DNA of 32,058 bases from the NCBI GenBank assembly GCA_017463245.1, contig JAFTPN010000004.1, forward strand, positions 1 through 32,058. The letters run 5' to 3'. Position numbers and translations under genes: made by a program. The notes below the pieces were generated by a model. The model saw nothing but the letters and a program-made list of their open reading frames with translations, was not told the origin of the DNA and made no database searches. How positions within the stretch are numbered: the first letter of the stretch is position 1; each line of letters opens with the position of its first letter. Shown here one piece after another: positions 1-32,058 of the stretch. The stretch is from Clostridia bacterium. Its GTDB lineage: Bacteria > Bacillota > Clostridia > Christensenellales > Aristaeellaceae.

Positions 1-321
1 AGCGACGTGACCATCCACTATGTCACCGGCGTGCGCAAAATGTCCCTGGATAATAACGACCTGGACACCCACAGCCTCTACAACACCTACGAGAACGCAG
101 GCCTGCCCCTGGGTCCCATCTGCGCCCCCTCGGTGGAGGCCATCAATGCCGCCCTTTACCCGGATGAAACCTTTGTGGCGGAGAACTACCTCTACTTCTG
201 CGCCAAGGATCCGGAAAGCGGCGAATTGTACTTCTCCAAATCGCTGCAGGAGCATGAGCAGGCCGTGGCCATCTATGCGCCCCTGTGGAAGGAATACGAT
301 CAATCGAGAGGGATCCAATGA
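1..321 (+). CDS. mltG: Endolytic transglycosylase MltG, C-terminal part (5' end outside window)
   Basis: The frame is open from base 1 and ends at TGA 319-321, so only about 106 C-terminal residues are present. They carry the end of the YceG/MltG domain: SLYNTYENAGLPLGPICAPS, then EAINAALYP and YLYFCAKDPESGELYFSKS. The family motif here is YNTY-x-x-x-GLP-x-GPI-x-x-P. MltG is a single-pass membrane lytic transglycosylase that cuts nascent glycan strands and so limits peptidoglycan chain length. The catalytic glutamate and the membrane anchor would lie upstream of the window. The stop codon overlaps the next gene's start as ATGA at 318-321, indicating one operon with translational coupling. In Bacillus the MltG homologue yrrL also lies near the U32 genes yrrN and yrrO (known context). 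Confidence 0.9.
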   Translation, partial: SDVTIHYVTGVRKMSLDNNDLDTHSLYNTYENAGLPLGPICAPSVEAINAALYPDETFVAENYLYFCAKDPESGELYFSKSLQEHEQAVAIYAPLWKEYDQSRGIQ

Positions 322-1556
322 TGAAGAAAATGCCTGAGCTGCTCTGCCCTGCCGGAAGCATGGAGAGCCTGCGCGCTGCCCTGCACTTCGGCGCGGATGC
401 GGTGTACGGCGGCATGAAGCGCTTCGGCCTGCGTGCCTTTGCGGGCAATTTCGATGAAGAGCAGCTCCGCGAGGCGGTGCGCCTGGTGCATGAGAAGGGC
501 AAGAAGTTCTACCTCACCATGAACGTGATGCCCTTCGACGACCAGCTGGACGACTATGTGGAAACTGCTCGCATCGCCCATAGCATCGGCGTGGATGCGG
601 CCATCGTCAGCGATATCGGCGCCATTGTGACCCTGCGGGAGCAGGTGCCGGGGCTGCCCCTGCACGTCAGCACCCAGGCCAGCACAGTGAACGCCGCGGC
701 GGTGAAGCACTACCAGGCGCTGGGCTGCGAGCGGGTGATTCTCGCCCGTGAGGTGAGCCTCGACCGCATGAAGGCCATGCGCGTCCAGCTGGACGATGGC
801 ATGGAGCTGGAAGCCTTTGTGCATGGGGCATCCTGCGTGGCTTATTCCGGGCGGTGCCTGCTCAGCGCCGTGCTGGCGGGACGAAGCGGCAACCAGGGCG
901 CCTGCGCCCAGCCCTGCCGCTGGCAATACGCCGTGATGGAGCAGAAGCGCCCCGGCGAATACCTGCCCGTGTGCGAGGATACCAATGGCACCTACATTTT
1001 CTCCGCCAAAGACCTGAACCTGATGCCCCTTTTGCCCCAGCTGGCGGAGGCGGGTATCAGCAGTCTGAAAATCGAAGGGCGGATGAAGACGGAATACTAT
1101 GTGGCGGTGGTCACCGGTGCCTACCGCCGCGGCCTTGACCTGCTGGCCCAGGGAGAGGATGCCTTCCGCGCCGCCCTGCCGGAGCTGCTGGCCGAGCTGA
1201 CCTGCGCCAGCCACCGGGAGAGCGACACCGGCTTTGCCCTGGACAAGCCCCAGCAGCCCGGCGGCGCAGAGGGCTTCCACCAGGAGCGGGAGTACATTGC
1301 CCGGGTGATGGAGCCTGCCGCCGCTGGCACCCCTGCCCGCCTGATGCTGAAGAACCGCTTCCATGCGGGCGATACGCTGGAAGTGATGACCGCGCGGGGC
1401 GTGTTCCCGGTGGAGGCCACGGCCTTCCTGCGGGAAAAGACCGGCGAGACCCTGGACACCCTGGGTGTGGCGGGGGAGTACATCCGCATGGCGCTGCCCA
1501 TTGACGTTGCTGAGGGCGACCTGATCCGCGGCGAAGTACGCAACCACCGCAAGTAA
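318..1556 (+). CDS. U32 family protein, TrhP/YrrO-like tRNA-hydroxylation protein
   Basis: About 412 residues, beginning MMKKMPELLCPAGSMESLRA. The U32 signature lies in VHGASCVAYSGRCLLSA with the cysteine-rich GACAQPCRW just after, and SSLKIEGRMKTEYYVA follows. The N-terminal part (PELLCPAG, FGADAVYGG) is the TIM-barrel-like U32 core. A C-terminal segment of about 90 residues fits the small U32 C-domain. Family knowledge: members once called peptidases include TrhP, which with prephenate makes 5-hydroxyuridine at tRNA position 34; the cysteines probably bind an Fe-S cluster. Length and the neighbour mltG favour the TrhP/YrrO branch over the RlhA or UbiU/V branches. The start is ATG 318 (or 321), with GAGAGGG 5 nt upstream. 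The exact RNA target is inference. Confidence 0.85.
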   Translation: MMKKMPELLCPAGSMESLRAALHFGADAVYGGMKRFGLRAFAGNFDEEQLREAVRLVHEKGKKFYLTMNVMPFDDQLDDYVETARIAHSIGVDAAIVSDIGAIVTLREQVPGLPLHVSTQASTVNAAAVKHYQALGCERVILAREVSLDRMKAMRVQLDDGMELEAFVHGASCVAYSGRCLLSAVLAGRSGNQGACAQPCRWQYAVMEQKRPGEYLPVCEDTNGTYIFSAKDLNLMPLLPQLAEAGISSLKIEGRMKTEYYVAVVTGAYRRGLDLLAQGEDAFRAALPELLAELTCASHRESDTGFALDKPQQPGGAEGFHQEREYIARVMEPAAAGTPARLMLKNRFHAGDTLEVMTARGVFPVEATAFLREKTGETLDTLGVAGEYIRMALPIDVAEGDLIRGEVRNHRK

Positions 1557-1559
1557 ATC

Positions 1560-1588
1560 TTGCCAGTTTGCCGGATTTGTGCTATATT
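1560..1588 (+). promoter_or_regulatory. Predicted sigma-A promoter of rex
   Basis: TTGCCA (1560-1565), 17-nt spacer, TATATT (1583-1588). Each box is one mismatch from consensus. It begins 3 nt after the stop codon of the U32 gene. The -10 box runs into the dyad centred at 1593, so a factor bound there would block transcription. Confidence 0.7.
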
Positions 1589-1611
1589 AACTTAGTTAAT
1601 GACTTACAAAT
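1575..1611. promoter_or_regulatory. Co-centred double dyad / possible Rex operator
   Basis: Two inverted repeats share the centre at base 1593. The outer arms are ATTTGT (1575-1580) and ACAAAT (1606-1611); the inner arms are ATTAAC (1586-1591) and GTTAAT (1595-1600). Overlapping this, 1593-1610 reads TAGTTAA-TGAC-TTACAAA, which agrees with the Rex operator pattern TTGTTAA-N4-TTAACAA at 11 of 14 specified positions. It covers the rex -10 box and start region, so autorepression relieved by high NADH is plausible. Binding is inferred. Confidence 0.5.
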
Positions 1612-1640
1612 GGGACTGCTTTTAGCAAGGAGGCAAAGCT

Positions 1641-2273
1641 ATGGCAGGCTATGTTTCAGATGCGGTGATTCGCCGCTTGCCCGGATATTACCGTCACCTG
1701 CGCGAATTGGAATCCGCCGGCGTGACGCAGATCTCCTCCCAGGAGCTGGGCAAGAGGATGCAGCTCACCCCTTCCCAGATCCGGCAGGACATCAACTGCT
1801 TTGGCGGTTTCGGCCGTCAGGGCTATGGGTATAATGTAACCGAGCTCAAGGGACACATTGGTGAGATCCTGGGTCTGGATCGCCTGCACAAGGTGATCAT
1901 CCTGGGCGCGGGCAGCATCGGCTCCGCCGTGGCGCGCTATCCCACCTTCTCCCGCGAGGGCTTTGAGACCATTGCCATGTTCGATGTGGCGGTGGACAAG
2001 GTGGGCGGCCAGGTGGGGGAGATCCCCGTGCTGCCCATGGACAAGCTGGAGAGCTTTTTGACGGAGAACCACGTGGACATCGCCGTGCTGGCGCTGCCTG
2101 CGGCCTATGCCCAGGACACGCTGGATCGCCTGTATGCAGGCGGTGTGCGGGCGGTGTGGAACTTTGCACCCACCGACCTGAACCACCCCAGCGAGATGAT
2201 CGTGGTGAACGTGCATCTCAGCGACAGCTTGCAGATCCTTTCCTATCGCATGGCACACAGCGAGGATGAATGA
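1641..2273 (+). CDS. rex: Redox-sensing transcriptional repressor Rex
   Basis: 210 residues, the usual Rex length. An N-terminal winged helix (about 1-75) contains VSDAVIRRLPGYYRHLREL and the recognition stretch SSQELGKRMQLTPSQIRQD, followed by FGGFGRQGYGYNV. A Rossmann domain follows with the dinucleotide loop ILGAGSIGSAVA (usual form G-x-G-N-L-G, here S-I) and a C-terminal swap helix (HLSDSLQILSYRM). Rex binds DNA as a homodimer and releases it when NADH rises, controlling fermentation and NADH-reoxidising genes. SD AAGGAGG (1627-1633) lies 7 nt before the ATG. It has its own promoter with a dyad and sits 13 nt ahead of the VanW gene, probably in one transcript. Confidence 0.95.
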   Translation: MAGYVSDAVIRRLPGYYRHLRELESAGVTQISSQELGKRMQLTPSQIRQDINCFGGFGRQGYGYNVTELKGHIGEILGLDRLHKVIILGAGSIGSAVARYPTFSREGFETIAMFDVAVDKVGGQVGEIPVLPMDKLESFLTENHVDIAVLALPAAYAQDTLDRLYAGGVRAVWNFAPTDLNHPSEMIVVNVHLSDSLQILSYRMAHSEDE

Positions 2274-2286
2274 CCAGGAGGAAGCT

Positions 2287-4098
2287 ATGACGCAAACGCC
2301 CACCGGGGGCAGGCGAACGCGCCGCACACAGACGCATACCTACGAGGGCAGCGGTGAGGAGATCGTGACCAGCCGCAGCGCCAACCCGCCCCGCCGCCCG
2401 GCGGTGAGCCGTGCTTCCACCGTGCGCCAGCCCATGGGTCGCTCGGAGGAGCTGAAGGAAAAGCAGCGTGCCTACCAGCAGGCCTATCGCCAGCCGGAGC
2501 AGCACGAGCGCCGCTTCAAGCAGCCGGTGGACACCAATGCGGTCTACGACGACTTTGACGTTTACGACAGGGACGCCCGCAAGGTGTATTCCAGCATGGA
2601 AAAGCGCAAGCGCCGGGATCCCCACCGGGGCGTGTGGATCGCTGTGATCTTCCTGTGCCTTCTGTGCATCGGCGCCATCGGGCTGTTCCTTGCGCCCCAG
2701 CTGATGGGCGCGCAGTTTGCCACCATGCCCAACTGCGCCTTTGTGAACGGCAGCATCATCACCATGGATCAGGAGCGGTACGATAACTACCGCGCCTACC
2801 GCAGCTACATGAACAGCGACGTGATCTATCCCGGCGTGTATGTGGATGGGGTCAGCGTGGGCGGCATGACGGTGGAGCAGGCCAAGAGCGCCATCGGCCA
2901 GGTGAACGCCTCCGGCGGAGGCGATTTCGCCATCACGGTGAACATTGGCAACAAGAGCTGGAGTATTGATTCCGGCAAGGTGCCCATGACCCGCAACGAC
3001 GACGAGGTGCTTGCCCAGGCCTATGCCCTGGGACGCAGCAACACCACCGCCCTGCGCGGCACCAAGGTGACGCCCTTCCAGGAGCGCCTCAACGCGGCGC
3101 TGAACCTGCGCACCTCGCCGGTGAACCTGCAGACCCGCCTGACCTACGACAAAAGCACCATCCGCCAGCTGACGGACAGCATTGCCCAGTTTGTAAACCG
3201 GGAGCCCATCAATGCCTCGGTAGCCACGTTCGACTTCAACACCCGCAGCTTTACCTTCAACAGCGATTCGCCCGGCAGCTACATCGACGGCGATGCGCTG
3301 TACGATCAGGTGATCAGCATGCTGGAGGGCGGTCAGCGCTATGCCACGCTGGTGATGGAGCCGGAGATCATTCTGGCCTCGGTGACCAAGGCCGAATTGA
3401 TGAACTCCTTCAAGCTCGTTTCCAGCTACACCACGGAGACCACCTCCAACAGCAACCGCAACACCAACGTGCAGCTTTCCGCGGAGGCCATCAACGGCAC
3501 CACCGTGCTGCCGGGGGAGACCTTCTCCTTCAACCGCGCCACCGGCCAGCGCACCGCTGAAAAGGGCTATCTGCCTGCGGCGGCCATTGCCGGCGGACAG
3601 AGCGTGGACGAGATCGGCGGCGGCGTGTGCCAGACCAGCTCTACCCTGTTCAATGCCGTTGCCCGCGCCAATATGGAGATCGTGGATCGCAGCCCCCATG
3701 CCTGGCCATCCAACTATGTGGACAAGGGCCTGGACGCCACGGTGAACTGGCCGAACCTGGACTTTAAGTTCAAGAACACCTCCGACTGGCCGATCTTCAT
3801 CGTGTCCTATTACAGCAAGCGCAAGGTGACCGTGGAGGTCTACGGCATGTCCCTGGGGGATGGGGTGAGCATCGACCTGGAATCCGAGGTGACCTACACC
3901 AAGAAGCCCCCCAGCGAGCCCAACTATGTGCTGAACCCGGAGCTTGCCCCCGGCGAGCAGAAGACCACCATCCAGGCACGCACGGGCTATGAGGTGGACA
4001 CCTACAAGATCTGGTATCAGAACGGCGTGGAGGTCAAGCGGGAAAAGCTGTTTGATTCCACCTACAGGATGTATCAGGAGACCATTGAGTACAATTAA
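2287..4098 (+). CDS. Membrane-anchored VanW family protein with PG-binding-4-like region
   Basis: 603 residues from ATG 2287, chosen because AGGAGG (2276-2281) is 5 nt upstream; the in-frame ATG at 2266 overlaps rex and lacks a ribosome site. Residues 1-115 are a basic, Gln/Arg-rich, probably cytoplasmic tail ending RKRRDPHRG. One membrane segment follows (about 116-137, VWIAVIFLCLLCIGAIGLFL). The extracellular part has a YPGVYVDGVSVGGMTVEQA segment typical of the YoaR/PG_binding_4 domain, then a VanW domain at about 390-515 (LPGETFSFNRATG, GGQSVDEIGGGVCQTSSTLF, RSPHAWPSNYV). VanW occurs in some vancomycin-resistance clusters but is widespread in Clostridia; its biochemical role is unknown and no van genes are nearby, so resistance should not be assumed. 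It ends at a strong terminator. Confidence 0.88.
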   Translation: MTQTPTGGRRTRRTQTHTYEGSGEEIVTSRSANPPRRPAVSRASTVRQPMGRSEELKEKQRAYQQAYRQPEQHERRFKQPVDTNAVYDDFDVYDRDARKVYSSMEKRKRRDPHRGVWIAVIFLCLLCIGAIGLFLAPQLMGAQFATMPNCAFVNGSIITMDQERYDNYRAYRSYMNSDVIYPGVYVDGVSVGGMTVEQAKSAIGQVNASGGGDFAITVNIGNKSWSIDSGKVPMTRNDDEVLAQAYALGRSNTTALRGTKVTPFQERLNAALNLRTSPVNLQTRLTYDKSTIRQLTDSIAQFVNREPINASVATFDFNTRSFTFNSDSPGSYIDGDALYDQVISMLEGGQRYATLVMEPEIILASVTKAELMNSFKLVSSYTTETTSNSNRNTNVQLSAEAINGTTVLPGETFSFNRATGQRTAEKGYLPAAAIAGGQSVDEIGGGVCQTSSTLFNAVARANMEIVDRSPHAWPSNYVDKGLDATVNWPNLDFKFKNTSDWPIFIVSYYSKRKVTVEVYGMSLGDGVSIDLESEVTYTKKPPSEPNYVLNPELAPGEQKTTIQARTGYEVDTYKIWYQNGVEVKREKLFDSTYRMYQETIEYN

Positions 4099-4109
4099 GC
4101 ATAAATAAA

Positions 4110-4158
4110 CATGCAAAAACGGAGCCGCCAAACGTGATGGCGGCTCCGTTTTTGCATG
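4110..4158. terminator. Long perfect hairpin terminator after the VanW gene
   Basis: Arms of 20 bp (4110-4129 and 4139-4158) pair perfectly around a 9-nt loop. The G+C core is flanked by an A-run on the left arm and a T-run on the right arm (GGCTCCGTTTTT), so it can work in both directions. Confidence 0.9.
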
Positions 4159-4178
4159 TGCATTACTTTGGGAGGTGT

Positions 4179-4346
4179 CGGAGGCGCCGCAGCGCCTCTG
4201 ACTGTAATCGTATCCGGCGGCTTTGCCGACGGGGCGGGTCGTTTTCAGCTTTGCTGAAAACATTCCTTACGCGGAGGAACGGCCGTGGGCTTTAGCCCAC
4301 AGTGACGGAGCGCAACCTCACAAAAGTGGCTCTGCCACTTTTGTGA
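4179..4346. repeat. Array of five short hairpins between convergent genes
   Basis: Five consecutive inverted repeats, mostly with 2-4 nt loops: (1) GAGGCGC/GCGCCTC 4181-4198; (2) 4214-4232, 8-bp arms with one mismatch around TTT; (3) GTTTTCAGC-TTT-GCTGAAAAC 4241-4261; (4) GTGGGC-TTTA-GCCCAC 4285-4300; (5) 13-bp perfect arms 4318-4330 and 4334-4346 around TCT. The last lies 1 nt from the stop codon of the minus-strand gene and probably serves as its terminator. No ORF fits the stretch. Confidence 0.75.
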
Positions 4347-4347
4347 C

Positions 4348-5439
4348 TTAGTCTGTAGCTTGCGCTAAGTTCTTGGGCTGCACCCGCAGGATCAGGGCGT
4401 TCTCTTCGGCATCCCAGATGGTCTCGGCACCCAGCGCCTTTTGCAGGAAGTCGGTGGTGACGCAGGGGTCATCCTCGGTGATGGCCACGTCGCCGGGGGT
4501 CAGCGCCAGGCTCTGACCGTCCACCATGCAGGAGTACATGCCGCTGATGCGCATCACCGTGACCACATAGCCGGAGGCGTTCAGGGAGATCAGGTTGCCG
4601 TCAACATTCAGGTTCCAGTCCTCGATGGCGGCGGCCAGGTCGGAGAGGGACAGCTGGATGCGGCCATCGCTGAGGCGATACACCCGAGGGCTGCTGGTCA
4701 CCGTCACGCCGTCCTCCTGGCGCAGGGAGGCCAGGGGAGCGCCGCCATCGTTGTACACGATGCTGGCGTTCCACAGCCATTCACGCTCCAGGTCAGCCTC
4801 GGCCACGGGGAGGGCGGGCTGGCTGGACATATCGGTGGCGGGAGCAGCCTCAGCAGGAACCTCAGCCGGGGGTGCAATGGTGGCCTCCGGCGCGGCGGTC
4901 ACTTCGGGGGTCGCGGTGACCTCCGGGGTGGCCGTGGGTTCGGGCGTGGCGGTGGGCTCCGGGGTGGGGGTGGCCTTGGCGGGGTTGTACTTCACATCGG
5001 GGTTCTCGTAGAGGTGGGTCTGGGTGGCATCGCCAGCGACGCCATCAGCGCCTAGGCCGTTGGCCTCCTGGAAGGCGATCACCGCCCGGCGGGTCTGGTT
5101 GCCAAAGGCGCCGTCGGCAGAGCCTTCCTCCAGATAGCCCAGCTCGATGAGGCGCAGCTGGAGCTTCTTCACATCATCGCCCCGCTGACCCTGCTTCACA
5201 TTGCGGTAGCCGGTGTTGGGGGTGATGGTGGGCTGGGGCGGCGTGGTGGGCGCCTGGGTGACTTCCGCCGTGGGCAGCACGGCAGTCACCGCCGCCATGG
5301 GATCCTCCGTGGGGGCGATGGTCTCCACCGCCGCCGGGGGCGTGGTGGGCACTGGGGTGATCTCCGGCGTGGGTGCTGCCTGCATGGAGCCGGCAAAGGT
5401 CAGGGACATATAAAGCATCAGGCTTTTCAAAAAGTCCAT
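4348..5439 (-). CDS. Secreted peptidoglycan-binding protein with Pro/Thr stalk and copper-amine-oxidase-N-like domain
   Basis: 363 residues. The N-terminus MDFLKSLMLYMSLTFAGSMQA looks like a signal peptide. A Thr/Pro-rich segment follows (about 22-75). A PG_binding_1 domain at about 77-145 shows VKQGQRGDDVKKLQLRLIEL and DGAFGNQTRRAVIAFQEANG. A second low-complexity stalk (about 155-190) is made of TPEPTA/TPEVTA repeats. The C-terminal region (about 220-360) has short beta-rich segments (RVYRLSDGRIQLSLSDLAAA, DFLQKALGAETIWD) resembling the copper-amine-oxidase N-domain found in clostridial surface proteins; this call is weaker. The layout suits a wall-associated protein with a spacer. SD AAGGAG lies 8 nt upstream and the promoter is at 5474-5502. 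Function is unknown. Confidence 0.75.
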   Translation of the reverse strand: MDFLKSLMLYMSLTFAGSMQAAPTPEITPVPTTPPAAVETIAPTEDPMAAVTAVLPTAEVTQAPTTPPQPTITPNTGYRNVKQGQRGDDVKKLQLRLIELGYLEEGSADGAFGNQTRRAVIAFQEANGLGADGVAGDATQTHLYENPDVKYNPAKATPTPEPTATPEPTATPEVTATPEVTAAPEATIAPPAEVPAEAAPATDMSSQPALPVAEADLEREWLWNASIVYNDGGAPLASLRQEDGVTVTSSPRVYRLSDGRIQLSLSDLAAAIEDWNLNVDGNLISLNASGYVVTVMRISGMYSCMVDGQSLALTPGDVAITEDDPCVTTDFLQKALGAETIWDAEENALILRVQPKNLAQATD

Positions 5440-5473
5440 GGTGGTGTCTCCTTCCGTATACGGGGTACCCCTT

Positions 5474-5502
5474 ATTATACTTCATTCTTGCCGTAAACAC
5501 AA
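5474..5502 (-). promoter_or_regulatory. Predicted sigma-A promoter of the PG-binding protein gene
   Basis: On the minus strand: TTGTGT (5502-5497), 17-nt spacer, TATAAT (5479-5474). The start codon lies about 35 nt downstream. Confidence 0.75.
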
Positions 5503-5540
5503 TGCAAAACCGCCGGAATTTGCAACTATCACAGCCGGGG

Positions 5541-5569
5541 TTGCTTTTTCGGCGGGATTGCGGTATCAT
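5541..5569 (+). promoter_or_regulatory. Predicted promoter of the first nucleotidyltransferase gene
   Basis: TTGCTT (5541-5546), 17-nt spacer, TATCAT (5564-5569), divergent from the promoter at 5474-5502. The leader to ATG 5625 is about 50 nt. Confidence 0.6.
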
Positions 5570-5624
5570 GGAGCCGTATTCCCCGGCAATTTTTGCAAGC
5601 AAAGCAGCTGAAGGAGTGACCGAT

Positions 5625-6548
5625 ATGCAGCATAAGGAACCTATCCTTCTGATTATGGCCGCAGGCATGGGCAGCCGTTATGGCGGCCTGAAGCAGATGG
5701 ACCCCGTGGGTCCCAGCGGCGAAGTGATCCTGGATTACAGCATTTTCGATGCCCGCCGCGCAGGCTTCAAGCGGGTGATCTTCCTCATCAAGCATGAGAT
5801 CGAGGAGGACTTCAAGCGCCTGGTGGGCAGTCATATTGAAAAGTACATGGAAGTGCATTACGCTTTCCAGCAGGTGGACAAGATCCCTGCGCCCTTCACC
5901 GTGCCGGAAGGCCGCGTGAAGCCCTGGGGCACCGGCCACGCGGTGCTGTGCTGCAAGGAGTTCATCGATGCACCCTTCGCCGTGATCAACGCCGACGACT
6001 ACTATGGCGTCAGCGCCTTCCAGACGGCCTATGATACCCTCGTTAGCCTCCAGGACGACGACAAGCAGCGCTTTGTGATGGTGGGCTATCAGCTCCACAA
6101 CACCCTGACCGACAACGGCCATGTGGCTCGCGGCGTGTGCGAGGTGGACGAGAACGGCTACCTGCTCTCCGTGACCGAGCGTACCCACATCGTGAAGAGC
6201 AGCGACGGCGCCCTGTATACCGAGGATGGCGTGAACTATCGCCTCCTGCCGGAAAACGCCCTGGTGAGCATGAATATGTGGGGCTTCACCCCCAGCTTTG
6301 TGCAGTCCCTGGAGGACGGCTTCCCGGCTTTCCTGGAGAAGGGCATTGCAGAGAATCCTCTGAAAGCCGAGTACTTCCTGCCCAGCGTGGTCAGCGGCCT
6401 GCTGGACAAGGATGCCGCCACCGTGCAGGTGCTGCCCAGCCGCGACCGCTGGTATGGCGTGACCTACCAGGAGGATAAGCCCGTGGTGATGGCCGCCCTG
6501 CGCAAGATGGGCGAGGACGGGCTGTACCCCGCTCCCCTGTGGCCCTGA
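5625..6548 (+). CDS. Nucleotidyltransferase family protein (sugar-phosphate NTP transferase fold), paralogue 1
   Basis: 307 residues. The NTP-transferase signature is at the N-terminus, ILLIMAAGMGSRYGGLKQ (pattern G-x-G-x-R plus a lysine). FAVINADDYYG supplies the metal/nucleotide-binding acidic pair, and KPWGTGHAVL is the substrate-strand motif. Members join a sugar- or alcohol-phosphate to a nucleotide with release of pyrophosphate; the substrate cannot be read from sequence. ATG 5625 is chosen over upstream in-frame codons because AAGGAG (5611-5616) lies 8 nt away and the promoter is at 5541-5569. It is a single-gene unit with its own terminator. It is clearly homologous along its length to the gene at 18196-19095, sharing GPSGE, the NADDYYG block and NGHV-x-RGVCE. 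Confidence 0.85.
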   Translation: MQHKEPILLIMAAGMGSRYGGLKQMDPVGPSGEVILDYSIFDARRAGFKRVIFLIKHEIEEDFKRLVGSHIEKYMEVHYAFQQVDKIPAPFTVPEGRVKPWGTGHAVLCCKEFIDAPFAVINADDYYGVSAFQTAYDTLVSLQDDDKQRFVMVGYQLHNTLTDNGHVARGVCEVDENGYLLSVTERTHIVKSSDGALYTEDGVNYRLLPENALVSMNMWGFTPSFVQSLEDGFPAFLEKGIAENPLKAEYFLPSVVSGLLDKDAATVQVLPSRDRWYGVTYQEDKPVVMAALRKMGEDGLYPAPLWP

Positions 6549-6562
6549 GATCAATGCATAGC

Positions 6563-6590
6563 AAAAGGCTTGGCATAGGCCAAGCCTTTT
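6563..6590. terminator. Bidirectional terminator between convergent genes
   Basis: AAAAGGCTTGGC (6563-6574), loop ATAG, GCCAAGCCTTTT (6579-6590) followed by another T. It is a 12-bp perfect stem with A/T flanks on both sides, serving the nucleotidyltransferase gene and the CotH gene. Confidence 0.85.
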
Positions 6591-6599
6591 TGCGTGGGG

Positions 6600-8504
6600 T
6601 CATTTTCCGGGATACAGGTCACCGAAGTAGTGGATCATTTCTTCCTCCGTCATGCGGAAGGCCTTCTGGGCGTCCAGCACCAGGGTGGTCACCCGGTCGG
6701 AATCCTTCGATTGCACCACATCCCGCAGCGCCTGGATGTGCTTCTGCCACTCCTCGTAGGTGCTGCCCCAGACCTCGTAATTGTACACCAGGTCGTGGGC
6801 GATCTCCTTCACCATGGCGTCCAGGTGCGCCAGCACGCGCTCCGGGGCGTAGGTGTTGCGCAGGTGCCAGGCCAGGCGGGTGAGCATCTGGTCGCGGAAG
6901 CCGACATTCTTCAGCAGGGCGTTGATGATCACCGTGTTCAGCTCCGAGGAATCGCTGACCTTGCCGATCATCTTGGTAAAGGCGGCAGGGGTCTGGCCAA
7001 AGCCCCAGTCGATATCGAAGTTCACAATGCGCCACAGCCCGTCGCCGCCCCGGCTGCGCACATGGCGGATGTTGGCATAGTCCCTGTCTCCGGAATAGGC
7101 GCGGGCGATGTAGTAATCCATGAAGCTCTCCAGGGAGATCTGGCTGGCCACGTGGTCAAAGTGCTCCTGCTGGCTCAGGTCGTTGCGGCGGCAGTAGCTG
7201 AGCAGGGCAAGGAAGTCATCGTTCTCGCCATGCTCCTGGGCGCTCCAGCCCTTCACCATGTCGATGTCCTCCGGCTCGCCGCCCAGGTGGGAGGCGGCAA
7301 AGTCGTCCGTCACCCGCTCGCGGATGTAATACACGCCGAAGTATTCGCCATCGATGAACAGGTTCACAGGGCGGTGGTTCTGGTACAGCACTTCCGGCAT
7401 GGTCTCGGCACCCAGAGAGGTGAGGAACTCGTCCCGCAGGAAGGCCTTGTGGGCGTCCTCGGAGCCGCAGCGCAGCACTAGGGCGTTGAAGGTGGTGATG
7501 TCGGAATCCTCAAAGAGCTTGTATTCCAGCTCGCTGCAGCCGTATTCGCCCCGGAAGCGCACCTGGAAGCTCTTTTTTTGCAGGGTGCGGCTGCCCTGGC
7601 CGTGGATCTTCAGCCCGCAGTCCACATTGAAGCTGGTCTGGCCGTTTTCGATCAGCGTCAGGTTCACGGCGGTCTCCAGGTGCTTCTGGTCATAGAGGGT
7701 GTAAATGCCCCTGGGGCCGGTGATGGCGCCCGGCTCGCCGCTGATGCACAGAAGGGGCAGCTCGTACTTCGCTGCATCGAAGAGGTAGGTGCAGGTCTGG
7801 GTGGCAGACCAGAGCTTGCCCTCCTCCTTTGCCCGGAAGCGCAGCACCGTGCTTTGGCTGAGCTGGATGGGCGTGCCATCGTACAGCGTGCTTTTCCCGG
7901 TGGGGGTGGAGCCGTCCAGCGTGTAGTAGATCGCGCCCTCGCCGGAAAAGCTGATCTCCGTGGGCTGCTCCAGCAGGCAGGAGTCCTGGCTCACCTGGGG
8001 CGCGGCGCTGATGCCGCTGTAGCCTGCGGGGTTGGCCTTGCCGATGGTGGGCTCGTCGTAATAATACAGCTCACCATCATGCCAGCCGTAGGAGGTGTTG
8101 GGCAAAAGCTCCGGCACGTCCAGCTTGTGGATGTTCTCACCCTGGGCATCGTTCAGGTACAGCTTTTCGCCGTCGGAGGAAACCTTGAAGGGGGCTTCCG
8201 TGCGGCTTTCGTTGCCGGTGGCCTGCACCACATAGCATTTACCAGGGGCAAGCTGCACCTCGGGCAGCTGCCAGAGCAGCGGCTCCTTTTTGCTGTCGGA
8301 TAAGTAGAAATCGCTCAGCTGCACAGGCTGGCTGCCGGTGTTGGTCAGTTCGATCAGGTCATAATACTCGCCGTCCAGGGGCAGGAGCTTGCTGTTGGAA
8401 GCTACCACCTCGCTGATGATCAGCCCCGGCTCGTCGGCCAGGGCGAAGCCTGCGGTGAGCAGCATCAGCATAAGCGCGCTGCACAGCCACTTCATTGCCT
8501 TCAT
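6600..8504 (-). CDS. Secreted protein with lamin-tail, chitobiase-like and CotH kinase domains
   Basis: 634 residues from ATG at 8504, preceded by GGGAGGG at 7 nt; the longer frame upstream would cross the promoter. A Sec signal peptide ends about residue 23 (LMLLTAGFALA). A lamin-tail domain at about 26-120 shows LIISEVVASN, DLIELTNTGSQPVQLSDFYL and LAPGKCYVVQATG. A CHB/HEX C-terminal-type repeat at about 175-245 includes AIYYTLDGSTPTG and TVLRFRAKEEGKLWS. The CotH domain (about 275-570) includes KIHGQGSRTLQKKSFQVRFR, VNLFIDGEYFGVYYIRERV, DIDMVKG and IVNFDIDWGFG. Bacillus CotH phosphorylates spore-coat proteins; extracellular LTD-CotH proteins of anaerobes are uncharacterised and often found with cellulosome or surface components. 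No sortase motif or dockerin is seen. Confidence 0.88.
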   Translation of the reverse strand: MKAMKWLCSALMLMLLTAGFALADEPGLIISEVVASNSKLLPLDGEYYDLIELTNTGSQPVQLSDFYLSDSKKEPLLWQLPEVQLAPGKCYVVQATGNESRTEAPFKVSSDGEKLYLNDAQGENIHKLDVPELLPNTSYGWHDGELYYYDEPTIGKANPAGYSGISAAPQVSQDSCLLEQPTEISFSGEGAIYYTLDGSTPTGKSTLYDGTPIQLSQSTVLRFRAKEEGKLWSATQTCTYLFDAAKYELPLLCISGEPGAITGPRGIYTLYDQKHLETAVNLTLIENGQTSFNVDCGLKIHGQGSRTLQKKSFQVRFRGEYGCSELEYKLFEDSDITTFNALVLRCGSEDAHKAFLRDEFLTSLGAETMPEVLYQNHRPVNLFIDGEYFGVYYIRERVTDDFAASHLGGEPEDIDMVKGWSAQEHGENDDFLALLSYCRRNDLSQQEHFDHVASQISLESFMDYYIARAYSGDRDYANIRHVRSRGGDGLWRIVNFDIDWGFGQTPAAFTKMIGKVSDSSELNTVIINALLKNVGFRDQMLTRLAWHLRNTYAPERVLAHLDAMVKEIAHDLVYNYEVWGSTYEEWQKHIQALRDVVQSKDSDRVTTLVLDAQKAFRMTEEEMIHYFGDLYPGK

Positions 8505-8537
8505 GCATGATCCCTCCCTATGGTCAAGGATTGGGAT

Positions 8538-8566
8538 ATTATACTGCATAGGCGACTGTCTGTCAA
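8538..8566 (-). promoter_or_regulatory. Consensus sigma-A promoter of the CotH gene
   Basis: On the minus strand: TTGACA (8566-8561), 17-nt spacer, TATAAT (8543-8538). Both hexamers match consensus exactly, the strongest promoter in the window by eye. Confidence 0.85.
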
Positions 8567-8620
8567 TTTCTGAGAATATTGACATCTTTTGCCGTATTTC
8601 CGCGAAATTCCCCGCAAAGG

Positions 8621-8649
8621 TTGACTTTGTCGGTTGAATGTGCTATCAT
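8621..8649 (+). promoter_or_regulatory. Predicted tRNA-Arg promoter
   Basis: TTGACT (8621-8626), 17-nt spacer ending TGC (an extended -10 context), TATCAT (8644-8649). The tRNA begins 24 nt after the -10 box. Confidence 0.8.
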
Positions 8650-8673
8650 TCAAGGGCTGCGAAAGCGGCTTAT

Positions 8674-8747
8674 GCGCCCGTAGCTCAGTTGGATAGAGTG
8701 ACAGACTCCGACTCTGTAGGCCACTGGTTCGAATCCAGCCGGGCGTA
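8674..8747 (+). tRNA. tRNA-Arg, anticodon CCG
   Basis: A 74-nt cloverleaf folds by hand. Acceptor GCGCCCG (8674-8680) pairs with CGGGCGT (8740-8746; the first pair is a G-T wobble), with discriminator A 8747. The D-arm is GCTC/GAGT. The anticodon stem ACAGA/TCTGT encloses loop CTCCGAC, giving anticodon CCG at 8708-8710 (reads CGG). The T-arm CTGG-TTCGAAT-CCAG has an A-C mismatch at its outermost pair. The 3' CCA is not encoded. The CCG isoacceptor fits a G+C-rich genome that uses CGG. Confidence 0.95.
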
Positions 8748-8753
8748 CATCGC

Positions 8754-8795
8754 AAACCCTTGGAAATACAACGTTTCCGAGGGTTTTTCTTTTTG
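8754..8795 (+). terminator. Terminator of the tRNA-Arg unit
   Basis: A 13-bp stem (8754-8766 with 8774-8786, one G-T pair) around a 7-nt loop, followed by a T-rich tail TTTTTCTTTTT. Confidence 0.85.
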
Positions 8796-8837
8796 CTATG
8801 TTACGCTCAAAATGCACGAAAAGGCACATTTTGCACG

Positions 8838-8861
8838 AAATAATTTGGCAAATAATTCGGC
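8838..8861 (+). repeat. Tandem 12-bp repeat upstream of msrA
   Basis: AAATAATTTGGC (8838-8849) is followed directly by AAATAATTCGGC (8850-8861), with one difference. TGCACGAAA also occurs twice just upstream. The position, about 75 nt before msrA, suits a regulatory site, but no convincing promoter could be assigned. Confidence 0.45.
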
Positions 8862-8935
8862 ACAAAAAATGTCCGTGCAGGGAAACGCCTCCCTCCGGCG
8901 AATTGATATCACCGAACAGATTGGAGGGCAAAAGC

Positions 8936-9427
8936 ATGGCCATGGCATATTTTGCGGGCGGCTGCTTCTGGTGCATCACCCCGGCGTTCAAGGAGCTGGC
9001 GGGGGTGCGCGAGGTGGTCAGCGGTTATTCCGGCGGGGACGAGGTGTCGCCCGCCTATGCGGATGTGAAGCACCAGCGCACCGGCCACCGGGAGACCATC
9101 GGCATCGACTATGATGCCCGGCAGGTGGACTTTGCCACGCTGCTGGAGGTGTTCCTGGGCAATGTGGATCCCTTCGATGGGGAGGGGCAGTTCATTGACC
9201 GGGGGCATTCCTACACCCTGGCGGTGTATTGGGTGGACGATGCCCAGCGCCAGGCGGCACAGGAGCGCATTGCCCGGCTGGAGGAGTCCAGCGGCCGCAA
9301 GGTGTGGGTCAGCGTGGAGAGGTTCAAGAGCTTCTACCCGGCGGAGGAGGAGCACCAGGACTACTACTTGAAGCACCCGGCGGAATTTGAGCAGGAGCTG
9401 ATCGACTCCGGCCGGAAAAAGGCATAA
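8936..9427 (+). CDS. msrA: Peptide-methionine (S)-S-oxide reductase MsrA
   Basis: 163 residues, beginning MAMAYFAGGCFWCITPAFKE. The catalytic motif G-C-F-W is present (Cys10), followed by Cys13 as in the Bacillus-type GGCFWC subgroup, which may act as the resolving cysteine. VVSGYSGG, HRETIGIDYD and GQFIDRGHSYTLAVYW are further family blocks, and HQDYYLKHP closes the domain. The enzyme reduces the S-epimer of methionine sulfoxide in proteins using thioredoxin. ATG 8936 is chosen because GGAGG (8923-8927) lies 8 nt upstream; the longer frame has no start signals. It appears to be a single-gene unit, and no msrB fusion is present. Confidence 0.95.
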   Translation: MAMAYFAGGCFWCITPAFKELAGVREVVSGYSGGDEVSPAYADVKHQRTGHRETIGIDYDARQVDFATLLEVFLGNVDPFDGEGQFIDRGHSYTLAVYWVDDAQRQAAQERIARLEESSGRKVWVSVERFKSFYPAEEEHQDYYLKHPAEFEQELIDSGRKKA

Positions 9428-9431
9428 GCAA

Positions 9432-9470
9432 AGCGCCCTGCGGTGATTTCGCAGGGCGCTGAATGTTTTT
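9432..9470 (+). terminator. Terminator after msrA
   Basis: An 11-bp perfect stem AGCGCCCTGCG (9432-9442) / CGCAGGGCGCT (9450-9460), then GAATG and TTTTT. It lies between msrA and the convergent DUF3048 gene. Confidence 0.75.
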
Positions 9471-9477
9471 GGTTGAG

Positions 9478-10545
9478 TTAGCGGTAGGAGACCTCGGTCA
9501 CGTCGTTGGTGACCACGATGAAGGTCTTGCCGCGCTGCATGGGCAGCTCCTTGCCATCGGGGCCGACGAACACAAGGCGCTCGTCCTGGCTCTTGCGGAA
9601 CCAGGCGCCGCGGACGTACTTGCCGTTCTGGAAAATCTCGGCCACGCCGCTGCCCACCAGGTGGCTCTTCAGGTAGAGGTAGCCGCTGTTCCAGTTGAAC
9701 TTCACCCGCAGGACGATCACATTGGCAAAGGGAACGACCTCGCCATTGTCGCGGTCCACATAGTCGCCGGAGGAATTGGTGCGGATGTAAGCATTCAGGT
9801 CGGCATTGTAGTTGAAGGTGGCGTTGCTGGCGGCGTTGGAATTGCTCTTCTTGTCGTCGCCGCGGTGGATGACCTTCACGGTCATAGCGGTCTCGCCCTC
9901 GGTGCGGGGGTCATCGGTGAAGAGGAAGGGGCGCTGCTCAAAGGTGATGTTGTTGTCCAGCAGCACCTGGCGGATCTCCTGCACATGAACGGAGGAATTG
10001 TGGGGGCGCTTGATGCCCTCCACACGGTGGGCGTAGCCGGACAGCAGGTTGTAGCAGCGCTTGGTTTTCCACATGCCGAATTTGCTCATCAGCGAGGAAG
10101 GATCCACGTTGCTGTTCTTCAGCTCGGGGCCGCCTGCATAGGCAAAGGCAGCATCCCAGGCCTTGACCACGGGAACCATGGAGGCGCGGGCAGAGCGGGC
10201 GCCGCCGGCGTATTCCGGGTAGTGATCGGCAAACAGCGCCATCAGCTTGGTGGCGCCGGCGCCGGCATTGGGCACCTGGAAAATGATGTCCGCCTGGCTC
10301 ACGCCCCAATGGGGATAGGCAGCCTCGGCATTGTCCAGCACCACCATGATGGGGGTGTAGCTTTCGCCGGAGGCGGGCAGGCCGGTGGTGGAGCTGACGC
10401 CCTCGATCACCGGGTTATCGGGGTAGGACTTCTTGAGCTTGATGCTGTTCTTGGTGGTGTTCTTGATCAGGGTCATGTCCTCGGCCAGGGCGACGGAGGA
10501 AAACAGCAGCACAAAGATCATCAAAATGGAAAGCGCACGTTTCAT
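9478..10545 (-). CDS. Secreted DUF3048 (YerB-like) protein
   Basis: 355 residues with a clear signal peptide (MKRALSILMIFVLLFSSVALA). There is no lipobox cysteine, although many YerB relatives are lipoproteins. The DUF3048 core includes PIMVVLDNAEAAYPHWGVSQ, ADIIFQVPNAGAGATKLMAL and YAGGARSARASMVPVVKAWD. A C-terminal DUF3048_C segment includes VKFNWNSGYLYLKSH and PMQRGKTFIVVTND. The family is common in Firmicutes; its function is unknown. Bacillus yerB sits by pcrA-ligA, which are not present here. SD AAGGAAG lies about 8 nt upstream and the promoter is at 10581-10609. Confidence 0.88.
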   Translation of the reverse strand: MKRALSILMIFVLLFSSVALAEDMTLIKNTTKNSIKLKKSYPDNPVIEGVSSTTGLPASGESYTPIMVVLDNAEAAYPHWGVSQADIIFQVPNAGAGATKLMALFADHYPEYAGGARSARASMVPVVKAWDAAFAYAGGPELKNSNVDPSSLMSKFGMWKTKRCYNLLSGYAHRVEGIKRPHNSSVHVQEIRQVLLDNNITFEQRPFLFTDDPRTEGETAMTVKVIHRGDDKKSNSNAASNATFNYNADLNAYIRTNSSGDYVDRDNGEVVPFANVIVLRVKFNWNSGYLYLKSHLVGSGVAEIFQNGKYVRGAWFRKSQDERLVFVGPDGKELPMQRGKTFIVVTNDVTEVSYR

Positions 10546-10580
10546 GCCTGTATCTTCCTTTCGGGAATATCGTTTTTACT

Positions 10581-10609
10581 ATTATAATGGATTCGACAAA
10601 AAAACACAA
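10581..10609 (-). promoter_or_regulatory. Predicted sigma-A promoter of the DUF3048 gene
   Basis: On the minus strand: TTGTGT (10609-10604), 17-nt spacer containing a T-run, TATAAT (10586-10581). The -35 context GCATTGTGTTT is the same as at the promoter at 5474-5502. Confidence 0.75.
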
Positions 10610-10640
10610 TGCTTGCTTTCGTCATGATTGTAACAAAATC

Positions 10641-10660
10641 GCCCTGCCAAGCGGCAGGGC
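10641..10660 (-). terminator. Probable terminator of the DUF1846 gene
   Basis: An 8-bp G+C stem (10641-10648 with 10653-10660), 4-nt loop, followed on the minus strand by GATTTTG. The T-run is short, so some read-through into the DUF3048 gene is possible. Confidence 0.55.
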
Positions 10661-10666
10661 AAAAGA

Positions 10667-12148
10667 TTATTTGTGATACAGCTTGTGAGTCTGATACCTG
10701 GGGTCGCAGGTGAGGTTCACGCCAAGGCGCTTGAACACATTGTTGTCCACCTGGGCGAGGATCACCGTGGAGTGCGCCTCGCAGCCCTTCAGCAGGGGGA
10801 GCTGCTTCATGGCGGTGGCGGCCTTTTCGTCCGTGGCGGCGCAGATGGACAGCGCCAGCAGCACCTCGTCGGTATGGAGGCGGGGGTTGTGGTTGCCCAG
10901 GTAATCGCATTTCAGGGTCTGGATGGGCTCGATGACGCTGGGGGAGATCAGGTGGGTGCTCTTGTCGATGCCGCCCAGCGCCTTGAGCACATTCAGCAGC
11001 AGCGCGGCAGAGGGACCCAGCAGGTTGGTGGTTTTGCCGGTGATGATGCGGCCATCGGGCAGCTGCATGGCGGAGGCGGGGGCGCCGGTCTCCTCGGCGC
11101 GGCTGCGGGCAGCGGCCAGCACGGGACGGTTGTCGTCGGTGAGGCCGGACTTCTGCAAAAGCAGCTCCAGCTTATCCACCTCGCTCTGCTCGCATTGCCC
11201 CTTGCGCAGGTTGCAGCGGGCAGCATAGTACCGGCGGATGATCTCCTGGTGGGCGGCCTCGCGGCAGACATCATCATCGATGATGCAGTTGCCCACCATG
11301 TTCACGCCCATGTCCGTGGGGGAAGCATAGGGCGAGGAGCCGTAGATCTGCTCGAACACCGCGTTCAGCACGGGGAAGATCTCAATGTCGCGGTTGTAGT
11401 TCACCGTGGTCTCGCCATAGGCCTCCAGGTGGAAGGGGTCGATCATGTTGTGGTCGTCCAGATCCACGGTGGCGGCCTCGTAGGCCACGTTGACCGGGTG
11501 CTTCAGCGAAAGGTTCCAGATGGGGAAGGTCTCGAACTTGGCATAGCCCGCCTGCACGCCCCGCTGATGCTCTTGATACAGCTGGCTCAGGCACACGGCC
11601 ATCTTGCCGGAGCCGGGGCCGGGGGCGGTGACCAGCACCAGGGGACGGCTGGTCTCCACATATTCGTTCTTGCCAAAGCCCCCGTCGGAAACGATGTGCT
11701 TCACATTGTAGGGGTAGCCATCGATATCGAAATGGCGGAACACGTTGATGCCCAGGGATTCCAGCCGCTGCTTGAACAGCACAGCGGCATGCTGGTCGCG
11801 CCAGCGGGTCAGCACCACGCTGCCCACATACATGCCAATGGCGCGGAAGGCGTCGATGAGGCGCAGCACCTCGGTATCGTAGGTGATACCCAGATCGCCG
11901 CGGATCTTGTTCTTCTCAATGTCGTCGGCGTTGATCACGATCACCAATTCGGCCTGATCCTTCAGGTTCAGCAGCATGGCGATCTTGCTGTCCGGCCGGA
12001 AGCCCGGCAGCACGCGGGAGGCATGGGTGTCATCAAAGAGCTTGCCGCCCAGTTCCAGGTAGAGCTTGCCGCCAAACTTGGCAATACGCTTGAGAATATG
12101 CTCCGATTGCATGGCGGTGTACTTGTCATGATCGAATCCGATGCGCAT
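10667..12148 (-). CDS. DUF1846 domain-containing protein
   Basis: 493 residues, the usual full length of the DUF1846/UPF0371 family, beginning MRIGFDHDKYTAMQSEHILK. Typical blocks are LYLELGGKLFDDTHASRVLP, DIEKNKIRGDLGITYD, VLVTAPGPGSGKMAVCLSQL and VNMVGNCIIDDD. The GPGSGK stretch resembles a phosphate-binding loop, but the family's activity is unknown as far as I know. No membrane segments or signal peptide are seen, so it is probably cytoplasmic. The start is at 12148 with GGGAGGG upstream and a promoter at 12186-12214. It is divergent from pgi, and the two promoters lie about 60 bp apart. Confidence 0.88.
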   Translation of the reverse strand: MRIGFDHDKYTAMQSEHILKRIAKFGGKLYLELGGKLFDDTHASRVLPGFRPDSKIAMLLNLKDQAELVIVINADDIEKNKIRGDLGITYDTEVLRLIDAFRAIGMYVGSVVLTRWRDQHAAVLFKQRLESLGINVFRHFDIDGYPYNVKHIVSDGGFGKNEYVETSRPLVLVTAPGPGSGKMAVCLSQLYQEHQRGVQAGYAKFETFPIWNLSLKHPVNVAYEAATVDLDDHNMIDPFHLEAYGETTVNYNRDIEIFPVLNAVFEQIYGSSPYASPTDMGVNMVGNCIIDDDVCREAAHQEIIRRYYAARCNLRKGQCEQSEVDKLELLLQKSGLTDDNRPVLAAARSRAEETGAPASAMQLPDGRIITGKTTNLLGPSAALLLNVLKALGGIDKSTHLISPSVIEPIQTLKCDYLGNHNPRLHTDEVLLALSICAATDEKAATAMKQLPLLKGCEAHSTVILAQVDNNVFKRLGVNLTCDPRYQTHKLYHK

Positions 12149-12185
12149 TCCTGATCCCTCCCGCAGTTTTCAACAACCAACGCCT

Positions 12186-12214
12186 ATTATACCACGGCGG
12201 CGAGGGGGAAACAA
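12186..12214 (-). promoter_or_regulatory. Predicted promoter of the DUF1846 gene
   Basis: On the minus strand: TTGTTT (12214-12209), 17-nt spacer, TATAAT (12191-12186). Confidence 0.7.
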
Positions 12215-12250
12215 GCGAAAATCAGAAGAAAATCAGCATAGAAATTCTGC

Positions 12251-12279
12251 TTGTAATCTTCTCCTGAAAGCTTTATAAT
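12251..12279 (+). promoter_or_regulatory. Predicted sigma-A promoter of pgi
   Basis: TTGTAA (12251-12256), 17-nt spacer, TATAAT (12274-12279). The leader before ATG 12331 contains a small inverted repeat TGCGC/GCGCA. Confidence 0.75.
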
Positions 12280-12330
12280 AAATCTATACTGCGCTACTAT
12301 GCGCATGATAAAGATGGGAGACGATTCACC

Positions 12331-13671
12331 ATGGCAATGAAGATCAAAATGACTGGCGTTGCTGGTTTTGTGGAGCAGCGCGAGCTGGACAGCATGATCC
12401 CCTTGATGGATACTGTGAATAAGACCCTGCTGGAAAAGACCGGCGCGGGCAATGATTTCCTGGGCTGGCTGGATCTGCCCGTGAATTACGATAAGGAAGA
12501 GTTCGCCCGCATCCAGGCCGCGGCCAAGAAGATCCAGGGCGACAGCGAGGTGCTGGTGGTCATCGGCATCGGCGGCAGCTATCTGGGCGCTCGCGCGGCC
12601 ATCGAGTTCGTGAAGGGGCAGATGTACAACGGCGTGCGCGAAGAGGGCATCCCCGAGGTGTACTTCGTGGGCAACAACATCTCCTCTTCCTACATCAACG
12701 ACGTGGTCAAAATTATCGGCAACCGCGACTTCTCTGTGAACATTATTTCCAAGTCCGGCACCACCACCGAGCCTGCCATCGCCTTCCGCGTGTTCAAGAA
12801 GATGCTGGAAGAAAAGTATGGCAAGGAAGGCGCCAAGGGGCGCATCTATGCCACCACCGACAAGGCTCGCGGCGCCTTGAAGGCGCTCTCCGACGCCGAG
12901 GGCTACGAGACCTTCGTTGTGCCGGATGACGTGGGCGGCCGCTTCTCCGTGCTGACGGCTGTGGGTCTTCTGCCCATCGCTGCTGCCGGTGTGGACATCG
13001 CTGCCATGATGAAGGGCGCTCAGGATGCCCGCGAGGTGTGCGTGGCCGGCGACATGACCACCAACCCCTCCTACTTGTATGCCGCCCTGCGCAACATCCT
13101 GTATCGCAAGGGCAAGACCACCGAGATCCTGGTGAACTACGAGCCCGCTCTGCTGATGATGGGCGAGTGGTTCAAGCAGCTCTTTGCCGAGAGCGAAGGC
13201 AAGGATCAGAAGGGCATCTTCCCCACGGCGGCCAACTTCTCCACCGACCTGCACTCCATCGGCCAGTTCATCCAGGACGGCACCCGCAACCTGTTTGAAA
13301 CCGTGATCTGGGTCAACCAGCCCCGCAGCGAAGTGGTCATCGAGGAAGCCTCCGAGGACATCGACGGCCTGAACTACCTGGCTGGCCAGAGCGTGCAGTT
13401 CGTCAACTCCAGGGCCTACCAGGGCACCCTGATGGCCCACATGGACGGCGGCACCCCCAACATCATCGTGGAGATCGACCAGGCCGATGCCTGGCACTTC
13501 GGCTACCTGGTGTACTTCTTCGAGAAGGCCTGCGGCCTGAGCGGCTACCTGCTGGGCGTGAACCCCTTCGACCAGCCCGGTGTGGAAGCCTACAAGAAGA
13601 ACATGTTCGCCCTGCTGGGCAAGCCCGGCTATGAGGCCATGAAGGCCGAGCTGGAAGCCCGCCTGAAGTAA
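12331..13671 (+). CDS. pgi: Glucose-6-phosphate isomerase
   Basis: 446 residues, the length of the short Firmicute Pgi type. Two SIS domains are seen: [20 protein letters not shown] and [16 protein letters not shown] bind the sugar phosphate, and [17 protein letters not shown] matches the family signature. The catalytic region includes [20 protein letters not shown]. It interconverts glucose-6-phosphate and fructose-6-phosphate in the cytoplasm, feeding glycolysis and sugar-nucleotide synthesis. The start may be ATG 12331 or 12337; GGGAG (12315-12319) is 11 nt before the first. A hairpin, not a clear terminator, separates it from the SGNH hydrolase gene, so partial co-transcription is likely. 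Confidence 0.97.
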
Positions 13672-13686
13672 GATCAGATGCAAGCA

Positions 13687-13718
13687 AGAACGCTGGCTCC
13701 ATGTGGGGTCAGCGTTCT
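13687..13718 (+). other. 14-bp hairpin between pgi and the SGNH hydrolase gene
   Basis: Arms 13687-13700 and 13705-13718 pair with two G-T wobbles around ATGT. No T-run follows, so it may be an RNA-processing or 3'-stabilising structure rather than a terminator. Confidence 0.6.
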
Positions 13719-13737
13719 GTGCAAAATGGAGGAAACC

Positions 13738-14859
13738 ATGAGCAAGTGGGTCAGCGTGTGGGGCAATGCCGTCAGCGTTGCCGAAAACCGCCCGGAGCGC
13801 TATGCCAGGAACATCACCGTCCGCTATCCCATCCGTATGCCCTTCGATGGCAGCGGCTTACGCTTGACCTTCGATAACTACTGCGGTACGGAGCCCATCA
13901 CCCTGAACAAGGTCACGGTGCTGGCGGGGGATGTGTTCTATGGCGTGCGCTTCGGCGGAGAGGAAAGCGTGACCATCCCTGCCGAGGTCAATGTGACCAG
14001 CGATGCGGTGGAGCTGCCCGTGCGTGCCGGTGAAACGGTGCAGGTCAGCTTCTATTTGAAGGACTTCACCCTCATGCGCTCGGTGGTGTTCACCTGCGGT
14101 GCGCTGTCGGAAGGCCTGTATGCCAATGGTGACGAGACGGAGAACGCCAGCATCAGCATCATGACCTCCCGCAAGACCCACCTGTTCTACTTCCTGAGCA
14201 ATGTGTCCGTGCTGACGGGGGAGGAAAACCGCACCATCGTCTGCTATGGCGATTCCATCACCGCCCAGAACTGGCCGGACGACCTGACGCTGCGCTGCGC
14301 CCGGGAGGGTCATAGCCGCACGGCCATCATCCGCCGCGCCACCAGCGGCAGCCGCATCCTGCGGGAGTACCATTGCCTGACCTATGAATCCTATGGCCTC
14401 ATGGGCAGCCGCCGCTTCCAGCACGAGGTGCCCACCGACGGCGCGGACACGGTGATCATCCAGCAGGGCATCAACGACATCATCCACCCGGTGGGGGAGG
14501 ACGTGAACATCTTCCGTCCCATGAGCGACCTGCCCACGGTGGAGCAGCTTATCGACGGGCTGAAAACCTACATCGCCCAGGCCAGGGACATGGGCTTGAA
14601 GGTGTATGTGGGCACGCTTTTGCCCATGGGCGGCTGGCGCACGGACGCCCCCTTCCGCCAGGTGATGCGCCACGCCTACAATGATTTCATCCGGCAGACG
14701 GATCTCATTGACGGCTGCATCGACTTTGACCTGGCACTGCGGGATCCGGAGCGGATCGACTGGTTCCTGCCGGAGTATGATTCCGGCGACCACCTGCACC
14801 CCAGCAAGCTGGGCTATCAGCGCATGGCGGATGAGGTGCCGGGGGAAATACTGCGCTAA
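13738..14859 (+). CDS. SGNH/GDSL-type hydrolase with N-terminal beta-rich domain
   Basis: 373 residues from ATG 13738; GGAGG (13728-13732) is 5 nt upstream. Residues 1-160 form a beta-rich module (KWVSVWGNAVSV, YPIRMPFDGSGLRLTFDN) of the kind preceding some SGNH esterases. The hydrolase part has block I VCYGDSITAQN (Ser173), block III QQGINDI (Asn246) and block V SGDHLHPSKLGY (Asp351, His354), so the catalytic set looks complete. There is no signal peptide, so it is probably cytoplasmic. Such enzymes deacylate or deacetylate sugars or lipids; the substrate is unknown. Its stop codon lies inside the palindromic element at 14858-14966. Confidence 0.85.
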   Translation: MSKWVSVWGNAVSVAENRPERYARNITVRYPIRMPFDGSGLRLTFDNYCGTEPITLNKVTVLAGDVFYGVRFGGEESVTIPAEVNVTSDAVELPVRAGETVQVSFYLKDFTLMRSVVFTCGALSEGLYANGDETENASISIMTSRKTHLFYFLSNVSVLTGEENRTIVCYGDSITAQNWPDDLTLRCAREGHSRTAIIRRATSGSRILREYHCLTYESYGLMGSRRFQHEVPTDGADTVIIQQGINDIIHPVGEDVNIFRPMSDLPTVEQLIDGLKTYIAQARDMGLKVYVGTLLPMGGWRTDAPFRQVMRHAYNDFIRQTDLIDGCIDFDLALRDPERIDWFLPEYDSGDHLHPSKLGYQRMADEVPGEILR

Positions 14860-14966
14860 CCCCTCCGACTCGCCTTGCGGCGAGCCACCTCCCCTACGAA
14901 GGGGAGGCAAAAAAAGGCTCCCCTTTGTCGGGGAGCTGTCAGACGCTTGCGGCTGACTGAGGGGTT
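14858..14966. repeat. Composite palindromic element A filling a convergent intergenic gap
   Basis: The ends AACCCCTC (14858-14865) and GAGGGGTT (14959-14966) are perfect inverted repeats. Inside are four hairpins in a row: CTCGCC-TTGC-GGCGAG, CCTCCCCT/AGGGGAGG, GCTCCCC/GGGGAGC and TCAGACGC/GCGGCTGA. It overlaps the last two bases of the SGNH stop codon and ends 1 nt before the ABC-F stop codon, so it must act as the 3' end of both transcripts. The same four-hairpin plan occurs at 27464-27598. Confidence 0.75.
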
Positions 14967-14967
14967 G

Positions 14968-16437
14968 TTATCCTAATTCAATCGCATCCCTTGTACACAC
15001 ATTGTCCAGAAACACCGCATCGTGCTCCACCAGCAACAGCGTGGGCTGGCTTTGCTCAATGGGGGCTACCACCTGCTTGCGGCTGTACACGTCGATGTAG
15101 TTCAGCGGCTCGTCCCACACATAGAGGTGGGCGGGGATGCACAGGCTCCTGGCCAGCAGGAGCTTTTTCTTTTGTCCCTGGCTCATGGCGTGGATGGGCT
15201 GATCGAACAGCTCCCGGCCAAAGTCCATGTTGCGCAGAATGGCCTTGAACAGGGTCTCGTCCACGCCGCTTTGCTGGATGAAGCTGCGCATATCGCCCCG
15301 GAGGAAGTCCGTTTCCTGGGGCACATAGGAGATGACCAGGTTGCTGGCGATGGTCACCTTGCCATCAAGTGCGCCGCCCTGGCCGCACAGCGCCTTGAGG
15401 ATGCTGCTCTTGCCCGCGCCGTTGCGCCCGGTGAGCGCCACCCTGTCCCCCTGGCGCAGCTGGAAGGTGATGCCCTCCGCCACGGTGCGTTCGCCGTAGC
15501 GCACCCGGCCGTCCTGCACGTCGATCAGCACGGATTTGGGGTGGAGCAGGTTGGTGAGTTTCAGCTCGCCCACCTTTTCCACGTTGTGCAGCAGGCTGCT
15601 CTTTTCCTCAATGGCGCGCTCCTGGCGGGCACGTGTTGCCATAGAGCGCGCCATCATTTTGGCGGCCTTGTGGCCGATGGCTCCGCGGTCACAAGGGCCA
15701 AAACCGATTTTGGTGGCTTCAACACGGTCACTCCATTCTGATGTGCGCCGGGCTGCTTCCTCCAAGCGCCGTATGTCTTTTTTCAAGCCTTCGTTCCGCG
15801 CCTGCTCGTATTCATTCTGCTGGGTCAGGCGCTCCTCCCAGGTGTCGTAATTGCCCTGCATCACCCAGATGTCTGATTTGTTCAGGCTCAGCACATGGTC
15901 GATGCAGCGGTTGAGGAAGGCACGGTCGTGGCTCACCAGCAGAAAGCCGTCCTTGCGGCGCAGGTAGTCGGCCACCAGCTCGCGGCCATGGGCGTCCAGG
16001 TGATTGGTGGGTTCGTCGATGAGGGGATATACATCCTCCCGTGAAAACAGCGCCGCCAGCAAGGCCTTGGTCTGCTCGCCACGGCTCAGGGTGGCAAAGG
16101 GGCGGTAGAGGGCATCCTCGGTGAGCTGCAGCAGGCTGCACTCCCGGATGAGCTGCCAGTCCTCGGCCTGAGGGGCGGCGGCTTGCATCACGAAAAGGGT
16201 CAGCTGCTGCGGGTCATCCACCGTGAAGGGGAAGTACACCGGGGTCAGGGGCAGGTCGATGTGACCGGAATAGGCGTGCAGGCCTTGCATCAGCTTGAGC
16301 AGGGTGGTTTTGCCCCGGCCGTTGCGGGCGATGAGCCCCAGATGCCAGGAGGTATCCACGTGGAAGGAAACATGGTCGAATACGGGGGTATAGCTGCCCT
16401 CGTAGGTAAAGGAAAGGTCTCGTACATTCAGCTGCAT
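14968..16437 (-). CDS. Lsa-type ABC-F ribosomal protection protein
   Basis: 489 residues with two ATPase domains and no membrane segments, so not a transporter. NBD1 has ARNGRGKTT (Walker A, first Gly replaced by Ala), LSRGEQTKALLAALF (signature), LIDEPTNHLD and VSHD. NBD2 has GRNGAGKSS, MSQGQKKKLLLARSL, VWDEPLNYID and VEHD. The interdomain linker (about 195-290) carries GAIGHKAAKMMARS, typical of the Lsa/Vga branch, and DEPLNYID in NBD2 is also typical of it. Known members bind the ribosomal E site and dislodge lincosamides, streptogramin A and pleuromutilins. Actual resistance here is inferred; intrinsic chromosomal copies vary. GGAGG (16448-16452) lies 10 nt upstream. A long structured leader precedes it (16521-16591). 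Confidence 0.85.
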   Translation of the reverse strand: MQLNVRDLSFTYEGSYTPVFDHVSFHVDTSWHLGLIARNGRGKTTLLKLMQGLHAYSGHIDLPLTPVYFPFTVDDPQQLTLFVMQAAAPQAEDWQLIRECSLLQLTEDALYRPFATLSRGEQTKALLAALFSREDVYPLIDEPTNHLDAHGRELVADYLRRKDGFLLVSHDRAFLNRCIDHVLSLNKSDIWVMQGNYDTWEERLTQQNEYEQARNEGLKKDIRRLEEAARRTSEWSDRVEATKIGFGPCDRGAIGHKAAKMMARSMATRARQERAIEEKSSLLHNVEKVGELKLTNLLHPKSVLIDVQDGRVRYGERTVAEGITFQLRQGDRVALTGRNGAGKSSILKALCGQGGALDGKVTIASNLVISYVPQETDFLRGDMRSFIQQSGVDETLFKAILRNMDFGRELFDQPIHAMSQGQKKKLLLARSLCIPAHLYVWDEPLNYIDVYSRKQVVAPIEQSQPTLLLVEHDAVFLDNVCTRDAIELG

Positions 16438-16520
16438 GGGCGCAGCACCTCCAAAGATGGGTCACCGGCTGAAAGGGAAAAAACGCACAAAAATAGAGCT
16501 ACGCCTTGCGATGCAGCCAA

Positions 16521-16591
16521 ATTTTCTGCCCATGTGCCTCCGCAAACGGACGCACCTGTCCCCTTCATGCTTTGGGATCGTGGCAGAAAAT
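16521..16591 (-). promoter_or_regulatory. Structured 5' leader of the ABC-F gene (candidate attenuator)
   Basis: On the transcript, 10-bp perfect arms (16591-16582 with 16530-16521) enclose an inner 9-bp hairpin (16555-16547 with 16542-16534, one mismatch). T-runs follow about 30 nt later. A short frame, MLKELTLLMRI, runs 16626-16591 and its TGA ends exactly at the base of the stem. It contains AAGGAG (16620-16615), which could also serve a tiny M-R-I-stop frame at 16602-16591. Antibiotic-sensing leaders of this kind are known for ABC-F genes; regulation here is inferred. Confidence 0.45.
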
Positions 16592-16638
16592 CAGATGCGC
16601 ATCAGCAGGGTCAGCTCCTTCAACATCAAAGTGGTGCT

Positions 16639-16668
16639 ATTGTAGCACAAAGGGCGCAGGCTTGTCAA
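16639..16668 (-). promoter_or_regulatory. Predicted sigma-A promoter of the ABC-F gene, with dyad at the -10 box
   Basis: On the minus strand: TTGACA (16668-16663), 18-nt spacer, TACAAT (16644-16639). A dyad GTGCTA-TTG-TAGCAC (16634-16648) covers the -10 box and could be an operator. The leader to the ATG is about 195 nt. Confidence 0.75.
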
Positions 16669-16696
16669 TGCTGGAAGTGATTGCCAGCCCCCAAAC

Positions 16697-16725
16697 TTGA
16701 CACTCAACCATGCGAGTGGTATCAT
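16697..16725 (+). promoter_or_regulatory. Predicted sigma-A promoter of the sugar transferase operon
   Basis: TTGACA (16697-16702), 17-nt spacer, TATCAT (16720-16725). It is back to back with the ABC-F promoter; only 28 bp separate the two -35 boxes. Confidence 0.8.
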
Positions 16726-16738
16726 GTTATGAGGAAAT

Positions 16739-18178
16739 ATGTATGGAAAGGACGGTGCGATCGCTGGCATGAACAAGCTGCACAAGGCGTGGAAACGCCA
16801 CAAAACAGCCATTATGACAGGGCTGCTCCGTCTGTTTATCTACGGGGTGCTGGCGGCGCTGTTCTTTGGCTTCATGGCCATCAACAACTGGCAGATCCGC
16901 CACCTGAGCCGCACCCTGGCCACCATGCTGCTGACCTACGCCGCCATGATGCTGGCCATGCACGCCGTTTATGGCGGATACGCCGTGGGCAAAAAGAAGA
17001 GCAAGCCCATTATTTCCTCCATGAGCCTGGCCACCCTGGCCACCGATCTGGTGACCTATGTGCAGCTGCAGATCATGAACGTGAACGAGGAAATGAACCA
17101 CCGCCTGCTGCTGTTCGGCTCGGATTTTGCATGGCTGCTGCTGTGCATGCTGCTGCAGGTGGTGCTGATCATCTTCTGGGTGCGGCTGGGCAACAACTTC
17201 TATTTCACCATCAATCCCCCCAAGCGCAGCCTGGTGATCCTGGGCAACCTGGAGGAAAAGGTGCCGCTGTGCCGCAAGATCGGCGTATACAAGCTGCAAT
17301 GGAAGGTGCAGCGGGTGATGATGTGGAACGATCCCCGGGTGCTCAGCGCCATTCAGCAAACGGAATTGGTGTTCCTGGGCTCCCTGCCCACCCAGGCCAA
17401 GCTGGACATCCTGCGCATCTGCTATGAGCAGCACCGGGATGTGATCTGCAAGGCGCAGCTGCAGGACATCATGCTGTCCAACGCCACCCAGATCGTGGTG
17501 GACGATACCCCCTTCCTGGAAATGGCCTACGGCAAAATGACCCTGAGCCAGCGCATCATCAAGCGCCTGATGGACATTTTTGTTTCGGCGGTGGTGCTGC
17601 TGGTGCTCTCCCCCGTGCTGGCGGTGATCGCCATCTGCATCAAGCTGGAGGATGGCGGGCCGGTGCTGTTCCGGCAAAAGCGCATGACGGTGGCGGGCAA
17701 TGAGTTTGTGATCAACAAATTCCGCACCATGCGGGTGGAGGAAGAGCCTGACCATCCCCAGGTGTCTGCCAGCCGCGAGGACGACCGCATTACCAAGGTG
17801 GGTCAGGTGCTGCGCCGCTTCCGCCTGGACGAATTGCCCCAGTTCTGGAACATCCTCCTGGGGGACATGACCCTGGTGGGTCCCCGCCCGGAAATGCTGG
17901 AAAACGTGGAGAAATACAAGCTGGAGCTGCCTGCCTTTGCCTACCGTGAAAAGATGAAGGCTGGCCTCACCGGCTATGCGCAGATCGAAGGCCGCTACAA
18001 CACCACCCCCGAGGACAAGCTCATGCTTGACCTGATGTACATCGAAAGCTTCTCCATCTGGATGGACATCAAGCTGCTTTTCCGCACGGTGACGGTGTTC
18101 TTCAAGCGGGACAGCACCGAGGGCTTTGACACCAAGAACATCCAGGACGACACAAAGAAGCCGCCTCTGGGCGCGTAA
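16739..18178 (+). CDS. Polyprenyl-phosphate sugar-1-phosphate transferase (exopolysaccharide initiating enzyme)
   Basis: Up to 479 residues. The N-terminal third has about four membrane segments (GLLRLFIYGVLAALFFGFMA, TLATMLLTYAAMMLAMHAVY, WLLLCMLLQVVLIIFWV). A central soluble part follows. The C-terminal bacterial sugar transferase domain begins about residue 268: KRLMDIFVSAVVLLVLSP, GPVLFRQKRM, NKFRTMR, LRRFRLDELPQFWNIL and DMTLVGPRPE. Such enzymes move a sugar-1-phosphate from a nucleotide sugar to undecaprenyl phosphate, the first step of capsule or exopolysaccharide repeat synthesis. The start is uncertain: ATG 16739 has GAGG 4 nt upstream but lies only about 7 nt past the predicted transcript start; ATG 16769 (MNKLHKAWKR) is the alternative. 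It is 17 nt ahead of a nucleotidyltransferase gene in one operon. Confidence 0.88.
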   Translation: MYGKDGAIAGMNKLHKAWKRHKTAIMTGLLRLFIYGVLAALFFGFMAINNWQIRHLSRTLATMLLTYAAMMLAMHAVYGGYAVGKKKSKPIISSMSLATLATDLVTYVQLQIMNVNEEMNHRLLLFGSDFAWLLLCMLLQVVLIIFWVRLGNNFYFTINPPKRSLVILGNLEEKVPLCRKIGVYKLQWKVQRVMMWNDPRVLSAIQQTELVFLGSLPTQAKLDILRICYEQHRDVICKAQLQDIMLSNATQIVVDDTPFLEMAYGKMTLSQRIIKRLMDIFVSAVVLLVLSPVLAVIAICIKLEDGGPVLFRQKRMTVAGNEFVINKFRTMRVEEEPDHPQVSASREDDRITKVGQVLRRFRLDELPQFWNILLGDMTLVGPRPEMLENVEKYKLELPAFAYREKMKAGLTGYAQIEGRYNTTPEDKLMLDLMYIESFSIWMDIKLLFRTVTVFFKRDSTEGFDTKNIQDDTKKPPLGA

Positions 18179-18195
18179 AAAAGGAGGCTATCCCG

Positions 18196-19095
18196 ATGAA
18201 AACCACGCTTCTCATCATGGCCGCGGGTCTGGGTTCCCGCTACGGCGGCAACAAGCAGATCGACCGCATTGGCCCCAGCGGCGAGATCCTGATGGAGTAT
18301 TCCATCCACGATGCCATCGAGGCGGGCTTCAACAAGGTGGTCTTTGTGATCAAGCGCAGCATGGACGAGACCTTCCGGGAGCTGATCGGCAACAAGATCG
18401 CTCAGAAGGTGGAGGTGCATTACGCCTACCAGGAGTATGACTCCCTGCCCGGCGGCTTTGTGCCTCCGGCAGAGCGCACCAAGCCCTATGGCACGGTTCA
18501 CGCTGTGCTGGCGGCCAAGGATATCATCAGCGAGCCCTTTGCGGTGATCAATGCCGACGACTATTACGGCAAGGACGCCTTCCAGGCCATGGCGGGCTGC
18601 CTGCGCCGCATGGAAGGCAAGGCTGCCTCCATGGTGGCTTACTACCTGCGCAACACCGTTTCTGAAAACGGCCATGTGACCCGCGGCGTTTGCGAGACCG
18701 ACGCCCAGGGCAACCTGGTGAAGGTCACCGAGACCTACAAGATCATGCCCTTTGCCGATGGCACCATCCGCGACCTGGAGACCGACCCCAACGGCCGCAT
18801 CCTGGATCCCGATGCGCTGGTGAGCATGAACTTCTGGGGCTTCACCCCCTGGTACTTCCAGGCGGCGGAGGCTGACCTGGAGGCCTTCCTGAAAGCAGAG
18901 AACGGCGATCCCATGAAGAAGGAATACGCCCTGCCCACGCTGGTAGACAAGCTGATGAACCAGCAGGGTCTGAAGGTGGAGGTGCTTTCCACCAAGGCGG
19001 TGTGGTTCGGCGTGACCTACCGGGAGGACAAGGACTATGTGGCGGGCGAGCTGAAGAAGCTGCACGACTGTGGGGCTTATCCGGAAAAACTGTAA
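18196..19095 (+). CDS. Nucleotidyltransferase family protein, paralogue 2
   Basis: 299 residues. The signature LLIMAAGLGSRYGGNKQ lies at the start, with FAVINADDYYG in the middle. KPYGTVHAVL corresponds to KPWGTGHAVL in the copy at 5625-6548, with Gly replaced by Val. Shared blocks also include NGHV-TRGVCE, ALVSMN-WGFTP and FGVTYREDK. SD AAGGAGG (18181-18187) is 8 nt upstream, and it probably shares the transcript of the sugar transferase. Location suggests it makes an activated sugar (or similar phosphate-activated building block) for the same glycan; the substrate is unknown. A strong terminator follows. Confidence 0.85.
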   Translation: MKTTLLIMAAGLGSRYGGNKQIDRIGPSGEILMEYSIHDAIEAGFNKVVFVIKRSMDETFRELIGNKIAQKVEVHYAYQEYDSLPGGFVPPAERTKPYGTVHAVLAAKDIISEPFAVINADDYYGKDAFQAMAGCLRRMEGKAASMVAYYLRNTVSENGHVTRGVCETDAQGNLVKVTETYKIMPFADGTIRDLETDPNGRILDPDALVSMNFWGFTPWYFQAAEADLEAFLKAENGDPMKKEYALPTLVDKLMNQQGLKVEVLSTKAVWFGVTYREDKDYVAGELKKLHDCGAYPEKL

Positions 19096-19097
19096 TG

Positions 19098-19127
19098 AAA
19101 AAGGCGGCACGAGGGTGCCGCCTTTTT
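19098..19127 (+). terminator. Terminator of the sugar transferase operon
   Basis: AAAAAGGCGGCA (19098-19109), loop CGAGGG, TGCCGCCTTTTT (19116-19127): a 12-bp perfect stem ending in a T-run, 2 nt after the stop codon. Confidence 0.92.
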
Positions 19128-19227
19128 GAATGCGGAATGCGGAATTCGTAATTCGGAATTGAAAGTGTTGCACTAATAGGCCAGAACACAAACTAAATTC
19201 CGCATTCCGAATTCATAATTCCGAATT
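19128..19227. repeat. AATTC-rich inverted repeat block upstream of galE
   Basis: GGAATGCGGAATT (19134-19146) is repeated inverted at 19196-19208, and AATTCGGAATT (19150-19160) inverted at 19217-19227. Each half is itself built from near-repeats of GAATTCGG/GGAATGC. The central 35 bp is unrelated. It is A+T-richer than its surroundings and non-coding, and looks like a small inserted repeat. Confidence 0.7.
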
Positions 19228-19232
19228 AACTA

Positions 19233-19261
19233 TTGTCAATTCATCCGTTTTCCCGTAAAAT
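19233..19261 (+). promoter_or_regulatory. Predicted promoter of galE
   Basis: TTGTCA (19233-19238), 17-nt spacer, TAAAAT (19256-19261), placed directly after the AATTC repeat block. Confidence 0.7.
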
Positions 19262-19300
19262 GTATAAGGATATGTATGCCAATAAGGGAGGTTGTTTCCT

Positions 19301-20317
19301 ATGAATATTCTGCTGACTGGCGGCGCGGGCTTTATTGCCACCCATACCTGCGTGGAGCTGATCCAGGCGGGGCATGACGTGGTGGTGGTGGATAACTATG
19401 TCAACAGCCATCCGGTGGCGCTCAAGCGGGTGGAGGAGATCGTGGGCAAGTCCATCAAGGCCTACGAGGCGGACGTGTGCGACAAGGACGCCATGAACCG
19501 CATCTTTGACGAAAACAAGTTTGATGCCGTGATCCATTTCGCCGGCCTGAAGGCGGTGGGCGAGAGCGTGTCCATCCCCCTGCGGTACTACCGCAACAAC
19601 CTGGATTCCACCCTCACCCTGTGCGAGACCATGGCTGCCCATGACTGCAAGCGGCTGGTGTTCTCCTCCTCTGCCACGGTGTATGGCGTGCCGGACGAGG
19701 TTCCCCTGCGGGAGGATATGTTCTGCAAGGGCTGCACCAACCCCTATGGCTGGACGAAGTACATGATCGAGAAGATCCTTGAGGGCGTGGTGAATGCCGA
19801 TCCCGAATGGAGCGTGGTGCTGCTGCGCTACTTCAACCCCATCGGCGCTCACGAGTCCGGCCGCATTGGCGAGGATCCCAGCGGCATTCCCAACAACCTC
19901 ATGCCCTATATCACCAAGGTGGCTGCGGGTCAATTGAAGCAGCTGAGCGTGTTCGGCAACGACTACAACACCCCTGACGGCACCGGCGTGCGGGATTACA
20001 TCCATGTGGTGGACCTGGCCAAGGGTCACGTGGCGGCCTGCGATTATGCCGCCAAGACCAACGGCTGCGAGATCATCAACCTGGGCACTGGCGTGGGCTA
20101 CTCCGTGCTGGACATTGTGAATGCCTTTACCAGCGTGAACGACGTGCCCGTTCCCTATGTGATCGCCCCCCGCCGCCCCGGCGACATCGACGCCTGCTAT
20201 GCCGACCCGGCCAAGGCGGAGAAGCTCCTGGGCTGGAAGGCCGAGAAGTCGCTGGAGGATATGTGCCGGGATTCCTGGCGCTGGCAGAGCGCCAACCCCA
20301 AGGGCTACGCGGACTAA
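19301..20317 (+). CDS. galE: UDP-glucose 4-epimerase
   Basis: 338 residues, standard GalE length. The NAD-binding loop is LLTGGAGFIATHTCVEL; most GalE proteins have GYIGSHT, so the third glycine is Ala13 here. The active site is complete: Ser124 (FSSSATVYG), Tyr149 and Lys153 (NPYGWTKYMIEK). RYFNPIGAHESGRIGEDPSG and GTGVRDYIHVVDLAKGH are GalE-specific. It interconverts UDP-glucose and UDP-galactose (or the N-acetyl forms), supplying galactose units for surface glycans. ATG 19301 is chosen (GGGAGG 19286-19291, 9 nt) over an in-frame ATG at 19292 that follows the SD directly. It ends at a terminator. Confidence 0.95.
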   Translation: MNILLTGGAGFIATHTCVELIQAGHDVVVVDNYVNSHPVALKRVEEIVGKSIKAYEADVCDKDAMNRIFDENKFDAVIHFAGLKAVGESVSIPLRYYRNNLDSTLTLCETMAAHDCKRLVFSSSATVYGVPDEVPLREDMFCKGCTNPYGWTKYMIEKILEGVVNADPEWSVVLLRYFNPIGAHESGRIGEDPSGIPNNLMPYITKVAAGQLKQLSVFGNDYNTPDGTGVRDYIHVVDLAKGHVAACDYAAKTNGCEIINLGTGVGYSVLDIVNAFTSVNDVPVPYVIAPRRPGDIDACYADPAKAEKLLGWKAEKSLEDMCRDSWRWQSANPKGYAD

Positions 20318-20329
20318 AGAATCATACAT

Positions 20330-20359
20330 GGCGCGGAGAACTGTTTTCCGCGCCTTTTT
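20330..20359 (+). terminator. Terminator between galE and the tubulin-like gene
   Basis: An 11-bp stem (20330-20340 with 20344-20354, one G-T pair), 3-nt loop CTG, then TTTTT (20355-20359). Only 18 nt separate the T-run from the next start codon, and no promoter fits in between. Confidence 0.8.
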
Positions 20360-20377
20360 CACAGCGGAGGTGCAAGG

Positions 20378-22246
20378 ATGAAGCGCGTGATGGTGCTGTT
20401 TGGCGCTGCGGGCTGCGATGTGGCGCAGGCCGTGGTTTATGCTGCCTGCGCGGGCGCATGGTCGGGCGAAACGGATGTGCTGCTGGTGTGCAATGGCGCG
20501 GCGGCTCCGGCGGTGGAGCGCACCTCCCGCTTGTTTGAGCAGTACGAGCGCCTCCGTGCCCGCATGGAGCCGCTGCCCGGCGAGCGGCTGGGCTTCACCG
20601 CCTCCTTGCAGCTGCGCACCTGGCCGGAAAAGCTGCCCCAGTCCAGCCTGAACGCCTGGGCTGCCGAGGGCGACGATGCGCTGCTGCGGCAGGCTCTGTT
20701 CTCCGCGAAGGAGGCGGAGCAGCCGCTGGATGCCGACCTTTCTGGCTGCGATGGCGCAGCGCGGGCGCTGTTTGCCGCGCTGATGAAAACGGATGTGCCC
20801 CTGGCCGATTTGCCGGAGGATGCGCGCATTGTGCTATCCGGCAGCCTTTCCGACGGCTGGGGCGCGGCGGGCATGGATGCCTTTGCCCGCTGGCTGGCGC
20901 CCAGGCAGATGGCATCGGTGCTGCTCATGCCCTATGCGGGGCAGGACAGCCATGCCCACCAGCGGGCGGAAGCTGCGCTGAACGGCCTTGCCCATGGGGA
21001 GACCGTGTATGTGCTGGGCAGCAGCGAGAGCGACTGCGCCTCCGCGTCGCCGGATGCGGCCAACCTGGTGGCCTGGCTGGCAGCCTGCTGCGGGGACAGC
21101 TACTTCCGTGCAGAAACCCCCGCCACGGGGCTGATGACCTACCGGGTGGCCTCCGGCAAGCTGGGGTGGGAAAGCTTCCCCGGCGCCTATCGCGTGTGCT
21201 TCGGCAGCCTGATGAAGGCTGCTGCCGCCTTCCGCCTGACCTTCGGGCCGGTGATCCGCCGGGGGCTGCTTTCCCCCAAGTGGCTGAGAGATAAGATGAT
21301 CGGCTGGTACGCGGGGTATTTCCGCCAGGCGCAAAAGCTGGAGGAACCCCAGCGCCAGGCCATGCTGGCTGAACTGGACGACGTGATGGCGCTGCTTTGC
21401 GGCTACACCGCATGGATGGGCGAAATGCTGCGGAATATGCCGCCGCTGCTGCGCTCCACCAGCGCCATGGAGCAGGCCAGACAGGCCGCAGAGGACAACT
21501 ACCGGCAGTACATCGAGACCGCCGGACAGCTGGAAATGATGCTCCGGGAGGCGGAGAGCAACGGCCTCATGCAGGAGAAGACCGTCCACCGCCACGACCT
21601 GGAGGACAACGAAGCCGAGAAGATGCAGAAGGTCTTCCAGCAGATCGAGGCGCGCAAGCAGGCGCTGGCAGAAGCACAATTGCCGCTGAACCAGCGCATC
21701 GGCGGCGCGACGCAGCTATTGATGATGAAGGGGATCCAGCGGGAGCTGAAGGCGCGCTCCGAGGAGCTGCATGCCCAGGCTGCCGAGGCGGCACGGCGCA
21801 TTGAGGAGGCGGCGCGCATCGCCACCAGCGAGGAGCAGTACCGCATCGAGACCGCCCGCACCAAGCTCCAGCGCATGGAGCGCTATGTGGCGCAGGTGGA
21901 CGCCTGCATGCTCATTGCCCGCCTGGAGCGGGAAAAGGCCAAGAAGGCCGGTGTGCGGCGCAATCCGCCGGAGATCGCCATGGATGATACCATGCCGGAG
22001 AACAATCTCTTCGATCCCGCCGCCCTGGAAAAGCTGGCGGCGCTGCCCGCCCAGGAGGACAAGAACGCCAAGCGCCTCTGGGCTGAGGCGGAGGACGCCT
22101 GGACTGGCCTGCTGCTGCCGGTGAAGGGCAGCGAAAGCAGCCTGAACGAGCTTTCAGGCCGGATGAAGACCAAGGAAGAATACGCATCCCCGGTGGCGGC
22201 GCTGCTGCGTGATGTGATGCTGACGGTGGCAAAGGAGGTGCGGTGA
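20378..22246 (+). CDS. Uncharacterised protein, candidate tubulin/FtsZ-like N-domain plus coiled coil
   Basis: 622 residues; I recognise no named family. The first strand and loop MVLFGAAGCDVAQAVVYAAC has the look of a nucleotide-binding Rossmann-like start. At about 150-190 a strand (RIVLSGSL) runs into SDGWGAAGM, a helix, and a strand (SVLLMPYA). This copies the order strand / glycine loop GGTG-x-G / helix / strand of tubulin and FtsZ, with the loop degenerate. Residues about 360-525 are charged and helical with heptad-like spacing (QLEMMLREAE, KMQKVFQQIEARKQALAEA, ARRIEEAARIATSEEQYRIE), probably coiled coil. There are no membrane segments or signal peptide. SD GGAGG (20366-20370) is 7 nt upstream. 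The stop overlaps the next start as TGATG. The tubulin relationship is inference. Confidence 0.6.
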   Translation: MKRVMVLFGAAGCDVAQAVVYAACAGAWSGETDVLLVCNGAAAPAVERTSRLFEQYERLRARMEPLPGERLGFTASLQLRTWPEKLPQSSLNAWAAEGDDALLRQALFSAKEAEQPLDADLSGCDGAARALFAALMKTDVPLADLPEDARIVLSGSLSDGWGAAGMDAFARWLAPRQMASVLLMPYAGQDSHAHQRAEAALNGLAHGETVYVLGSSESDCASASPDAANLVAWLAACCGDSYFRAETPATGLMTYRVASGKLGWESFPGAYRVCFGSLMKAAAAFRLTFGPVIRRGLLSPKWLRDKMIGWYAGYFRQAQKLEEPQRQAMLAELDDVMALLCGYTAWMGEMLRNMPPLLRSTSAMEQARQAAEDNYRQYIETAGQLEMMLREAESNGLMQEKTVHRHDLEDNEAEKMQKVFQQIEARKQALAEAQLPLNQRIGGATQLLMMKGIQRELKARSEELHAQAAEAARRIEEAARIATSEEQYRIETARTKLQRMERYVAQVDACMLIARLEREKAKKAGVRRNPPEIAMDDTMPENNLFDPAALEKLAALPAQEDKNAKRLWAEAEDAWTGLLLPVKGSESSLNELSGRMKTKEEYASPVAALLRDVMLTVAKEVR

Positions 22247-25200
22247 TGGCCGAGGGAATGACCTTTCTCCCCGACGAGAAGGACATTGAGCTTTCCGGCG
22301 GCGTGGGCATTGTGTCCGCACCCATCTCTGCGCTGAAAAGCCTTGCTGCGCCCCGCAAAACCCAGCTGGACGAGGAAAGCTGGCGGGGCCTATTGGCGCT
22401 GTGCCTGCTGGCCGACGCCTGGGGACTGCCCCATGTGCGGGTGAAGACCATCCAGCCCGCATCCTCCGGCTTCGCAGCGGCGGTGCTGGCGGAGCCGGTG
22501 CGGCTGATTTTGTGGGAACAGCAGGTGCTGGGCATTCTGTCCGCACAGGTGGGGGTGATCCCCGCCGCACAGCTGCCCGCGCTGGAATTGCCCCAGCGGG
22601 TCTTCTGGTACGACGGCGCATTCCACGATCCTACGGAAGAACTGAATGAGCGCGACAGGGCGATCCTTCTGCGGCGGCTCAGCGCGCTGAACCAGCAGGG
22701 CGACGCCATGGTGCAGCGCTTTCTGTCTGCGCTGACGCAGGCCGGGCTGAAAACCGCCCAGGCGGTGGCGCATCAGGACGGTGCCGGGCTGGCCAGCCTG
22801 GCGCTGCGGATGAAGGCCATCCTTGGCCAGGTGCCGGGCATTGTGGAGGAACGCTGCACCTATGTGGTGGCGGGCAATCCGCTGTTGCAGGCGCTGGCGC
22901 TGGAAGAGCGCACCGAGGCTGATGCACCCCAGTACGTATATACCTATCACGGTCAGCCCTTTGCCCGCAGCCACAGCGCGGCCTTCTGCGAGGATATTGC
23001 GCAGGAAGGCGTGCCGGAGGCCGTGGCGCGGGATATTCAGATGCTGGAGCGGTATTCTCCCCGCTGGCGGCAGCAGCTGGCCGCTAACGTGAACGCCTGG
23101 CTGGAGCAGCACCGGGACGACCGGGCGCTGCTGCCCGCTGTGCGGATGCTGGCGCAGGAGATCGCCCATCAGGCCGGGGTGCCGCTGCCCATGGAGACCC
23201 TGCACCTGCAATGGCCTTGGTCTGCCGATGGGGTGGCGAAGCTCTTGTGGCAGGAGGCGCTGGGCGCGGACATGGACGAGGGCATGGCGGCGCCCTTTGC
23301 AGACAAGCTGTGCCTGCTGCCCGGTGCCGCCTGGAATGCCCTGGGCGATGCGGTGCTGAGCCGCCTGTGCGTGCTGCAGGGCACCGATACGGAGCCTGCC
23401 AGCGCGGTGATCCCGCCCCTTTCCATGGCGTTGGCCGCCTGCGTGGGCGACAGGCTGGTGATGGAGAGCTTCTCCTTCCGCATGGCGGAGGGCGGCGTGT
23501 GCGCCTCCTTTGCCCTGCGGGGCAAGGAAACCGTGGTGCTGGAGCGCACCTACGCCCCGGAGGACATCCGCTGCCTGAATCCGGAGGAAGCGCCCACCGT
23601 GGCGGTGTGGCCCTGCCTCCCCCTGCCGGAGGAAAGCTGGCGGGCGTATTATGTGTACATCCACGGCGGTACGCTGCGGGCGTCGGCGCTGCAAAAGGGC
23701 GCATGGCGCACCACGGAGGATCGCCTGTTCTCTGTTTTGAAAACCGAGACCTTCCCGGAGATGATCGCCCTGCACGAGGGGGGCAGCAGCCTGGGCGCAT
23801 TGCCCAACATCCTGCCGCCCTGCCGCTCGGCGCAGACCGAGCCTGCCCTTGCCCTGATGGACGTGGGCGCGGCGGGCATCACCCTGGCGCTGCGCCAGGG
23901 CGTGGGGGAGGACATGGTGCGGGTGCCCGGGCTGGTGCGCACCCTGCTGCGGGGCGGCAAGGCGGCCTCTTTGGCTGAGGAATTCCTGCCTGCTGCGCCC
24001 ATTGGCCCCATCCTGCCTGCGGCGGTGGAGCTGTTCAACCTAAAGGACGACCCGCTGCCCCTGGTGGACGGGCATATCCTGATGCCGGAAAACTGCGAGG
24101 CGCTGGCCGGGCGGGATGCCAAGGCCATGCACAGCGCCTGGAAGTGGAGCGTGGACGAAGCCTCCCGCAAGGCGCGGCGGCTGATGCTGCACCAGGCCAT
24201 GCTGACGGCCTCGCTGGCGGCGGTATTGAAGGGCGCACCCTCCATTGCCTGGCGCATCGCCCTGCCTGAAAGCTTGGCGGCGGAAGGCCGGAGGGAACTG
24301 TGGCAGGAGATCACCTCCCTGGCGCCGGTGGTGGCCGAGGAATGCGGTCTGCCCCTGGGAGAGCGAACCATTGCCCATGCGGACGAAAGCATGGCGCTGG
24401 GCGCTTACCTGCGGGGCGAGGGCGGCATCCGCGGCGGCTTTGTGGTGCTGGATGTGGGCAGCAGCGATGCCTCGCTGGCGCTGTGGCTGCGGGGCATGAA
24501 CCGCCCTGCGGTGCGGTGCAGCCTGCCCCTGGGCGTGCAGTCCATGCTGCTGGATGGGCTGCTGCAATCCCCCAGCGTGCTGGAGAGCGACTTTGCCGAC
24601 CTGCAGGACGAAAACGCCCGCCGCAGCATCCTTCTGCTGGCGCAGCAATTGCGCGCTGCTCATGGGCGCAAGGCGGTGGAGAAGTGCCGGTTCCTCTTGG
24701 ATCAATGCCTGCGGGAGCATGGCGCGGCGCTGAGTCGCCACATGGACATCCGTTTCAACCAGGGGCGCACCACGGTGACCCAGGCGCTGGTGCTGCAGGC
24801 CTTTGCGGCCATGCTCTCCATCAGCGGTCTGGCGCAGGAGCAGGTGCGGCGGGATCCCCTTTTGAACGACTATCTCCCGGCTGAAATGACCTATGTGCTG
24901 GCAGGCCGTGGCAGCCAGCTGATGAGCGCCATGCCGGAGCATATCAAGTCCGCTCTGGCACAGTTCGTGCGGCTGGAAATGAGCGGCGACCACCCGGTGC
25001 GCAGCCTGCGCATCCTGCAAAGCGCCGTGCCCAAGGCGGAGGTGGTGCTGGGGCTTGCCCGCCTGACGGAGGTGCATACCACCGCCCCCGCAGCGCCTCA
25101 AAGCCTGCGCGCCAGCTCCCCCTTGCATATGCCGCCGGAGCTGCTCATCATGCGGTTCCTGTCGGCCTTCCGCGGCGTGTTCCCCCAGGCCTGCGAACTG

Positions 25201-25359
25201 CTCTACAGCCATGTGTTTGACGGCTATGGCATGATCACCGCCGAGGGGGAGCGTGCCATCCGCAGCGCAGCGGCGCGGCACTTTGCCTCCGGTACTGAGC
25301 CCGAGGCTGCCCTGGCGGCCTGCCTGGGCGAATTGCGGCAGATCGCCCAAACCGAATAA
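22246..25359 (+). CDS. Uncharacterised large protein with candidate actin/Hsp70-like ATPase region
   Basis: 1,037 residues from ATG 22246 (GTG 22243 is an in-frame alternative), with an excellent SD AAAGGAGGTG at 22231-22240. Residues 1 to about 530 match nothing I know and include helical segments. The second half has three motifs in the ASKHA (actin/Hsp70/sugar kinase) order: phosphate-1-like LALMDVGAAGITLALRQ at about 535-552, phosphate-2-like FVVLDVGSSDASLALWL at about 732-748, and adenosine-like YVLAGRGSQL at about 883-892. LPLGERTIAHADESMALGAY just before phosphate 2 resembles the connecting helix region. There is no membrane segment. The size and layout recall SrfB-like large ATPases, but I cannot claim membership. 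It is translationally coupled to the tubulin-like gene; yitT-like follows 18 nt later. Confidence 0.6.
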   Translation: MAEGMTFLPDEKDIELSGGVGIVSAPISALKSLAAPRKTQLDEESWRGLLALCLLADAWGLPHVRVKTIQPASSGFAAAVLAEPVRLILWEQQVLGILSAQVGVIPAAQLPALELPQRVFWYDGAFHDPTEELNERDRAILLRRLSALNQQGDAMVQRFLSALTQAGLKTAQAVAHQDGAGLASLALRMKAILGQVPGIVEERCTYVVAGNPLLQALALEERTEADAPQYVYTYHGQPFARSHSAAFCEDIAQEGVPEAVARDIQMLERYSPRWRQQLAANVNAWLEQHRDDRALLPAVRMLAQEIAHQAGVPLPMETLHLQWPWSADGVAKLLWQEALGADMDEGMAAPFADKLCLLPGAAWNALGDAVLSRLCVLQGTDTEPASAVIPPLSMALAACVGDRLVMESFSFRMAEGGVCASFALRGKETVVLERTYAPEDIRCLNPEEAPTVAVWPCLPLPEESWRAYYVYIHGGTLRASALQKGAWRTTEDRLFSVLKTETFPEMIALHEGGSSLGALPNILPPCRSAQTEPALALMDVGAAGITLALRQGVGEDMVRVPGLVRTLLRGGKAASLAEEFLPAAPIGPILPAAVELFNLKDDPLPLVDGHILMPENCEALAGRDAKAMHSAWKWSVDEASRKARRLMLHQAMLTASLAAVLKGAPSIAWRIALPESLAAEGRRELWQEITSLAPVVAEECGLPLGERTIAHADESMALGAYLRGEGGIRGGFVVLDVGSSDASLALWLRGMNRPAVRCSLPLGVQSMLLDGLLQSPSVLESDFADLQDENARRSILLLAQQLRAAHGRKAVEKCRFLLDQCLREHGAALSRHMDIRFNQGRTTVTQALVLQAFAAMLSISGLAQEQVRRDPLLNDYLPAEMTYVLAGRGSQLMSAMPEHIKSALAQFVRLEMSGDHPVRSLRILQSAVPKAEVVLGLARLTEVHTTAPAAPQSLRASSPLHMPPELLIMRFLSAFRGVFPQACELLYSHVFDGYGMITAEGERAIRSAAARHFASGTEPEAALAACLGELRQIAQTE

Positions 25360-25377
25360 GAAAGGTCGGCATCAACC

Positions 25378-26238
25378 ATGAAGCAGGAAGTACAAAAGCA
25401 GCTGAAGGAATGGCTGCTGATGACGCTGGGTACGCTGCTGCTGGCGGCGGGCGTGTATTTCTTCAAGTTCCCCAACAATTTCTCCACCGGCGGCGTCAGC
25501 GGCATTTCGGTGATACTGGGTCATTATTTCCCCGCCATCACCCCCGGCGACTTCGTGATGGTGATCAACGTGGCGCTGCTGATCGTGGGCTTTGCGGTGT
25601 TTGGCCGCAGCTTTGGCGTGCGTACCTGCTATTGCAGCCTGCTGATGAGCGGCTTCATCTGGGTGATGGAGCGGATGTGCCCCCTTGCCCAGCCCATGAC
25701 CAGCCAGCCCCTGGTGGAGCTGATCTTCGCGGTGGGGCTGCCGGCGGTGGGCTCGGCCATATTGTTCAACATGGACGCATCCTCCGGCGGCACGGACATT
25801 GTGGCCATGGTGCTGCGCAAGTTCACCAGCCTGGACATCGGCAAGGCGCTGATGCTTTCCGACTGCGTCATCACCCTGATGGCCTGCGTGGCCTTCGGCA
25901 TGGAGACCGGTCTGTTCTCGGTGCTGGGTCTGTTGATCAAGAGCGTGCTGGTGGACATGGTGCTGGAGAACATCAATGTGCACAAGTATTTCCACATCAT
26001 CACCGCCAACCCCAAGCCCATTGAGAAGTACATCACCAACGAGCTGCACCGCGGCGCCACCGAAATGAAGGGCGAGGGCGCCTACACCCATCAGGGGCGC
26101 ACCGTGCTGCTCACCGTGATGAACCGCCGCGAGGCCATTATGCTCCGCAAATATGTGAAGCAGGTGGATCCCAGCGCGTTTTTGCTGATCATGAACACGG
26201 GCGAGATCATCGGCAAGGGCTTCCGCGGAACCAACTGA
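25378..26238 (+). CDS. YitT family membrane protein (DUF161/DUF2179)
   Basis: 286 residues. About five to six membrane segments lie in residues 10-195 (LLMTLGTLLLAAGVYFF, FVMVINVALLIVGFAVFG, LIFAVGLPAVGSAILF, CVITLMACVAFGM). Family motifs are FPNNFSTGGVSGISVIL and NMDASSGGTDIVAMVLRKF. The cytoplasmic C-terminal DUF2179 domain is KYFHIITANPKPIEKYI through VLLTVMNRREAIMLRKYV to DPSAFLLIMNTGEIIGKGF. YitT proteins are very common in Firmicutes; transport of an organic solute has been suggested but the substrate is not known in general. The ribosome site is weak (AAAGG), which fits coupling to the gene 18 nt upstream. TrmH follows after 16 nt. Confidence 0.92.
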   Translation: MKQEVQKQLKEWLLMTLGTLLLAAGVYFFKFPNNFSTGGVSGISVILGHYFPAITPGDFVMVINVALLIVGFAVFGRSFGVRTCYCSLLMSGFIWVMERMCPLAQPMTSQPLVELIFAVGLPAVGSAILFNMDASSGGTDIVAMVLRKFTSLDIGKALMLSDCVITLMACVAFGMETGLFSVLGLLIKSVLVDMVLENINVHKYFHIITANPKPIEKYITNELHRGATEMKGEGAYTHQGRTVLLTVMNRREAIMLRKYVKQVDPSAFLLIMNTGEIIGKGFRGTN

Positions 26239-26254
26239 TGCAAGGAGAAAGCGT

Positions 26255-27016
26255 ATGGAACGCATAACCAGTTTGAAAAACCCCAGGGTGCAGCTGTGGA
26301 AATCCCTGAAGGATCGCAAAGGCCGCCGGGAGACGGGCTGCTTTATGGCAGAAGGCCGCAAGATGGTGGAAGAGGCGCTGACCTCCGGCTTCCAGGTGGA
26401 GGCCGTGCTGGTGGATGAAGCCCGCCTGGGAGAATTCACCCTGCCGGAGGGAATTTCCGCCTACGCCCTGCCGGAAAACGTGCTGGCCGCCGTGTGCGAC
26501 ACCAAAACGCCCCAGGGCATTGCCGCCGTGGTGCAGGTGCAGCGCAGCGCACAGATCGGCCGCCGGGTGGTGGCGCTGGATGGCGTGCAGGATCCGGGCA
26601 ATGTGGGCACCATCATCCGCACGGCGGACGCCGCCGGGCTGGAGGGGATCATCCTCTCCGAGCAATGCGCGGATGTGTTCAGCCCCAAAACCCTGCGGGC
26701 GACCATGGGCAGCATTTTCCGCATGCCCATGGTGGTGACGAGCGACCTGCCGGGCTGCCTCACCGAATTGCGGGCGGAGGGCTACAGCATCATTTCCTCC
26801 CAGCTGGACGGGGAGCCCTTCTACCAGCGCAGCCCCGTGGGGGAGAAGTTCTGCCTGATCATCGGCAACGAGGGCAACGGCATCTCCGACGAGGTGAAGG
26901 CCACCGCCACCCACCGGGTGAAGCTGCCCATGCGCGGCGGCGCGGAATCCCTGAACGCGGCCATCGCGGCGGGGATCATGATGTATGATTTGATGAAGGA
27001 TGTTTCCGATGTTTGA
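26255..27016 (+). CDS. TrmH/SpoU family rRNA 2'-O-methyltransferase
   Basis: 253 residues. The N-terminal substrate-binding domain (about 1-95) has ITSLKNPRVQLWKSL and CFMAEGRKMVEEAL, as in RlmB/TsnR-type proteins. The SPOUT domain has motif 1 DGVQDPGNVGTIIRTADAAG, motif 2 CLIIGNEGNGIS and motif 3 VKLPMRGGAESLNAAIAAGI, which forms the knotted SAM site. It transfers a methyl group from SAM to a ribose 2'-OH, most likely in 23S rRNA. In many Firmicutes this type (YsgA-like) lies near pheST, which is not the case here. SD AAGGAG lies 6-7 nt before the ATG. Its stop overlaps the start of the GNAT gene. Confidence 0.92.
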   Translation: MERITSLKNPRVQLWKSLKDRKGRRETGCFMAEGRKMVEEALTSGFQVEAVLVDEARLGEFTLPEGISAYALPENVLAAVCDTKTPQGIAAVVQVQRSAQIGRRVVALDGVQDPGNVGTIIRTADAAGLEGIILSEQCADVFSPKTLRATMGSIFRMPMVVTSDLPGCLTELRAEGYSIISSQLDGEPFYQRSPVGEKFCLIIGNEGNGISDEVKATATHRVKLPMRGGAESLNAAIAAGIMMYDLMKDVSDV

Positions 27017-27452
27017 CGAGAAGTTTTTTTATATCATAGGAGATGAAATCGAACTCCATTTGATTGATACCTATGAAGGAAAGCAAGAAAGCTTGCCGTT
27101 TTATTGGTGGAATATCGTTTTGAAGTCAGAACAGGTTGCAGTAGGAAAAATCAGCCTTCGACTTGGACATAACATTCATTCATATTATGATGGAAATATT
27201 GGTTATGAGGTTGATGAAGCCTATCGGGGACATCATTATGCTTTGTCAGCTTGTCAACTCGTGTTGGAAGTTGCAAAGCACCATCAGATGGAGAAGATAT
27301 ATTTGACCTGTGATTATGACAATGCGGCTTCCTATAAGACGATCGAGAAGCTGGGAGCAAAATTGATCGAAGAAGTGATGCCGCCGGAAAACTGGCTGTA
27401 TTACTTCGATGGCGTGAAGAAACACAAAATATATGAATTGCTGCTTGGCTGA
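27009..27452 (+). CDS. GNAT family N-acetyltransferase, compositionally foreign
   Basis: 147 residues from ATG 27009 (AAGGA at 26996-27000 is 8 nt away; the in-frame ATG at 27000 is inside that ribosome site). The acetyl-CoA loop region is IGYEVDEAYRGHHYALSACQ, with the R-G-x-x-x-A pattern. A typical GNAT C-terminal part follows: KIYLTCDYDNAASYKTIEKL. The acceptor substrate is unknown. Base composition differs sharply from neighbours: bases 27061-27120 hold 22 G+C of 60, whereas 26881-26940 hold 43 of 60. It overlaps the methyltransferase stop by 8 nt and is followed by palindromic element B. Recent acquisition is a reasonable inference. Confidence 0.88.
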   Translation: MFDEKFFYIIGDEIELHLIDTYEGKQESLPFYWWNIVLKSEQVAVGKISLRLGHNIHSYYDGNIGYEVDEAYRGHHYALSACQLVLEVAKHHQMEKIYLTCDYDNAASYKTIEKLGAKLIEEVMPPENWLYYFDGVKKHKIYELLLG

Positions 27453-27463
27453 CATGGCTCTGT

Positions 27464-27598
27464 ATGCAGCTTTCCACCTCATCAGTCGCCTTTCGGCGAC
27501 AGCTTCCCCTCAAGGGGAAGCCATGACGCATGGCCGCGGAATAAGCCTTCCCCTTGAGGGGAAGGTGGCCGAAGGCCGGATGAGGTGGAAAGCTGCAT
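27464..27598. repeat. Composite palindromic element B with 20-bp perfect terminal inverted repeats (MITE/REP-like)
   Basis: The arms 27464-27483 and 27579-27598 are exact reverse complements over 20 bp. Inside are four hairpins: GTCGCC-TTTC-GGCGAC, TTCCCCTCAAGGGGAA, TTCCCCTTGAGGGGAA and GGCC-GAA-GGCC. The two middle ones are also inverted copies of each other, so the whole 135 bp is a nested palindrome. It is non-coding. It shares its plan with element A at 14858-14966. No target duplication is evident at the ends. Confidence 0.85.
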
Positions 27599-27620
27599 TT
27601 CTCACCTTCTTGGCAAATAA

Positions 27621-27658
27621 AAACCCTCCGTATGACGCAAATCTCATGCGGAGGGTTT
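27621..27658 (-). terminator. Terminator of the glycosyltransferase pair
   Basis: A 14-bp stem (27621-27634 with 27645-27658, one G-T pair) around a 10-nt loop. On the minus strand it is followed by TTATTTG, extending the T-run, and it lies 3 nt past the stop codon at 27662. Confidence 0.85.
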
Positions 27659-27661
27659 CGT

Positions 27662-28597
27662 TTACCCAAATATCATCTGCCCCAGCCGTGTCACCCGGCT
27701 CTGCATGGTGCAGCCCAGCTTCTGCACGGCCAGCACCCGGCGCAGCTTGGGCATCTTTTCGGTGGCCAGATATGCGTCAATGATGCACCCTGCCTTCTGG
27801 GGCAGCGCCTCGCCATAGGCATCGCGGAAGGCGCGGGTGTGGGTGTAGGTCAGGGCGATGCGCGCCTTGCCCTTCTCCCATTGCGACAGCGCCTTCGCAC
27901 CGCGCTGCATCTGCGTCTGCTGGCTGGCGCCCATCACGTTCACGCCGTGCTGGCGGTAGTTCACCAGCGGGGCATCCACAAAGATGATCTGCCCGAAGGC
28001 CGCTGCCGTCAGCGCAATGAACCAGTCGTGCATGTGCATTTGGCCGGGGTCGCCGTGCTGCACCACCAGGCGGCGCAGGGCGGCGTTCATCAGCAGGGTG
28101 CAGCCGGTGACGTTGTTCTGCACCAGCAGCCGGGGAAGGGTGACCGCCGTTTTGTCCCAGCCCTGGTGGGCAAAGAAGCTCTCCTGCAGGGTGTGGCCAT
28201 CCGCATCCACCAGCCGGGCATCGGAGTGCACCAGCAGGGGTGTGTCAGCGCCATAGCGAGCCTCGGCCTGCTCCATGGCGGCGCGGCAGCGGGAGAGGCG
28301 GTCGGCAGCCCACACATCGTCCTGATCGCACAGGGCAGCGTAGTCGGCGGTAGACTGCTGCATCAGGCTGAGGAAATTACCAATGGCACCGTAGTGACGG
28401 CCGTTGTCAGCCGCCAAGCAAAAGCGACTGTCAGCGCAGGCTGCTTGCAGCAGGGCAGGGGTGCCGTCGGTGGAGCCGTCGTCCTGCATCAATACGGAGA
28501 AGCTGGGGTCGTCCTGATTTCGCAGGGAGGCCAGCTGCTGGGGGAGGAACCGCTCCCCGTTGTAGCAGGCCATCAGCACTTGGATGGTCTTCACCAT
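27662..28597 (-). CDS. Family 2 glycosyltransferase
   Basis: 311 residues from ATG at 28597, beginning MVKTIQVLMACYNGERFLPQ. GT-A motifs: MQDDGSTDGT (nucleotide-binding aspartates), YAALCDQDDVW (the DxD-type metal site; CDQDDVW is common in rhamnosyl- and capsule transferases) and MHMHDWFIALTAA (acceptor side). No membrane segments are predicted. It transfers a sugar from a nucleotide donor to a growing surface glycan; donor and acceptor are unknown. It overlaps the upstream glycosyltransferase gene by 7 nt and has only a weak ribosome site, so coupled translation is likely. Confidence 0.85.
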   Translation of the reverse strand: MVKTIQVLMACYNGERFLPQQLASLRNQDDPSFSVLMQDDGSTDGTPALLQAACADSRFCLAADNGRHYGAIGNFLSLMQQSTADYAALCDQDDVWAADRLSRCRAAMEQAEARYGADTPLLVHSDARLVDADGHTLQESFFAHQGWDKTAVTLPRLLVQNNVTGCTLLMNAALRRLVVQHGDPGQMHMHDWFIALTAAAFGQIIFVDAPLVNYRQHGVNVMGASQQTQMQRGAKALSQWEKGKARIALTYTHTRAFRDAYGEALPQKAGCIIDAYLATEKMPKLRRVLAVQKLGCTMQSRVTRLGQMIFG

Positions 28598-29361
28598 TTC
28601 CAGCCCCATTTCATAAAGAATTTGAAAATGGACACGATCTGGCGCATATTCCCCTTGAAGGTGCGGGTGTTCTCCCGCGCCCAGGCGTGGGTGATGCACA
28701 TCTCCGGGTGGTACACAATGGGGCCAATGGCCATGGCACGGCGGCTCAGGTCGGAATCCTCCTGGTAGAGGAAGAACCGGGGATCAAAGCCCTTGAGCTG
28801 GCGGAACACGCTGGTGCGGATCATCAGGAAGCAGCCCGTGGCAAAGCCCACGGAGATAGGCGTGGCCACATCCTGATCCGCCAGGGTGAACTCCCGCCGC
28901 CAGCGGCGGAAGCATCCGCCCAGCTTTTCCAGCCTGCCGCCCAGCAGGTATTTGATGGTGGGCTGCATCTTGGGAAGGAACTGCTCGGTGCCGTCGGCGT
29001 TGAACACGCGGGGCGTGAGGATGGCGATCTCCGGGTGGGCGTCCATGTAGGCGACCATGCGGGAGATCAAGTCAGGCGGGAAGGTGACATCCGGGTTCAC
29101 CATCAGGTGATAGCGGCTTTTCAGCAGGGGCAGCGCCACATTGTTGGCACGGCCGAAGCCCAGGTTGCTGCTCTGGGGCAGGATGTGCGCGCCGGGGCAT
29201 TGCCAGCGGATGCGCTCGGCCATGGTGTCCTCGGGGGAATTGTCGACGATATACAGGTCAATGGGCAGGTCGGAATCCTGCAAACATTGCACGGTGTTCA
29301 GCACGTCATTGGGCGCGTGATACAGCACGATGCACGCAGATACCTTGGGATCAGTCAGCAT
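28591..29361 (-). CDS. Family 2 glycosyltransferase, WbbL/rhamnosyltransferase-like
   Basis: 256 residues. The GT-A core shows SACIVLYHAPNDVLNTVQCL, LYIVDNSPED, SSNLGFGRANNVA, LMVNPDVTFPPDL (DxD equivalent) and GFATGCFLMIRTSVFRQLKG followed by FDPRFFLYQEDSDLSRR. This set is typical of WbbL-like rhamnosyl- or related transferases. No membrane segment is present, though the basic aromatic C-terminus (IFKFFMKWGWKW) could lie on the membrane. GGAGG (29371-29367) is 5 nt before the ATG and the promoter is at 29394-29422. It is the first gene of a two-gene unit. Confidence 0.85.
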   Translation of the reverse strand: MLTDPKVSACIVLYHAPNDVLNTVQCLQDSDLPIDLYIVDNSPEDTMAERIRWQCPGAHILPQSSNLGFGRANNVALPLLKSRYHLMVNPDVTFPPDLISRMVAYMDAHPEIAILTPRVFNADGTEQFLPKMQPTIKYLLGGRLEKLGGCFRRWRREFTLADQDVATPISVGFATGCFLMIRTSVFRQLKGFDPRFFLYQEDSDLSRRAMAIGPIVYHPEMCITHAWARENTRTFKGNMRQIVSIFKFFMKWGWKW

Positions 29362-29393
29362 AAGCGCCTCCTGCTTTGGTGTTCTTACCTCCT

Positions 29394-29422
29394 ATTTTAC
29401 CCTGCATAGCGGCATTTGTCCA
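29394..29422 (-). promoter_or_regulatory. Predicted promoter of the glycosyltransferase pair
   Basis: On the minus strand: TGGACA (29422-29417), 17-nt spacer, TAAAAT (29399-29394). Confidence 0.7.
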
Positions 29423-29430
29423 GAAAAGTG

Positions 29431-29459
29431 TGGCAATTTGCAGGAATCAATGGTATACT
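29431..29459 (+). promoter_or_regulatory. Possible promoter of the NYN/OST-HTH operon
   Basis: TATACT (29454-29459) is a good -10 box. The best -35 at 17 nt is the poor TGGCAA (29431-29436). A second TATACT starts at 29468. It is divergent from the glycosyltransferase promoter. Confidence 0.4.
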
Positions 29460-29481
29460 TACGTCATATACTGGAGGTGGA

Positions 29482-29499
29482 ATGCCTTTGCAGTATTGA
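29482..29499 (+). CDS. Five-codon mini-ORF (MPLQY) with strong ribosome site
   Basis: ATG-CCT-TTG-CAG-TAT-TGA, preceded by TGGAGGTGG with GGAGG at 29473-29477, 4 nt before the ATG. It ends 26 nt ahead of the TTG start of the NYN gene. It may be a leader peptide or a chance match; the ribosome site is better than that of the main gene. Confidence 0.3.
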   Translation: MPLQY

Positions 29500-29525
29500 T
29501 TTTACCGTATAGAAAGAGGTTCCCA

Positions 29526-30518
29526 TTGAGTAAATTTGCGATTTTTGTTGATCTGGAAAACTGCGGCGCCAAGGTGGCGACCCTGAACAGCATACTGGAA
29601 AAGGTCAAGATCCGCGGCGATATCCTGCTGGGCAAGGTCTATGGCTACACCGACCGCTTTTCCGATCTGAAAGAGGTGCTGCTGAGCAACACCTTCACGG
29701 TGGTGCCGTCCCTGCGCTATGGCATTTCCCAGAAGAACAATGCCGATATCCAGCTGGTGATCGACGCCCTGTCCGTGGCCTACACCAACGACCTGATCGA
29801 CTCCTTCTGCATCGTGTCCGGCGACAGCGATTATACGCCCCTGGTGGGTAAGCTCAAGTCCATGGGCAAGTTTGTGCTGGGCATCAGCCGAAGCGAGGTG
29901 GCCAGCAATATCTTCATCAACGCCTGCAACGAGTTTCAGTTTTTGGAAAGCGTGGGCGGCCGCAGCGTGACCCAGGGCAAGAAGCGCAAGGGCAACGCCA
30001 ATGCGGAGGAGCTGCTGGAGGAAAACGAGCTGAACAAGCTGCTCTGCTCCGTTTTGCAGGAGCAGACCAACACCGAGGAGATGTACGCCAGCGAGCTGAA
30101 GGGCGTGCTGCTGCGCCTGCGGCCTGACTTCAACGAAAAGGCCTACGGCTGCGCCACCTTCTACAAGCTGCTGCTCAAGCTGGCGGGCAAGTACGGCAAC
30201 CTGCACGTGAAGAACGACAACTTCAACGTGATGGTGCGCCTGAACACCCCTGTGGAGTCCGGCGAGGGCATCCCCCAGCTGACCCGGGACAACTGGCGCG
30301 AGGCCTTTGCCGCCCAGCTGAAGGCCTACAAGGAGGGCGGCTTCGAGCGAGTGAATCCCTCCATCCTCAAGGCGGACATCGTGACCTCCTACCCCGATTT
30401 CAACGAGCGCACCATCGGCTTCAAGCGCTTCTCCGACGTGATGAAGGAGCTGGAGAAGGAGAACCTGGTGGTGGTGGAAATGGACGAACAGAAGACCATG
30501 CTCATCAAGCTGCTGTGA
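29526..30518 (+). CDS. NYN-domain protein with two C-terminal OST-HTH/LOTUS domains
   Basis: 330 residues from TTG 29526, preceded by AAAGAGG (29513-29519) at 6 nt. The frame continues upstream, but the extra sequence crosses the promoter region and matches nothing. The NYN (PIN-like, LabA/DUF88) domain spans about 1-135: KFAIFVDLENCG (Asp9), KNNADIQLVIDAL (Asp74, Asp80) and FCIVSGDSDYTPLVGKL (Asp100, Asp102), a complete acidic metal site. Two OST-HTH-like winged helices follow: about 155-225 (LRPDFNEKAYGCATFYKLL) and 255-328 (SYPDFNERTIGFKRFSDVM). NYN proteins are predicted RNases and LOTUS domains bind RNA, so an RNA-processing role is likely. It is followed closely by an HD-domain gene. 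Confidence 0.88.
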   Translation: MSKFAIFVDLENCGAKVATLNSILEKVKIRGDILLGKVYGYTDRFSDLKEVLLSNTFTVVPSLRYGISQKNNADIQLVIDALSVAYTNDLIDSFCIVSGDSDYTPLVGKLKSMGKFVLGISRSEVASNIFINACNEFQFLESVGGRSVTQGKKRKGNANAEELLEENELNKLLCSVLQEQTNTEEMYASELKGVLLRLRPDFNEKAYGCATFYKLLLKLAGKYGNLHVKNDNFNVMVRLNTPVESGEGIPQLTRDNWREAFAAQLKAYKEGGFERVNPSILKADIVTSYPDFNERTIGFKRFSDVMKELEKENLVVVEMDEQKTMLIKLL

Positions 30519-30535
30519 GAAAGGAAGTACAGCCC

Positions 30536-31123
30536 ATGAATGCCGGAATGAATCGCCAGCAGGGTTTGGAAGCCCTGATGAAGTACAACAAGGAGAGCTT
30601 TCACCTGCTCCACGCCCTGACGGTGGAAAACGTGATGCGCTGGTATGCCCAGGATCAGGGCTACGGCGAGGATGCGGACTTCTGGAGCCTGGTGGGGCTG
30701 ATGCACGATATCGACTTTGAGTGCTGGCCGGAGGAGCATTGCGTGAAGTGCGTGGAGCTGCTGAAGGAAGCCGGCGCCACGGAGGAGTTCATCCATGCGG
30801 TGTGCAGCCACGGCTATGGCCTGTGCGTTGATGTGGCGCCGGAGCATATCATGGAGAAGGTGCTGTTTGCCGCCGATGAGCTGACCGGTCTCATCGGCGC
30901 GGCGGCTAAGATGCGCCCCTCCAAGTCCTGCACGGACATGGAGCTTTCCAGCCTGAAAAAGAAGTTCAAGGACAAGAAGTTTGCCGCAGGCTGCTCCCGC
31001 GATGTGATCCGTCAGGGCGCGGAAATGCTGGGCTGGGAGCTGGACACCCTGCTGGACAAGACCCTGCAGGCCATGGCGGCCACGGAAGCAAAGGTCAACG
31101 AGGAACTGGCGCAGCTGGGATAA
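30536..31123 (+). CDS. HD-domain (HDIG-like) hydrolase
   Basis: 195 residues from ATG 30536, with AAGGAAG (30521-30527) 8 nt upstream. The metal-binding set is visible: His26 (FHLLHALTVENVMRW), His57-Asp58 (LVGLMHDIDFE), His87/His92 (FIHAVCSHGYG) and Asp114 (LFAADELTGLI). HD proteins of this size hydrolyse nucleotides or phosphoesters; annotation is often only 'HD domain protein' and no substrate can be assigned. It lies 17 nt after the NYN gene, in one operon with it, so a link to RNA or nucleotide turnover is plausible. No signal peptide or membrane segment is present. Confidence 0.88.
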   Translation: MNAGMNRQQGLEALMKYNKESFHLLHALTVENVMRWYAQDQGYGEDADFWSLVGLMHDIDFECWPEEHCVKCVELLKEAGATEEFIHAVCSHGYGLCVDVAPEHIMEKVLFAADELTGLIGAAAKMRPSKSCTDMELSSLKKKFKDKKFAAGCSRDVIRQGAEMLGWELDTLLDKTLQAMAATEAKVNEELAQLG

Positions 31124-31176
31124 ATTCCGGCGGGTGAACCGTTGTATAAGCATCACAGAGGAAGGAGCTGGGCGCC

Positions 31177-31716
31177 ATGAAGCATCTGCGCCGAACGGTA
31201 TGGTATCTCGCCTCGCGCCTGCTGGTGGTGTGCCTGGTGCTGGGCATGATGGTGGTGGCCTTCTACTATGCCATGAACGCCACCAACATCTACATTGTGC
31301 TGAAGGACGGCATGGCCCGCCGCGCCCAGGTGGTGATGCTGCAGGAGGACGAGAAGGAGCTGACCAAGTACTTCCAGCAAAGCTTTCTGGAGCGGGACTC
31401 CGCGCTGACCGTGACCAAGCAGGGGCAGTCCCCCTACAAGGACTACGACATCCGCGGCATTGACCACCGGCTGAGCATGGACTTTACCTGGGTCTGGCCC
31501 TGGGACGAGACCGCCCGCGTGGACATCACCGAGAGCATCCCCAGCATCGACGGCCGCATCAAAGGCTCCAAGGCCGAGGAAGCCGTGGCGCAGCGCGGCG
31601 CCAATGCGGTGTACCCACCCTCCTGGCAGAGCGCGAAATATCGCGCCGTGCTGGCCAAGGAAAACGGCCAATGGCGCATCAAGAGCCTGACGCTGATCGA
31701 GAACCTGGAGGATTAA
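31177..31716 (+). CDS. Small single-pass membrane protein of unknown function
   Basis: 179 residues. One N-terminal membrane segment (about 10-32, LASRLLVVCLVLGMMVVAFY) is preceded by basic residues, so the bulk should be outside the cell. The external part has VLKDGMARRAQVVMLQEDEK, a tryptophan-rich stretch (DFTWVWPWDETARVDITESI) and an end (LAKENGQWRIKSLTLIEN) that resembles the final strand of NTF2/DUF-type lipoprotein folds. I recognise no family. SD AAGGAG (31162-31167) is 9 nt upstream. It is probably the last gene of the NYN-HD operon, 53 nt after it, and ends at a terminator. Confidence 0.7.
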   Translation: MKHLRRTVWYLASRLLVVCLVLGMMVVAFYYAMNATNIYIVLKDGMARRAQVVMLQEDEKELTKYFQQSFLERDSALTVTKQGQSPYKDYDIRGIDHRLSMDFTWVWPWDETARVDITESIPSIDGRIKGSKAEEAVAQRGANAVYPPSWQSAKYRAVLAKENGQWRIKSLTLIENLED

Positions 31717-31719
31717 CGC

Positions 31720-31752
31720 AAAAGCCCGACAGAATGCTCTGCCGGGCTTTTT
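31720..31752. terminator. Terminator after the small membrane protein gene
   Basis: Arms 31721-31733 and 31738-31750 (13 positions, one mismatch) around ATGC, followed by TT. The A-run on the left could also serve the convergent gene at 31781. Confidence 0.85.
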
Positions 31753-31780
31753 GTGTGCGTCTGAGCGGATTGTGACTGCC

Positions 31781-32058
31781 TTATTCGATCTCGCGGGTGC
31801 TGATCAGCCGCCCGGCCTTGTCCGTCACCAGGCGCACGCCGCACTTCACGCGGTGCTTCTCTTCGCCGTTCACGTACACGATGGCCTCGGTGCCGTCGGA
31901 CTCGATGCGGTAGGTATTTTCGCCCCAGACCTGCTCATAGGTATAGACCATGCCGCTGCCCAGGCTGAACCACATCTGCCCCCGCACCATGGTCACGCCC
32001 CAGATGTGGGCGATGTACTCCAGCACGGAGAGCAGCGTGGGGCCGTAGCTATCCTGGA
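31781..32058 (-). CDS. Unrecognised gene, C-terminal part (5' end outside window)
   Basis: The frame is open from the right edge to TAA at 31783-31781, giving about 92 residues. The GTG near 32026 is unlikely to be the true start because the frame continues upstream without a stop and no ribosome site is seen. It is beta-rich with repeated aromatic and charged alternation (MVRGQMWFSLGSGMVYTYEQ, AIVYVNGEEKHRVKCGVRLV). No family is recognised. It converges on the small membrane protein gene. Confidence 0.6.
   Translation of the reverse strand, partial: QDSYGPTLLSVLEYIAHIWGVTMVRGQMWFSLGSGMVYTYEQVWGENTYRIESDGTEAIVYVNGEEKHRVKCGVRLVTDKAGRLISTREIE

Follow-up and report, generated by a model that had tools for sequence, protein, structure and literature searches.

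An in-frame fusion of a tubulin-like and a giant actin-like protein points to an undescribed two-part machine in gut bacteria

Two genes, A and B, that occur as a pair in some gut bacteria encode a predicted protein of the tubulin/FtsZ superfamily and a predicted giant protein of the ASKHA (actin/Hsp70/MreB) superfamily. Both genes are inherited together, and in one genus they are fused in frame into a single polypeptide of 1722-1756 amino acids in all seven genomes found. These observations point to a two-part machine that has not been described. The pair was studied in a stretch of 32,058 nucleotides from a Clostridia bacterium (contig JAFTPN010000004.1 of assembly GCA_017463245.1), hereafter called the window. 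Judged from the sequences, the explanation that we consider best, and rate somewhat above even, is a cytoplasmic complex of a tubulin-like and an actin-like protein, which would be tied to the envelope and would work somewhat like FtsZ and FtsA. The original prediction knew of no described system with such a pairing, and no description of the A-B pair was found in the literature either. Moreover, we know of no earlier natural fusion of a tubulin with an actin.

Gene A (20378..22246; all features of the window given here lie on the forward strand) encodes a Tubulin_2/FtsZl1-like protein of 622 amino acids. Gene B (22243..25359) encodes 1038 amino acids if translation starts at the GTG at 22243, or 1037 if it starts at the ATG at 22246. 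Both genes overlap in a TGATG at 22244-22248, and a Shine-Dalgarno sequence for B, AAAGGAGGT (22231..22239) with AAGGAGGT at 22232-22239, is located inside the end of A, with a spacing of 6 nt between AAGGAGGT and the ATG. The two large reading frames, their overlap and the ribosome site were thus predicted correctly. The upstream neighbour galE (19292..20317) is context outside the pair. An intrinsic-terminator-like hairpin (20330..20354) of 11 pairs followed by TTTTT lies between galE and A and is suggestive of A and B being transcribed apart from galE; ten terminator-like sites were observed in 8 kb as compared to 4.7 in shuffled sequences. Homologues of A and B are present in all 18 examined genomes of the window's genus, and the dN/dS values relative to the closest relative are 0.126 for A and 0.141 for B (0.13-0.33 across comparisons), indicating purifying selection. 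Thus, A and B are real genes. The B match of genome G007 had one internal TGA in one listing but turned out on reading to be an open reading frame of 1069 amino acids.

According to a profile match and its loops, A starts with a nucleotide-binding-type domain (residues about 1-290). The T1-like glycine loop (20399..20416) is FGAAGC in the window and GGTGxK in distant relatives. At the T4 position of the tubulin signature (20840..20872, residues 155-165), the window has GSLSDGWGAAG, a loop that the original prediction had rightly called degenerate. Of the 37 A rows that were compared, 21 have GGTG at T4; it is absent from six rows of the window's lineage, six rows of the fused genus, L056, L058 (SGTG), L067 and L069. 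The fused genus has lost T1 and T4, and in the window's lineage both loops are degenerate. A helical, probably coiled-coil region follows (21455..21982, residues about 360-535); the support for the long coiled coil that had been predicted consists of the composition and of weak PDB matches, mainly to coiled-coil or helical chains, obtained with a 14-row A profile. B contains three motifs in the ASKHA order, and the predicted positions were about five residues off: the motifs start at residues 540, 737 and 888. The phosphate-1 motif (23860..23883) is DVGAAGIT in the window and DFGTSNT in distant relatives, the phosphate-2 motif (24451..24474), which is the centre of the MreB match, is DVGSSDAS in the window and DIGGGTTD or DVGGGSTD in relatives, and the adenosine-type motif (24904..24918) is GRGSQ in the window and GNGGQ or GRGAW in relatives. 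The window copy keeps the Asp and Gly framework, and the distant B rows retain full phosphate motifs.

Downstream of the pair, a gene for a YitT-family membrane protein (25378..26238) begins 18 bases after B. This neighbour was found in 17 of the 18 genomes of the window's genus, and galE lies upstream in all 18 and at four of the seven fused-genus loci. The proposed link of the pair to galE and yitT is conserved in the window's genus; its conservation in the fused genus is partial. In this lineage alone, the YitT protein may be an envelope partner that is co-transcribed with the pair. Several distant operons also encode a lipoprotein and a membrane protein, and proteins with 3-4 transmembrane segments are encoded beside A in them. 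After removal of L242 (a wrong neighbour) from the alignment, a lipoprotein family common to three lineages was recognised by hhalign (99.1, 95.5 and 67.3; decoys not above 1.9). The transmembrane proteins show no demonstrable homology between lineages, and no envelope partner is conserved across all of them. The hhalign decoys were 18 clusters of neighbouring reading frames called by a simple longest-ORF rule, and some decoy families may therefore be antisense frames. In a second bacterial order, segments of the lipoprotein, which the window lacks, look vWA-like by eye (DVYWDATxSMxGYT, ITDLFESD). This identity was not confirmed, as none of nine second-order lipoproteins matched vWA in Pfam and hhalign comparisons with three Tubulin_2-adjacent proteins gave decoy-level values (0.7, 0.4 and 0.6).

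We propose that A and B could be two subunits of one cytoplasmic machine. A would be a divergent protein of the Tubulin_2/FtsZl1 type, in which a coiled coil follows a GTPase-type N-terminal domain, and B would be a giant actin-superfamily ATPase. By analogy with FtsZ and FtsA, both proteins may bind each other, and an ATP-dependent cycle of B may control the assembly of A or its docking at the inner membrane face. The complex would act on the envelope, either in remodelling or in the export of surface polysaccharides, via membrane partners such as the 3-4 TM protein and the lipoprotein of the distant operons and perhaps YitT in the window's genus. Both the window's lineage and the fused genus show decay of the GTP-binding loops in A while the motif framework of B is largely kept, and in these groups A is therefore probably a scaffold without GTP turnover that is driven by B. 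We are evenly divided on the broader reading, namely an undescribed class of cytomotive or scaffold machines that would be independent of the divisome and have a tubulin/actin heteromer as its core, and that in one genus would be a single polypeptide with a pseudo-GTPase tubulin half driven by the actin half. A signalling or scaffold complex that acts as a nucleotide switch at the membrane, with B as a clamp of the Hsp70 or FtsA type, A as a non-polymerising tubulin relative and the lipoprotein as an exterior sensor, is a possibility to which we give distinctly less weight. It would fit the state of T1 and T4 in the fused genus and in the window's lineage, the probable coiled coil that ends A, the lipoprotein and transmembrane partners of the distant operons and the fact that neither an FtsZ C-terminal domain nor a T7 loop could be identified in A. 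However, the T4 loops with GGTG in 21 of 37 A rows and the full phosphate motifs of the distant B proteins argue against it, and members of both the tubulin and the actin superfamily commonly polymerise.

The idea of a two-component system is supported by the distribution of the genes. The 151 genomes of the second order fall into 38 that have both A and B and 113 that have neither, and this identity of presence includes three genera of mixed state. Co-occurrence was counted over all 38 genomes; the B locus was read in 21 of them and a second A locus in 11. Moreover, A and B were coupled in 23 of 23 cases among 60 relatives, and in most of the lineages read the genes are neighbours (of 70 loci, 42 have them adjacent and seven have them fused). 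In 57 genomes with both proteins (L069 and L269 were left out), the distances of A and B are correlated (0.81; permutation maximum 0.20) and the two trees share 35 of 54 bipartitions, a congruence that simple species descent may also cause. Within one phylum, co-inheritance of the pair extends to two classes, with a patchy distribution. Before counting, L069, whose B is broken, was excluded in building the B profile, and L103 in building the A profile. In a sample of 329 genomes of the phylum, 32 match the 14-row B profile, and full B proteins were found only in G000 and G672. The other 30 matches are short, surround phosphate-2 (E 3e-5 to 1e-3) and lie in frames of 190-739 amino acids, most of 300-480; they were taken as ordinary MreB/FtsA/Ppx-type proteins and left uncounted. 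Two pattern scans of viral contigs revealed no relative. Homologues that lie apart in most genomes would speak against a pair, and numerically this is the case in the second order, where 23 of the 38 genomes have A and B on different contigs; these 23, however, are all from a single genus, and every one of them has kept both genes. The separate contigs would suit two independent envelope proteins that have the predicted folds and share a regulon, their linkage and fusion being incidental. We regard this as very improbable in view of the identical presence in 151 genomes, also in the mixed genera, and of the in-frame fusion, which in three of the seven cases sits on contigs of 3.26-3.41 Mb.

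Used alone, the proteins of the window find nothing useful in Pfam, NCBIfam, PADLOC or the PDB, and the lack of a Pfam match for either of them can be attributed to the degeneration of the nucleotide motifs. Through the profiles of its relatives, the assignment of A to the tubulin/FtsZ superfamily, as anticipated by the original prediction, is supported. Of 19 A members, 12 match PF00091 and 11 match PF13809 with an E-value of at most 1 (best E-values 4.4e-5 and 4.4e-6, respectively), and the next Pfam families match only two. The A protein of G030 scores 27.6 with PF13809 if its in-frame pieces are summed (best piece 26.2; cut-off 27), and that of L130 reaches 25.3, which is below the cut-off. 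In the window's order, PF13809 is found at E up to 0.001 in just two of 151 genomes, and a search with this model misses G000 and other genomes that hold A. By hhalign, A aligns with seven Tubulin_2 references (probability 87.8, P 3.3e-6; decoys not above 1.2) over 229 columns that run from T1 to beyond T4 and stop near residue 290. Furthermore, a Tubulin_2 reference is recovered by an A model with an E-value of 3.6e-5. The comparison of A with an FtsZ profile remained at decoy level (0.9; decoys up to 1.2), Pfam detected no FtsZ_C/Tubulin_C domain, which together with the T7 loop serves hydrolysis coupled to the polymer, in A of the window, the 19 members or the distant members, and PDB searches with the window's A, a 19-row alignment or the 14-row A profile returned no tubulin. 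The degenerate loop, the missing Pfam hit of the window's A and the decoy-level FtsZ score would be in line with some other Rossmann-like protein with glycine loops and no tubulin relative, but this is very improbable given how many members the tubulin models match and how far the Tubulin_2 match extends, with the decoys, among them a GalE family profile (neg3), scoring at background.

The assignment of B to the ASKHA superfamily is likewise supported by the profiles of relatives, in agreement with the actin/Hsp70-like character that had been predicted. The B protein of L130 scores 28.4 with MreB_Mbl (PF06723; cut-off 27) and is the only one of four B-bearing proteins, three distant and one fused, to pass an actin-family cut-off. 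None of 19 B members matched an actin model of Pfam; weak hits were obtained to Ppx-GppA in two and to DDR in one. In hhalign, B matches MreB (probability 87.0, P 4e-6; decoys not above 0.6), and a second co-linear block (9.3) covers the region of the adenosine-type motif. The B profile matched ten PDB sequences with E-values up to 10, and all of them are actin/ASKHA proteins, the best being MreB at 0.0026, the only one below E 0.01; a 19-row B alignment retrieved no actin from the PDB. For the N-terminal 430 or so amino acids of B, no match of any kind was obtained. That B is SrfB-like and its locus related to the SrfABC system is the least probable explanation and was rejected, for although SrfB is a large, ASKHA-like, operonic protein that B resembles in size and motifs, PF07520 matched neither the window's B nor any of the 19 members, the three distant B proteins or the fused protein at E up to 1, and Pfam revealed no SrfC family among ten neighbours from three distant operons.

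If the proposed complex exists, it would be a second pairing of a tubulin-like with an actin-like protein, this one outside the divisome, and the union of the two cytoskeletal folds would be a repeated solution. Moreover, the poorly understood FtsZl1/Tubulin_2 proteins would gain a concrete partner, and the fused protein, about 1700 residues long, offers a single-gene handle on their function.

With MreB_Mbl, B shares the phosphate-2 region and the second co-linear block. However, only about 84 columns align well, there is no whole-length match and B is about three times longer. In bacteria, FtsZ and FtsA are, to our knowledge, the only well-known case in which a tubulin-like protein works in close partnership with an actin-like one. 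Like them, A and B are a tubulin- and actin-superfamily pair with often adjacent genes and a likely role at the membrane. In contrast to FtsZ and FtsA, B has about 1040 amino acids with a large extra N-terminal half, A has no recognisable C-terminal elements of FtsZ, the two can be fused and their distribution is patchy. Furthermore, the window's genome encodes its own FtsZ elsewhere, and a separate FtsZ exceeds the cut-off in 21 of 21 genomes, including G000. A and B are thus not the sole FtsZ/FtsA of the cell, and their locus is not near the dcw cluster but beside galE/EPS genes. The FtsZl1 family (Tubulin_2, PF13809) was reported by Makarova and Koonin (2010; PMC2875224). As described in the main text of that study, FtsZl1 starts with an FtsZ-like domain that has the T1 and T4 loops and continues with an extended coiled coil, its C-terminus is mostly helical without a recognisable FtsZ C-terminal domain, it co-exists with conventional FtsZ, and its operons encode membrane proteins and often vWA proteins. 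This main text contains no occurrence of MreB, FtsA, Hsp70 or SrfB and names no actin-superfamily partner, and in six Tubulin_2 loci no match resembling B or MreB was obtained up to an E-value of 10. A resembles FtsZl1, as far as it is described there, in its FtsZ-like N-terminus, its probable coiled coil, the lack of an FtsZ C-terminal domain, its occurrence in genomes that also have a conventional FtsZ and the membrane proteins encoded in some of its operons, and would differ from it in having an actin-superfamily partner, B, which is sometimes fused to A.

The window spans a complete contig (32 kb) from a genome of 2.7 Mb and carries both genes of the pair. Gene A, the tubulin/FtsZ-like candidate (20378-22246), is joined by a TGATG overlap to gene B, the giant actin/Hsp70-like candidate (22243/22246-25359, depending on which of two candidate starts is used), and AAGGAGGT sits six bases 5' of the ATG of B. 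The YitT gene starts 18 bases past the end of B. A terminator-like hairpin of 11 pairs lies between galE and A, which is only suggestive of a terminator because the scan yielded more such sites than shuffles (10 versus 4.7). A and B are under purifying selection, with dN/dS values of 0.126 and 0.141, respectively, against the nearest relative; six other comparisons gave 0.225-0.329. The relatives in the collection are MAGs, several of them titled from deer, sheep or goat gut and one labelled Christensenellaceae. Downstream of the locus, a 378 aa ORF (27632-28768) without a Pfam or NCBIfam match is found near A-B in four loci, including the window.

Among 60 relatives, B was detected in 23 and A in 22 at first pass; the sole B holder lacking A, G057, yielded A with a better model, giving 23 of 23. 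B occurs in 19 of 396 genomes sampled from the window's order (5 of 142 genera), and the system is patchy, since B was seen only in the window's genome and G672 among 299 genomes sampled phylum-wide. A second order, from a different class of this phylum, has 38 B-bearing genomes among the 151 searched (E up to 1e-8). The A profile, searched separately in these 38 genomes and then in an order sample equal to that of the B search in size and tallies and with the same 20 negatives among those listed, detected A in exactly the same 38. Among the matches listed, three genera of this order are mixed (g193, g345, g387), some species having both genes and others neither. The chance of identical A and B sets is 1.4e-36 when relatedness is ignored; allowing for kinship would weaken this figure. 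Over 57 genomes, the A tree and the B tree are correlated (0.81 versus a maximum of 0.20 in 1000 permutations) and have 35 of 54 bipartitions in common; such congruence is expected of co-inherited genes and also of plain vertical descent.

Moreover, a genus of the window's family encodes A and B as one polypeptide: a single open frame of 1722-1756 aa, with A ahead of B, was present in all seven of its genomes where B was found, and for three of the fused genes the contig measures 3.26, 3.39 or 3.41 Mb. The 70 loci read comprise 42 with adjacent A-B, 7 fused, 12 with A only and 9 with B only; a single genome (G011) supplies one locus of each of the last two kinds, both at the end of a contig. 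The original prediction held that homologues of the two genes should not be found apart in most genomes. By number they are apart in the second order, where 23 of 38 genomes have A and B on different contigs, but every one of these belongs to genus g391, both genes are always kept, and A adjoins B in the remaining 15. We consider it very probable that A and B form one functional module. Genome G893 of the second order (L244, L269) carries A twice, together with further B fragments on other contigs, and possibly harbours two systems. In another genome, G019, the B gene (L069:9442-12627) is broken over 1061 codons by three in-frame TAG and no other stop, and TAG ends only 1 of 13 long ORFs at this locus; decay, an assembly error or TAG read-through may be involved.

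The window proteins cannot be classified on their own sequences: at E up to 1 neither matches Pfam, which reflects motif decay, and NCBIfam gives one sub-threshold match for A and none for B. Their T4 loop and phosphate-2 motif read SDGWGAAG (A) and DVGSSDAS (B). Profiles of relatives settle the superfamily of both. Individual scans of 19 aligned A proteins (E up to 1) gave matches to PF00091 in 12 (best 4.4e-5) and to PF13809 in 11 (best 4.4e-6); the next-best families matched only two members. In a whole-genome search, the A protein of G030 exceeded the curated PF13809 cut-off with its pieces summed (27.6 versus 27; best piece 26.2). At E up to 0.001, PF13809 matched in just 2 of the 151 genomes searched from the window's order and passed over other A holders, including the window's genome. 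Searching 21 genomes with PF00091 recovered FtsZ from every one and A, below cut-off, from three. Using hhalign, A aligned with seven Tubulin_2 references of this phylum over 229 columns, starting at strand 1/T1 and running past T4 (probability 87.8, P 3.3e-6), and an A model (E 3.6e-5) retrieved one Tubulin_2 reference. None of the decoys, which comprised three reversed profiles, eighteen clusters of neighbouring ORFs and wrong partner families, scored above 1.2 for A or 0.6 for B. Against the FtsZ profile A scored only 0.9, which is decoy level, though the aligned stretch starts at T4. Distant lineages carry GGTGxK and GSxFGGTGASG, and GGTG is present at T4 in 21 of 37 A rows.

For B, the protein of the second-order locus L130 exceeded the MreB_Mbl cut-off (28.4 versus 27); three other B-bearing proteins of the same scan stayed below it, and actin models matched none of 19 aligned members. 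With E up to 10, a 14-row B profile retrieved 10 distinct PDB sequences, each an actin/ASKHA protein, with MreB on top (0.0026); earlier 19-row profiles gave no actin/ASKHA match in the PDB. Aligned with MreB by hhalign, B reached a probability of 87.0 (P 4e-6) and gave a further co-linear block scoring 9.3. Distant lineages show DFGTSNT, DxGGGSTD and GNGG in B. Thus, by profiles of relatives weighed against decoys, the proposed tubulin/FtsZ and actin/Hsp70-like assignments hold at superfamily level; the suggested likeness of B to SrfB found no support.

A tie to the envelope through galE and the yitT-like gene had also been proposed. Within 2.5 kb of A-B, the window's genus has galE upstream in 18 of 18 genomes and the NTase gene in 13; downstream, yitT is present in 17 and spoU in 16. 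The neighbourhood is partly kept in the fused genus, where spoU follows the fused gene in 7 of 7 cases and galE precedes it in 4 of 7; elsewhere the neighbours differ. A gene series of lipoprotein, TM protein, A and B occurs in family f23 (L113, L114), in other genera of the window's family (L104, L111, L070) and, for the second order, in 6 of the 21 loci read (L130, L237, L240, L241, L244, L251); L238, L239 and L243 have the lipoprotein gene at the opposite side of the operon. In the other loci read, the lipoprotein and/or TM gene was not seen, partly owing to contig ends or to the ORF rule picking other frames. In g391 the TM gene still adjoins A, apart from B, in 3 of 7 loci listed. By hhalign, the lipoproteins of the three lineages are homologous to one another (99.1, 95.5 and 67.3; decoys at most 1.9). 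Homology between the TM proteins of these lineages was not demonstrable by hhalign; the four examined have 3 or 4 hydrophobic segments each. The lipoprotein family of L130 (11786-13090), which is conserved in L237, L238, L239, L240, L241, L243, L244 and L251, carries vWA-like segments by eye; none of nine members matches a Pfam vWA model, and hhalign likewise gave no confirmation. In f23, a protein of about 1400 aa follows the operon (L114:12371-16600, L048:2402-6511), and the L114 copy combines Sel1 repeats with an NPCBM match below threshold. Directly 3' of an unlinked A gene in G771, an ORF with Gly/Asp-rich repeats (L265:2063-4660) appears RTX-like by eye.

A and B themselves look soluble by hydropathy. 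No segment exceeds the threshold in window B or in A and B of L130, and the sole one in window A is strand 1/helix 1 (1.68); in the fused protein L102, residues 156-175 of the A part form a borderline segment (1.67) and residues 1528-1553, within the B part, a stronger one (2.22). We propose that A would bind B, that the ATPase cycle of B would control A, and that the complex would act at the membrane via lipoprotein/TM-type partners. Such a membrane-linked, FtsZ-FtsA-like arrangement is somewhat favoured, and filament formation is given less credence. The GTP loops of A are lost or degraded in the fused proteins and in the window's lineage, so that A would there probably be a scaffold without GTP turnover. 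Since both groups are placed near each other in the A tree, this may reflect one loss, two losses or long-branch attraction.

No description of a tubulin-like/actin-like pair or fusion turned up among the entries listed from an open-access library, which lacks most subscription journals. According to the text of PMC2875224, FtsZl1/Tubulin_2 proteins share the layout of A and are encoded in membrane-linked operons, often with vWA partners. Its main text contains no occurrence of MreB, FtsA, Hsp70 or SrfB, and its six mentions of actin name no operon partners in the passages shown. The available text of PMC9871819 describes Tubulin_2 proteins as a divergent group and contains neither "actin" nor "SrfB". 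Six Tubulin_2 loci that were fetched gave no B-like or MreB-like match. G660 has two Tubulin_2-type ORFs side by side (L131:1056-4334; 496 and 548 aa), both above the PF13809 cut-off; the 6 kb read around them contain nothing B-like, and the two are perhaps another divergent tubulin-like pair. G471 has a short Tubulin_2-like ORF (L132:9112-10449; 445 aa) below cut-off in a region that appears mobile-element-like by eye. The A-B finding is real, and its natural fusion makes the system readily testable. It is a new variant related to the FtsZl1 systems that has an actin-superfamily protein as core partner.
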